Below the pieces are notes generated by a model, which did not search any database, was not told the origin of the DNA, and worked only from the letters and a program-made list of their open reading frames with translations. A stretch of DNA of 64,000 nucleotides, taken from Sporopachydermia quercuum (lineage: Eukaryota; Ascomycota; Sporopachydermiomycetes; Sporopachydermiales; Sporopachydermiaceae). A program made the translations under genes and the position numbers. Numbering within the stretch: position 1 is the first letter of the stretch; every line of letters starts with the position of its first letter. The stretch is taken from contig BCGN01000008.1 of the NCBI GenBank assembly GCA_001599295.1, forward strand, positions 1,236,221 through 1,300,220, read 5' to 3'. Shown piece by piece: positions 1-64,000 of this stretch.

Positions 1-1069
1 TCTTGACTCGTTTCTGCTTCATTTTCTACAGATTTAGGTAGAATAAGACCTGGGACTTTCTTAGAGCTAATAGCAGGTCTTCTAGGCTCGGGTTTTGGCT
101 TTGGGTTAATTGGAATCGATTTTGACGGTCGTTTAGAACCAATTGAAGCCGAGAATTTCGTCTTAGTAGATGTGGCGGTGGATGAATGATTTTTTTCTTT
201 CTTCTGAGGTTCCGTCTTAATATCACTCACAACAAGAGTAGGCTCCGATTGGATTTCCGACGTGTTAGAACTAGCGGTGGAAACAACAGTGCGATTAGAC
301 TTCGCCGGCCGTTTCCCGCTCGTAGGAGCAATTGTTTTTGGAGGTAACTTTTTCCCACCGACAAAAACAGATGTTGGCTTTTTTCTCTTTGCTTGGACAC
401 GCACCGTAGCTGCCAGAGGTTTAAGTTCATAGCTATTAGTTTTCTCGTTGTAAACTAGGACACAGTCGAGTTCTTTGGATTTTGTTCCTTTGCCAGAGAA
501 GAAAACTGGTTCGTCAGACTGCACTAATGTTAATGTGTGGTTCATAGAAGTGTGGCAAGTTGGAGTCGATGTCTTGACTTATGTGTATAAGAATGATAAG
601 TGTTATGTAAACTTCATGAGTAGGAGTAAAGAAAACAGTCTAGCAGTTAATGAGATGACAAAAAAGGATAGAAACAAAATTAGGGAAATACAATCAAATT
701 AAGGACAGAATACATATTTCAACTGCTTGAAAAGTGAACGGATAATTGCTGTAAGCATCAAAAATTAACAACTTAAGTAATAATTAACATACCTGTGATC
801 GAGCTTCTATGTTGTATGCTTCGTTTGCCATTGTTTCAAACACCAGTGGTTTTGCATCGTCTATTGAATCTGGTCGAAAGCCATCTAACATAAGTAGTGA
901 TTAGTAAACAGTAGGATAGGTAGGATATCAGGATTAACATTGGTTCATTATAAGAATGTCTCAACTTACATCTAATGCTGAATGTGCTTTCAGGAGCATC
1001 TTCAAGGCTACTATTGAGAAAGTAGTCAGGAATGGACACTCTATATTCTTCACTGGGTACTTCTGTCAT
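1..1069 (-). CDS. ELL-associated factor (EAF) family transcription elongation protein, 5' part, three exons, cut by window edge
   Basis: Three exons read on the minus strand: 1069-970, 884-793 and 572 to the window edge. Intron 1 has a GTAAGT donor, a TACTAAT branch site and a TTAG acceptor. Intron 2 has a GTATGT donor and a less typical CAAG acceptor. The joined N-terminus contains the EAF signature FSIRYGFRPDSID, where animal EAF proteins have a similar HTIRY-F-P segment. It later has ELDCVLVYNEKTNSYELKPL, matching the EAF block with a cysteine-hydrophobic strand followed by an LEKL-like end. The rest is a basic, Lys/Ser/Pro-rich low-complexity tail. In fission yeast and animals EAF pairs with ELL to stimulate RNA polymerase II elongation. 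Family assignment is strong; the exon 2/3 junction is less certain. The C-terminus lies outside the window. This is unrelated to S. cerevisiae Eaf1 of NuA4. Confidence 0.82.
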
Positions 1070-2262
1070 GNTTAAATTGTGATGCCGCTCGTGATAGTGT
1101 TCGATGCTGTAGAGACTTTTAATCCAAAGTTAAATATAATTAAGGATAGAAAGCGGTTGGCGTGAACCATACGATGGTGTTGGCAGTTGATAATAGACTG
1201 TATTGTGCCAATAGCTGTTGGGATTTGATTGAGATTGTAATGGTTGTAGAATTGTGGATTTTGCTAGTTGAATGTGCTTTGTGTACCGTAAATAAAACAA
1301 TCACAAGCACAAACTAGTCCTTCTTTAGAATTGTGTTATAGGATATATTATCAAATCAAACCACAAATTCTTATGTTTGTATCTGAGTAGCTTTGAAAAT
1401 AAAGCATACAAGAAATCCGAATGTTACACCATAAACCTAGCCTTATTATCTCAATTGTGCTGTTATAGCCAAATTGAATAGTCAAATGTGAATGCCTGTT
1501 TTTCCTGCTGCTTGGGCTATTCAGCAGTATTCACTGTAATTTCCTTTCGCCTGTTTCAATTCAAATCAAACCATTATCCTGTTGATTATCGCTAGAACCC
1601 TATAGATTATATTGAATTAACGAAAGGGGAAGCTGATTACTAAGTAAAGAAACAGTAAGAATAAGGTTGAGAAAGGTGGGGATTGGATATTATGGAAGGA
1701 GGACGAACAAGCATAGCTAAGAATGTTAACAGAACAAAATCGAACGTAGAAAGAATTGCAACAGAAGGCCTCACTGTTAAATATTGTTTAATAATGAGTG
1801 AAACAGACGATTTCTGGATATATGGTATAATCATTGAAGCTTATAGAGCAGCTAGGATCATGAGGCAAAGTTAAGGTTTGAATATAACGCATTTATTTGC
1901 ATACAATCGCATATATTTCTTGATTTAAGATACGTGAGCCTTACCTTTTGTTCAAACTACAGAATATAAAACTTAAAAAATGTATCTCAGAACNATAGTA
2001 TTCCATCAGTATATTTGCTGATAATTAATCTCAGAAGGTATTAGGGACAATTGCATTCAACGTTATTTCCTCATCCAGATTCTTAGTTTTAGATTTATGC
2101 ATCTAACATGCACAAAATCATTTTTACATGGAGTATAATTCCGTTCCAGTATTCATTCTAAACTCTTCGAACATCAATTTATTATCCTAATTTACTATAC
2201 TGACGCTATATTAAATCATCATCACTACCCATGCACATATCAAGATCAATAGNTACTAACAA
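1070..2262. other. Intergenic: EAF upstream region and DID2 3' flank
   Basis: No convincing gene. A 60-codon ATG frame on the plus strand at 1692-1874 has no recognisable features and is probably chance. AT-rich, with single N bases at about 1071, 1994 and 2253. Confidence 0.5.
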
Positions 2263-3126
2263 CTAAGATCTCAAAGCTCTCAATCTTTCAGTCAATTTAT
2301 CTTCCTGAGCTTCATTCACTGCAAGCTTTGTTGCAGGAGCCTCAATCTTCTTATCTTCCATTTCATGCTTCAACTCCAAACCTGCTTCATCGGCAACTTG
2401 TTGCATCAATGAATCGACTTCTTCTTGAGGTGTAGTTACTGCATTAGCATTACTAGTAGCGTTTTCATAGTAATTAGTCGCTGCATCCAAATCTTCGAAT
2501 TGTGTCTCAAACTTCTCCATCACCATCGATATTTTCTCCAAGTTCATTGTTTCCAGGGCTTTATCCATTCCTCTGACAACATTTGCCATATTACCAGTAA
2601 CTTGTCGCATTGTAACAGCTGTCTGAACTCTTGATGCAACTGCGTCAATACGTGAAGCTAGTCGAAGAAGGTTCAACCGTTCAGATCGCTTTCTAATAGC
2701 ATTCTGNGCATAAAGTGAAGCAATATCATTATTACCTTGCATCATGGCCTGAAAAAAAATAGTTAATAAAACTACAGCATGTTTCTAAATACTAATCTAA
2801 TTCGATAATCAGAACATACTTTCTTGACTTTATTCTTTTCAGTTGTTTCCTCCTTAGCAGCTTTAGCGGCCTGCTTATTGAGCTGTTTAGCTGTGAACTA
2901 TTGAAACCTGTTAGCGTTTGATGATCATATTACACATAACCGCTAGGGGCAAAGCTGTTTCTATGAAATATTTAGATTTTGGTGACTAATCTTACCTTCA
3001 GCTGGAATAATGATTCTATAAACAGTTAGTATACCATTCGTTGATAATACAAGAGCTTCTTATCATCATCAAAGGCTTCACTTTCTACTTTCTACGAAGA
3101 CAAAACATACTTTCTAGACCTGACAT
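2263..3126 (-). CDS. DID2: ESCRT-III-associated protein Did2/Vps46 (CHMP1), four exons
   Basis: Exons on the minus strand: 3126-3111 (16 nt), 3015-2996 (20 nt), 2897-2820 (78 nt) and 2748-2263. Donors are GTATGT, GTAAGA and GTATGT; branch sites resemble TACTAAC, GCTAAC and TTAAC; acceptors are TATAG, AATAG and TTCAG. The spliced protein is 199 residues, close to the roughly 204 of yeast Did2. It begins [20 protein letters not shown], continues with the helical Snf7/CHMP core ([19 protein letters not shown], then [17 protein letters not shown]), and ends in the MIM1-type helix [11 protein letters not shown] that binds the MIT domain of Vps4. Did2 acts on endosomes in late multivesicular-body sorting, recruiting Vps4 to disassemble ESCRT-III. 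One N (about 2707) falls at a codon near the start of exon 4. The short exons place the start at 3126, not at the downstream Met in exon 4. Confidence 0.95.
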
Positions 3127-4951
3127 TATGATCTCCCAACTTCCAAAAAGTACGCTCCTTGGTTGACAATACCAGCTTATTTATCTATCAATATTAATCA
3201 GAAATAATCTGCTGAAAACACTTGATTTGTACTGGATATATCCTATTAGTTGTAGTAAAACAAAGATAGAGCAAATGTATGAACCAACTGTGAGTCATAA
3301 ACCAAAGACGATGCTTCTTTTTCAACCTCTCAAAGTTATGAAACTAAAAAAAGCTCTATCAGTTTGTCGTCTTCGAAATATATAACTGATCGTCTTATTA
3401 TATACATAGATTACACCCTTTTCTTTTTGATAGAATCATTTTGTTATCTACGTAGGATACTGTTAGTAAAGAGAAGAGGTGCAAAAGAAGCAGAAGATGT
3501 TGTGATAAGTATATTAATGATTACGTGATATANAATGAATATATCATGTGATCCCTTTGATCTTCGAATTGCAAGAGGAGATGTGAAATAAATAAATAAA
3601 GTTTAATATTTGAAGTTTGATGCATGATAGTGTGATATAGTAACTTAATTATCTGTCTGGCGATGCATTGTTGTAACACTTGAAAAGACGCCCGCAAATA
3701 GTAACAATATTAAATAACATTTTGTCCTTTATAAAAAGATATTTTCTTTAAGAAACAATCTTAGCTTGGTTCCTACGCAACTTAAAGTATATAATACTTT
3801 GAACACCACTTCTACCTCGGTTAAAATTTTCTCTTTTAAAGTTTCATTAATTAGCTCTCTAGACAACTGACTAACTGAAAACGGCAACGGTATTTCATTC
3901 ACACTCAACAGCCAACACTATACTTCACCCACTTCACCAGTTTTATATATAACTTTGCACTCAAAATTTCAAAGCCTTAATAAAGCATTTACAAGTAATC
4001 ATCTAGTACGCTCGTCACAAATTTCAATTATCAGTTTTTCCACCAACATCACCTTTTCATTTTGTCCCACATCACTCCTTCTTGCCTCATGCAAGTTTCC
4101 TGCATCTAACTGTTTCCCTACGTCTATCTTGCATATATTCCTTTTATGGATATATCCCACTTTTTACCGCGTCCCCATTTTTTGCATCGTCTGGTAGAAG
4201 GTAAAAAAAAGTTAATACTTAATTAAATATCTGATATCAAACATTTGTTTACCTAGAATATTGTCATTTCCGTGCGGTAAACAAACCACTTACATTCTGT
4301 AAAGAGAACTTACATGAATAGCTAACTGAATTATAAATCCCACCACTGGAAAGCTGTTTTATCAGTCACTAGTTATAGAAACATTCAACTTTTGGTTATC
4401 TATTGTTGATAGTAAGGCATCCAGGCAGCGAACAAAGTAATACGATAGATTTTTCTAGTAAATCTCAACGCAGGATTTAGCGTATAATTCAGGATTCTAT
4501 TAGGACTATCAATTGGGCATTCCAGCAGATTTTCCAGCTTTCAGAGGTAGATTTCACAGTTTTGACTCACTTGGGAAGAAACCGGTCTGTAATCGTCATT
4601 TCACATATTAGAGAGCCCAAAGGTGGTTTCAATTATCAACAGAACGAGAGTAAATTGCTATCATCAGCCAGCAAAAAATAGGACAAAAGCTCTCATATTG
4701 CTATTGGAAGAGTATCTTTCCTCTCTATCCTTCCGTTCCTTTTTTTGCTGCTTAGCTTTTCAATTTCCAGTCTTGAATCGTTTCTATCAATCGCGTGACA
4801 GAAAATCTGACAAATACGACATCGAACAGGACTATTACATAGAAATCACGGCCAAGAAGCAGAGAGTGAACCAAATTACCTTTCAGAAATCTTATACTTC
4901 CAAATACAAGTCTTAGGTAAACTCAACTAGATATAAGTATAATGTTTCATC
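3127..4951. other. Intergenic, divergent promoter region
   Basis: Separates the divergent DID2 and the 4952 gene. Frames at 3955-4197 and 4623-4916 lack an ATG at their 5' end and resemble nothing known. AT-rich with T-runs; no RNA gene recognised. Confidence 0.45.
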
Positions 4952-5518
4952 ATGACTAGAACTGATATCAACTTACCATTCAACTCAACAACTCTCTATT
5001 CATCCTTGACATTTATGATCCTCCGTTACAGCGAATTGAATCCCTTGGGATTATCACCATACGTATCTTCGGTGCTATTTGCTGGCTCGGTATCGATAAT
5101 AACTTGCTGCCGCACGTTATATAAAATGTTCCAGCCCCCAGAAGTATCAGGCTACGATAAGACAATATCTGCTAACAGAAGATTTCTTGCTCCAGTACTA
5201 ATTTTGGCTGAATTGATGGATTGGTTTAAAGTCAATTTCTATATTTTGCTGCTTCGATACTTTTGGGATGATAAGTACAGGCTTATAGTTGATTTATTCT
5301 ACAAGATAAAGGGCCATTTGGATGGTAGATATGAGATTTTACTAGATGGGATTAAATACGAGGAGTGGTCAATGAAGCTTTTAGAAGGATATGAGGATTT
5401 GATAACACGATTAAGGACATCGCAGCAGATATTGCAAGTTTATGAAGTGGTGAAGAAGATGCAGGAGAGGTTCAGTCAGTACGAGAAGATAGTTGAAAGC
5501 CTTAGGGGTAAAAGATAG
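4952..5518 (+). CDS. Uncharacterised 188-aa protein with hydrophobic N-terminal half and charged helical C-terminus
   Basis: ATG-initiated frame that I do not recognise. Residues about 20-55 contain a moderately hydrophobic stretch (YVSSVLFAGSVSIITCC) that could be a membrane segment. Residues about 75-115 are aromatic and hydrophobic (PVLILAELMDWFKVNFYILL). From about residue 120 the protein is highly charged and predicted by eye to be helical, ending KKMQERFSQYEKIVESLRGKR. The layout, hydrophobic helices then a cytosolic coil, would fit a small organelle-membrane protein, but this is inference from composition only. It is isolated, with about 1.8 kb upstream and 2.5 kb downstream free of clear genes. 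An upstream exon cannot be excluded. It may be a fast-evolving gene rather than a chance frame, since it is longer than any other frame nearby and has protein-like composition. Confidence 0.55.
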   Translation: MTRTDINLPFNSTTLYSSLTFMILRYSELNPLGLSPYVSSVLFAGSVSIITCCRTLYKMFQPPEVSGYDKTISANRRFLAPVLILAELMDWFKVNFYILLLRYFWDDKYRLIVDLFYKIKGHLDGRYEILLDGIKYEEWSMKLLEGYEDLITRLRTSQQILQVYEVVKKMQERFSQYEKIVESLRGKR

Positions 5519-8000
5519 GCGGTAAGAGGTGGAATTCCTTAGAATGTGTATGATAAGTGAGAGTAGCGGTCTGGGAACAGGAAGCTGAATAGGAATGTTG
5601 AACGGGATTTGTTCAAACCTGTTAGTGTCAACTGATGAACATGGTGATTGTCCTGCTAGTTATCCTTCTTACTATTGTATTGATTATTTTAATGGTCCGC
5701 TTGTTGCTATTACCTGAACAAGGAAGAATATACTCAAATCACCTTCAAATAGTCGTATTATCCTGCACTACTAAGACTCCTCTAGCGAAAGAAACTAGCG
5801 CTGAACTCCTTGGTGTGAGCGACCTCCGAAGAGAAAGCAACGAAGTATCTTTGAAAACAGGAGTGAACGGCCAATACAGTTATCTTATATTTGACCTCTG
5901 AACGAAACGAGAACTAACTAAGTTTATAACTTCCAATACCTCCTATTAGAAATTTTGCGCCTGATGAACTAGCGAAAAATCGAATGATGCTATTGAACAT
6001 GCGATCAATTGGAACCTAAATATTAGAATAACGAGAATACAGAGAAGAGCACCCAAACTTTAGTACACAATTTTGAGAAGTTGCTGTTAGTCGGCAAACT
6101 GTGATGGCCAATGAAGACAATACTGTTGAGTAATTGGAAGTCACCAAAAATTGGAACACNAAGTCAATCAAACCTGTTAATTGTTAGTTTGACTATTCCA
6201 GCTTCAATTGAAGTTCACAGTACTCAACACATCAAATGTAGATTATAGATTATGCTATTTTCTGGCTCCTTTATCTTTTGCTTCATCTGAATCGTCAGAC
6301 TCGGGTCTATGTCGCTATCATTCTCCTAACTATCACAGTTGAGTAATATCAAAGCAACTTCCATATATGTTAAGACAAGAACATTGCCCGTTTTACGCGG
6401 TTTGTGTATACTGAACTGAACTGGCCGTTTAAGAGAAAGAGGGAAGGACGGCAGGTTAGTTTTTCTCTCTTTATTTGAAGAATTGATTTGTCAATGGGAT
6501 GGTTGGTGGTTTATTACTGTAAGGAAGTCAGTCTATAACCTTGGCGGAATATTTAATAAGGTAGAAATAGGGAGAAATAAGAATTGACAACTATTGTATT
6601 TATGGTCAATGAACCCAATAGTTATCCATCGTTTGGCCACATATCCATGAATACCGTTTGAGAGAAGGTTATGTTTCCTTTAACAATCAACTAAGTCTTG
6701 TCATTTCACCACCTGGCGATAGTTATGACCGTCTTGTATATCATTCGAAGAGCAATGACTCCCTTATTTGCTCACTGATCTTGTTCTAAGTTAATGATAA
6801 GCTCGAGTTTGTTATTGTTATGTTGTTTAACCTATTGGTAGTTCTTCTAAGTATATTTTGATATTTCTACACTTGATCCGATCCCGCTATATAAATAGAA
6901 AGGTTATACCAGTAATATATTTCTACGTTGAACACACAATGGAAGATGGAAGATTGAGAACAGTGAACCTAGTTGAGGAACTCCTGCTGAAGAATAATTA
7001 TTAAAGCGGGAAACAGTTTCATTTTCCCTGAAAGAAGGAACCCTTCTGAAACCTCCTGATATTGGTTACCTTTCAAGAGTTTTTCTATTGGCTCTAGTAG
7101 CCCACGGGATTTATTTGTAGGGATTCCAACAGCATCCGTTGTGCCATGATAGTTTTTGATGATCTTTCTCTTGTTCTTTTTCTTGTTCTTTCGTTTACAG
7201 GAATCTTTGATCAAACAAGAATAATGTAATCACCAAATTATATGATACATTTCTATTATACATAAATACATTAATAGCAACAACTAATAATCAAAATAAA
7301 ATCATAAACTAAATACATATTAAAAAAAAGATAAAATAGGAGAAAAAGAGTAGAATTGTACATTAACAAGAAACAAAAAATAAATCAAAAGAGAAAACGA
7401 GTGAATAACCACGAAAAATTCGGTTGATAGAAACAGAAGAATAATAATAGTAATTCACGCAATTTCATTGATTTGCTGGTTGATAGATTAAAGCGGCCTG
7501 AGTATAATTTGACTGCAATCAGCGCATTTGCTGTTACTGTTATTATTAAAATAATCCTTGCCTGTATTATAGTAACTAATACCTGATAACTGAATATTTT
7601 ATGATTCATCATTGCTAAGCGAAAGGAAAGAATTGGGCTGATTCAGATTCAGGTTGGATAATCAATTCTGAAAAAGATTGGTAATAGCAGAAGCAACAGC
7701 TACTAATCAGAGACGATTTTTCACAATCTGTAAGAACCTGAATGAACAGAAAAAGTAGTGATTGCTGTGATTACCGTATTTTAGTTGATGATATTGATAC
7801 AACAACAGTATCACGCTTTAATGTGATGTTCTAATACATTATTGTAGCTCAGTGTTTATACCTAGAGGACAATCGTTGCAATTCAATAAACGGCTTCCTT
7901 TGAGGAATTTGGCCAACAAATCCTGACAGTTTGGTCCATCAATTACTAACAACCAACACAGATCAATCCGCCATCTATAAACCTCTTACATCCATAACAT
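5519..8000. other. Intergenic, 2.5 kb, no supported gene
   Basis: An 88-codon ATG frame at 5635-5901 starts with a run of hydrophobic residues (VIVLLVILLTIVLIILMVRL) and could encode a small membrane protein, but composition alone is weak support. A minus-strand frame at 6969-7214 starts with TTG and is Lys-rich. A-rich tract around 7260-7390. The part nearest 8000 is the 3' flank of the GATA gene. Confidence 0.4.
5635..5901 (+). CDS. Possible small membrane protein (88 aa), doubtful
   Basis: ATG frame with one strong N-terminal hydrophobic segment (residues about 3-27) followed by a polar tail. It lies 116 bp after the 188-aa gene in the same orientation. No family recognised. AT-rich DNA gives such Leu/Ile/Val frames by chance, so this entry is a candidate only. 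Confidence 0.2.
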   Translation: MNMVIVLLVILLTIVLIILMVRLLLLPEQGRIYSNHLQIVVLSCTTKTPLAKETSAELLGVSDLRRESNEVSLKTGVNGQYSYLIFDL

Positions 8001-11000
8001 CTAAACTTCTCTACTCATTTCGCCACCTTTAATCAAATCCTCGACTTTCAGCTTCTTTCTACCAATATCATCAGAATAAAACTTGCCTTGGCTTAAAGCA
8101 CCAAGCGTTAAAGCCCCCAAAGTTAATTCATGACCACCAATGCTACTTCTTCGTCTCCTTGCAGGATGATCCTTCATACTTTCCATCGGAGGTTTAAGCA
8201 GTAGATTTGGAGGAGGCAAATTACTGGTTAGTCCTACTATTGAAGAAGAGCTGATATCAGTTGAGGTTCTTGATGAATTGGCTGTTGTTGCTGCGGTGCT
8301 ATCACCTGTACTCATGTTATTACTTCCACTGCCGTTACTGCTGCTATTACTACTTCCATTGCTATTGCTACTTGTTGACAATCCACCATTAACCTTCCCA
8401 TCGTTATCATCATCATCGTCATCAAGAATAGCCATTTCAGTATCATTGTCTGCTTGTTCATGTGCTAACAACGTACTTATAACATTCTTGCGAACCAAGT
8501 CATTCACACCACTGTTAGTCCTACTCGTATGTTTGCTTGATCTTCTGGAAGGATTAGAATTAACACTAGTATTGGCATTATTGGTATTAACACTGACACT
8601 ACCATCTCTCTCTCGTTGAGAGGAGTTTTTTCTATCATCATCATTACGGTATAAAACATCCTTTGGAATCAACTGCAAATCGTCCAGTTTCTTTCTCATC
8701 AAACTTTCCCGCTGTCTTGCAGCAGCNTCCATTGCTTCCAGTTCCATAATCCGGGTTCTGTAAAGATCATTGACGAGTTCTAACTCGCTTATACGTGTTT
8801 TCAGCTGCTGGATTTCTCCGTCGAATTCGATTTTCACGTTGGCGTTCACGTTTGACTGTAAGCTGTTGCTGTTGCTGTGAGTGTCGAGCATAGATAGGCT
8901 GGATTCAATAGAGGGAAGTCTTGTGTTTGGCTGTTGGATGGACTGTAGCGCATGCAGTTTGATGTCCTCGGTGGAGTTCGGATTGAAGTTGCCCCCGCCG
9001 TTGCTTTTCAGACTGAGAATTGACGGGTTGCTTAAGGAGAACTGAGGGCCAAAGCTTGGCGAAGTGGCTACAGCCAACGGATGCTGATGAGAGGTTCCCG
9101 TAGAAGTCTCGCTGCTGTTTCCATTGCTATTGTAAGGTCTTAAACCTGGAGAGGTTCCAGATGCCAGTGCGGAAGCAGGCGAGACAGGGTCCCCTTGACT
9201 GTTATGGCTGCCGTTGCTTCCGTTAGGCAAAACAGGAGAAGCAGCTTGGGAACCAAATTTGGAATGCGACCGCGAGGGTAATAAAGGCTGCTGTTGCGGC
9301 TTCAACGGCTGAGGATGCTGCCTAGTATCTGACTGTTGGTACGCCGTCATGTAAGGAGATGCTGGCTGGTCCGTGCTGGAGAGTTGATCCAGCACTGTAG
9401 GAGGTCCGTTGATGATAGTGTTGGAGAGTTTGCCATTGGGGTTCATAAGGGAGGCGGAATGATGGTGATGCTGATGCTGATGGTGCATGCTCTGCTGATT
9501 CATTTGCTGCTGTTGCTGCTGCTGCTGCTGGTGGTTCAGATAATGGCCTTGGCCTGAGTGCTGGACCATTCCTTCCATAGCTGCTGTCATACGTGGTGTA
9601 GTTGATAGTAGCAACGGCGACGTCACCGACTGCAATACTGGGGATTGAATGCTGCCGGACGATCCACTGGTGCCACTGCCGGACGATCCTCCTTGCAAGC
9701 CGTTAGAACTACTGGCGTTGGTAGTGTTGGTGCCCGTTGTAGATCCTGCGTCGCCCGAATGGTTCAGCAGGGAATGATTGATCTGGGCCCAATTGCCAGC
9801 TTGCGCTTGCATCAAAGGTGAATTCTGAGACATCGCATAAGGACTAGGAAGCGACTGCACCGTTGCGTTAACTAACGGTGATCCTGCAAAGCGATGGCTA
9901 CCAATGGCTGATCCCTGTTTCCCGAGCATTGGCATCAGCTGTGGTGATAGATATTGTGCGCCAGAATCAATAGGGGAGTCCATAATACTACTACTGACAT
10001 TATCAGCACCGTTGTTATTTAGGGCAGGAAGCATTTGGGGAGTCGTTGATGCTGCTTGGCCTTGCTGATTACTGTTTAATTTACCATTCAATGTATTTTC
10101 AGACCCTGAGCGGGAAACGTTTGATGATCCTTGGGCTCCAGAGCTTCCAGCTTTAACAGAATCCTTGCTGGATTTCCTGCCGACTTGGTAGTTCTTGGAA
10201 GAGAATTTGATTGTGTGCATTTCACCTTCGCCGTGGCTTGAGTTAAAGTTTTTCGCCGAGTTTCTCTTCTTCCCTGATCCTGGCCGGGCCCCAGTGGGCG
10301 TAGTGTTCCCACTGGATTCCTTTGAATGAGATCCATTGCTTGAATGTTTGGCTCTGTTTCTGCTTTTTATAACGTCAGTCTTAAGGCTGATAGGTCTGGG
10401 TCGACCATGAAGCTTTAGAAACAGTCCGCAAGCATTACAGAGGACCTGACCAGACTCGTCTCTTCTCCAAAGAGGAGTTGTTGATGTTTTGCAGTTTTTA
10501 CATACAGGAACGCCGGTTGAGCCGTTCGGTGAGCTGGGGCCGTTGGAGGAAGTTAGCGACGAAGGTCTGAAAGCAGTTTTCACTTGCTGGGTTGAAGGTG
10601 TCGAGGAGGAAGAGGAAGAGGACGAGGAAGAGTTTGGAGGAGAAGCTGAAGTACTATCCTCGTTTGGTTGGCTATCCTTGGCTTGCATAGGAATAGACGT
10701 GGAAAACTTATCGTCAAGAGGTTCTGTTTGCTGAGCTCCAGACGATAGGCCATCAGCATTAGCTGCTGGTTTACCTCCAGAATTCTCCTTCTCGTTATCT
10801 GGTTTCTGGTTGCTTGAATCTTCCTCTGATTGTTCCATTCTAATATCACCATCCAGTTCAAATGTCGATTCGGCATTAGTGCTTTTGCTATTATTGTTAT
10901 CAGTAGCGTCAGCAACTATAGATGTATATGTAGATGTATCTTTTCTGGCACCTTTGCCATTCCTATTAGTAGCAGCAACAGGTTGATTATCAATTGACCC

Positions 11001-11057
11001 TGCAGTTGACTCGGAAGCTAATGCTACCGCTGAAACGTTTATTGGACGAAAGGACAT
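8001..11057 (-). CDS. GZF3: GATA-type zinc-finger transcription factor with C-terminal leucine zipper (Gzf3/Dal80/AreB type)
   Basis: Encodes 1018 residues. A single GATA finger lies at about residues 183-222: C-x2-C-x17-C-x2-C with the TTPLWRR core, [12 protein letters not shown] and a basic tail ([19 protein letters not shown]). A coiled-coil zipper lies at about 745-775 ([20 protein letters not shown]) with Leu/Ile heptads. This finger-then-zipper order is typical of Dal80, Gzf3 and filamentous AreB, which repress or modulate nitrogen-catabolite genes at GATA sites and dimerise through the zipper. The rest is low complexity: Ser/Asn/Gly-rich stretches, a nine-Gln run near 9515-9540 followed by His-rich sequence, and an Asp run near the C-terminus. 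The C-terminal segment [20 protein letters not shown] may be a nuclear-localisation or regulatory motif. It is about twice the length of S. cerevisiae Gzf3. One N lies within the zipper region. Orthology to Gzf3 rather than Dal80 is not settled. Confidence 0.88.
9501..9542 (-). repeat. CAG/CAA (polyglutamine) microsatellite inside the GATA factor
   Basis: Run of CTG/TTG triplets on the plus strand that encodes nine consecutive glutamines, then Met-Asn-Gln-Gln and a His-rich tract. Such runs commonly vary in length between strains. Confidence 0.7.
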
Positions 11058-14000
11058 ATTTGATATGAATTAAGAACAAGACTGCTGTATTTAAGATATC
11101 CTTTGAAACAATTGCACTGCCTTTGCTAATGAGGCATATAGTTCACTTATATCACTTCACTCATATAAACCAGTAGCGGTATGGTGAACTTGGTGTGTGT
11201 ATTCAGATAGCAAAAATAGACATATATTTGCTATTAATGCAATACGATAGATACAATGCAATACAATACAAAACAATATGCTGCCAATGCCGGTTTCAAT
11301 GCAATATAATGTGTCACGATAATATCAAAGAAAATTGTAAAAGCTGCACCTGTGGTTANAGATGTAGCTGTAGTCGTAGATGTAATTATACTTGTTATTG
11401 TTAACCTGTTGGTAACCTTCTGTGATGTAGTGATATAGTTAGGAGTTAAGAGAATACAATACAATCCAATAAACTAACTCACTCATTCACTGATAAGTGC
11501 CAACTGATAAACTGATCAACACAGTAATAAATATCCTGTTAAACTGATAAGGATAAATGCTGGTAGTCTATAGTAATATTTTCTTCTTTCTGGTTAAATC
11601 AATACTAATATCACCAATTGCTACTGTATAAATCTCCTAAAGATGTACTCCTTGGATACCACATTGATACTTTCCTGCTGACCAGGTTGTAGATTTTTTT
11701 CACTCGAGATAAGATAGTGGAAGACCAGAGATAGCAAGTTCTGATAAAACAAATTTTTTCGTCCACTCTGATATAGGACGAATAGTAAGGAATAAGGNAA
11801 AGATGGGACGATGGAAGAGGGTGTTGTCCGGTAAGTGGGAGATGGCTCAAGACAAATAAATGTCCGAGGGGGTGGAGGGAGATATATGGTTGAACAGGAG
11901 TCAAACTGGAGAGTTGATAGGACAGATTTATGAGAGTTGGAATAAAAAATGCAGTCAAAGAACAAAGTGAACGGCGGTTCGGTAGGGTCAGGATATTTGA
12001 TCGGTTGAAAGTTGTCGTTAAGGGTATTATGGCAAAGATCTTATACTGATTTAATTAGTTCAGACTGAGTAAGATAAGGAAAGTGGACGGACAATTAATT
12101 TTGATGAAGTGATCAATAATTCTGATTAAGAGGTGAATATGGAATTTAGGTTTGATCAAAGCACAGACAAGAGTGGCTACCACAAAGAACCAGTTGTTTG
12201 TTATTGATAATGAGAAATTGCTGATTAGTTAATGGGATAGTAGCACTCATTGAGTACTGATATGATGTCTTTTTCTGTTTGAAGTGTTGACATACAATGT
12301 CAAAGGCTCCCGACGGTATGGAATTCTCACCAGCAGGAACCCATTAAAAGGGCAAAAGGAGTTGATTCTCAACCAAATGTCCGGATAGCCAATTANTGGG
12401 ACATGTATCGTATCAATGATTTGATCTGAAAACTGTGAAAAGAGGAATGATGAACAAGTAACAGTTAGGAACAACGAGAGTTTTAGCAAACAAAGCATTT
12501 ATTTATATATGGATCTACAGTATACTAGAACAATATCTTCAGCAAGTGTTTACCTATCTAACGTATTTGTATATAGTTAAGAAACATGAGTGAAGAATCC
12601 AGATCAATCAGGCACAGACAATCAGGGACAGATATGCTAATAAGATTTACTGAATAAAATAAAAGAGCGATGAGATATGACAAGTAAAAAACCAAGAGAA
12701 AGTAATTTGCATGACATGCAATTTTAGACCGGTCAGACATTTGGAAGACAATAAGAACGCGAATCTGGCATAGATAACGATATTCTACTGGAGCCAATAA
12801 GTGCATTCTATTTAAGTAACTAATAATGTTGCACAATAACGAAAAAATATTACCCATTTGTTATTCCTTGTTATTTAATACAGTTTCTAGCTTTTAATAT
12901 GGGCATTATTTTCGTCTCGACTCAGGTGGAACTATAAAATATGAACACTCACTCATTATCCGCTGACCACTCAGACTTTCAATCAGAATTCCTGATATGC
13001 TTTTCCTCTGATCATATCGTTGATCAGAAAAGATTTATCGAGAAATCCTTTGAAGAAAGTCATCGGTTGTAACAATTCATTGATTTACAACTCTAATACT
13101 CTAATAATTGTTCAGTACCAATTCAATCACACACATACTCACTCACTCACGTTACATCCTTATTGTCTTCCAAATATCTGACTGACTGGCATTCATTACA
13201 CCTATTCTTATCACTTTACANCCTCACTCTCATTTTATTCATCTACCCAATTATTGGGTACCCGAAATAATACTCAACTATGGAAAATCCCACCAAGAGC
13301 CATGATTCATGATCATCCAATGTTCTCTTATTGTTAACCACCCAGCTATCAAGTCAAATAATTTTCTTTCCATAATTTTTCACTTTTTCCTCTTTCAGTA
13401 AATATGCCTTGTCACGGACATGTCCGACATTCCTCCCTGTCATGTTTGTCCAATCTTATTCTCCGGCGTAGTTTACAGCACAAGGTGAAAGTCTTGTGAC
13501 TCGTATCATAAGTCAACATCCATTTCCTCCCATTACCCGGCTCTGATACCCCATATAAAAATATGAAAAACTTACGGCCACCTCATTTTAAACTTTATGT
13601 CCTACAGNCCAACATTTAGAGTTCGGTTATCATCATAAAAATTTTATATAAATAAACCGCAGATCCCCTTTCTCTTATCCGCGTTTCAATATTTTTGTTT
13701 TACTTGTTTTCTTAAATGTCACACCTGTTTGTTGTTTCCATTTTAGGCGTGTCGCAGTTATCCTTCTTTTCAATAGTCCAGTATTAGTGATAACGTAATC
13801 AATTATTGATTATTACTAATACTTGTACAGGGCATCTTTATTATATGATACTGACAAGTGTATTATCAATTATCATTTGATCACCACATTGTATTACACT
13901 GTTGGTGTTTGTTTGATGAAGTGCAAAGTTCCTAATCAAACATCTACTGATTCATTGAAGCCGAATCTTGAAAAAGTGTTTATATTGGTAAAACAGAAGT

Positions 14001-14544
14001 TACGTTATCACTTTTGATAACTACTGTTTAATTGCTTACGCAGGCAGGGTCATCACCCAGAAGGTCAAATATATCGCCAACTAACTTCTTCCAGCGTTCA
14101 ATCAGTGAGCTTGTTTAGACCTTTCATTAGGAACTTTCATATCTATTATCGCAACTCAACTACTACTATAATTAGCGTTCTCACTAATAGTAGGACACTT
14201 TTGTCTGCTCTTCATTTCATTTATTCAACATAGACAGATCACATTGACATCTTGTTGAGAGAGTAAAATTGGATTGTATCAAAAGAAAAGTTGCCACTCG
14301 ATTGAATGTTCACAATCAACATTCTTGTATATATTGTATCCTTAAATAATACCTAACTGTATTGTTCAATTCAGCTCTTTTAACTCTTTGTTACCAAGTT
14401 GTGTTGTGTTGTGTTAATTTGGTTTTGTTCAGTCTGATTTTAATCTCATTTCATTCCAACCATATTCGCATTACCTGGTAACTGTTGTATTTTAGTCGTG
14501 TTTTCCTATATCACCATATCACATTTTAGTCTCACAGAGCAGAA
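11058..14544. other. Intergenic, 3.5 kb, divergent region between GATA factor and BDF1
   Basis: Long non-coding stretch shared by two divergent regulator genes. It holds low-complexity tracts (CAATACAA-like repeats near 11240-11280, ACTC repeats near 13137-13150) and short frames interrupted by N bases, none recognisable. Probably promoters with long 5' leaders. No RNA gene recognised. Confidence 0.45.
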
Positions 14545-16659
14545 ATGACGTCAGAAGAAGTTGAAAACAGTTCTCCTGTTAAGGATGAATCAACAGACAA
14601 TGTAGGTCCACAGCCTGTTCAACAGAAAGAAGAAACTGCTGCGAATAGTTCAAATAAAGAAAGCAAAGAAAATACGGTCGACAGTAATGGCAAATCACCT
14701 GATGATAGTGTTACATCAGAAGTGAAAACCGAAAATGGAACTGCTACGCTAAGCCAAGTAGATGATAGCCACCCAGCGGACACTGATACTGATTCTGTGA
14801 AACAAGAATCCAATGGAAATGGTGAAGCTCCAGCTGAACAAACAACTGAATCAACGAACGGTACAGCTAATGTTGAACCAGACAAAGAGGATGAGAAGGA
14901 TGTATCACCAAATTCAACGGAACCTTTACCTAAACACCAACAGAAACATATAATAAAAACCATCAAAGCAGTGAAACGTTTAAAAGATGCTGGACCATTT
15001 CTAGCTCCTGTCGATGCTGTAAAACTTAATATTCCTACATATCACGACGTTGTGAAGAATCCAATGGATCTTTCAACAATGGAACGGAAAGCTGTAGAGG
15101 ATAAATACTCTACAACTGATGAAGTCGTTGCTGACTTTAATCTAATGGTGGAAAATGCTGCATTGTTCAACGGGGCACAGTCAATTATCGCTCAAATGGC
15201 GAAAAATGTTCAAGCTTCTTTTGAAAAACATATGCTTCATTGTCCCCCTAGAGAACTGCCTGTTGCTCCTGCCCCAGATTCTGCTACTACCGCCATAAGT
15301 ACTAAGGCTAAAGACGTTGAACTAAGACCTCCTTCGCAACGACGTCAACAATTAAGAGCCAGTGCTGCTGCCAATGTGCCTCCCGCTTCTACAACTACTT
15401 CTACGAATCAACCAGATCCTGAGGAACCTCCTACGAAGAAAAGCAGACGTTCTACTGGAGCCAAAAGTGATTCACCAGCTTTTGCTTTGCAGCCATCGGG
15501 AATTCCTACTATCCGCAGAGAATCCGCCGTTGATGGTAGACCAAAGCGGGAAATCCACCCTCCACGACCAAAAGATATAATTTATGCTGATGTGAGGCCT
15601 AGAAAGAAGAGATTCGCAGCAGAATTGAAATTCGCGGGCCAGGTGATTAAAGAGCTCCTCAACAAGAAGTACGAATCTTTTTCATTCCCTTTCCTTCAGC
15701 CGGTTGATCCTGTAGCACTGAACTGTCCTACATATTTCAATATCATCAAGGAACCAATGGATTTAAGTACCATTCAGAAAAAGTATCAGAACAACCAGTA
15801 TGAACATGCAAAAGAATTCGAGGCTGACATTCGCTTGATGTTCAACAACTGCTATAAGTTTAACCCTGAAGGCTCTCCAGTTTATATGATGGGCAAACGA
15901 TTAGAAGCTGTGTTTGATAAGAAATGGGTAGATCTACCAATCACTCCTCCAAGCCCACCACCTCAAGCAAAAGAAGTCAGCAGTGAAGAAGAATCCAGTG
16001 ATGAGGATGAAGTAGATGAAGCAAGCATTAAAGTCAGTAATCAAGCTATTGAGTATTTGGAAAGACAGCTGGAAGTTATGAAGAATGAACTAGCTCGTAT
16101 GAAGAAAGAACAACTGGAGCAAATTAAGAAGTCCAAGAAGAAGAAAACCAGTAAAGGAAAATCAAATGGTAGTTCTACCGGCGGTCGTAAGAGAAACTCT
16201 TCTGCTAACAATAGTAATTCTAATGGAAGAAGCAAAAAACATGAAGAAGTACATGTTTCTTATGATATGAAGAAAGAAATATCCGATAAGATAGCTGTAT
16301 TACCAGAAAAGAAACTAAACACCGTTATAAGTATCATTCAAGCCGGCGTGCCAGACATCAATAAAAATGGTGACGAAGAGATCGAATTGGATATGGATCA
16401 ATTGGACAATAAGACTTTGTGGAAGTTGTATAATTTCGTTGTGAAGGACAACAAAGCTAACTCCACTGGAGGTAATGTAAAGAGGAGTGCTCCCGTTGCT
16501 AAGAAGAGGAGTCGTCATTTAACTAAAGCTGAAGAGAATCGTCAAATTGAAGAGTTGAAACAGAAACTGGCTCAGTTTGAGAATGCTGAAAAAGCTGGTG
16601 TTTCGGATTCCAGTGATGATGAAGATGATTTCAATGATTCTTCTTCTGAAGAGGAATAA
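14545..16659 (+). CDS. BDF1: BET-family double bromodomain protein Bdf1
   Basis: 704 residues, close to the 686 of S. cerevisiae Bdf1. An acidic, Ser/Thr/Glu-rich N-terminus precedes bromodomain 1 (about residues 131-228, with PVDAVKLNIPTYHDVVKNPMD and the acetyl-lysine-binding Asn in ALFNG). Bromodomain 2 lies at about 353-458 (PFLQPVDPVALNCPTYFNII, NNCYKFNPEGSPVY). A coiled coil rich in Lys/Glu follows (about 500-530), then a basic Lys/Ser/Asn stretch, the NET/ET domain (about 568-634: YDMKKEISDKIAVLPEKKL ... LDNKTLWKLYNFVV) and an acidic C-terminal tail with serines before Asp/Glu (CK2-like). Bdf1 binds acetylated histone H4, associates with TFIID and SWR1, and supports transcription initiation. 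No intron needed; the ATG at 14545 follows a plausible A-rich context. Confidence 0.97.
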   Translation: MTSEEVENSSPVKDESTDNVGPQPVQQKEETAANSSNKESKENTVDSNGKSPDDSVTSEVKTENGTATLSQVDDSHPADTDTDSVKQESNGNGEAPAEQTTESTNGTANVEPDKEDEKDVSPNSTEPLPKHQQKHIIKTIKAVKRLKDAGPFLAPVDAVKLNIPTYHDVVKNPMDLSTMERKAVEDKYSTTDEVVADFNLMVENAALFNGAQSIIAQMAKNVQASFEKHMLHCPPRELPVAPAPDSATTAISTKAKDVELRPPSQRRQQLRASAAANVPPASTTTSTNQPDPEEPPTKKSRRSTGAKSDSPAFALQPSGIPTIRRESAVDGRPKREIHPPRPKDIIYADVRPRKKRFAAELKFAGQVIKELLNKKYESFSFPFLQPVDPVALNCPTYFNIIKEPMDLSTIQKKYQNNQYEHAKEFEADIRLMFNNCYKFNPEGSPVYMMGKRLEAVFDKKWVDLPITPPSPPPQAKEVSSEEESSDEDEVDEASIKVSNQAIEYLERQLEVMKNELARMKKEQLEQIKKSKKKKTSKGKSNGSSTGGRKRNSSANNSNSNGRSKKHEEVHVSYDMKKEISDKIAVLPEKKLNTVISIIQAGVPDINKNGDEEIELDMDQLDNKTLWKLYNFVVKDNKANSTGGNVKRSAPVAKKRSRHLTKAEENRQIEELKQKLAQFENAEKAGVSDSSDDEDDFNDSSSEEE

Positions 16660-18076
16660 TTATGATGGATTTAATAAGAGATTTGGAATCAGATTTGATC
16701 TTTGGATACTGGGAAAGTGGTTGAAAGTGGTTGAAAGTAGAAGAAAAGAGGAGAGAAAAGATGAGATGATTTCGCAGATTCCAAAGCTGATAGTCAATTG
16801 ACTGGAGCTGTCTGATCGTTTGTTAAATTGTAAGTTACTTCCTTCTTTTCTTTCTTTCGTTATTTCTTGGTTTGTTTACTCTGTTTTGGACTAATGCTTC
16901 AATGAGGGTTCTGTTGATAGGGGTTTTTTCTGATCCTTGCATTTCTTTTGGCATATTTTCCTTCTAGCTTGCAATTGTGTTTCTCTTGCGTGCTTTGTTT
17001 TATATTCTACTTTCAAGCTTTGAGTATTTGCTATCTCGATATGAAAGTATGTGTACTATATTATATTAATTAATTCAATGACTAGATCAGCGATATTGCA
17101 TTAACTTAAGAATGGTAGGTTGTAGAATGAGATGAAAAGAAGAGTAAGAAAGTGAGAATGATAATGATCAATATTGAATTAACTGATAAGATAATTATAT
17201 GGCTGTCTTTATAGGTAGAAGAAGAGAGTTGATGTGTAATACTGCTGGCTTCCTTCATTTCTCTATCAAGATTCTCCTGTTGTTTGTTCGTTTGAGAATG
17301 ATACGATGGTTTCTTTATAGTATCACATAATCATTAAACTCTAGTAAGTTGAAAGGTGTATTATCTTTCCGGTTACCTTTCTGATTACCTAATCATTCAA
17401 CAACAATAGTTTTTACCCGATTTTAATTACGTATTTAATTAATATCACAAAATCAGTAAACGGTCTTCGTAATGACCGGCTTCCAATCCGAAAATTAAAC
17501 ACATGTAAACCACAATAAGTAAAGCTGACCCAATTCTTGGAATAGATTTCCGGTTCATTGGGAATCCCTTCATTGTATATTATCAATAAAAGTGTGATGT
17601 TTAAACATCTCGGGTCATTTGTTGGCCTTGAGTCCGAATGTTTAAATTTCCAGAACAAAGTGTTATTTCAATTGTATATATGTATAAGTATACAATAGTA
17701 TTAGCAGCAAAAGCGTCACAGTCGACGAAGTCATAGTAGTCATAACTGTATGGTAACTACCGTCTGATCACACTACCAATCAAACGACTGATCAATCAAT
17801 CAAGTGTTGACAGTATTGCAAACCTGAGTAACAGCCTGATTGGANTTGCATTTTTGTCACTATTGCATGTGTAAATAAGCAAGAAATCAAACAAAGGAAT
17901 CAACTAGCGATAAGCAAATTTCGAATAGGTAACACCTATGATAAGCAGTATATATTACAACTTACAGGACCATTTACTGTTCCCTCTAAACTATTAGATT
18001 ATACTACAATCTGACACACGTATACAGAATTATCTATCTATAGATATACAGATCTTGTTCCCAGATTCAAGTAACC
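16660..18076. other. Intergenic between BDF1 and the UAF30-like gene
   Basis: No supported gene. Short frames at 16577-16801 and 17413-17658 are unremarkable. The TTCCG/CGGAA-rich tract described in the findings appears to begin near 17.35 kb. TATC/TAGATA microsatellite-like sequence near 18030. Confidence 0.45.
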
Positions 18077-19528
18077 ATGAGTTTGGATTCAAGCAAATAT
18101 ATACCAACAATTGATGTAAGTATAAGCTTTGGTTCTATAGGGTTGAATAGTTCAGTAGAATTATTCTGTAAAATAACGCTATGGATAATACTGAATTTGT
18201 ATAATTTATGTGGAATTAACAAATTATTCACAGGCAATTTTGCAGGTATCAGATTTACAGGTTGTTACTGCGAAAAGGATACGAAACTCGTTACAGGAAT
18301 TGTTTGGAGTTGATTTGAACCCATTTAAAGTAAGTTGAGATTTTAGATGAGAAGAAGGCCAGAAACAGGGGATGGAGGTTCCCCATTTTTTGAATTTAAT
18401 ATAAACACGGCTGTGGAGATTCACGGAATAGGTAGGATGTATTTCATAACTGAACCCAAGTCTCAAAACTCGGAATCCTTCCCTTCAGATTCTAACTTTG
18501 TGCTTAGGATGAAATAAACCAAGTAGTATTATCCCGATTTCATCTTCTACTAAACAAACGGAAAGAAGAAGAAGAGAAAAGAAAATTAGAGAGCAAATCC
18601 GATGCTGACTCCGTATCCGAAGCCGAGGATGATATCGAATCCGATGGTTATGCCGATCCTACTAATGAAGGTACCAAAAAAGGAAGAAAAAAGATCCCGG
18701 CAATTGTTCGGAGACAACCGGGAATAACAAAACATAATACTACAAAAAAGAAGTCAAAAGCAGATTTAGAAGCGGAAGATAAACTAATGGCTGAAAGGCT
18801 ACATGCCACAATGAATGGTCCACAGTTAAGGTCAGAACGAGTCAGCCAACGGAATGGAACAAGAGCACCGAAAAAGCGGATAAAGAACCGGAAGAAGTCG
18901 GTTAAAAAGTCTTCGGATTTTGTGTCCGATGATGACGAAACCGGAAGTAATTCCGAATCTCGATCTGATGTCGAACCAGCAGAACCAGTGAAAAAGAAAA
19001 GAGGAGGTTTACAACAGCCATTAAAACTGTCACCGCCACTAGCAGAATTTATCGGAGAAGATGAAATGAGCCGACCACAAATTGTTAGTAGGATTTGGGA
19101 TCACGTGAAACGGAATGAGCTGCAAAATCCTGCTGATAAGCGGGAGATTTTGTGCGATGAGAAATTAAAGCCGATTTTCGGTGATAGTAAGCATTATTTG
19201 ATTTAGAGGTTGCTGTATAATAAGGGATTTGGATGATTTTGGTACCTTCGGTATCTTTTTTCTCAACATGAATTGGGTGTTATTGGTGAGAAATATTTTA
19301 TTTTAGTATTTGAAACGTCAAATTCGGAATTGTAACATTTCAACTGCAGACATTGAATTCTCATTTGTCTCCCATTTTCCTGCTTTCCTCTTTCACCCTA
19401 TGTTTCCCCAGCACCTCATCACTTTCTTCTTTCACTTTACTAACAGAAACTGCACAGAGGTGAATATGTTTCAAATGAACAAAATATTAGCTAAACATGT
19501 TTATAAACCTGATGAAGTGATTTCATAA
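18077..19528 (+). CDS. UAF30: DEK-C and SWIB domain protein (Uaf30/Tri1 family), four exons
   Basis: Exons 18077-18115, 18234-18329, 18508-19186 and 19458-19528 give about 294 residues. Donors are GTAAGT, GTAAGT and GTAAGC; acceptors CACAG, CTTAG and CACAG. The last intron has a perfect TTTACTAAC branch site. The N-terminus forms a DEK-C domain (YIPTIDAILQVSDLQVVTAK ... NSLQELFGVDLNPFKDEIN). Then comes a Lys/Arg and Ser/Asp-rich linker. The SWIB domain at the C-terminus has LSPPLAEFIGEDEMSRPQIV, IWDHVKRNELQNPADKREIL and, only after the third splice, FGDKVNMFQMNKILAKHV. Without that splice the frame would stop at 19206 inside the SWIB fold. In S. cerevisiae Uaf30 is part of the upstream activating factor for RNA polymerase I; Tri1 is a paralog-like protein of less clear role. 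I cannot tell which of the two is the closer match. Confidence 0.88.
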
Positions 19529-20777
19529 TAGTGATGAACATTTCTTGCTTTTCACTATGATTTTGGTGGAACTTATATATTATTCAAAGGGGGTGTTATA
19601 TATATTATGGTAATGGTAATGGTATTGGTGTTATGATTTGTTACGCAGTTTAGTATAGTGGTATGCTTTAGTAACAAGATCTTACTGAGATAAGAATAAA
19701 TGTTTACAGCAACGTAATTAGTGTCTAGGAGGGTACAGGTGGTAGTAATGATTGGTTTTCAAAATTCTTGTATCAATACTGCTGACTCAGCTCTTATTGT
19801 TAAGCCAGTGACAGGATCTTTTAATGTATGGAATACCATATCTTTCTTGATAGCATTAATAACATCAATTTAGACAGCAGGAGTCCTGACATTAACAAGC
19901 ATTTTATTCTACTGATATGGCTAAAGATGACCCATAGTACTATTTATAATTGATGACTATCTGTAGTAGTCTACAAGTCGAACAGCACTGGGAAGTAATA
20001 AAAATAGACAATTGGGTGTCTCCTGGTATTATCGTTGCTAGTTATCATTAAGCTATCGTAGGAAGCCAGTAAATTGTAGTGGAAGACAAGAATGGGCATT
20101 GTTGTAATGGCTTGAATTAATGTAAGGTCTATCTCTTTGCTGCTATAATATAAAAGAATTCACTGCAATAACTAAAAAAACGTTGAAATCAAAATAAAAT
20201 AAAAAAGAATGATGGTGTGGATAATCATAGATAGCGATTGTTTAGCTCTCCATTATTGCAAGATACTATTCAACCGTAAGTAGTGCAAAACTGGAATGAC
20301 AGAAAACAGCATAATCTCCGGTTTCAATATCTTACGAAATCAATATAGCTGAATCATTCACCATTATTATTTCCGTTACTTAATGCATATTACACGCATC
20401 TTCATGCATCTCCTCCCTTTTGTTAAAGACTTTATCTTGCAAGTTTACAAAATCGTGTGTAACCTCTTTGTTTCATGTTCAATTTATAACGACACACACT
20501 TTCATTATCCAAACAAATGATTATTTTGATCTCGGATCGCATTTTATATTAAGAAGACATAAGGACATCTTCTGATACATTGAACGTTTTTTACACCTCG
20601 GTACCTAATATTTTCAACGTTTGGTATTGGATTCATTGTCGGATCAACCAAGTCTCATCTATCTTGTGTGCATACTTTGATTTACCATTACATTCAATTC
20701 CGAGTCTAACCGAAATCGGAACCACCTGCACTTGATCCTTTCATAGGTATCTTTGTGACTTGCTGTCGTTGTGGAAA
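19529..20777. other. Intergenic before the Munc13-like gene
   Basis: No gene recognised. GGTAAT repeats near 19605-19630. A tRNA A-box-like string near 19650 has no matching B box and is rejected. Confidence 0.45.
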
Positions 20778-23700
20778 ATGACCCAAAGAGATAATCCGAG
20801 GCCTCATCTTCGGACAGAATCGCAATCAAGCCCGTCATCTCCAATTGCTACCTACAACAGACCCCAGTCTCAACAGTTTATAAATGCAAAGTCCCAGTGC
20901 AATTCCGAGTCTGTATTTAAATCGTACGCAAACTCAACACGGAGTTTCACTTCCGAATCCTCTCCAATTCCAGAAGCGACTTCTGATCCCGAACTCAAAG
21001 AGTATCTTTTCCGAGCTGCAGTTTTACACTATAGAACTGAACGGAGATTTCTGGAAGCTGCTAGAGCCGATCGGCTGTTTCGAACCGAGTTCCGGAACTC
21101 GGTGGCGTCATATTCCAGTAATTCCTCTTTTGAAGGTTTAGGAGGTTCCGGTTCGGCAACTTTTTCTGGTAACGGGGGCTCTTCAGGAACCAATTCCTCC
21201 ACATCCGAAAGTTTCCGATTACCAGATACTTGGTTNTCTGATATAAAACCGGCAATTGAGTCAATTATCATCCGGTCTGATGAGAGATATGCCTCTTTTT
21301 ATTCCGATGATTTCCTCCGTGAATCTTTCAAGTTATTCTTTAACAAATGTTTAGGCTTTTCTCCCGCACAGCTGATAGATAATTCTAGTGCGAAGACTTT
21401 AACAGTGATGTTTTTGGGTTGTGGCAAATCCGCGTTGGCCCGTGTTTCTCCGGTTAATGGAGCCCCTCCAGAACCAGAAAGTGTGATTTTGTCTCGCTTT
21501 GGGGCAGATTTTTTCCGGTTTTTGGCCAAAGTTTATGAACTTCGGAACATCAAAAAACACGAAAGGCTTGTTCAAACTTTACGATCGGCAATTTCCCCTG
21601 ATGGCAAGTGTATTGTTATTCCCGGAATGAATACTTCGGATTTAATTGGAAACACGATCTCTCGACCTCATTTCCGTTTTAAAGATATGTATCTGTTAAC
21701 TTTGATTGACGAACTGTATAATGGAAATATCAAAGTTGACATGAAACGGCTTCGGGAAGATGCCACACCGGAAACTTATGTTACCGATTTAGACAGAATT
21801 GAAGCACAGCTAAGTACTGATCAATATATAGGGCTAAGTCCTGTGGCTTATGCGGACATATTACAATATCGAGTGGCGAAACAAACAGAGTTGGAAGCAG
21901 TACGGAGAATTTCGGAAGAATATGGAGAGTTTATTATTGGAAAACGGGGTAAAATAGGTACAAAACTTTGGCCTTACTACTTTATCCCCGCTGACTCTCG
22001 GAACCTTATGGCAGCACTAATAACTTTATGTTTAAAAAGGGTAAAAGAGTTACAGACAATAGGGGAATTACGTAGTGGAGAAATATTACCGAAGAAGTAT
22101 GTGGAGTTAATCAAAACTGTGGGGCAAATATGGAGGATAAGTTCGGTTACATGCGGGGTAATATTTGTGCAAATCGCTTACTCGGAGTTTCTCCGCATTG
22201 ACACATCAATCAGCTCCGAGGTTACAGCCGGGTTTGACCGCATTCAAACTGTTTTTGAGATTCTTCATGATATCGTGCCTGATTCGGAATGGGATTACTA
22301 TGCCTGGCAAGAAGCGGATAAAGAAATCCATAAGCGGAATCTTTTGCGGGTCTATTATCGCATCTGTAAAGTTCTTCGCCTTCGGATGAAGACGTTATTC
22401 TTAAGGGAAACTGGAGGTGTGACAAAACGGAAGATTTCAGATGAAGAAATTCAGATGGCTAACAGTATCTATGAATTAGAATTTGAACCTGATGTCGCAA
22501 TAGGAGAAATAAAAGAGGAAGTTACTAATAAAGGGTTTTTAACAAACATAGCTATGGAAATAAACGTTGCGGCAATTGAACTTTATAATAAAGTTAGAAA
22601 CCAGATATCCCGGGGACATCCGAACTTGTCACAAATAGATGACTTTTTAGTTAAAATTTACTCCGAGTTGAAATTCGTTAAGTCAAACATGAGGTCCCCG
22701 GTTTTAGGATTGTTCTCAATATCTGAAATCGTGATTATCCGATTAGTCCCTTATCTTTTCCGGGATCTCTACGCGATGCTTCAAGCTGTTAAACAATTAC
22801 ATTCCGAGATGTCGCCTGAAGCTTCCGCTTCTTTACCTGATTCGGAAGTCATATGCTGGGAGAACCTTAAATCAATGTTCTTCGATGTGCGGGATTTATC
22901 GCAACAATTTATGACCGCTCTAGAGAAAAATAAGAGGAACAATTACTCGGAACAAACCGGATCCGATTTCAAACTCTATCAAACCCGTTTGCTCCGTTTG
23001 TTGTTTACGATTATACTTGATTGGGTAAACGGATCTAGAGATAGCGTATTAACCTCGGTACAAGCTTTGACCCGTTCAGAGGACTTCCAGCCAGTAGATT
23101 TACCAAATGATTTACTATTTTCCTCTTCGGCGAAACAACTCATGATAACTGTTTTTACCCGTGTGGAAGAACTAGAGAAAGTCAATTGGCCCGAGAAAGC
23201 GGAAGCTTCGGAACTAATGAAATGCCGGCTCCGGGATATCTCGGATGGATTATTCCGTTACTTGGACTTCCTAGAATCCCAGTTCAATACTGATTTCGAT
23301 GCAAGCAAACCAACGTCATCGGAGAATATCGGTTCTCGTGATGCTATGGATATGTTACGTCGGATGCTAACCCGGAGGGAAACGGAGCTAGGAGTAGTGG
23401 AAGAGACAAAAATTTTCAAATCGGAACTTTTCGTGGAAATGAATAACGTTCATTTTTTACTAGAGAAGTTTGATGAGTTGGAACTGCGTGTGAAACCGGG
23501 AGAAATTGATGCTCTTATAGGTAATAATAGAAATGAAATGGAAAGTGATCGGAACAGTCGAAACAATAAAAATGAGAGGTCCAAATTAGGAGAGGGGAAA
23601 ACTACATGGTATCTCAAAGTCATCCGAGCGGAAAACTTGAAAAAAGCTGATAATGGAGAATTACCCGACGCAAACGTTATGATCAGAACCTTTACGGGGA

Positions 23701-24770
23701 ACTCTAAATTAGGGGAAACATCGGTCCAACCTCGAACCACTGATCCGGTTTGGGACGAAAGTTTTGAATTTGTATCAGCAAATAACCAACGCGAAACTTT
23801 GATGATTAGAGTGTGGGTTAAGAATGCTATCTGGGGACATTGCCAACGGGAACTTGACCCAAAAGAGCTGTCGGAAGAACCTCGGCAATTCTGGCTAAAC
23901 CTTAATCCTCAAGGCCGAATCTTAATTGTATTAAGTGGAGAAATGGAAAAAGATTCCGCGGTTTACTACATGGGTAAATGTTTCCGAATGCTAGTGAAAT
24001 TAGAAGACAAAATGGTCAGTGAAGTTGTTGACAAATTTGAATCCGATATTCGGAGAATCATCACGGAAAAAAATATCAAAACTATAATTCCAGAAAAGGA
24101 AAGCACAGTGGAGTTTGTCGGAAAGCTTTACCGCAAGTGGAATCTTAATTCCGAGAATTCCATCGACCCGGAAAGTGCAGGAGAAGAATTCATTGAACCA
24201 TTGATTTCGTATATAATTCAGAACTTTGTGGTAATGAGCAAATACCTCGGAGATGGTTTGTATCAGAGATTAGTTCTCTCGGTATGGGATTTGATTCTCT
24301 CGGCATTAGTTGCTGTTGCTGTTCCGAGCTTGTATGAACAAGGGATAGAAAAGGCCCCGTTAACAGATGCCCAATTGAATGTCATTAAGATTTGGCGAGA
24401 CCAGTTCCGAGACATGTTCCGAGATGGCGATATTCCTGAAAACCAGTTGAAGGATCGGAAGAGCTATCGAGAACTTGATTTAGTGTTATTTCAGTATTTT
24501 GCATCGCCTGGACATCTGAAAGCTGAGATGGAACAGCATGAAATGAGACGGCTTCGGAAGAGACAGGAACATGGAGGAGGAGTCCAAGATATGATTGCGC
24601 GCAGAAATACAGTTTTGGGACACCGGAATCGTCGGGTACTCAAAGTTCAAGAGAGCCAAATAGCGGAAGCAGAAGAAATAATCACTGAAGAGAATGTGTT
24701 ATTAAGGTTATTGTTATTAAAAGGAGAGGAAGATTACGTTCGGCAAAAGTTACGCAGTCGTAACAGATAG
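20778..24770 (+). CDS. Munc13/UNC-13-like protein with C2 domain (fungal Ync13 type)
   Basis: The frame opens at a TTG at 20760; the first ATG, 20778, gives 1330 residues and is the likely start. After a disordered Ser-rich N-terminus, residues about 70-130 have the LKEYLFRAAVLHYRTERRFL segment seen in fungal MUN-domain proteins. A long helical MUN/MHD1 region follows (about 190-880). A C2 domain lies at about 942-1045 (WYLKVIRAENLKKADNGELP, then TTDPVWDESFEF), and an MHD2-like helical region at about 1090-1260. Fission yeast Ync13 works at the plasma membrane in exocytosis and endocytosis during cytokinesis and protects cell-wall integrity; animal Munc13 primes SNAREs. The function here is inferred from the domain order. 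Arginine CGG and Ser TCC codons are unusually frequent compared with genes after 30 kb. One N lies near residue 153. Confidence 0.87.
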   Translation: MTQRDNPRPHLRTESQSSPSSPIATYNRPQSQQFINAKSQCNSESVFKSYANSTRSFTSESSPIPEATSDPELKEYLFRAAVLHYRTERRFLEAARADRLFRTEFRNSVASYSSNSSFEGLGGSGSATFSGNGGSSGTNSSTSESFRLPDTWXSDIKPAIESIIIRSDERYASFYSDDFLRESFKLFFNKCLGFSPAQLIDNSSAKTLTVMFLGCGKSALARVSPVNGAPPEPESVILSRFGADFFRFLAKVYELRNIKKHERLVQTLRSAISPDGKCIVIPGMNTSDLIGNTISRPHFRFKDMYLLTLIDELYNGNIKVDMKRLREDATPETYVTDLDRIEAQLSTDQYIGLSPVAYADILQYRVAKQTELEAVRRISEEYGEFIIGKRGKIGTKLWPYYFIPADSRNLMAALITLCLKRVKELQTIGELRSGEILPKKYVELIKTVGQIWRISSVTCGVIFVQIAYSEFLRIDTSISSEVTAGFDRIQTVFEILHDIVPDSEWDYYAWQEADKEIHKRNLLRVYYRICKVLRLRMKTLFLRETGGVTKRKISDEEIQMANSIYELEFEPDVAIGEIKEEVTNKGFLTNIAMEINVAAIELYNKVRNQISRGHPNLSQIDDFLVKIYSELKFVKSNMRSPVLGLFSISEIVIIRLVPYLFRDLYAMLQAVKQLHSEMSPEASASLPDSEVICWENLKSMFFDVRDLSQQFMTALEKNKRNNYSEQTGSDFKLYQTRLLRLLFTIILDWVNGSRDSVLTSVQALTRSEDFQPVDLPNDLLFSSSAKQLMITVFTRVEELEKVNWPEKAEASELMKCRLRDISDGLFRYLDFLESQFNTDFDASKPTSSENIGSRDAMDMLRRMLTRRETELGVVEETKIFKSELFVEMNNVHFLLEKFDELELRVKPGEIDALIGNNRNEMESDRNSRNNKNERSKLGEGKTTWYLKVIRAENLKKADNGELPDANVMIRTFTGNSKLGETSVQPRTTDPVWDESFEFVSANNQRETLMIRVWVKNAIWGHCQRELDPKELSEEPRQFWLNLNPQGRILIVLSGEMEKDSAVYYMGKCFRMLVKLEDKMVSEVVDKFESDIRRIITEKNIKTIIPEKESTVEFVGKLYRKWNLNSENSIDPESAGEEFIEPLISYIIQNFVVMSKYLGDGLYQRLVLSVWDLILSALVAVAVPSLYEQGIEKAPLTDAQLNVIKIWRDQFRDMFRDGDIPENQLKDRKSYRELDLVLFQYFASPGHLKAEMEQHEMRRLRKRQEHGGGVQDMIARRNTVLGHRNRRVLKVQESQIAEAEEIITEENVLLRLLLLKGEEDYVRQKLRSRNR

Positions 24771-26054
24771 CGAGATATATAATAGATGTGAAACTGAAAT
24801 AGAAAGCGGAAAATATAGCAAAGAAAAGCTCGGTACTATATTGAATTAACGGAGATAATTATAATAATGATGAGAGAATTGATAAAGGGGAGGGAAATAG
24901 AGTTGTGAGATTGAGATTAACGTTTGAATAGAAGCTACTCGATTAGGTAATTATTATAAAGATAAACTTTTAACTTTGGATTGAGTTAATGGGGTATGTT
25001 ATTAGAGATGTAGTGTTATAGTAGACAATTACTTATATACTTGATATGTTGAAAGAGGACAAGAGATACGTATAATATAGTTATATAAGTGATATGACAG
25101 AACAATGTCATCTACTAATCCAATCCTAATCTATTATTGACAGGCTAAAATGTCATCGAGTTACAGTTTATTGTGCCTGACATGTAAGATGTTAATATCC
25201 ATGCAGTTTGTCATGCTGAGTAGGATTATAATAGAACAAGCCTTAACTTTGTCTGAAATAGAACTTCAAAAATGCTTTCATGTCTGAATTTAGCTTGATG
25301 CAGTATTGTTATTTTCGTTCAGGATTGGTGAGGTCTATGACGTATCATCGCAGTTGCCATGCTTGCATAACCCTATGAAAACCTTACTTAAAAAATACTT
25401 ATTATTACTCAAGTAAAGCAATATTACTTATTGTGAACCTATTGTCAAGACTACAAAAAGCCTTGCAATATGGAGTAATCTTACTTTGAATATTAAGTAC
25501 AATAACCCAATTCATGCCCTACAACAAAAATAACCAATACAATCACCGCATTCTCAATCCCTGTTTAATCAATTAAACTGTCAAATTCATAAGTTCATGC
25601 ATATTTTGATTACTTACGCATATATGTGGTCAAACTTGTAGCTATCTTATCCATCAGATTACGTAATCTTTTTAACTTTTCCATCACCCCACATTGGGAA
25701 ATGTGTAAATACATCTAGATTTTCATACAATTAAACAAATATCGCAACTTGTTTCTTTCTATTTCATTATGTCCATCATATTACTTTTCTTACAATATTT
25801 GTTCTTCACTCTGCTCACTTTTTACAATTCAAGGGAATTTCCTCTTTGTGTTGAACTAGCACAATTGCGATTGTGTCGTTGAATTATAATTTTAAAAGAG
25901 CCATCGTGATTGTAATCAGTAGCAAACTGGGAAGATACAAACACGAGAATTGGTGATACACATATCAAATAGAGAAATTTGCAAGACATTCTACAAATAC
26001 GAGAATATAATCGGAAGGGAATAGGAACATACTACAGTTAAAAAGCCATGAAAT
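24771..26054. other. Intergenic, no supported gene
   Basis: AT-rich sequence between two co-directional genes; no RNA gene or repeat recognised. Confidence 0.45.
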
Positions 26055-27827
26055 ATGATCCGAATGTCGGAAAATTTGGCATATGATATACACCGAGACA
26101 GATTTCGGAAAGATGAAGATGACGATGATGATGNTGAAAATTGGTTCCGAAATGAAGAAATTATATCTGAGAGAGTTTTGAATGAACTAGATAGTAATAA
26201 AGGAGAAGAAAATGGAACGATGGTAGAAACTGGGAATAATATGAAAAAAATAGCCAAAAACAAAGCTTCCAATAGACCGAGAAAATCAACTCGAAGTTCT
26301 CTGAGGAAGAAATCTCGAACCTTCCAAATGGCCCCTGAACTTCAACATAAACCATCAATAATAAGTGCTTCGGGCATACCAATCCTGGATCATCCGAAAC
26401 TTGATGAGTTAGATAAACAACTGACATCATTTCCGTTGGCGCCTCCCGCTGCAGTGAAGCGGAGTTCCCAAGCCGAAGCGGAGTTTGATGGAGATTCCGA
26501 CTATGGTGGGGAAATAACTGTTGTTGATATTCAGCAAGCGGCTTTAGAACAACTGGCGAGATCGGAATCTGATGAGACAGAATCGATAGCGAATGGGGGG
26601 TTTGACACAAAAACGGATTGGGAACCCGAAGCGGGATTACAAAGAGAAAGAATGGCGGAAGGGGAAACAGAGTTTAATGAGAATATGCAGTTTCTGTCAC
26701 TACTAGATGCAGAATTAACACCTAGACGGGAGAAAAAGCCAAACCGAAGAGATGTGAATGATGTTACTACCAGATCCAAGTCAGGAAAAGATGCCGCAGT
26801 TTTCAAATACGACGAGATAATCCTAATTGAGAACTATTTTTATCAATTCGGTAAAGACACGAACTCAAAGAGACCGTTTCGACAAAAATTACTTGACATG
26901 ATCACTTCTTTACTCAATCTGGAAACTCATACTTCAACTTTATTACCCGCCCTGCCGCAAATTCCGTCTTCGGATGAAAGCATTGGCATCTTTCCTTCCC
27001 CTTCTGGGTGCTCTCTTGCTTCCGAGCTATCTAGTTTCGCCTTTCCTGTGACCCAGAAGCAACCTTCGGTATTGCACAGTCAGTCAATATCCGCTTCCGG
27101 CCCCGATTTTGAGGCTAATCGGCTTTTGTGTTGTTTAATGTGCCGTAAACCTTTATATGAATTTAGCACCCATTTTTGTCATTCTTCACAGTTATCTTTA
27201 AATTCTATTGATGATTTACAGTTCATATGTTCTACGTGTTTGGAAGAGTATGATGTGTTAGTGTCAGCATTTGAGGTGTATATGGGAAGTGATTTTATGT
27301 ATTCAGAGAATGGAAACAGAAGCGAAAATGGATTGCTTATTGGTGTAGTAGATCCCGACATATTGTTACTGTTAGGAATGAAAGATGAGTCTGAAAAAAG
27401 GATAACAGATAATACCACAAAAGATATCGGAGGCAAACGGAATATAAGTGACGTTTCAAAGTTGACTACTTCCGGTTATTCCGAGCAGTCAAATTCAAGC
27501 ACCGGTTTCAACAACNACTCCAACGACGATGAATTTACTGAGTTGAGTACCGATAATCATGTGGTGAGTCCCGAATTACTACAGAAATTGCATGGTTACT
27601 TAATTCCGAGCTCCCGGAAGAACTCGGATGCAAATTTCGAATCTAACTTATCTTCCAAGTCTAATATGTCTGGCGTTATTTCTTCCTATGATCAATACCT
27701 ATATATAAGGAAACATTATCAACAGCTATCCGATATCTTTTCTGAAGTTCATCGGAAGTTGAGATGGAGATGGCGGCTTAAAGGGTTAATTAGAATCCCA
27801 AAAAATTCTAGATCATGTAATATATAA
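26055..27827 (+). CDS. Uncharacterised 590-aa acidic protein with a CxxC...CxxC putative zinc-binding segment
   Basis: Not recognised. The N-terminus is acidic (DEDDDDD) and then basic (RPRKSTRSSLRKKSR). Residues 359-395 contain CCLMC followed 28 residues later by CSTC (C360-x2-C363 and C392-x2-C395), with an intervening H-F-C-H. This could be a small zinc ribbon or degenerate RING/PHD-like module. The region before it (about 255-300, YDEIILIENYFYQFGKD ... KLLDMITSLLNLE) looks helical and globular. A Ser/Asn-rich segment follows, and the C-terminus is rich in Trp and Arg (RKLRWRWRLKGLIRIPK). The mix of acidic, basic and putative zinc-binding parts fits a nuclear protein, but that is inference. 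Two N bases (about 26133 and 27516) fall in the frame. It shares the TTCCG/CGGAA-rich composition of the preceding genes. Confidence 0.65.
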   Translation: MIRMSENLAYDIHRDRFRKDEDDDDDXENWFRNEEIISERVLNELDSNKGEENGTMVETGNNMKKIAKNKASNRPRKSTRSSLRKKSRTFQMAPELQHKPSIISASGIPILDHPKLDELDKQLTSFPLAPPAAVKRSSQAEAEFDGDSDYGGEITVVDIQQAALEQLARSESDETESIANGGFDTKTDWEPEAGLQRERMAEGETEFNENMQFLSLLDAELTPRREKKPNRRDVNDVTTRSKSGKDAAVFKYDEIILIENYFYQFGKDTNSKRPFRQKLLDMITSLLNLETHTSTLLPALPQIPSSDESIGIFPSPSGCSLASELSSFAFPVTQKQPSVLHSQSISASGPDFEANRLLCCLMCRKPLYEFSTHFCHSSQLSLNSIDDLQFICSTCLEEYDVLVSAFEVYMGSDFMYSENGNRSENGLLIGVVDPDILLLLGMKDESEKRITDNTTKDIGGKRNISDVSKLTTSGYSEQSNSSTGFNNXSNDDEFTELSTDNHVVSPELLQKLHGYLIPSSRKNSDANFESNLSSKSNMSGVISSYDQYLYIRKHYQQLSDIFSEVHRKLRWRWRLKGLIRIPKNSRSCNI

Positions 27828-28163
27828 TTATTTAGTATGGGCAATAGTTTATAAGGGCAATGGAATTGGTTTTTTTGTATGGTTTTATCTTAAGGTAAAC
27901 CGGAAATGATAGTAGATAGTAATATAAAATAGGGTAAGAAGTGAAATTTCGGAGAAGTTCTCGATGTTGGGTATTGAAGCATTATCCTATATATGACAGC
28001 GTTACAGAGTTGGTTTGCTTGAGTTGATCTTACTTTTGCATGAGGTGAATAAGAATATAGGGAAAACGTTCTTTGCTAGTTTCAATACTACCTGTTTTCA
28101 CTCGACCTTATTCGATTTATTCTGCCTCTATTTCGACTTTATTTCGCTTCTTCTCTAACTCTA
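27828..28163. other. Short convergent intergenic region
   Basis: 3' flanks of the 26055 gene and the AlaX gene, which converge here. Nothing else seen. Confidence 0.5.
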
Positions 28164-29528
28164 TTACGTAAAAGTGCTCAAGAACTTCTTCACGTTCTCC
28201 ACATCATCCTTTTCATACAACCCCACTTTCCCTTGCCATTTTCCTTTACCCCCACCTTTCACATTGCTAATTATTCCAGTTATTCCCTTGGCAACCGCTT
28301 CAGTTTCATCTCCTGCAATAATGATTGCTCCACCATTTTTCCCTTCTCCGCACATTAATACTACTGTGCCATTTCCAGCGTTGAGCTGCAACGCTTTATG
28401 AACCGCCATCAAATATGCAAGATCGCCATTTGACTTGTATAACAATTGCGGGGTATTTTCTGCTTTCAATGCTTGTTTAATCTTTTCTGCTTCTAATCCC
28501 GCTAACTCAAACGTCAATGCTTTATCTTTGGTGTTTAATTTCCTCAAATCCAATGCCAAATTATCAACCTTCTCTTCAATTTCATCTGCTTGGCATGATA
28601 ATTTGCTGTTCAAAGCTCTTATAGTACGACTGTAGCTGACAGTATATTTAAACAGTCGATCCCCGCATAAAAAATGGACTCTAGAGTTTGAACCTTTCCC
28701 TGAAGATTGGTACAATAAAGCTACTGATCCAATGGAAGCGGTTGATTTTAAATGAGTTCCGCAGCATGGATTAGCATCTAAGTTGCCGATATGAACGATC
28801 CTCATTACACCATGGGAGAAGTCGTAATTGTCTGGAAGTTTAGCAAACTTCCCCTTATGGAGTGAATGATCCGGTATATCTGGGAGCTCTACCGTAATAG
28901 GCAAGTTTTCCCTAATATGTTTATTGCATTTGGCTGTCACAAACTCCATTTCTTCCTCTGTAATTATCCGAGGGAGTTCTACATAAGTAGTGGAATCAGA
29001 TGACATGCTCCAACTTAATGTTGGTAAGTCCATAGTATCAAAAACAGCCGATACAAGATGTTGACCAGTATGTTGCTGCATGTGATCAAATCTTCTTGTC
29101 CAATTGACTTTCAGATTAACCGAGGTGTCCGCAGATAAGGGTTTGCTTACAATATGTTTAGCAGTTAACCCGTCACGGAAGACATACGACACGGAAATTG
29201 GTTCAGCAGATGTCTTTGAGTCCGATTCCGAGGGTGATGTCGAGATCGTCATTGTTCCGACGTCGGAAGGTTGACCACCGCCTTCAGGAAATAAAACTGT
29301 GTCATCAAGTACAACTTCATACAATGGTTCTTGATGATTTTGTTGAGCTTCACCGCTTGCATCTTTGGAATCCTTGCTTTTCTTACTCGCTTTCTTTTTA
29401 GGAACTTCAGGTTTTCTTTCGACACATTCAATAACTTTTGATGTGAATGTTTGTAGATAAGAGTCCTGTTGACAAGCAAGAAGTCCAACGACAGTCCCTT
29501 GAAAGGACTGAGTAGCAGTTGATGACAT
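28164..29528 (-). CDS. Alanyl-tRNA editing protein, AlaX type (YNL040W-like)
   Basis: 454 residues from the ATG at 29528 (the frame opens at an upstream TTG at 29534). The length matches the roughly 456 of S. cerevisiae Ynl040w. The editing domain shows LFPEGGGQPSD, the zinc-binding HTGQH (in DHMQQHTGQHLVSAVF) and the second metal motif in NPCCGTHL. AlaX proteins hydrolyse Ser (and Gly) wrongly attached to tRNA-Ala, like the detached editing domain of alanyl-tRNA synthetase. A Lys/Ser-rich insertion at about residues 40-65 (PKKKASKKSKDSKDASG) sits before the core. The C-terminus (LMCGEGKNGGAIIIAGDETE, then GGGKGKWQGKVGL) resembles the DHHA1-like end of long AlaX forms. It shares a 455-bp divergent promoter with THI20. 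Confidence 0.93.
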   Translation of the reverse strand: MSSTATQSFQGTVVGLLACQQDSYLQTFTSKVIECVERKPEVPKKKASKKSKDSKDASGEAQQNHQEPLYEVVLDDTVLFPEGGGQPSDVGTMTISTSPSESDSKTSAEPISVSYVFRDGLTAKHIVSKPLSADTSVNLKVNWTRRFDHMQQHTGQHLVSAVFDTMDLPTLSWSMSSDSTTYVELPRIITEEEMEFVTAKCNKHIRENLPITVELPDIPDHSLHKGKFAKLPDNYDFSHGVMRIVHIGNLDANPCCGTHLKSTASIGSVALLYQSSGKGSNSRVHFLCGDRLFKYTVSYSRTIRALNSKLSCQADEIEEKVDNLALDLRKLNTKDKALTFELAGLEAEKIKQALKAENTPQLLYKSNGDLAYLMAVHKALQLNAGNGTVVLMCGEGKNGGAIIIAGDETEAVAKGITGIISNVKGGGKGKWQGKVGLYEKDDVENVKKFLSTFT

Positions 29529-29983
29529 TGTCAAAAGAAAAGAAGTAAAACAGAAAAGGAATGAGCGTGGTAATTGATACTGTTACTGTTTGTGGTTCAT
29601 CTGTTTTATATTTGTGATCGGTGAAGAAGAAAGTCAGAACAACCACACAACCAAAAATCATCAATTTCATGTTTCTAAAACCGGAAACTATGTTTCCGTT
29701 CTATTATCATTTCCGAAATGTTTACCCAAGTTGAAATTGCCGGTTATTTGATTTAAATGCATAACCTTATCTTGCAAAGGACGAGTATGCATTTAAATTG
29801 CATTTTGAAGGATGTTTGATAAGATCGTCAGTCATTATCCTTATTTTTCATATCAATTGTATGAGATGTATGATGAATTGCAATATTCTGATCTGAATCA
29901 TATCTCTATGATTATAGCACTTTAATTGATTCTATTGAACTAAAGTCTGAGTCTTCTTTGACTGTCTCTGTTCTCTTTTTACG
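29529..29983. other. Divergent promoter region of the AlaX gene and THI20
   Basis: No gene. I looked for a thiamine-pyrophosphate riboswitch in front of THI20 and saw none. Holds several TTCCG/CGGAA copies (29680-29745), near the right end of the enriched tract. Confidence 0.45.
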
Positions 29984-31711
29984 ATGAGCTCTATTCACTT
30001 CATAAGAGATATTCCCCGTAAATATAATTCCAGCAATTGTCCGGCTGCAGTGCTGACAATTGCAGGTTCAGATAGTAGTGGAGGAGCTGGAATTGAGGCC
30101 GATCTGAAAACTATTAGTGCTCATCAATGCTACGGGCTTACTTGTATTACAGGACTGACAGCGCAGAATACTACTGGTGTGAAAGGCATTCACACTATTG
30201 AGCCTGATTTCATTGCAAAAGTACTGGATACTAATTTCAATGATATTAACATCAAAGCCATCAAAACTGGTATGTTAGCAACCAGTGGTAATATCAAGAT
30301 GGTTTCTGAAAAACTTCAAGAACATGATTTTAAAGGGCCTATAGTTGTAGATCCTGTAATGGTATCAACATCGGGAGCTCGTTTACTTGAAGAAGAAGCA
30401 ACAGATGAATATTTACATAAGCTATTTCCAATTGCTTCTATTATTACCCCTAATATTCCTGAAGCTAAATATATTCTGAAATGTCTTGGTAGAAACGTTG
30501 AGCTGTGTTCAATTGATGACATGAAAGCCGCTTGTAAAGCTATCGTTGAATCTACTGGTTGTCAGGCTGTATTAATAAAAGGCGGGCATCAACAGAGATC
30601 TTCTAATGGTTATAAATTGCTAACGAAAAAAAGCATCAATAGCGTTATGGTAGACGTTTTATATCAGAAATCTAATGATGAGTATACATTGTTTGTATCG
30701 AAATACCTTGACAGTGATAACACTCACGGTACTGGTTGTACTCTTTCTTCAGCTATAGCTTGTAATTTAGCAAAGAGTGTGGGTTTAACTGCTGCTGTTC
30801 ACTCTGCTATCTCATATGTTCATTGTGCTATTCAGTCAAGTCCTTCAAAGGAATCACTTGGATTCAAAGGTCATGGGCCATTAAATCATTTGGTCTCAAC
30901 ACTTAAAGTTCCTTTTGCTCCAGGACATTTTATTCCTTTTCTAAAAACCCATCCAAAGGTTGTTGAGGTATGGGATATATATACCAGAACACATCCATTT
31001 TTAGTTGAGCTAGGTCAAGGAACGCTTCCTACTGTGAAGTTCAAGTATTACTTGATGCAAGATTATAGGTACTTGGTCCATTACGCCAGAGCTCATGGAT
31101 TAGCTAGTTTTAAAGGTAGCGATCTTGTCACGATAGTTGACAATGCAAAAATTATACAGAACATTGATAAAGAAATGACTTTACATATAAACTTTTGCAA
31201 TGAATTTGGTGTATCACAAGAAGAATTGACAGATGATGATAAAAACCCAGAAGGAATGGCAACTTTTGCGTATACTAGATTTTTAACTGATATAGGTATG
31301 CAGGGTGATTTGGCTCAATTGGAGATTGCCTTAGCACCATGCTTGTTAGGATATGGTGATGCAGCAACTAATATATATAATAATCCATTAAGTAAAAAAG
31401 GTATGTTAGTTTTCAAGAAGCTGTTAAATTTTATGCGGTTAGGATAAATTGCTTGTCAGTGTGATGTATCTTCATTATTATTAGACTACTAACAAATCAC
31501 CTAATTAGAAAACAATAAATATTGGAGATGGGTTGAAAACTACTTATCTCCTGACTTCAAACAGGCTTCTAAAACAGGTGAAGAAATCCTAGAAGAAAGA
31601 TTTGCAAATGCTTCACCTGAGAAAGTTGAGGAATGTATCAAGACGTTTGTTAAAGTCGTTAACTTTGAAATCCAATTTTGGCAGCAGGCAATGGACTATG
31701 CGGGGAATTGA
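29984..31711 (+). CDS. THI20: Thi20-type bifunctional HMP/HMP-P kinase and thiaminase II, two exons
   Basis: Exons 29984-31400 and 31509-31711 give 539 residues, close to the roughly 551 of S. cerevisiae Thi20. The intron has a GTATGT donor, an ACTACTAAC branch site and an ATTAG acceptor. If unspliced, the frame stops at 31447 and loses the last thiaminase helices. The ThiD-like kinase occupies about residues 20-285, with AVLTIAGSDSSGGAGIEADL near the N-terminus, KTGML, and the anion-hole motif DSDNTHGTGCTLSSAIA. The TENA/thiaminase II domain follows from about 310 (FLVELGQGTLP, MQDYRYLVHYARA) and ends after the splice with KYWRWVENYLSPDF and NFEIQFWQQAMDYAGN, carrying the conserved Glu and FW pair. 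The protein phosphorylates hydroxymethylpyrimidine twice for thiamine synthesis and salvages pyrimidine from degraded thiamine. Cytosolic. Confidence 0.95.
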
Positions 31712-32470
31712 TTCTTCAAGCTTGAAAGAGTATATTCTTGCCCCATACCTCAATAATAAATAATAAATAATTATTTTAATATTTAGAATTCTTAATAATA
31801 TACTCTATCATAGATTCTCGTATTCCTAATCTATCCCTCGATATATATATATATCATATTACCTTGGTATATTTCAATGAGTTTTCTGGTTTTAAGATTT
31901 GATACATTTAATTTAAATCTTCAATAAGAAATTAAGTGAAAATTTCCTAGTTAGGTTTAATAGTAACATAAACTTTAACTTCTGAAACCTATAGTAAATG
32001 TTTCAGAGGTTGTTACTTCGACAAAATTCAATTGTTAATCTTAATTAATTTTCCCCAGTCTTGCCCGTTTCAGATTAAAATGAATCGAGTGATTAAACTT
32101 TATCGTAATTATGAGTGTCAAACTTAAATTGACCTTCACTATTAAGAGCATAGATGCAGAGAGAGTGAGAATAGTTAGGTCAAGAATATAAGGATGATAT
32201 ACATCCTTCTTGCAGCCCTTTTTAAAACGGTTCTGATACAGTTGAAAAAATTTCTAGAGTTAGCAGCTTATGTTCTTTCCCTTCTACTCATTGAATATGT
32301 TTGAAATATATCTAATAAGGTAGTACTACGAAGCGTAGCAGGAGATGTGTAAATACCTAAGAACTATCATTGGTTGAGATAATAGTATACATATATTTGT
32401 CGGATAGAAGTCTCAAAACAAAATTAGTCACTTTCTTGTTATTTCGAAAGGCATTCAAAGAACTCCGAAG
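31712..32470. other. Intergenic upstream of the scaffold gene
   Basis: Contains an AT dinucleotide run near 31842-31856 and two pheromone-response-like elements at 31983-32005. No gene. Confidence 0.45.
31983..32005. promoter_or_regulatory. Inverted pair of Ste12-type pheromone response-like elements
   Basis: TGAAACC on the plus strand at 31983-31989 and TGTTTCA (TGAAACA on the minus strand, the Ste12 consensus) at 31999-32005, about 470 bp before the scaffold ATG. A 7-mer occurs often by chance, so support comes only from the pairing and from the pheromone-pathway identity of the downstream gene. Confidence 0.3.
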
Positions 32471-35400
32471 ATGTATTCCTCACAGATTAATGGATCAACG
32501 GCTCATTTGCAAGGAAAGGAACTCTGGTCAAAAGTTCAGCCAAGGTCAAGTTCAAAGACGAAGTCAAGAGTTTGGTCAAGACTTTCAACTTCCTTTTCAC
32601 CAAATGCAAAACTTTTCTCGACTCCCTTGCCTTTAAAGGGTTTTCATAAGTCGAAAAGCTCTAACTATAGCATGGACTCTGATTCTTCGTATTTTGATGC
32701 TTCACCTATGTTTGAAGAGTGCTATGATGATGTAGGAACTACACCGGGAACTGTAGACAACAGTTTTGAATTGGATATCGGGATAAATGGAGAGTTGGAT
32801 TTTACACTACCAGGTTTTGAAGAGAATAGTAGTGAAATCGACATTAAGCGCAAGACTCAAATGAAAAACATTCATAAATACTGTGTTTTATGTGATGAAC
32901 CCTTAACGCACTTCAATGATGATGAAAGATTCATATTGTTAACCTGTGAACATGGTGTTCATAGCGATTGTATTAAAGTTTTTCTCTCATCACCAGAATT
33001 AAAAAATGGTGAGCTCCAAATAAGTGATTTGATGCCAAGTTGTCCTTTATGTGGCGTGAATATGTGCTTAGCTGACAAAAATGATGAACAAAACATTTTC
33101 AATGAAATTATCCTTGGACAATCTCCTGTGGATATATTTACTAATGCCTGTGAACCCAGAAGTGACTCTATGGCTAACGTGTCTAGTTTAAAGAAGTCCC
33201 CTGTTCAGTTTGACAAAGCAACAACAATGTTTTGTTCCGCATTGGATACTGTTCAACAATCAGAAGTTTCATACTATTTACCAAAATTCAATCCTGAGGT
33301 ATCACCTGTAAGTCCATTATTCAAGAAAGGTAAATTAGCTATTACTTTCAAACAGAAACAAGAACTTTTAGCTGGAGTTTGGGAGATTTTCCTCAAGCCA
33401 AAAATATCAATAACCTGTGATCGCCAAGTAATTAGCTATCCTGAGAGTTCATCATCTACAACAGTGACATGCTTGATAGATATTGATTTTAAGAAATGTT
33501 TTTCAGAAGGCTTAATAATAATGGAAAATAGTAATGGAGATAGAAAGCCAATTGCCAATCTACAGCAGGAAGTCGGTGAAATCATCAAAAGCAATGTGTC
33601 TGCTAAATGTCAGTCAGAATTGACTTCACAGTTGGGCTTCCCAAGAATATTTGAATATTTTACAGTATCGTTTGATACTAAAGAGTGGGAAGATTACTTT
33701 TGCATATTATATAGCAACTATCTTCTTTTCTTTAGGGAGACCACTCTTGGGCAAAAATACGAAATAGCAAAGAAAATACAATTTGATGAGCTTAGTTCAG
33801 TTACTACACAAGCTGATCTAACTGGTACTTTAGTTCTTAGTGTGAACTCTCTATTGAATCCTATCGTATATATGAAAAACAACTATGGAAAGAATTTGAA
33901 AACTTGGAAAACAATTTTGAAAGATCCTTTAATGCAAATTCAGAGTGAAAGTCTTGTAAATGCTTGCAACATTTGGAATACCTTTACTGGTTCAAAGAAA
34001 GTAATCAAACTGATAGAATCAAGCAGTGAAGATCTATCTGAAAAGTTTTCTCAGTCACGGAGAATTAATAATAACTCAGAGATCTCTACTGTTGTTAATA
34101 CAGTGGTAGTTATTCCTGTTAATGATTATATGTCAAACTGTAGCAAGTACACTAGAATAAAAGATATGCTGTATTGTATTCTTCAACAAATGAATCCGCA
34201 AGATTCTCTTGGAGTTGTTCTATATGGCAAATCTCTCAAAGTTAACTATATTGGAATGCTTAACAAGTACTGGACTGGTTGGACTGAATGGTTTGATTCT
34301 TATATAAAACCTAGTAAAAATGATACCAAAGAAATTAATCAAGAGATGATACAAGATTCTCTTAATGTTTCTTTGTCATTATTGAGATACAAACAAACAG
34401 GCCAAGCAATTGATAATGTGTTGTTTCTTTCAGAGCAAGGAACAATAAAACTCACAGGTGATTTTGAAGAAAAATTCAGGGAATCAAACATGTCTTTATA
34501 CGCAATCGGTGTTGGTCTTGAGCAAGACTCAAGTTCATTAATAGAATTGGCATTGCTAAGTAAAGAACCTGGTCAGTACGTGTTTTCTGAGGATTGGTTA
34601 GAAACAGCTTACATCTTACCAGGTATAATATCAACAAAGCAAAGCTATTGTTATTACAACGTTTCATTAGTTCTAAATATGAAAGACGCAGAATATCTTC
34701 AGACTCATGAAGTAATTATCGGTGGTCAAGATAACGAACATTGCCGAAAAGGCGGTAGCACTAGTAGTACTGATGGAATAACGAAGAAAAGTACATTTTA
34801 CATGGGAAATTTACGAATGGGTTCTAAGAAAAGCATTCTTGCTGAAATGCAAATCAAGAAGGAAAGTATGCTATTAAGTGGAGATGTTGATGACGACGGT
34901 TCATGTCTTATACCTTTATTTCAACCAAAAATACAGTATTCTCATTTCTTGTCATCTGAGGCACATTCACATCATTGTTTTAGAGCTGCGGAACATAAAG
35001 AACTTGAATTCGAGGAGGTAACTGGAGATTTGGTGGAAGTAGAACTACAGACGTCACAGCAGCAATCACATAATACGGATTGTATTAAGAACTATTCAAT
35101 TATTAATAGTACTTTATCTGATGAAAATCAGCATAATAACAATGATGGAGATGATGATAGTTCTGTCAACCAACAGATATCTCCTTATAGCAACAACACA
35201 TCTACCTTTGAGGACTTCTCAACCACAATTGTTCAAGATACTGAAGTATCTTCATCAGAATCTTTAAAAAATGATTCTGTTTTGATTGACTTCTCAGTTG
35301 GTAAAATGTATGATTCAAAAGATGTAGAATTTCTGGACAACCAGTCAAAAGGTGAAATCAGCATTTCTGCTTCCTCATCATCATTATCATCAAATGTAAT

Positions 35401-35992
35401 TCCAAATTCATCTCTTTCATTCAGTGCTCAGAGCTCTCCAACAACTATTTATACTAAACAGCCTTGCTCTGAATTTGCAAAGCTGGATATAGCATTACTT
35501 CCAACGCTTCTCAATCAAACACCTGGCTATATCCTTAAACGCATAGAACTATTAATTATGCATTGTTTGCAGCAACTGCTTATCAAGAATAATAATACAG
35601 TAATGGAGAAACTGTCATTGGTTTCAGGATTGATTAGAGAGTTAGAGAGTAAAGTGAATTATTGTAATAATAATAACGTTAGTAGTCAGTTGTATGGTAA
35701 CAATGACAGCGAAAGTGTACGATTAGCCAAAGCACTCAGATTTGAGCTTCAGTCGTTGTGTTCATTGGCAGAGGTAAAACAAGAGAAAATAGAGAAGATG
35801 GTGTATAATAAAGCGTTGGAACTAATAGGAATTATCAACACCCAGGAGTGTGTTTGGTCAAGAATATGTGAAGAGAATGGTCTTGAAGGATATTACCAAA
35901 ACAAGTATGAGAATCTGAAGAGCAGCAAGCAGTTGGTTGATATGTACATGAAGAATAATAAATGTGGTTATGGGGGACTAAATAGGATTTGA
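32471..35992 (+). CDS. Far1/Ste5-family mating-pathway scaffold (RING-H2, PH, VWA)
   Basis: 1173 residues. The N-terminus is basic (SSKTKSRVWSRLSTSFSP), possibly a membrane- or nucleus-targeting helix. A RING-H2 finger lies at about 137-195 (YCVLCDEPL ... CEHGVHSDC ... CPLCG). A PH-like domain lies at about 390-485 (EWEDYFCILYSNYLLFFRE). A VWA-like domain lies at about 540-710 (NTVVVIPVNDYMSNCSKY, QDSLGVVLYGK, IGMLNKYWTGWTEWFDSYI). This domain order is shared by Ste5 and Far1. The IGM-NK-W-GWT block looks nearer to Far1 to me. In S. cerevisiae Ste5 tethers Ste11, Ste7 and Fus3, while Far1 inhibits Cdk1 and links G-beta-gamma to Cdc24; the RING binds G-beta-gamma in both. A C-terminal part of about 460 residues, Ser/Asn/Asp-rich with a final helical segment (about 1000-1150), makes this protein longer than either relative. 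It converges with the BED-like gene, 113 bp apart. Confidence 0.85.
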   Translation: MYSSQINGSTAHLQGKELWSKVQPRSSSKTKSRVWSRLSTSFSPNAKLFSTPLPLKGFHKSKSSNYSMDSDSSYFDASPMFEECYDDVGTTPGTVDNSFELDIGINGELDFTLPGFEENSSEIDIKRKTQMKNIHKYCVLCDEPLTHFNDDERFILLTCEHGVHSDCIKVFLSSPELKNGELQISDLMPSCPLCGVNMCLADKNDEQNIFNEIILGQSPVDIFTNACEPRSDSMANVSSLKKSPVQFDKATTMFCSALDTVQQSEVSYYLPKFNPEVSPVSPLFKKGKLAITFKQKQELLAGVWEIFLKPKISITCDRQVISYPESSSSTTVTCLIDIDFKKCFSEGLIIMENSNGDRKPIANLQQEVGEIIKSNVSAKCQSELTSQLGFPRIFEYFTVSFDTKEWEDYFCILYSNYLLFFRETTLGQKYEIAKKIQFDELSSVTTQADLTGTLVLSVNSLLNPIVYMKNNYGKNLKTWKTILKDPLMQIQSESLVNACNIWNTFTGSKKVIKLIESSSEDLSEKFSQSRRINNNSEISTVVNTVVVIPVNDYMSNCSKYTRIKDMLYCILQQMNPQDSLGVVLYGKSLKVNYIGMLNKYWTGWTEWFDSYIKPSKNDTKEINQEMIQDSLNVSLSLLRYKQTGQAIDNVLFLSEQGTIKLTGDFEEKFRESNMSLYAIGVGLEQDSSSLIELALLSKEPGQYVFSEDWLETAYILPGIISTKQSYCYYNVSLVLNMKDAEYLQTHEVIIGGQDNEHCRKGGSTSSTDGITKKSTFYMGNLRMGSKKSILAEMQIKKESMLLSGDVDDDGSCLIPLFQPKIQYSHFLSSEAHSHHCFRAAEHKELEFEEVTGDLVEVELQTSQQQSHNTDCIKNYSIINSTLSDENQHNNNDGDDDSSVNQQISPYSNNTSTFEDFSTTIVQDTEVSSSESLKNDSVLIDFSVGKMYDSKDVEFLDNQSKGEISISASSSSLSSNVIPNSSLSFSAQSSPTTIYTKQPCSEFAKLDIALLPTLLNQTPGYILKRIELLIMHCLQQLLIKNNNTVMEKLSLVSGLIRELESKVNYCNNNNVSSQLYGNNDSESVRLAKALRFELQSLCSLAEVKQEKIEKMVYNKALELIGIINTQECVWSRICEENGLEGYYQNKYENLKSSKQLVDMYMKNNKCGYGGLNRI

Positions 35993-36105
35993 GGAAGGAA
36001 GGAAGAAAATCTGATGGACTAGTAGCTAATAGCAATAGTAAGTAAACAGTATATCTACAAATTGTTCTTATATTCATTATTTCATTATCCATCATCTATT
36101 GTAAC

Positions 36106-37485
36106 TCAGTCAGAATTACTATCAATTAATCCTCGTAACGTCAAATCATATATTATTCCATCAACTTTCTTCAAATCATATTTGATACTATCATTCCGCC
36201 TTCTCAGTAAATCATTCTTGAAATTCAACTGCAAGAATCCCTGTTGAATATTTCTTATAAAATGTGCTATCCGAGTAATAGAAGAATACATTTTCCGTTT
36301 CATGATAGGAGTTATACTATTGGTAGAAGCCGTAGAAATTGCTACTACGAAGTTTGGTGTGAATGCTGCTAATTCATTCGATAGGTTGGTCATTCCTATC
36401 AAATAATCTTCAGCTGTTAACACGAAAATATCGGAGTTACCTTGTAATTCTGGATTTGGTGTCTGATATCCTGATAGTTCATTGAAATGTTCATATTGAA
36501 CTCCAAGTATACCAGCTATGAATTCAGGGCGTAGAACAAACTGTAATGGTGCTCCGAATTCAAATTGAATGGCTAGATTGTTAATGAATGCTTCCAATAA
36601 TAAAACATAACTAGCTGTTTGCATATTGTTTGACCATTTTCTGTAAAAAGCATTTGATGGTTGGTAAACAAACTCTGAAATAATACTAGTTTTACGACTG
36701 TTCTGCTCGTTACCATTATTATCATTTGTTGGCACGCCTTCTTCATCAATTTCGTTGTCATGAATGCCATTATTCGAGCTATAAAGGTTCCTATAATCGT
36801 CCTTCATCGAAGATATCTCTGTAAATACTTGTTTTATTGTTTGCTCGTCTTTCATCTTTTGAATAATACTTGCATAGTTGATGGGACTAGTTGTATGGAT
36901 ATCTGAGAGTATTGATAAAGAACGTTTCAACAATGTTTCAACGTTACTCAGCCTTTTTATCAAGCAAANTTCCATACTTTCTTGCATATCAATTATACTT
37001 TTGATACTGTGAATAATGCTATTGAAACTTCTGTCGTTTGAACCCCTTGCCGTAATCGTATCAACTCTTGCACTATCTAAGGGATACTGTACAGTTATAG
37101 CTTCTCCAGAAACAATATTAGGTTCAGCTCTTCCTGTATCCTCATACGTTTCGGGAACATAGTTCTGGCTTACAGCACTTTTAGTCAGATTATGAACACG
37201 TCGTAGATGCCTTCCTAATACTCCTGTAGATCCAGTTCGATCTTTTGCAATTGACGCTCCGCAAACTGCTAGCCGATCATAATGACCATTGGCATCTGGT
37301 TCAAGTACTGGCAATGGTAAAGCAGGTGGAAATCTTGGATTGTACTTAATGCGTTTCGGTAGAAAGCATTTATATTTTGTGGAATCATCAGGATCGGTAC
37401 GGAAATAAGTCCACACGAAAGACGATTTATGATACTTTCTAGGTGTTCCCTGTGCCTGATGATCCAAATTGTCTTGAGGATCCAT
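36106..37485 (-). CDS. BED-like zinc-finger protein, copy 1 (459 aa)
   Basis: The N-terminal about 105 residues resemble a BED finger: an aromatic start (SFVWTYFRTDP), a Cys (KCFLP), a second Cys (AVCGAS), then DRTGSTGVLGRHLRRVHN ending in H-x4-H. The two Cys are separated by 34 residues rather than the usual two, so the finger carries a large insertion. The rest is helical, with YRKWSNNMQTASYVLLLEAF, and ends DGIIYDLTLRGLIDSNSD. The same N-terminal finger and C-terminal signature occur in the 40703-42568 gene, so the two are paralogs. BED fingers are DNA-binding modules found in hAT transposases and in host genes derived from them; no RNase-H catalytic core is visible here. Function unknown; a DNA-binding regulator is the best inference. 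One N (about 36969) falls in the frame. Confidence 0.72.
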   Translation of the reverse strand: MDPQDNLDHQAQGTPRKYHKSSFVWTYFRTDPDDSTKYKCFLPKRIKYNPRFPPALPLPVLEPDANGHYDRLAVCGASIAKDRTGSTGVLGRHLRRVHNLTKSAVSQNYVPETYEDTGRAEPNIVSGEAITVQYPLDSARVDTITARGSNDRSFNSIIHSIKSIIDMQESMEXCLIKRLSNVETLLKRSLSILSDIHTTSPINYASIIQKMKDEQTIKQVFTEISSMKDDYRNLYSSNNGIHDNEIDEEGVPTNDNNGNEQNSRKTSIISEFVYQPSNAFYRKWSNNMQTASYVLLLEAFINNLAIQFEFGAPLQFVLRPEFIAGILGVQYEHFNELSGYQTPNPELQGNSDIFVLTAEDYLIGMTNLSNELAAFTPNFVVAISTASTNSITPIMKRKMYSSITRIAHFIRNIQQGFLQLNFKNDLLRRRNDSIKYDLKKVDGIIYDLTLRGLIDSNSD

Positions 37486-38416
37486 TAGAGCAATTGGATG
37501 TACAATGCGTGTTCTGGGATTCAGATAGAAGTTTTAGAAAAGAAACGTTAAGCTGTANATTTGAATGACCTTGAATGATAGTTTAGATAGTAAGATTATA
37601 ANATATAATAAAAGATTTAATTTTACCCTTTGTTGACATGTATGGTAGAAAGATTACCGAGAGGAGAAGTGATTTGAAGTACCCAAGAACATGTATTTTT
37701 AGTTTAAGTTAATGCATCAATATGCTAGTCAAACTAAGGTTTTATTTGCGAAGACAAATAATGATTATGTGATGAAGAAAAGCAGCAGAATTCTATAAAA
37801 TAAAGTTCCGAATAAGCAGAGCTTGGAAGTTTACTAGTTCAGTAATAGATTTGAAGGACTAATAGCCTAACATAAATATCAAAAAATAAATATATTTTTC
37901 TAATTGTCGCTGAGGTTTAATAAATTTTGAGGTCTGAATAAACAGCTTTGGGAGAATGCAGCCACTTCTGACCTTTTATTCAGCTAAGTACTGGAATATA
38001 TAAGCAACGTATGTTGACGAATTTTCTACTTGNTAACTTTCAAACTCTAATCTTAGCAATGAGAGTAGTTCAAAAGGTAAGGGTGAGATCTTTCTGGGCG
38101 CAATTAACATATCAAAATACATAATATAAGGAAAAGTAAAAAAACCAGTCAACGCCTAATCCTCCTACCTGCTTAGCTTGATATTCTAAATCCATCGTCA
38201 TCTGCTCTGTCTTTATCTCTGAACAGGAATTGAAACATAAATGTAGTAATAACAACTTTAATTGAATCTCGCATTGCTTAGCACCAAATATAAACCTTAT
38301 TTCATCTATCCCTCATGTTGCGATCAAGCCCTTCAAATCTATATCGCACGGATTCCTACAATGAATCCCCAAACAACTTATATACAATATAATATCAATC
38401 AATTCTATTCTATTTA
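37486..38416. other. Intergenic, no supported gene
   Basis: Upstream region of BED-like copy 1 and 3' flank of the oxidase. A plus-strand 83-codon frame at 38262-38513 overlaps the oxidase end and is judged chance. Confidence 0.45.
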
Positions 38417-39463
38417 TCATAGTCTAGATTTGCTCAAAATTCCTCTTAACAATTCATTTACTGTCTCACCAGTTCCATATGAGAGTTCATATCCCATACC
38501 TCCAGCTCCATAAGCATGAACAATGGTGGTTGAATCTATTTTTTCAACTTCGATCCTCATTCCACCATCTCTAGCAGGTCTAAAACCCACATTTACATTC
38601 TTAACATCAAATTTGCCATTTATCATTAGTTCAGGATATAGTTTCTTACCTCTTTCCATCAAATCGATTGAATCTTGTTGTCTAGGCGTACTTTGTAAGT
38701 CATTCAATTGCTTGGTTCCTCCAAGAATAACACCACCATATAGCGGTCTAGGGATAACAAAAGTCCACAAACCATCTCTATTTTGATGAGTGACAGTTTT
38801 GTTCAAGTAGGGACAATTTTGTGGAGCTCTTACTAACAATGTTTGACCTCTGATTGGAAAACACTTTCCGTCATATCCACCGTTATACTGCAATCCTTGA
38901 CCTGACGCATTGACAATAATAGCGTTTGGATACAACTTGCTTACTTGTTTCAATGAGTTGAGGTGAACCTTTTGGAATTGAACTCCATACTTCATAGCTA
39001 ATTTCCTTTGTAGATATTGTATATATAACGGAGCATTAAGAACCCAAGTATCATAACTGAAACCAACGTCCGTACCTGAAGGTAATTCAGACTTGTCCAA
39101 TTGCCGGAAGTTTTCCATTTCTTCTTTATAGCCAGGAGTACAGTTCGAATAAAATCTATCAGGAGATTCTATGTATTCAATGGCTGGGACGAATCTGATT
39201 GATGATTCTGGTTCATGTTCAGCAAGTTTTCTAAAATATCTCTGAGTAGATCTTGTCAGCTTTGCTTCAGATGCTTCAGTAGCATTTTTACTAGGAAATG
39301 GTCTGAAATGAGCACCAGCCCATGGAGAAGTATATGACGAGTTTAAGGGGTCTGTTGGTAAATGCGCACTTAGAATTATAATATCATCCTGTCCGTTTTC
39401 AGCTAATACCAAAGCACAGGAGAGTCCAATGACTCCTGCTCCGACTATAACAATTCTAGCCAT
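38417..39463 (-). CDS. FAD-dependent D-amino-acid oxidase, probably peroxisomal
   Basis: 348 residues, the usual size. The N-terminal Rossmann motif is RIVIVGAGVIGLSCALVLAE. The DAO-family segment SPWAGAHFRPFP follows, and the C-terminal signature is HAYGAGGMGYELSYGTGETV. The enzyme oxidatively deaminates D-amino acids (or D-aspartate) to the 2-oxo acid, ammonia and hydrogen peroxide. The last three residues, Ser-Arg-Leu, form a PTS1-type peroxisomal signal. Whether it prefers neutral D-amino acids or D-aspartate cannot be told by eye. It lies between the two BED-like genes and shares 1.2 kb of divergent upstream sequence with copy 2. Confidence 0.93.
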   Translation of the reverse strand: MARIVIVGAGVIGLSCALVLAENGQDDIIILSAHLPTDPLNSSYTSPWAGAHFRPFPSKNATEASEAKLTRSTQRYFRKLAEHEPESSIRFVPAIEYIESPDRFYSNCTPGYKEEMENFRQLDKSELPSGTDVGFSYDTWVLNAPLYIQYLQRKLAMKYGVQFQKVHLNSLKQVSKLYPNAIIVNASGQGLQYNGGYDGKCFPIRGQTLLVRAPQNCPYLNKTVTHQNRDGLWTFVIPRPLYGGVILGGTKQLNDLQSTPRQQDSIDLMERGKKLYPELMINGKFDVKNVNVGFRPARDGGMRIEVEKIDSTTIVHAYGAGGMGYELSYGTGETVNELLRGILSKSRL

Positions 39464-40702
39464 GACAGAAATAAACTTTTAAGAGATNCAAGANAAGTCA
39501 GCAAATTGTTCTTTATAACAACCGTAAGAATCAATGGCTTCGTAGTTCCCTTGTAACCAGAAACTAAACAATCACTATGATAAGGACAAGAGCATACAAA
39601 TAAATTCTTTCAGTTCTTAAGTCTGTTAGTAGTCCAACAACACGCCCCGGTTTGGAACCATTTATTATTGCAATCTATATCTATCTATACCTCACGGAAA
39701 ATGAGACATGGATCGAAGAAAATAGTGAATGGCCAGCTAAATTACCACTACGAAGAGACTCGTTTTCTGATGTCGAACCATTTAACGTTTACGTGCTGAA
39801 GCCTTTAACAAATTAAAGTTCAACTTAAAAGGCTAACTATCATTATGAACCTGGAGATGGGACAGAACATTATACTTTCTATCGTTTTCATACATTGGAT
39901 GGTTTTTCAATTGAAGGAATGGATAATCGAAATTTGTGTTTACGCAGTCGAGCGCTTTAGCAGCTAGTCATTTTCAACAATCCTTTTTAACAGTCACTAG
40001 TGAAATAAGAGCTTGATATGCATGCATTAAAGACACATTCCCAATGTACATCTTCTTCGATTCCTTTCTTTAGATTCTTGCTATTGAACCTACTTCTAAC
40101 AGCCCCATGTCATGGGACGTCAAGTAGTAAACTACCTCTCTTTGGACATAAATGCNGGTTTTGTATGCAATCATCAAATGTCTACTGATAAATGGCAGAG
40201 CACAAGCAGTTATTGTAGCAAGTTCAGTCGCAATAAATCGTCTTAATAGCTATAATCTAAGACTTTGATAACTATCGTAAACACCACTCCAGGTTAACTA
40301 TTAACGGTTTATTTCATTGACCGCTGGAGCAATTACGATACAGTCGTTTTTACTACTAGGGCTCCAAAGCATCAATTCTCATCGCGAAATCAAACATAAA
40401 CCATAAGAAAAGAGCTATAATTTATGTCAAGGATTAGCAGTAATCCTAGAAAACCAATAAGTATAAAATAAAGGCAACTTGTTAATGAGAAAAACATCAC
40501 GAGTATGCAGCAACAAGAAAGAAAAACAAGCGATTAGACGGATAAGCTACGCAAGACTATTCATAAATGAAGTTATGCGAACTAGATCAACTCACTAATC
40601 AGTTAACCTCTGATGTTAAAACTAATATAANAGCATTCAAGCATAAAGATCTGCATCGAGAGTGCCACCTCATACTAATTAAATCATCAAGAACGTTCAA
40701 AT
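39464..40702. other. Divergent intergenic region between oxidase and BED-like copy 2
   Basis: No gene recognised. N bases near 39487, 39494, 40156 and 40631. Confidence 0.45.
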
Positions 40703-42568
40703 ATGACGAACCTCACTGACACCCATAATCATGATCATAGCAATAGTATTACCATATCCACTAACGCTTCTACCAATACTACACTTGGATCAGCAAACAA
40801 CTCNGAACGAACTTCAGTTTCCACCGTGAAATCATTCAAGAAAAGGAAACCAAAATTTGCAAGAAGTTTTTTCCAATTAGATCCGACAACAGGAACAAAG
40901 AATATCTGTTGTTTACCGAAAGATTTCACTTGCTCAATTGAAAACATAGCTAAGTATCTCAGTGAGCCGTTTACAATGCCAGTATTAGGAACGGTTGATG
41001 ACATTGACTTATCAAGTGTATGTGGTGCAAGCTTTGTTGTTGATAGGACTGGCAGCACTGGCAATTTGACTCGTCATTTAGCCACGCATCATAATATTAC
41101 AAAAGACATGTTCTGGGATGCTTTGAGATTCTTAGGCTTGAGTATTTTACCTTCTAAAAGGCCTAGCGTAAGTGGGAGTGTTAGGAATAATGTAAGGTCT
41201 AGTAATAATGCTGATGAAAGTACTTACCAATTACTGGGCGAAAGAAATTTGGAAGGGAACCAGAATAGTGGTTANACGTCTACTAAAAGAAGACGGACTG
41301 TTAGTACTAATCCCAACTCCGATCCTAATNCTAGTAGTATTAACACAGGTACTGCTACTGCTATTGTTGCTGCTACTAATTCTATTGAAACTACTACACA
41401 CGATAACANAGGCAGTAATACTCAGAACCAACATCCTTCTATACCTGTTCATTATATCAACTATCAAGAGAAACGTATTATTAGTGACATATTCAACCAA
41501 ATCGAAAAGCGACATGAGGCAAATACTAATAACGAAAACTACGATAAATTAGAAACCCATCTAACTTCAATGGAAACTGAGTTAGATCAAATACTAATAT
41601 TCCTTGACTCATTGAGCCATAGTGAAGTTCCTACTAATTATTATAAACACCTTAAAATCGCAACTCCAGCAACATTGTTTTATAAGTTCAACAAGGAGCT
41701 AAATCTATTTTATGGCGAATGGGATAGAATACTCAGGAATGAAAATCAGAATGTAAATGCTAATATTTTTGATAGGGTGGGCAATATGGATGCGAATAAC
41801 GACACCAGGAAAACGAATACCAACAATAAGCCGCTGTTTATGATGAGATCGCGATATAATTTACCAAATAAAACTTTATCCCTCTGGCATGGAATTGTCA
41901 GGAAAGCCTTTTTTTCAGCATTCTTATTGGATTTTCATAATTGGGCATCAATGGTTACCTCAAACTCAAAAAGACGACCATCTAATTATTCTCAAATATC
42001 ATTAGTTCAATCTTGGGGTAGCGATTTATCTGTTAATTCTATTGATACCTTAGTAGACAATATTGCATTCCGAACTAATGGTATTAACGATACTGAGGAT
42101 GATGATAATGATGATGACAATGTTAGCAATAATGGCAAAAATAAGTTTTCTTCTAGAGGTCAGACTACAAATTTATTTAGTATTTCTATTAATGATTATA
42201 TTGAAGCAATATTTGACTTTGCATATGAAATCGTCGAAATATCTATCAACATTCTTATCAACACTTCTGATAACCAATCAAAAAATATACCTCCAAGTGA
42301 TGAGAAGAAAAACTTTACTATTGTTATATTATGTGGGAAATTCTTAAGAAATGTTATAGAAGGATTNAACTCAATAGAAACAATTTGTATCAGTAAAGAG
42401 TNTAATGAACTTATCTTTGGTGGAAAACAAGAGGGAAACGTATATGACTATATCAAACGAAACTTCGGTGATAAATTAGGAGGGATAAGGAAAGAAAGTA
42501 AGACAATTGATGAGATCATATATGACTTATCGTTAAGAGGATTGTTTAGATCCAATTTGCTTGCATAG
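40703..42568 (+). CDS. BED-like zinc-finger protein, copy 2 (621 aa)
   Basis: Paralog of the 36106-37485 gene. The finger lies at about residues 50-135: an aromatic start (KFARSFFQLDP), Cys pair (ICCLP), a 36-37-residue insertion, then VCGASFVVDRTGSTGNLTRH with a final H-x4-H. The C-terminus ends TIDEIIYDLSLRGLFRSNLL, nearly the same as in copy 1. The middle is longer, with Asn/Thr-rich low-complexity stretches (about 195-245) and an Asp/Asn run (about 460-475). A central helical block, FYGEWDRIL and later WHGIVRKAFFSAFLLDFHNW, matches the YRKW...LLLEAF block of copy 1. Six or seven isolated N bases fall in this frame, more than in any other gene here. No transposase catalytic residues recognised. 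Likely a DNA-binding protein of unknown role. Confidence 0.72.
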   Translation: MTNLTDTHNHDHSNSITISTNASTNTTLGSANNXERTSVSTVKSFKKRKPKFARSFFQLDPTTGTKNICCLPKDFTCSIENIAKYLSEPFTMPVLGTVDDIDLSSVCGASFVVDRTGSTGNLTRHLATHHNITKDMFWDALRFLGLSILPSKRPSVSGSVRNNVRSSNNADESTYQLLGERNLEGNQNSGXTSTKRRRTVSTNPNSDPNXSSINTGTATAIVAATNSIETTTHDNXGSNTQNQHPSIPVHYINYQEKRIISDIFNQIEKRHEANTNNENYDKLETHLTSMETELDQILIFLDSLSHSEVPTNYYKHLKIATPATLFYKFNKELNLFYGEWDRILRNENQNVNANIFDRVGNMDANNDTRKTNTNNKPLFMMRSRYNLPNKTLSLWHGIVRKAFFSAFLLDFHNWASMVTSNSKRRPSNYSQISLVQSWGSDLSVNSIDTLVDNIAFRTNGINDTEDDDNDDDNVSNNGKNKFSSRGQTTNLFSISINDYIEAIFDFAYEIVEISINILINTSDNQSKNIPPSDEKKNFTIVILCGKFLRNVIEGXNSIETICISKEXNELIFGGKQEGNVYDYIKRNFGDKLGGIRKESKTIDEIIYDLSLRGLFRSNLLA

Positions 42569-43077
42569 AAAAATGTTAAAAATGTATAAAAGCTTGAATA
42601 TGTGTAGTTCAAATGTGTAGATAAGGAGAATCTCTCAGTTTATGGACTAAAACAACTACCGAAAAAAAGTATATACCACTAAACAAGTTTCCCTAGATTA
42701 TGGATATGTTACAAAAATGAAAACAGGAAGTAATGCTTCCGAATATCTCCAAACATTGTATTGTTATATATAATTATATATATTAACAGTGCTTGCAGGC
42801 AACTTTTAACTTTATAATATAAGTACTCCCTACTTTCATTTTGTTTTTCTTATAACAGAACATTTTATACCTTACGATATTCTTCTTTCTAAGTAACATT
42901 ATATCTACATAAAAAAAAGTTCCTCAACCTATTTCAAAATCACCAGATCATTTCCCTTTGAACTAAATACTCAGTTAAGTCACATATTTTTGAATTTTTT
43001 TTGAATTTTTCCATTGCTTCGATTCTATTCTATAGTCTGGTTCATTATAATCTTCTATAATCTAATCTCTATTTATC
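42569..43077. other. Convergent intergenic region
   Basis: 3' flanks of BED-like copy 2 and the DHA1 transporter. AT-rich; nothing else seen. Confidence 0.45.
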
Positions 43078-44502
43078 CTATTCCTTCCTTAAATTAAACT
43101 TCTTTCCTTGATAGTTTCTCAATTGTTCGCCTTTTAGTATCAAAACACCAGAAGCCAATCCTCCTATTATCAACGCAACAGCAGAAATACAACAAGTCCA
43201 TCCAATTCCTATATTTTCAATTTGTATCAAAACTGTACCAGTAGCTATGGCAGCAGCTACGAATCTAATCATATAATTACCGGCAATAGCATCCCCTTTA
43301 ATTTCTGGCATAGAATCAACACAGTATGAATTGATACTAGGAAATGAGATAGTTTGAGCTAATCCTGTTATAAACATAGATATAACTGTCAAAGGAATTC
43401 CGCCTTTCTTATACCGCAATGTCCAACCATAAATTAACATACTGATAGGCATAATTATCCCATGAGCAGTAATTGTCGCTCTCAGTCTATCTTCAGGTAT
43501 TCTTCTACCTCTTATTTTAACATACTTATTGACAAAGTAGTCTGCTAGATGCCCGCCAATAAATGATCCTATTAAATATCCAATTCCAGGTGCTAGATAA
43601 AATAAACCTGCATAAATAGGATCCTCTAAATGGTATCTAGGATTGATAACATATCTTATAGGTGTGAGCAAAGCATACATATTATAGTGAATAGACACAC
43701 TGACTGTTCCAATTAACATCAAACTTGGGTATTTCAGCGATAGAATTACTTTGAAAGGATTCACAGGTACCCAAATGAAGCTTTTGCCAGTTTCTTGTTT
43801 TAGCTGTTCATGTTTCAGATGCATCCCAGTTTCTGGTAGATAGAAATATACTAATAGAAAATTAATGAACCCCAGTCCTGCTAATATCCAAAATATTACT
43901 CTCCAAGTTGTGAAGTTAACAATGATGCCACCAAAACAAGGACCAAAAGCGGGACCAAGCTGCGAACCAGAGAGAATCCAGCCCATTGCTCTACCTCTTT
44001 CATTAGGAGGATATATGTCACCAACTATGGAAGCACCAGTTGAGAAAAACGCAGTGCCAAAAAATGCTGATAAAGATCTGAAGATGTAAAACATCGCTAG
44101 GTTTTCAGAGAAACCAACAATTAGGGTGGTAACAGCAAATATGAGCAAACTTAATACGAATATAATTCTTCTACCATATATATCACCAAAAGGACCTAAC
44201 ACACAAGGTGATACCGCCATAATAATACAATAAACAGCATTGGAAACATTGATAATAGTTCCAGTAGTGTTGAATCTGATCGCTATTTCTTGGACAGCAG
44301 GTAAGAAAGCTAGTGAGCTCAAGGGTGATAATAAACACGATATTGACACAAGAAAGACGAAGAAAGACTTTCTACTAGAGCTAAACCTAGTATAATGAGA
44401 ATCTAAGGATGCCTGATCAACTTGCTCTTCCTCCTTTTCTTCATCAGCTCTTGCAAATTCCTCATCTTTCAGTTCTTTGGTGTTAGAGAGAGGGGTTTTC
44501 AT
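43078..44502 (-). CDS. MFS drug:H+ antiporter, DHA1 family (Qdr/Aqr1-like)
   Basis: 474 residues with twelve hydrophobic segments recognisable by eye. A charged cytosolic N-terminus (about 1-45) precedes TM1. The MFS signature between TM2 and TM3 is GPFGDIYGRRIIFVLSL. The antiporter motif C of 12-TM drug exporters is in TM5 (SGSQLGPAFGPCFGG). WRVIFWILAGLGFINFLLVY and LPETG follow before the central loop. DHA1 proteins export drugs, weak acids, polyamines or amino acids in exchange for protons, mostly at the plasma membrane. The ERGRAMGW and LPETG context is typical of the Qdr/Aqr1/Tpo group; the substrate cannot be predicted. Confidence 0.9.
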   Translation of the reverse strand: MKTPLSNTKELKDEEFARADEEKEEEQVDQASLDSHYTRFSSSRKSFFVFLVSISCLLSPLSSLAFLPAVQEIAIRFNTTGTIINVSNAVYCIIMAVSPCVLGPFGDIYGRRIIFVLSLLIFAVTTLIVGFSENLAMFYIFRSLSAFFGTAFFSTGASIVGDIYPPNERGRAMGWILSGSQLGPAFGPCFGGIIVNFTTWRVIFWILAGLGFINFLLVYFYLPETGMHLKHEQLKQETGKSFIWVPVNPFKVILSLKYPSLMLIGTVSVSIHYNMYALLTPIRYVINPRYHLEDPIYAGLFYLAPGIGYLIGSFIGGHLADYFVNKYVKIRGRRIPEDRLRATITAHGIIMPISMLIYGWTLRYKKGGIPLTVISMFITGLAQTISFPSINSYCVDSMPEIKGDAIAGNYMIRFVAAAIATGTVLIQIENIGIGWTCCISAVALIIGGLASGVLILKGEQLRNYQGKKFNLRKE

Positions 44503-45594
44503 TGTGAAATGGTGTGTGCTGAAGTTCTCATGGACTATTAGTGAACATTCATGAGGGTACGCATTTTATTATTGTAAAATATTGGCAACTATAAATGAAA
44601 ATTCTGCATGATTAGTCTCTATAGAAAATAAGCTGTAAGCTCTTGAATNGTTAGTGAGTATCAGCCTATTGTTAAGTTGCGGTTTAATCCTTATCAAACG
44701 GAGTAAGCAAGTGTTAACTAGCACTGGCAGCTATCAATTAGATGTCAGATACTTATATACAAAATGCTAATGATTTGTAATATTGGTACTGTTTTAAAGA
44801 TATTTTTAAACGGCCATTCCCTACTAAATGAACCAAACCAAAAGATCATGAAAGAAGAACCGTTACATTATATTATAGTGNAGATCAATTAGTCATGTAA
44901 GGTTTAATGTTGCAATTATAAGGTTTATTAGTCAACTTTAAATGTGACATCTTCATTCATAATTGTACAACAACGATGAGGTTCCTGATTCTTATAACAA
45001 ATAGTATTATTTGTATTTTTAAAGATATTGTAAAAACACAGAAAATAAAAATAAAAATAAAAAAACATTTTTTGAACAAAAACCGAATAAAAATGAGTGA
45101 AATTGGTTCGGTTAGATGGCCCAGAATTTTGTTAACGTTATCGCTCCTGAACAAAAGTATTAAGGTTAAGGTGAAGAGAGCATCTGTAACCTTATTATAT
45201 ATAAACTCGAAACTTTAGCTTTACCAGTTTCATCCCAATCAAGTAATTGATAGATGGAAAACTGAATAAAGACGATGAGAAAGAAAAAAACAAGTTACTA
45301 CTGATAAGACTTGCTATATGAAGAAAGATTTTCATACTTTCGTTACAATTTTAAGACTGAGTGATCATTCTATTTAATAAGGTAAACAAAATCATATTAG
45401 AAGTAGTACAATAATATTACAAACTGAAGTCAATTAGAATCTATTAAGGATTCTGGTAAATACCTGAAAACATTTAGAGCATTGTAATTATCAATTAAAA
45501 AAATCCTAATCCTGAATTCAGCCATTGGAGCGTATTCAGTTCAAAATCTCTTACATTTACTTATGTTATACTATTTAAATACTACTCATGTACT
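44503..45594. other. Intergenic, no supported gene
   Basis: An 80-codon Lys-rich frame at 44976-45218 comes from A-rich DNA and is judged chance. N bases near 44649 and 44881. Confidence 0.45.
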
Positions 45595-46650
45595 TCAGTT
45601 GCTATCAATAACACTTTTGTTTACAGCAGTTGGGGGTNTACGAGTTCCATAGAAGTACTCCATCAAATTATCAACACACTTTCTCTCGAAGTTTTTCCAT
45701 GAAGCTTGACTGACAGCACCCAAATGTGGTGTCAATGTAATCATCCAGTTGTCTAACAACTTTTGACTTATTCTCGGTTCAAACTCATGAACGTCAAATC
45801 CTGCTCCGACAAGCTGCCCCCGCTCAATGGCATCAATGACGGCTTCTTCTTCGACTATTGGACCTCGTGCAATGTTGACCAATCTCACCTTATTTTTCAT
45901 ATATTTGAAGGATTCAAAACAGATCAAATGCCTGGTTTGTGGTGTCAATGGACATAATATAAGAATGCAATCAGCTTTAGAGAAAAACTCTTTCAAATCG
46001 TTATAATAGGTGGCCCCACCAATCTCGTTCTCAATCTCTTCCTTTCTGGTTCGATTGTGATATATTACATCCATACCTATTGACTTACAAGTGATTGCAA
46101 CTAGTTTGCCGATATCTCCTAAACCTATGATCCCTAGAGTATGATTATTAGGATCATCGGATATTTGGGCAAGCTTTTGATGATCGTAATAACGGCCAAA
46201 TCTCACACAATACTCAGCATAAGTTGAATAACGAAATGTGTTGATTATTAGCAATGAAGCAATATCAGCTGTAGCTCTCGAACAGGAATCAGGCGAATTG
46301 CAGAAAACTATCCCTCGAGATGTTAAATAATCAATATCAACTATGTCATAACCGTGGCCAGACTGAACGATGATCTTGCAACTTTCTGGTAGTAGTCTAA
46401 CCACTTCATCACGGAATATATAATGATGGACATAAGGACTTGATTTCAACCATGCAGAACGACAGACACCATCAATATTACCAATCTTACCATGACCCGG
46501 TTTTCTTAACTCTTGCATATACTCATCGACAGACTCAAAATCGTAGTTTATGATATCGAAATGCTCATTCAGTGTTTTCCAAGCTTCCTCATCATGAACA
46601 GGTTTATCCCAAGGAATGTACATAATCCTGGGTTTTCTAGATTGATTCAT
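45595..46650 (-). CDS. D-isomer-specific 2-hydroxyacid dehydrogenase (NAD(P)H-dependent)
   Basis: 351 residues. The catalytic domain is split around a Rossmann domain. Visible motifs: QSGHGYDIVDIDYLTSRGI, NSPDSCSRATADIASLLI, the cofactor motif GIIGLGDIGK, and the catalytic triad Arg (VNIARGPIVEEE), Glu (DVHEFEP) and His (TLTPHLGAVS). After the first strand-helix of the dinucleotide fold there is HNRTRKEEIE, whose Arg residues may favour NADPH. The family covers glyoxylate/hydroxypyruvate reductases and related yeast enzymes such as Gor1. The substrate is not resolved. One N (about 45638) is near the C-terminus. Confidence 0.92.
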   Translation of the reverse strand: MNQSRKPRIMYIPWDKPVHDEEAWKTLNEHFDIINYDFESVDEYMQELRKPGHGKIGNIDGVCRSAWLKSSPYVHHYIFRDEVVRLLPESCKIIVQSGHGYDIVDIDYLTSRGIVFCNSPDSCSRATADIASLLIINTFRYSTYAEYCVRFGRYYDHQKLAQISDDPNNHTLGIIGLGDIGKLVAITCKSIGMDVIYHNRTRKEEIENEIGGATYYNDLKEFFSKADCILILCPLTPQTRHLICFESFKYMKNKVRLVNIARGPIVEEEAVIDAIERGQLVGAGFDVHEFEPRISQKLLDNWMITLTPHLGAVSQASWKNFERKCVDNLMEYFYGTRXPPTAVNKSVIDSN

Positions 46651-47419
46651 TTTCTTTAGCTCTATTCCTTATTTTCTTGTTTTATAATTGATTGATGGAT
46701 ATATAAATGGAAAATAAAAGACTTTGAGCAGTGACTGGAGTGCGAAATGTNGGGGGAACCTTTGTTATTAGTTAACTTCTATGTTCCTGGTAGTAGCGTT
46801 TAACAGTTGAAAGAATTATCATAGACAACCAAATATAGAAGATAAGTTGAATCATTCTAATAACTCTAGCCGAATATCAGAATCGGTTACATCATGCATT
46901 CTTCATATATAGTAGTTCAGTCCTTCGAATCATAATAAAAACGGAATAACTGTCGAAGGCAGAAAAAACAAGATATCGACAGAAGTTAGAAGCGGTTGGA
47001 CTATTTGGGTTCAATCTCAAAGTCAATGTGATAATCCTCACAAAAAGATCAATTGATCTAATTGAGACTGAATGTGCGTTATTAACTAGTGAACCATTTA
47101 CCAATGCTATTTCTTATTTTCTTATTATTAATTATTCAATTGAGAATGTCGGAAATTATAATCACGAAAAATTTATTATACTGAGAAGCTTTCGAAACAG
47201 TTCCCAACAAACTCCTACTAGGTCGACAATTATTACTAACGATTTAAGCGTTTTCAATGCATAAATGTTAACTTAAAATCAACTACTTTCCATTTTTGTA
47301 CATGACAAGATAATAATGTTCTAAAAGAATTCGGAAGATCGATTATTTTCAATGTTCAATGAGGTGAACAAACTGATGAAAAATGAATATACTGACTATN
47401 TATAATTGGTTACTATTAC
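46651..47419. other. Intergenic, no supported gene
   Basis: Upstream of the dehydrogenase and downstream of the acetyltransferase. Short frames (46892-47104 minus, 47028-47264 plus) are not recognisable. Confidence 0.45.
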
Positions 47420-48958
47420 CTAGTTTGCCATGCTTTTTATTATATCTTCTATTATTTGTAATACTAGTATTTTCATTTCTATCTTATGGTCACTCAATGG
47501 ATTATTACAATCGCATCCCAAAACTATCCTTAATCCACCATTATCACCATCGATTCCAATTGTATTGAGACCCATAAGCCCTCCTAAATATCCCGCACAT
47601 TGAGAGAACCAAATGTCCTTCAAATTATACCCCTCACCACTATTGTTGTTGTTATCCGATTCTAGTTTAACGGAGCCAACGTTAGATACTTCTAGAGTTT
47701 GAGATGCAAATCCTTTCTTTTTGATTGATGCAACATAATCTTCAGCATTAACTAAGGACAATAAACCTAACAAAGATTGTGGATCTTTATTATCAATTCT
47801 TTTCCATAGATCATAATGAATACTTTTAACATATTTCCAGTCGTAGTTCATTCCCGTTTCAAATATTGGTAATCTTGGTAGTGTCAATTCAACCGAAGAG
47901 GCAAACGTGCCATATTCAATTTTCATATCATTATATTCACTTTTGATGAACTTTCGCAAATTAACAGGAATATTGACCTTGTAATTACCAGATATATCAT
48001 GTAGATCATCTTTATATCTTTCTAGTAATGTTGTCTCCGCTAATAAACCAATATATGCCAGTAAGGAAGTTAAGCGGAAGTCATGAGCTCTGCAAAGTGC
48101 TTTCATCTTCTGGCTTGCAATGTTACCGATCCTAATACATGACACACTTGTTTGCAAAGAAGGCCTAATATTTGAATGGTGGAAAATATCAATACAGTTG
48201 TCATCAAATGCATAACCGGCTTCCTCATAATATGTTTTCGGTAATAACCATTTGAAGGCTTTATATAAATATTTGCCAATACACCTAGTGAACGAGAATT
48301 GATCAATGATCGTTCTGAATAACATTTTCAAATTAATCTTGAGAGAGACTAGACTTTCTATCGGCAGATTGAATTGTTGTTGCCTTTCTGAAACATGTTC
48401 GTTCTTTAAAGATATTTCATGTTTTTCACTACTACTTTCATTCATCTTCTTCCTCAGCTCCTTTTGAAAATTAATAATAGCAGTGCCATCACATATTAAA
48501 TGGTCAACAACAAAGAATACCAATCTATTATCAAGTATCACAACCTTCCATAGAGGACGTTCTGTCCCTAAGGAGAAAAAATCATTATGAAGCTTTTCCA
48601 GCATTATTTCAAGCATCGCATTGTCATTCTGATCGTTTGCAAGTTGTTTGATTTCTGGTACATCTTTTGCTGATATAAATTGTAGCACATTTTTGACATC
48701 CAAATTTTGGATTAAGGTAAAAGTAGGTGGAGAGCTCAGTGTTACATTCGACTGAAGCAATAGCGATTCTGATACCAAATCAGTAACAGCTGTTCGTACA
48801 TCGTTAGGATCAATAGGTGCAGAATAGATTCCGCAGCTGATAATGTTAGTATAAACTCTTTGTGTATTACGCTGATAATAGTATTGTTCCAAAATACCAA
48901 GCANCCTTTTATTTCTTGAAAGAGAAGTCGTTGGATAGTCAATACGATTCTGGCTCAT
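47420..48958 (-). CDS. Alcohol O-acetyltransferase family protein (Atf1/Atf2/Sli1-like)
   Basis: 512 residues from the ATG at 48958; the frame extends to a TTG at 48997 that is not a likely start. The acyltransferase active-site motif H-x3-D-G is in FFVVDHLICDGTAIINF, preceded by GTERPLWKVVILDNR. The C-terminal part has LEVSNVGSV and WFSQCAGYLGGLMGLNTI, as in Atf-family proteins. These enzymes move acetyl groups from acetyl-CoA to alcohols (fruity esters) or, for Sli1, to the amino group of sphingoid inhibitors. No clear transmembrane segment, but Atf proteins use amphipathic terminal helices to sit on lipid droplets and ER. One N (about 48904) lies close to the N-terminus. Substrate unknown. 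Confidence 0.87.
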   Translation of the reverse strand: MSQNRIDYPTTSLSRNKRXLGILEQYYYQRNTQRVYTNIISCGIYSAPIDPNDVRTAVTDLVSESLLLQSNVTLSSPPTFTLIQNLDVKNVLQFISAKDVPEIKQLANDQNDNAMLEIMLEKLHNDFFSLGTERPLWKVVILDNRLVFFVVDHLICDGTAIINFQKELRKKMNESSSEKHEISLKNEHVSERQQQFNLPIESLVSLKINLKMLFRTIIDQFSFTRCIGKYLYKAFKWLLPKTYYEEAGYAFDDNCIDIFHHSNIRPSLQTSVSCIRIGNIASQKMKALCRAHDFRLTSLLAYIGLLAETTLLERYKDDLHDISGNYKVNIPVNLRKFIKSEYNDMKIEYGTFASSVELTLPRLPIFETGMNYDWKYVKSIHYDLWKRIDNKDPQSLLGLLSLVNAEDYVASIKKKGFASQTLEVSNVGSVKLESDNNNNSGEGYNLKDIWFSQCAGYLGGLMGLNTIGIDGDNGGLRIVLGCDCNNPLSDHKIEMKILVLQIIEDIIKSMAN

Positions 48959-51049
48959 AGTAATTGTTTTGAGCGTAATTGATATCCTTTTGAACAATTA
49001 TAATTCACTGATTACTCCTNACCAATATTTCCAAGTGTTTCTATAGTCTGACTCAAGAAAGCTTTAAAGTCACANCGATATAAAACTGAATTGCCAAATA
49101 CCAGTAGCTTATGTAATCAATATCTTGGCTCCCTCTAGGGATTATCATTTCATAGTAAACATGTATCATATATAAATAAAGAGAAAGTAAGGAAATTTTG
49201 AGAGCTTCGGAAGATTTGCTCTGAGCCACCGAACTCTTTTAAGATTAAGATAGAACATTAAATATACCCCGCTACCTCCTAAACATTACATGTACGATAA
49301 GGTTTTAAACAATTATTCTCCTAATCAAATTTGACATGATAGAAAGAATTTTGCTGGTATTCATCTCGATTTGAGTGCATCTTTAGTCTGGCTGAATTTC
49401 GTTTCATTGTTCAAAAAACAACTGTTGTAAGAATCATGCAACAGTTTCTCTGCAGTTAGTGGTTCATACTTTTCTCATTGAATCTCATGTCTAATGATGT
49501 TCTTATTAAGAGAGCATTAAACAAACATCGCTGGTACGTTAACGTACTATATGTACTATGTGGGGAATGATCTAAACTTTAACAGTAGCGAGAAATTTGC
49601 GATCTGGCCAGAATCAATTGATTCTTTACTTCCTTCTGCAATTTTTTCTTATTTCTTGAATGATAGCGTTGTGAAAGTATCCTGCCAGCCAACATGCAAG
49701 ATTTCAGTGAAAATTTTGCGTTGTTCAGCATTTTGGTAACTCTCAATAGAAATTGTATAAGCTAGAATTACACTGATACTGGTACTAATGCAATGCAGGC
49801 TTTTCTTTTTAGTTGATTGAATAGGCTGAATTAAACGTACGACGAATAATTGTTTGATTGAGCTATATTTTCAAAGGTGAAAAATATTGAGTTCTATCGA
49901 ACAAGCTGGCTAAGGTATTCTTATTCCTGTATTCAGTATCATTCTTTATCTCTTTCATGCCTTGACTTGTAGTACATGATTAAAACCAGTTGGCTCAAGC
50001 ATATAGTTTTGAGTCATTACAGTTTGGGTCCAGTAAATCTTATTAGTACTTGAAATTGGGCCATATATAATAATACCAATAGTCCATTTCAACGAAGCAG
50101 CCTTATTACCTGATTTGATTCTGATTAATCTAATAAATGACAACAGTAGGTTTGCTAGTGAATCCATAAAAGAATGAGTAAATCAGTTGTTTAGTATCGT
50201 ACTTTTCCTCTTCTTTCACCACTTTCTGTTTTTCCAGAATCACCAGCCTCGTCCAAANATAATGATCCATCCACCCTGTAGATTATGATCGAGTAGTCTT
50301 CGGTTGCTTGACAACTCGAGACACTATGATTAGAGCTTGTTAATGATTGTTATTAAAGTTTACTTACACTTCTTTTATTCAGAGACTAAAAGCTTAACGT
50401 CGAACAAAGAAGGGCCTAGCTTCTGGGTATGGTTCGTTGCCATCGAATAGCAAATTGATTTCGAAAATTACTGTCAGTTAAGACAGAATACTTTACGTGT
50501 TGGTTGATGTCTCAAGTGGATGTTTATTAGTGATATGATTGACCCTTGCAAAGTAATGGAGCGTGCTCGCTGGCTCTTCATTATTACGCTCTATTATTGA
50601 ACTCAAGGTTTCTTCGACTTTTATTATTTTGAACTATAAACACAACCAGCACTATCTTCTTTCTTTTGGATTAACTTAAATCTAAAAGAGCTAGAACACT
50701 ATCTGAACTGGAAGTGTTAATACCTATTTAGGTCAAATGCCAGCTCAAAGATTTACTAAATATTAGTTTGGCCATATATATTGGGAAGTTGAAACTTTAT
50801 TTCATGTGTCAAACAAACTTAAAATCTGAAACTCTTTGGATGTTGTGTTTTCTAGTGCATTATTGTTGTGATGTCTTTGAACAAATTCTTAATAAAAGGT
50901 TCTTAATTCTCCTCATAAGGAATTCTTTTTATTCTTCTCCCCTCTCTCTTTAAAGAGGTATTGCTCTGGCGAAAAACTGGAAATTTTTGCCAATATCAAG
51001 CTAGATCAAAAGACAAATAACCTGGCTGACACTCTGATTCTATCGAATA
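48959..51049. other. Intergenic, 2.1 kb, no supported gene
   Basis: Divergent upstream region of the acetyltransferase and the GH17 gene. Small frames (49551-49739, 49955-50167, 50768-50953) show no protein features. N bases near 49020, 49075 and 50258. Confidence 0.45.
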
Positions 51050-52276
51050 ATGTTGATCAGACTTCATACCATACTAACCGTCGTGTTAGTATGTATTACC
51101 ACGGTATTTTCAGCTCAAGTAACAGTAGACGTTACTGTTGTTAATACTAGAACTATTTGGCAAACATATACTGAGTGGGTGACACGTACTCGTTGGCATA
51201 CTGTTCAATCTACAATATTTCTTCCATATAGACCTACTTCAACGTCTACACGAGCCACACCAACTACTACTTCTACACGAGCCACACCAACTACTACTTC
51301 TACACGAGCCACACCAACTACTACTTCTACAAGAACCACACCAACTACAACGTCTACACGAACCACACCAACTACTACTTCTACACGAACCACATCCACC
51401 ACTACATCGACAAGCTCATCTACTACTAATCCTTACCCTGCATATCCAACTTCTGATGTTGGTACAATCAGTAAAAGGCCGGAATATATTGTATATTCCC
51501 CGTACAATCCCGATTTCACCTGTAAAGACTATGACACCGTTTATAGTGATTTAATTTTGATTAAATCTAGAGGAATTTACAAAATACGTATGTATGGTAC
51601 CGATTGTAATTCAATCCATACTGTGCAACCAGCTGCAGAAATTCTTGGGATCAAGATCATGCAAGGTTTTTGGATTTCTCCTGATGGGGTGGATTCCATT
51701 GACTCTGGTGTTCAGGAATTAATCAATTATGTGAAGCAGGAATCCACTGCCAAATGGTCATTATATCCATTGATTCTTGTGGGAAATGAAGCCGTTTACG
51801 CAGGATATGCTACAGCAGATCAAATGGTTTCTAAGATAAAATCTGTTAAGGCATTGTTACGTGCAGCTGGATATACTGGTCCTGTTACCACGGCTGAACC
51901 ACCAAATATTTATCAAGAAAACCCCAAACTTTGCTTAAACTCAGGTATGGATGTCGTTGGTTTGAATTCTCATCCTTACTTTGATCCTTATAGTACACCA
52001 TCACAAGCTGGTCAATTTACATTATCTCAAATTGCAGCTGGTAAAGCGGCTTGCAATAATATGGACATTGTAATTGTTGAGACTGGATATCCAACAAGAG
52101 GCAAGGCCAATGGAAATCAAGTTCCAAGTCCTCAGAACCAGAAAATCGTCATCCAAGGTATTCTAGATACCGCTGGTACTAATCTTGTTATTTTAACGAC
52201 ATTTGATGATTACTGGAAAGATCCTGGTCCATATGGCATTGAACAATCATTTGGTGCTATTCAACTATGGTCATAG
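51050..52276 (+). CDS. Secreted GH17 beta-1,3-glucanase-like cell-wall protein with Thr/Ser-rich repeats
   Basis: 408 residues. A signal peptide is clear (residues 1-21, LHTILTVVLVCITTVFSA). A short domain with TRTIWQTYTEWVTRTRW follows, then six 9-residue repeats of the TSTRATPTT type (residues about 65-118), likely O-mannosylated. The C-terminal about 270 residues form a GH17 barrel: the general acid/base Glu is in LVGNEAVYAG and the nucleophile Glu in IVETGYPTRG, with NSHPYFDPY between them and a C-terminal F-D-Y-W segment. No GPI-anchor signal: the protein ends after AIQLWS. The Bgl2/Scw4/Scw10/Scw11 group remodels beta-1,3-glucan in the wall. Scw-type proteins with a Ser/Thr-rich spacer are the closest architecture. 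Confidence 0.9.
   Translation: MLIRLHTILTVVLVCITTVFSAQVTVDVTVVNTRTIWQTYTEWVTRTRWHTVQSTIFLPYRPTSTSTRATPTTTSTRATPTTTSTRATPTTTSTRTTPTTTSTRTTPTTTSTRTTSTTTSTSSSTTNPYPAYPTSDVGTISKRPEYIVYSPYNPDFTCKDYDTVYSDLILIKSRGIYKIRMYGTDCNSIHTVQPAAEILGIKIMQGFWISPDGVDSIDSGVQELINYVKQESTAKWSLYPLILVGNEAVYAGYATADQMVSKIKSVKALLRAAGYTGPVTTAEPPNIYQENPKLCLNSGMDVVGLNSHPYFDPYSTPSQAGQFTLSQIAAGKAACNNMDIVIVETGYPTRGKANGNQVPSPQNQKIVIQGILDTAGTNLVILTTFDDYWKDPGPYGIEQSFGAIQLWS
51242..51403 (+). repeat. 27-bp coding minisatellite, six copies
   Basis: Six in-frame 27-bp units encoding TSTR(A/T)T(P/S)TT. The first three copies encode Ala at position 5 and the last three Thr; the last has Ser in place of Pro. The array continues as a partial TSTSSSTT copy. 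Homogeneous neighbouring units suggest recent expansion. Confidence 0.9.
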
Positions 52277-53103
52277 TATTGAATGGTGCTATATGCAACA
52301 ATGCCATTATTTTGGTAATGTGATATTGCCGAAACCTTGCTTTTAAGGTTGATTTACACTTATTCCCTAAAACTAATCAAAATGTAGTTATCAGAAATGC
52401 ACCAGATACCCGGGAATTCCATAACTTGCAGAAATCAGAGCTGCTGTGGACTACTAATGGTTATTGAAGTTATTGAATCTAGTTAAAACCTTTAATTGTA
52501 CCTTTCATTGGACACTAGAGTCAGTTGTATAATAGACAATAGACTAATACTTCTTATATAGATAAAGAAAGTTTTATTGTTTTCTCAGAATCGTTAATTT
52601 CCAGTAACTAACTATACTACGACTGAATAGTCTTTGATAAGAAGTTTTACTCCATTAAGAGTAACAGTAGCATATGCACATCTTAATTCTGCTAAATACA
52701 AATAACAATTAACGAGCATAACTTCAATTTTTTATTGATACTGCATAGGAAAAGATATATGATTCTTCTACTAAGCCCAGAAGAGACCTCAAGACTTTTT
52801 AGAGTGTATTGGAACATTGACATTTGAATTATTAAATAATATTTTTCATGCATCCTGTTTTCTGCTTATACAATTCTTCCGATTAAAAAGAACTATACTA
52901 ATACATTAAGGGTTCGAAAAATTCTCTGAGCTACCTAATAAGGCGGAGGATGTCCCATTTATTTGATATCTCTGTAAACTATTACTCACTATGAATCTTA
53001 TCCGTTTTATTTCACCATTTTATGGGCTTAAATTAAATTTTATTGAATACTCCTTAAATATGTATCTACAAAAGAAATTCCCGGATTGAACATCAATCTA
53101 TAC
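52277..53103. other. Convergent intergenic region
   Basis: 3' flanks of the GH17 gene and the Dal5-family permease. Nothing else recognised. Confidence 0.45.
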
Positions 53104-54693
53104 CTATAAAGAGATTGTCGTTTCAACTTCCACTGATCGTTTGGAGTCATGCAAAACATCCTCTTCCTTACTTTCTTCTTCATTTTGTACTTCTTTAGGG
53201 GGTACGCTTTTCCAAAATCCAGTTTCACGGCGAAGACTTTGGATATACATAATACCTGCCGCAACAAAAACTCCAACTGCTACCAGAACTGTAGAGGCAA
53301 TATTACCTGGAGTAACGAAAGGTTGCTTATTTGTAGGAAACATAACAATAGGTGTCCAAGCTAAGAAGGAATATGCCACGGAGTTCATCATAGTAGAGAC
53401 AAAGGCTCTCTTCACTGGTTCACCTAATAATGATTCATTTACCCAAGTCCATACCAAAGCAGCTGTACCACCCTCTAAACCAAGCAAATAATATAATGTC
53501 CATCTTCCAGCCCTATTAGCAGGGTGTACTGGTACCAATACTAAGCCCAACATTACACCAAACATACCTGTCCAAACAGCAATAACAACAGGGCCTCTAC
53601 TGCCCTTTAGCAGATTATCAGAAATATAACAATATATGACTGTTGTCAAAATCTGAATACCATACTTTGCTGTAGGGTAAACGTTGATTTGGTAAACTGA
53701 AAACTCCGTGTGGTCCGTAGTATTGTAGGACTTGAACCAGAAAGGCATTTGCTGACCAACTTGAGAGGCAATACATTGTAAAGAAAATAACAAAGAGAAT
53801 GAATAAATTTGCCAAGTTTGAAACCAACTGAAAACATCTTTCCATTTGTAAGTTACATGAAGTTTTGATTCAATGGGAACTCTTTTCCTGGCAAGTTTTA
53901 TCTCCTTTTCTGTAAATACCCAATTAGGCCTTTGCATTCTTGGGACATCTGGTAACAGGAAGAAAGCAATTACAGCCAAAGGTAGAGAAATGATACCATC
54001 TATGATAAATAACCATCTCCAGCCTGATCTACCTGAAACACCATCAAGACCAGTGTAAGCAGCTGCTTGTAAATAACCACTGAACATTGGACCAACAGCA
54101 GTGCAGAATTGAATTATTCCAGCTCTTTTTGACATTTCAGATTTGGTATACCAAGAAGCGGTAATGTAGATAATACCGGGGAAGTGGCCACTTTCAATTA
54201 AACCAACTAAAAATCTTAAACCATATAAAGTAGACATGTTTTGAGTACCAGCAGTGCAGAAAGTAAGAACAGACCAGATCACCTCTAGAATTGGTAGCCA
54301 AATATGAGGTCGAACTTTTGTCAAGATAATATTTGATGGAATTTGACCAATAATATATCCAACACTCCATAAAGTATTAGCATAATTTAATTCATTGCCA
54401 TACATGCTCATTTCCTCCTTCATTCCAGAAACGAACGCATTATTAATATTTGCTTGATCTAAATATCTCAAAAACACACCAACGCATCCTGTGAACAGTA
54501 AAGTGGCATCCAATTTAAACAAGAACCATCTTTCATCTTTTGGTTTATCCAAAGTATCCCAAATGTGACCTTTCCAAGTTCTAGGTGGTTCAACATAGAT
54601 TGATTCAATATCAGAATCGCTCTGAGAAGAAGAATCATTGGAATCTTCCAACTTCGAATCAACTAGAGTGTCTTTCTTAAAATTGAACAACAT
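53104..54693 (-). CDS. Dal5-family (anion:cation symporter) MFS permease, candidate sulfonate or vitamin transporter
   Basis: 529 residues with about twelve membrane segments. Diagnostic segments are YLDQANINNAFVSGMKEEMS, GNELNYANTLWSVGYIIGQIPSN, VRPHIWLP and GLIESGHFPGIIYITASWYT. These are typical of the Dal5/Fen2/Seo1/Soa1/Liz1 group, which take up allantoate, pantothenate, sulfonates and other organic anions with protons. Both termini are charged and cytosolic, the C-terminus acidic (NEEESKEEDVLHDS). The next gene, across a 3.3-kb divergent gap, is a Jlp1-like sulfonate dioxygenase. S. cerevisiae Soa1 is a sulfonate permease of this family, so sulfonate uptake is a reasonable but unproven guess; pantothenate or another substrate remains possible. 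Confidence 0.88.
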   Translation of the reverse strand: MLFNFKKDTLVDSKLEDSNDSSSQSDSDIESIYVEPPRTWKGHIWDTLDKPKDERWFLFKLDATLLFTGCVGVFLRYLDQANINNAFVSGMKEEMSMYGNELNYANTLWSVGYIIGQIPSNIILTKVRPHIWLPILEVIWSVLTFCTAGTQNMSTLYGLRFLVGLIESGHFPGIIYITASWYTKSEMSKRAGIIQFCTAVGPMFSGYLQAAAYTGLDGVSGRSGWRWLFIIDGIISLPLAVIAFFLLPDVPRMQRPNWVFTEKEIKLARKRVPIESKLHVTYKWKDVFSWFQTWQIYSFSLLFSLQCIASQVGQQMPFWFKSYNTTDHTEFSVYQINVYPTAKYGIQILTTVIYCYISDNLLKGSRGPVVIAVWTGMFGVMLGLVLVPVHPANRAGRWTLYYLLGLEGGTAALVWTWVNESLLGEPVKRAFVSTMMNSVAYSFLAWTPIVMFPTNKQPFVTPGNIASTVLVAVGVFVAAGIMYIQSLRRETGFWKSVPPKEVQNEEESKEEDVLHDSKRSVEVETTISL

Positions 54694-57600
54694 CGCAACT
54701 AAATTTCGGTTGTAAATAGCACTACCAAGATTCTCTTTCGTAATTCGAAAGCTTGTTTTTGCATAAGCGAATCCAATATTTGGTTGAAATCATTATTCCT
54801 TAAATCAGTTTGCCAAGAGAGAGAAATCAATACTAATTTATAATCCAAGCTTTCTTATGAGTTCTTGGTATCGAAAATTTTGTTTCTTAGAGAAATCATA
54901 CTGGGATCAAGAATTCAGAGGACTCGTTTCATATATCAAATTACAAGACGAAATGACGCATTAGGTAAGATAAATTTGCAAACCCCGGAATATTATTGTT
55001 CATAATCTTAAACCCTTTCATCAAAGAATTCAAAATAATATTTTCAAAGTAAGTGCAATTGGGATCATTGAACTGTTTATTCTTACGAGAAGGATACGGT
55101 GCGAAAAGAATATGCCTCTTTCAGACAAGAAAAAATGTAAGGTTTATAGTTTAGCGGGAAAGGAAAAAAATCATTAGAGTTAAGTTTGATCTCAGATAAT
55201 AAGCTTCAATGTTAAGGTAAAACCCATTTCTTATTTCTTATGTCTATCTAATTGATGACAAATAATCTGATTAGACTAAGAACACACATCCAGCTGTATC
55301 AAAGTCAAGTGGAATTAATGAATTAGGTAAAGCTATGAAAGTGGTTTATATAAAATTGGTAGTATAAACCAATGAAATGTGACATAGTTTCCCTGTACCG
55401 TTATAAATGACAATGCTTCGATGATACTGATAGATGTGTGATACCAAGAATATCAAAGGGATATGAGATAAATGAAACAGACGGATATAATATTGTTAGC
55501 GCAATAACGTTTAAAATTGCTAAAGTGATAATAAAAGACTAATACGGTAAAACTAAGGAAATAATAAGATGAAAAAATGATTGATTGGGGCATCACTGTT
55601 CTTAAATGACCTATACATATATCTCCATACATTTCTTTTATTGCATCAATCATGAATCATGATATCCTCCATGATCGTTCGTTCATTAATCCTTGGTTAT
55701 TCATAAGTATCCACTAATTATTAGTACTTGATTCTCAAATGATGAAATAAACAAATAATTCTAACAATAGTATTTTGGTAGTATAGTAAAATTTTCCATT
55801 CCTCGATTGAATTCTCTCTTTCATCTGCAAGTTGGTTAACTTTAACGAAACTTTATTCCCTTTCCGGTAATTATTGATATGCTAACTATAGTTTGCACTT
55901 CTACCTGTCGCTAAAAGAAAGATAACTACCTATATCAGATAATCTATCCAATCAATAAATTTTTCATTATGTATATATTGCTACTTGAATTAACTGGTTA
56001 TTGTACCAAAGTCATACCCAACTCATGAAAACAAATAAAACTGCTAGTTAATCATATGAATCATGAAGCTCATCAACAAAACAAATTTGACGCAATTTGC
56101 ACGGAATATTTAACATTTCCAAGTTCAGATGATGTGATATTAGCAAGATTACTTGATTGGGAAGTAAGGTTTATCACTAACTCTCTAACAAGCACGAATT
56201 ATAAAACGCCAGAACTTTATGAGTTTGTTTTACATTGATTTATTTTTCATCTCTATTGCAAGGTGTGTGCAGACCAATGATAGCAGAATTAATATTACCA
56301 TTAAAAATTGGAAGTTTTACGATTGTGTTTGTTGAAATAGTTTTTAAAGAAATGAGAGAAATTTATTGGGGCTGATGGCAGCCTTTATTGTCTTTCTGTA
56401 TTAATCTTATAGTCTTCACAGTACAACAAGGACAAGAATTATCGCGTGAAAAGAAGTCTCAAGATCCTTTCAAAAGGTGAAACTTTCAAAAGTATAGTAA
56501 TTCTCATATTATATTGTATGAAGTAGTTAAAAAATCAACTAATGGGGTGAATAAGTTTCGAATGATTCTGGGAATGATCCATCCACTCAGGTTAACTAGC
56601 ATCACTAGTGGAACTGATTTGGTTGATAGTTAATGTCAGCATTGGTAAGAAGAGGACAAAATACTGTCAAGGACCTGTTAAGGGCCAGTCAAAAACAATC
56701 GTTATCGCTATCCCTTAAAACTGCTTCAATAAGAAATGATGCGAAAACCCTAATTCTCTTTTCTTTATTTTTTAGGTGTGCAGATGAAAAATAACCAAAT
56801 TAAACCATAAAAGAAGTAAACTTCTACTCATATTGCGAATCACAATTGGCCGTTTAGCCTGTTCTGTTGAAAGGTAAAATCAAATAGAAAGATGGAAATT
56901 AGTAATGAAAAAATGCTTACATAGAGTAAGTTTATTTCTGTTGATCGCTAATTAGCAAAAATTACAGCAAACGTGTTTAGTCTGCTGATTTACTTTCCTT
57001 TCGAAATAATAGCGACGGAATATGATCTCCCTAAGTGAAGGACCTTCCTCTTGATGCATCAGAGAGGATCATCCTTTTCGTAAGATTTAGCTGAGAAAGG
57101 ATAATTCTCTACTTTGAAGACAGATTTGGAATAGAATACCTTCTTTCTGTTGTAATCAAATGAAAATGCTAATAAGTTCGTACCATGTCCCTTAGCTCAA
57201 TATCACTCCACTTGAATTTCTCGATCCTTCTTTTCCCGTATGGTTATTAAAATTCCTAGCATAAAAAACAAACAAGCAGACGAGCTCAATAAGCATCAGA
57301 CTAAATTCCAAGAAGTACAGTAGCGATCGGTTTTTCATATACTCCTTCACATGTTATCAAATCTGACTTGGTGCAATACTGCTATTTGAGCATTTGCCCG
57401 CAAGATCTCCAGTCTCTGTGCATCATTAGTCTCTAGTCAATGCTTACTGATTTTGATAAACTACCGTTTCTTAAGCTATCTGAAGACATAATGAAATTAA
57501 ATCATAAATTGTTTCCTCATGTTGAAATTGGGAAGGTTTTAATCTTGATGAGATACCTATATTTAAATTTAAGGTTCTTACTGACATTAAATTCTTAATC

Positions 57601-57995
57601 TATAGCACAATTGCTGGCAATTTTTATCAATTATTATCTCATCACATCTTACTAATATATATTTTGAAACTGATTCTTGAAAATTGTAAGCTTTTAAAAT
57701 TTTACCACAATTATTTTGAAGCTACTTTGTTGCTTTTAGAAGGGTTGTATATATAGATAGCTTCTCACGTTTCCCATCTTACCAGCGATTTAAAGAATGA
57801 TTTAATCATTTTGTCTGAGGATAGATAGAAACCACCAACTATTAACTATCAAACATCAGCGAGGTGATAAAAAAATAATAAAACTAAGCAATATAACCAT
57901 TGTTACTACTACTATAATCACATTAGGTGGTTCTTTTACTACTCAATCGGAAACGAATTCTATTCCCTGAACAATTACCTAAACGTGGAATCAAA
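54694..57995. other. Intergenic, 3.3 kb, divergent region between permease and dioxygenase
   Basis: No supported gene. Two small ATG frames, 56056-56238 (60 codons) and 57440-57598 (52 codons, starting MLTDFDKLPFLKLSE), have protein-like composition but no recognisable family; they may be relics or chance. No RNA gene recognised. Confidence 0.4.
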
Positions 57996-59195
57996 ATGGC
58001 CCCCAGCACTATAGTTGAACAACCTCAAACAATTAACGAGTTTGAGAAGCTTGTTATTTCAACTAAACCCAAGGTAGCTTTAGGTAAGGAGGCATCTTTC
58101 ATCGAAAGGATTCCTCCTAACACTAGAAGAAGATTGGAAAATCATAACATTGATCTTTCGCAGGGATATCCTTCCAGAAAAGATACTATTCCCGTATTCT
58201 TAGATGAAGCATACGCTATAAGAAATGAAGATTATCCATACATTGAAAGAGGAAAAAATGCCGATCCAGAGAAGAAAGCTCTGCTTGGCGCAGCAAAAGA
58301 GGTGATTGATCTTACCCCTCATATCGGAACAGAGATTGTTGGATTGCAACTTGCAGATTTAACCGTTCAACAAAAAGACGAGCTGGCTCTCTTGATTGCT
58401 GAACGGACTGTTGTCTTTTTCAGAGACCAGAATCTCTCTCCTCAGAAGCAGTTGGAGCTTGGTCAGTACTTTGGTCAAGTCGAGGTCCATGCTCAAGTGC
58501 CTTTTGTTCCTGGTGTGCCTGGTGCAACTGTAATCTGGCCAGAATACGCCCAAACTAAGGATGGACTAAAAGTCAGTTATAGAAAGCAAGGTGGTACTGC
58601 AGTATGGCATACTGATTTGGTTCATGAGCATCAACCAGCTGGGATTACACATTATCATTTGGATCAAATTCCTGATGTTGGTGGTGATACTGTTTGGGCA
58701 TCAGGTTATGCTGCCTATGATAAGTTATCACCAGCTTTCCAAAAATTCTTAGACGGGAAGACTGCTATCTACAATTCAGCTCACGGATATATTGATAGAG
58801 ATGATCCTTTATCTGGTCCAAAAAATATTGAACGAGAACATAAACTTGTGAGAACTCACCCAGCTACTGGCTGGAAATCTCTGTTTGTTAACCGAGCCAT
58901 GACAAGACGAATAGTTGGTCTTGAACCTGCTGAAAGTGATTTGATTCTCGAATATTTGTTCAATTTGTTTGAAAACAATCTTGACTTACAAGTTCGATTC
59001 AGTTGGAAACCATCAGACAAGCCAGGTTACGGAACATCTGCTTTATGGGATAATAGAATCTCTCAGCATTTCGCTGTATATGATTATGAAGGCAAGGAGC
59101 AAAGACATGGTACAAGAGTAACATCATTGGCAGAAGTTCCCTATTTCGATCCCAACTCAAAATCAAGAAGGGAAGCTTTGGGCTTACCGGCTTAG
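57996..59195 (+). CDS. JLP1: Fe(II)/2-oxoglutarate-dependent sulfonate (taurine) dioxygenase, Jlp1/TauD type
   Basis: 399 residues from the ATG at 57996; the frame opens at a GTG at 57927, but the MAPSTIVEQ start fits better. The TauD/TfdA fold is evident: LTPHIGTEIVGLQLADL, RTVVFFRDQNLSP and WHTDLVHE with the iron ligands His205 and Asp207. The distal His358 is in ISQHFAVYDY, and the 2-oxoglutarate-binding Arg374 is in RHGTRVT. Jlp1 oxidises sulfonates such as isethionate and taurine, releasing sulfite for sulfur assimilation; relatives act on other acids, so the substrate is likely but not proven. A short proline-rich or disordered N-terminal extension precedes the core. Two genes in this subtelomeric part, this and the facing permease, would suit a sulfur-scavenging pair. 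Confidence 0.92.
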   Translation: MAPSTIVEQPQTINEFEKLVISTKPKVALGKEASFIERIPPNTRRRLENHNIDLSQGYPSRKDTIPVFLDEAYAIRNEDYPYIERGKNADPEKKALLGAAKEVIDLTPHIGTEIVGLQLADLTVQQKDELALLIAERTVVFFRDQNLSPQKQLELGQYFGQVEVHAQVPFVPGVPGATVIWPEYAQTKDGLKVSYRKQGGTAVWHTDLVHEHQPAGITHYHLDQIPDVGGDTVWASGYAAYDKLSPAFQKFLDGKTAIYNSAHGYIDRDDPLSGPKNIEREHKLVRTHPATGWKSLFVNRAMTRRIVGLEPAESDLILEYLFNLFENNLDLQVRFSWKPSDKPGYGTSALWDNRISQHFAVYDYEGKEQRHGTRVTSLAEVPYFDPNSKSRREALGLPA

Positions 59196-60529
59196 ATAGG
59201 AAGTTGGAGAGGCGTGTTACGTTTATAATTACAACTCTTTCGATAATTGTTTGGAGGTGACTCACAAACACTAAACCCCCTATCCCTCCCAACCAAGTAA
59301 ACTCATTTAGAAAAGTCGTGGAAGTTGGTTCAATCACAACTTGCAAACACTTTATCCCTTTATCGTTAGAAGAAGCTACGCCATAGCTCCCGCATAGGCA
59401 GGTATTGATGGGAGAAGCGAACATGATTCCCACGGCAAATCAATAACTAATTATTATTCATTATTCAATTAACAGTAAACATAAGTATAGTATAAATAAA
59501 AATAAATCAGGTTTGCATTTTGGTTGCAGATGACAGAATACTCGGTATCAAAGGATTACTTCTTGTGCTATAGAACAGAATTTTTTCTTTTTAGCGGCAG
59601 GGCAATGTTCTTCGATAACGGTGTATAAATATTTGCGTTACTCAGCTCTGCTGGGGATGTTAAGGTTCTTAGATCTATATACCACATAACCTCTATTTGG
59701 TAGTCAAATACGCTATTCAAATCAATCTTAATATTTTTAATGTCTTGCTGAATCAGATATTAGTGACTGAAGAAAGATGAATCGATTCTATCAAACGAAA
59801 TGCAAAGGTGTTTGCCTATATTATCCTCCAGGGAAAGAAAACATTCGAATATACTGAAAGAAAGGTTTTCAGAAACCTGTTGCAAGGCCAGAAGTATATG
59901 TATTTATATATATTTGATCAGTTCAAATAAATGCTACAAATTTTAAATAGAGCATTGATCTGGCGAACAATGATGATTGTAACATATTTTATGNGATGCC
60001 TTTTCAGATCTTGATGCTAAAATAAGTTTAAGTTTGAAAATGTTTAAACCTTATCTACAATTTCAGTCAAGTAAAACTGCAAGCTAAACTATTTTATTAC
60101 TAGCTTGCTTTCTATTAATAATAACCATTGACATCCGTGGATAAAGCTGTTGTTCAAATGAATGTACTTCTTATTATTATTCTTTATTTCTTTAATTGTT
60201 AGCTACTGTTACAAATTTCACTTATATTGTAAGGTAGATTATAGCTGGAAGATAGGTGTTTCGTTAGATATATATCAAGATGGAGAAGCATTCAATACTA
60301 CTTGGAGTAAGTACTTCAAGCAAGGAAAGCAAGAAAACCGTTAATCACGGTAATTTCATTGCGAATAACCTAAATAGATATATTGATTCAATTTTTCTAG
60401 TTTGTAGCTATCAGATTTGCACTTTTATTCTTATTATTTTAAGTATTGGGTGAGATAACACAGTCTTCAGGTGTTACTCATATATATTTGAGGTTGTATT
60501 TTGCGGGCGGTTTGCATGCTAGTTGAGTG
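59196..60529. other. Intergenic, no supported gene
   Basis: AT-rich. A 60-codon frame at 60162-60344 is hydrophobic at its start but not recognisable. One N near 59994. I looked here for the missing first third of the xylose reductase relic and did not see it. Confidence 0.45.
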
Positions 60530-61161
60530 AACATGTACCTACTCTGCATCTACTTATGCTTCATTCATTTCCCATCGCTCAGAAATTCATTCCTTTCGAT
60601 GGGTGTTATCCTCCTGGTTCCTACAGTGGTGACAAGAGCGGTGCAATGATTTTTGAAAATGTCCCACTATTGCTGAAACATGAACAGCTATGGAAGAGAT
60701 TTACGGCAAAGGATTAGCCAAGAATATCGGTATCTCCAATTTTAGTGGTACCTGCTGTTGACCTTCTGAGAACTGCCCAGGGTCAATCCTGCTGTTCTTC
60801 AAAAAGACGAACATCAACCTTACCTCACTCAATTAAACTTGATTGGATTCTGACAGACAACGGGATTGTTGTGACTGGTTATTCCACATTTGAACTTCAA
60901 TTATTCATTGCATTGAACTATAGAAGCGCTTTGAATATCCAATCTCTACTGAGCCATGGTTTGATCAAAAGTATAGCTGAAGAAATTGAACGTAGCCCTG
61001 CACAAGTGTTGTTGAGATGGGCTACTCAGCGGAACGTTGCTGTTATTCCCAAATCAAACAGAGAAGACAGATTAAGACAAAACTTACCATGTACTAATTT
61101 AGACCTATATTAAGAACAGATAGGCAAAGTATCCACATTGAATATTAATTATAGATTTAAC
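60530..61161 (+). pseudogene. Truncated, frameshifted xylose (aldose) reductase pseudogene
   Basis: Fragments in several frames line up in order with the middle and C-terminal part of yeast xylose reductases (aldo-keto reductase family). Visible pieces: LLMLHSFPIAQKF and ENVPLL; in another frame LAKNIGISNFSG; then VDLLRTAQ; in a further frame NPAVLQKDEHQPYLTQ; then GIVVTGYSTF, LIKSIAEEIERSPAQVLLRW and NVAVIPKSNREDRLRQNL; and, after an in-frame stop at about 61111-61113, STLNINYRFN. At least three frameshifts and one stop break the gene. The first roughly 100 residues, including the catalytic Tyr and Lys region, are missing. The intact enzyme reduces xylose to xylitol with NADPH. The breaks suggest loss of function in this subtelomeric copy; a functional copy elsewhere is possible. 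Confidence 0.88.
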
Positions 61162-62412
61162 GAGTTATTTCCACTATTGACCGAGATATCACTATCTTCC
61201 TGTTTTACTCACATACTTTGAAGGTTGCAGTAGTATGTGCACAACTTGCATATAAACATGTATGAACATGTATATACTTTGCATATACATACATCAAATT
61301 GGAAGTTTATTCGACCACTTGATTCTCGCCAGAGTCTTAAATCCATGTGACCATAGTGAATAGTATTTTCATGAAGATATGTATCAGATATATTTTCTAA
61401 TACTAAACAGGCACTTCTACTTAAGAGAAAGATATATAAACATTGGATAAATGAATAACAGTAAGTTCAAGTGGTACGGAATCTGTATTAAACGCGTAAG
61501 ATGATTGATCGTCAACTATTATTAATATAAATAAGTGTATTATTTAATATGAAAACTGGCTGTCTAATGATACTAGTTTCAAAGCAGACAGTATAGAATA
61601 GTTGGTTACTTTATATGTTTTGAAGCAAGTAATTGTTAGGATAGGGGCACTGAGAGTTGCATAAAATTTTGTACAGATACTGAATCATTTAGACTTTATG
61701 ACTTTCATGCACATAGGTTCAGCCTTAACCTAATATTGTAATTAATAACTGATCACACAATCCTAATTATATGTAACTTCATGTATTTTCCTGTTTATCC
61801 TGCATAAATATGAACTTGAAATATATATTAATGAAATTGTAGATATAAACCTTATTGCGATTGTTTCACTTTACTTGTGTTCACATGAATTCCACACTGA
61901 TTGGGTGGGCTCCGAGCTGCAGGCTGACCCCGCTGGATAGTAATTGATTTTTAGTTTATAATTTCGTGCACAGTGATCAGGATTCTTTAGTTTACTAACT
62001 TCAATTCACTAGAGAGTATTACGATCGTACATAACCTATGAATGGTACATCCAAATCTTTGTACATGGTCTTCTTATCGGTCCATAGATCACCCATCGCT
62101 ATAATCAGAGTAAGGTTAGTATACTTGTCTATCTTTTTGACCTTTGAGCTACTTTTTTCTTTTCTTTTATTATTCTCCTCTAAATCAACCGCTTCGCCCA
62201 ATCTATAAAGATCAATATTCCAAAAACAGAAATATTTATAGAAGACATGCTGTCTACAATCTATGGAAGTCAATATTTCAATGATAGATATATACATTTT
62301 ATATTGTCCCTCCTTAATTACTCAATTGTTGAACGAAACCGACATTGGGTTGCCAGTAACTGAGATTCTGACGAGACAGAAGGATAGGAACTAAATCGAT
62401 AAACAACTCAAT
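61162..62412. other. Intergenic, mostly empty
   Basis: AT-rich, with a short GC-rich patch at 61902-61936. A minus-strand ATG frame at 62019-62297 (92 codons, Lys/Ser/Glu-rich centre) is divergent from the final gene but has no recognisable family. Confidence 0.4.
62019..62297 (-). CDS. Possible small ORF (92 aa) next to the terminal gene, doubtful
   Basis: ATG frame, 115 bp divergent from the 62413 gene. Contains a charged stretch ENNKRKEKSSSKVKKIDKY and a C-terminal GDLWTDKKTMYKDLDVPFIG. Unrecognised; could be a relic of a larger subtelomeric gene or chance. Confidence 0.25.
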   Translation of the reverse strand: MYISIIEILTSIDCRQHVFYKYFCFWNIDLYRLGEAVDLEENNKRKEKSSSKVKKIDKYTNLTLIIAMGDLWTDKKTMYKDLDVPFIGYVRS

Positions 62413-63798
62413 ATGGAGTTAGAAGAAGTACCAGGATTCCAAATTGCTGATCTGATAGATAATCCTGATAATATACCAAGAAACGTTGCTGGCGGGCTAC
62501 CTTGCAAAGTAGGTGTCATATCAGCATATAAGAGTAGTATACGATTACCACAAGATGATACATTCTACTATCAGCTTTGGTCTTTGGCTGAACATTTAGT
62601 TGGGTACGTTTTAACTCTTACCGGTGGTGATGTGTGTGGAAGATTTAATAATTTATACTACGCATTGCGTGTTTATGATGAATCTCCTAGCAAATACTGC
62701 TACACGAAAATCGTACCCTTGAATGGACCACATGCATATGAGGCACGTGTTCAGATGTATGATAATATGTTTTGCAAGACCATAGCTGGGTCGATAATGG
62801 ATTTATATTATAGAACTCAAACCAATGATGGATATATGGATAAAATATTCGTTTTTTATATCGGAACCAGCCGATTAATTAGTGTATGCATTGCTGCAAG
62901 TGATTTAGCATGGCATATAGGACTTCCTGGAGATCTAAAAACTGATACTATAGCTTCTTTTCGAAGTGGTGGTGAAGGTTGCCAGTCTCCTTACAGTGTT
63001 GTCTACAACAAGAAATTAAGACTTCACCCTGATCGTTATCCTGAGTGGGGTTCAAAGAGGGAACCACTTCATTTGACGTGGCATGGTACCCAATCCGGAT
63101 TAACCTACAAATTTGAACAGGTGATTCCTCTCAGACAAGTCAGAGATTCGATTGAGAAAAGTAGCAAAATACTGCCGGGTATCAATCCACGTTCTCCTGT
63201 GAAAGTCGAAGTTATCAAGATTTGTAGACTTGAGGGTTCTATAGAATTGAGTGATGATGTATACAATTCACTATATTACGTTGGCTTGCATATATCATTT
63301 GCTGTCCATGATGGTGGCGGCACAGCTTGGATTGTTGGTAGAGTCAATGATTTTTGTTATAAATTCAAAGTCATTCGAGCTGAGAGACATGACAGGCTTG
63401 ACTATTGTCATATGGTAGGTGTTTTGCATGATTTATACAGAAGGACGTGTCCTTCTGGAAACGTTGATAAAGCATTTGCTATCAGAGTTTCAACTCCTTC
63501 CTTATATGTGTGCTTATACATTGGGCATAGCAAAGAAGTTTGGAAAACGATCGTTGCAAGGGACGAAAATAATCTTATAGATGACATTGAACATGAAGGG
63601 GCGTTAGTTTCCTTTCAAACTGGGGATGCAGCTTGCGAAAGGGGTTACAAAGGTGACGTCAAATGGGATGGCACTAATTTTGTCGAAAATCTTATCAATA
63701 ATGTAGGCAAGTTAGTACCATTTGCATCACTAGTACCCTATGGATCTCAGGTGGCTGTTGTAGGTCAAGCAATAATAAACATTTATGGTGCACATTGA
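62413..63798 (+). CDS. Uncharacterised two-repeat subtelomeric protein (461 aa)
   Basis: Not recognised. The protein is built from two diverged copies of one domain of about 160-170 residues: copy A at about 30-200 and copy B at about 262-420. Matching landmarks are K-V-x-V-I (32-36; 264-268), D-D before the next helix (48-49; 281-282) and G-R-x-N (76-79; 309-312). Further pairs are D-L-Y-x-R-T (130-135; 340-345), a V-C-[IL] strand (158-160; 366-368) and S-F-x-[ST]-G followed by Cys (182-190; 400-408). No signal peptide and no clear membrane segment, though residues 432-458 are fairly hydrophobic. Eleven or more cysteines are scattered. The stop codon is only 103 bp before the telomere-like array and transcription runs toward the chromosome end. 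A fast-evolving subtelomeric gene family is the best inference; no function is proposed. Confidence 0.75.
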   Translation: MELEEVPGFQIADLIDNPDNIPRNVAGGLPCKVGVISAYKSSIRLPQDDTFYYQLWSLAEHLVGYVLTLTGGDVCGRFNNLYYALRVYDESPSKYCYTKIVPLNGPHAYEARVQMYDNMFCKTIAGSIMDLYYRTQTNDGYMDKIFVFYIGTSRLISVCIAASDLAWHIGLPGDLKTDTIASFRSGGEGCQSPYSVVYNKKLRLHPDRYPEWGSKREPLHLTWHGTQSGLTYKFEQVIPLRQVRDSIEKSSKILPGINPRSPVKVEVIKICRLEGSIELSDDVYNSLYYVGLHISFAVHDGGGTAWIVGRVNDFCYKFKVIRAERHDRLDYCHMVGVLHDLYRRTCPSGNVDKAFAIRVSTPSLYVCLYIGHSKEVWKTIVARDENNLIDDIEHEGALVSFQTGDAACERGYKGDVKWDGTNFVENLINNVGKLVPFASLVPYGSQVAVVGQAIINIYGAH

Positions 63799-63901
63799 GT
63801 TTGATTTATTTTTTGCTTTTTATTATATAGTAAAGAGTCGTGGCGGTTCAGCACGGTTATTAGTTGGTAAAGAGTTTTATTGGTTTATTTTGATGGCTTA
63901 G

Positions 63902-64000
63902 GTTGGGAGGTAGTTGGGAGGTAGTTGGGAGGTAGTTGGGAGGTAGTTGGGAGGTAGTTGGGAGGTAGTTGGGAGGTAGTTGGGAGGTAGTTGGGAGGTA
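63902..64000 (+). repeat. Telomere-like tandem array, nine copies of an 11-bp unit
   Basis: Exactly nine perfect copies of GTTGGGAGGTA run to the last base of the window. The G-rich strand points 5' to 3' toward the right-hand end, as in a right telomere. Perfect homogeneity and absence of any other sequence after the array fit a chromosome end; a plain minisatellite cannot be excluded because the sequence beyond the window is not seen. Confidence 0.78.

What the first reader, a model, noticed from the sequence alone, without database searches (positions are those of the whole stretch)
63902..64000. Candidate telomere with an unusual 11-bp repeat unit
Nine identical 11-mers (GTTGGGAGGTA) reach the window edge with telomeric strand polarity, next to a region with a broken gene, a permease and cell-wall genes typical of subtelomeres. 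Yeast telomere units differ greatly by lineage; I do not recognise this unit from the well-known ones (for example Candida 23-mer, Yarrowia 10-mer). It would define the template of this species' telomerase RNA.
Basis: partly seen in the sequence, partly recalled or inferred. Interest (0 to 1): 0.72.

Follow-up and report, generated by a model that had tools for sequence, protein, structure and literature searches.

The report
Yeast telomere with 11-base unit
The window ends in what is almost certainly a yeast chromosome end, whose telomere is built from an 11-base unit that my limited searches did not find in print; the repeat is ordinary in kind, but the same short sequence also sits, more often than chance, between genes across the genome.

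Summary
The telomere reading holds. The same unit ends 9 of the 22 readable contig ends (2 of 24 are withheld), always with the G-rich strand running outwards, joined to different inner sequence. None of the other 13 readable ends shows a telomere-like array. The genome encodes TERT, Rap1 and Tbf1. Array lengths (95 bp at 5 of 9 ends) look like an assembly limit, not biology. Beyond the finding, the unit occurs 44 times inside contigs against 7, 7 and 1 for three control 11-mers, in a preferred register (GTAGTTGGGAGGTA) and mostly outside ORFs, so it probably doubles as a protein-binding site. That site does not fit the published S. cerevisiae Rap1 motif better than shuffled units do. The telomerase RNA was not settled: four interior loci match 18-24 nt of the array and the structural tests disagree. 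Verdict: a new telomere unit of a known kind.

The parts
63902..64000 (+). Terminal telomeric array, nine perfect copies of GTTGGGAGGTA, G-rich strand 5'->3' towards the chromosome end, probably truncated by the assembly
63799..63901 (.). Inner junction between the last subtelomeric ORF and the array
   Evidence: the 20 bases before the array differ at each of the 9 telomeric ends
62413..63798 (+). Subtelomeric ORF, 461 aa, no Pfam family at E 0.01; related sequence lies next to the array at C9L (protein 55.6% over 45 aa; DNA 73% over 262 bp, window 62336-62593)
61684..61872 (.). Subtelomeric block shared with the C4R telomeric end (85% over 189 bp)

Best explanation
It is the start of the telomere at the right end of contig C8 of a yeast that probably reads CTG as leucine. 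Telomerase (TERT plus a telomerase RNA with more than one permuted copy of TACCTCCCAAC) adds GTTGGGAGGTA units to the 3' end of the G-rich strand, and a sequence-specific duplex-binding protein (Rap1 first, Tbf1 second) coats the array. Shown: the terminal array, its polarity, its recurrence on other ends, and the presence of TERT, Rap1 and Tbf1 genes. Inferred: addition by telomerase and the identity of the binding protein. Not settled: which locus is the telomerase RNA.
For: Array flush with the contig end. Same unit at 9 of 22 readable ends, on left and right ends, always with the G strand outwards, with different inner flanks and seven different starting phases. 53 of 53 two-unit matches are at contig ends. 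TERT RNA-binding domain E 3e-30 and RT domain E 1e-13; TERT chains of the PDB from E 7.8e-28. Rap1 DNA-binding domain. Tbf1 with TRF domain and C-terminal Myb. Four interior loci match 18-24 nt of the array, long enough for a template.
Against: 13 of 22 readable ends have no array; some look like assembly breaks in repeats (C10R and C11R share an exact inverted 95-base overlap, C5R and C12R share 241 bases at 97%, C1L, C1R and C8L hold degenerate repeats), the rest are unexplained. No telomerase RNA was identified: RF02462 and RF01050 gave 0 matches in the genome; the 14 controls gave none for RF02462 and only a sub-threshold match in an archaeon for RF01050, so this is weak evidence. No physical end-mapping exists here.
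Confidence: 0.97

Rival explanations
1. An interspersed minisatellite or subtelomeric satellite at which contigs happen to break, not the telomere itself.
For: Short-read contigs do break in repeats, and array lengths look set by the assembler.
Against: No two-unit match lies away from a contig end (53 of 53 at ends). Polarity is outward at 9 of 9 arrays, whereas breaks inside a satellite would leave both orientations; inner flanks differ.
Confidence: 0.02
2. For the interior copies: they are binding sites of a promoter-binding factor with a footprint GTAGTTGGGAGGTA, most simply the same protein that coats the telomere.
For: 44 interior exact 11-mers (106 in all, minus 62 in the arrays) against 7 for the reversed unit and 7 and 1 for one shuffled unit and its reverse. 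Depends on register: 24 against 6 for GTAGTTGGGAG, 18 against 14 for GGAGGTAGTTG. Preceding GTA favoured (G 23, T 21, A 28 of 42). 5 of 42 sites inside ORFs of at least 100 aa, where coverage is 52%, or 40% in the flanks of the same loci. 40 interior 14-mers with at most 1 mismatch against 8 for the control; 14 of 29 mismatches in the first three bases.
Against: The unit scores 8 of 13 against the S. cerevisiae Rap1 motif, no better than shuffled units. No shared gene class seen: of 10 neighbouring ORFs 6 gave unrelated Pfam families and 4 none, and 40 of the 42 loci gave only 4 tRNA matches in Rfam. Only one shuffled control unit was run, and ORFs were called without introns.
Confidence: 0.6
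3. For the interior copies: telomere fragments captured at repaired breaks.
For: Four loci carry 18-24 nt of the array.
Against: Insertions would come in all registers; the enrichment is strongest in one register, with a preferred inner flank.
Confidence: 0.1

Closest known systems
Clavispora lusitaniae / Candida intermedia telomere (TTAGGGAGGTACTGATGTTCT) and Metschnikowia aff. pulcherrima telomere (PMC10100673, passages)
   Same: Share the 8-mer GGGAGGTA with this unit
   Different: Units of 21 and 27 bases with TTAGGG; this unit is 11 bases and has TTGGG. Kinship not claimed: CTG is probably read as leucine here, and those yeasts belong, as recalled, to a clade that reads it as serine
11-base telomere units of Lipomyces suomiensis (TTTTAGTAGGG) and Wickerhamomyces canadensis (ATGGTGTTCTG) (PMC6692504, passages) and Saccharomycopsis fibuligera (TAAGGGTGGTG) (PMC10100673, passages)
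   Same: Same unit length; the L. suomiensis unit was also seen at the ends of several contigs
   Different: Longest strings shared with this unit are 3-4 bases
Yarrowia clade telomeres (10 bases, TTNNNNAGGG in all but one of 13 species) with Tay1 (PMC6746865, abstract and named sections)
   Same: Homogeneous short unit; there the telomerase RNA was found by searching the genome with 1.5 units
   Different: This unit lacks TTAGGG; the telomerase RNA is not settled; Tay1 was not searched for
S. cerevisiae Rap1 sites shared by telomeres and promoters (PMC6510891, passages)
   Same: A telomere sequence that also occurs outside telomeres; a Rap1 homologue is present
   Different: Motif KRTGTRYGGGTGT is not matched better than by shuffled units

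Membership tests
Telomeric repeat of budding yeasts | Tandem G-rich unit at the ends of several chromosomes or contigs, G strand 5'->3' outwards | tested here: met
   9 of 22 readable ends; 9 of 9 arrays with outward polarity
Telomeric repeat of budding yeasts | No arrays of two or more units inside contigs | tested here: met
   0 of 53 two-unit matches away from ends; the longest interior match is 24 nt in another phase, 2.2 units
Telomeric repeat of budding yeasts | TERT gene in the genome | tested here: met
Telomeric repeat of budding yeasts | Telomerase RNA with a template of more than one permuted unit | tested here: inconclusive
   Four interior loci of 18-24 nt (L073, L076, L088, L089); no Rfam telomerase RNA match, structural tests disagree
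Telomeric repeat of budding yeasts | Physical terminal position (Bal31 or long reads) | not testable with these tools
   No reads on hand
Rap1-type telomere binding | Rap1 DNA-binding domain encoded | tested here: met
   PF09197 two stretches, E 4.5e-8 and 2.0e-5; RAP1 chains of the PDB, best E 1.5e-23, two stretches (that these are S. cerevisiae is recalled)
Rap1-type telomere binding | Unit matches the S. cerevisiae Rap1 motif | tested here: not met
   8 of 13 positions; 4968 of 5000 shuffled units score 8 or more
Rap1-type telomere binding | Protein binds the unit | not testable with these tools
   Needs EMSA or ChIP

The most novel reading that the evidence does not exclude
The 11-base telomere unit is locked to the footprint of a promoter-binding factor: one protein with a new specificity (core TTGGGAGG in GTAGTTGGGAGGTA) both coats telomeres and acts at dozens of intergenic sites, so telomere and regulatory sites must have changed together in this lineage, away from both TTAGGG and the known Rap1 motif.
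Probability: 0.35. Interest if true: 0.55.

Novelty: new member of a known kind. Interest (0 to 1): 0.36.

Why it matters
It adds a telomere unit to the very diverse set of budding yeasts and gives the probe needed to find this species' telomerase RNA. The interior copies with a preferred register offer a test of how telomere sequence and the target sites of its binding protein change together.

Tried and rejected
Telomerase RNA. Three registers of the 11-mer were searched in the genome. Any interior match of 18 nt or more must hit at least two of them; the double hits were read, and one place on C12 that the capped list left open was read too (14 nt). Four loci reach 18 nt. L073 (C5, 24 nt): no ORF of at least 100 aa in the first 3.3 kb; best relaxed pseudoknot score, 1 of 60 shuffles as good; but no Sm-like site, mean folding z 0.06, weak hairpin 5' of the template (z -0.60), and 13 annealing bases where the abstract of PMC8211666 gives 1-10. 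L076 (C6, 20 nt): two-armed hairpin ending four bases before the template (z -1.53, 17 of 200 shuffles as good); low folding z further 3', but as low on the opposite strand; no Sm-like site; pseudoknot score worse than most shuffles (54 of 60 as good). L088 (C5, 19 nt): Sm-like site at +523, pseudoknot 4 of 60. L089 (C7, 18 nt): Sm-like site at +554, pseudoknot 31 of 60. Sm-like sites appeared in 6 of 10 loci tested, so they do not discriminate. A stricter pseudoknot scan found none in L073 or L076. Matches shorter than 18 nt were not all read, so a shorter template could lie elsewhere.

Rejected: that array length is biological. Five arrays of exactly 95 bp and an exact 95-base overlap of C10R with C11R fit a word size of 96 (that ALLPATHS-LG uses K=96 is recalled); two arrays are longer (99 and 101 bp) and two shorter (37 and 52), so the limit is not strict. 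Not supported: that interior copies mark ribosomal protein or snoRNA genes (10 ORFs only, 40 of 42 loci). Rejected: resemblance to the S. cerevisiae Rap1 motif. The species was not identified: no collection of eukaryotes is on hand.

Literature; the unit at a word start together with 'telomer', 0 papers; rotation GGGAGGTAGTT, 23 papers, 20 listed, none about telomeres by its title; 5 more G-strand rotations with 'telomer', 11 papers, all listed; 4 C-strand rotations and 1 G-strand rotation with 'telomer', 19 papers, 15 listed. No listed title or abstract reports this unit; the papers themselves were not opened. 3 of 11 G-strand and 7 of 11 C-strand rotations were not searched, and supplementary tables and TeloBase's own data were not readable.

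Full report
OBSERVATION. Window 63902-64000 consists of nine exact GTTGGGAGGTA units. The window is C8:1236221-1300220 of a 16,393,282-base genome in 12 contigs, and C8 ends at 1,300,220, so the array is flush with the contig end.

OTHER ENDS. Both ends of all 12 contigs were fetched. Two of 24 read as N (C4L, C7L: withheld). Of the 22 readable ends, 9 finish in the same perfect unit: C2L, C3L, C4R, C6L, C6R, C7R, C8R, C9L and C10L, with 95, 101, 52, 95, 95, 95, 99, 37 and 95 bases. On all nine the G-rich strand runs 5'->3' outwards, the inner flank differs, and the arrays start in seven different phases. The 13 other readable ends show no such array. The two-unit pattern has 53 matches in the genome, all at contig ends, and 0 for the reversed control.

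WHY THE ARRAYS ARE SHORT. Five of nine arrays are exactly 95 bases long in spite of different starts, and C10R and C11R overlap by exactly 95 bases in inverted orientation. A de Bruijn assembler with words of 96 would do this when it enters a cycle of 11 words (inference; that ALLPATHS-LG uses 96 is recalled). Two arrays are a little longer (99, 101) and two shorter (37, 52), so the limit is not strict. Array length, and the lack of variant units, therefore say little about the telomere in the cell. The overlap also suggests that C10 and C11 are neighbours on one chromosome.

MACHINERY. TERT lies on C1: RNA-binding domain E 3e-30, RT domain E 1e-13, PDB TERT chains from E 7.8e-28. Rap1 lies on C4: two PF09197 stretches, best PDB match a RAP1 chain, E 1.5e-23, in two stretches. 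Tbf1 lies on C3: TRF domain E 1.9e-58 and a weak Myb match below Pfam's cut-off, but the C-terminal Myb matches the chains named trf1 (E 4.5e-28) and TBF1 (E 9.3e-25) (that these are of S. pombe and S. cerevisiae is recalled). CTG codons are used at ordinary frequency (73 of 820 leucine codons by the standard code in 15 window ORFs) and stand at positions 24 and 41 of the THI20-like ORF, which I recall as conserved leucines; the standard code is the likely reading. That the organism is a budding yeast rests on the Rap1 and Tbf1 types and on the telomere itself, not on a named relative.

INTERIOR COPIES. The 11-mer occurs 106 times; 62 lie in the arrays, which leaves 44 interior. The reversed pattern gives 7; one shuffled unit gives 7 and its reverse 1. 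The enrichment depends on register: GTAGTTGGGAG has 24 interior against 6, GGAGGTAGTTG 18 against 14. In the 42 interior sites that I could read (2 of 44 lay beyond the 100 listed rows), the three bases before the unit are often GTA (G 23, T 21, A 28 of 42), the bases after it less so (G 13, T 19 of 42). GTAGTTGGGAGGTA with at most one mismatch has 40 interior matches, 11 of them exact, against 8 for the reversed control; of 29 mismatches 14 fall in the first three positions and none at positions 5, 6 and 11. Only 5 of 42 sites lie in an ORF of at least 100 aa, where ORF coverage is 52% in the window plus nine other loci and 40% in the flanks of the same loci (binomial P 5e-8 and 8e-5; introns ignored). 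A protein-binding site in a preferred register explains this better than captured telomere fragments. I expected Rap1, but the unit matches the published motif KRTGTRYGGGTGT (PMC6510891, passages) at only 8 of 13 positions, as nearly all shuffled units do. The factor remains open.

TELOMERASE RNA. Four interior loci match 18 nt or more of the array: L073 24 nt, L076 20, L088 19, L089 18 (completeness argument under Tried and rejected). L073 and L076 have no Rfam telomerase RNA match up to E 5, and the genome none for RF02462 and RF01050 (these searches have no positive control). The hairpin, pseudoknot and Sm-site tests point to different loci. At most one needs to be the RNA; the others may be tandem binding sites.

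COMPARISON. Budding yeast telomere units are known to be very diverse (PMC10100673, PMC6692504 and PMC8211666, passages; PMC6746865, abstract and named sections). Units of 11 bases are known. The 8-mer GGGAGGTA is shared with Clavispora lusitaniae, Candida intermedia and Metschnikowia aff. pulcherrima. No paper title or abstract that my searches listed reports this unit, but supplements, TeloBase's data and 10 of 22 rotations were not covered, so 'unreported' is provisional.

One place on C12 was read in addition and did not change the count of four loci.

Noticed in passing
44 interior places, e.g. L042, L046, L062, L063, L070: The telomere unit is enriched inside contigs in one register (GTAGTTGGGAGGTA) and mostly outside ORFs, like a transcription factor site.
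   Followed up: partly
window 62336-63798 and C9L (L017): A subtelomeric gene family without a Pfam domain: a 461-aa ORF beside the array, with related sequence beside another telomere.
   Followed up: partly
window 51245-51412: About six copies of a 27-base repeat coding for a Thr-rich tract in a GH17-type protein (ORF 51050-52276).
   Followed up: no
C10R and C11R (L033, L034): Exact inverted 95-base overlap: the two contigs are probably neighbours on one chromosome, and the assembler word size was probably 96.
   Followed up: no
C5R and C12R (L029, L035): The two contig ends share 241 bases at 97% identity, probably an unresolved repeat.
   Followed up: no
L073:2643-3016: By eye, short exons with GTAAGT donors and TACTAAC or CTAACAG near the acceptors; introns may be common in this yeast.
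   Followed up: no
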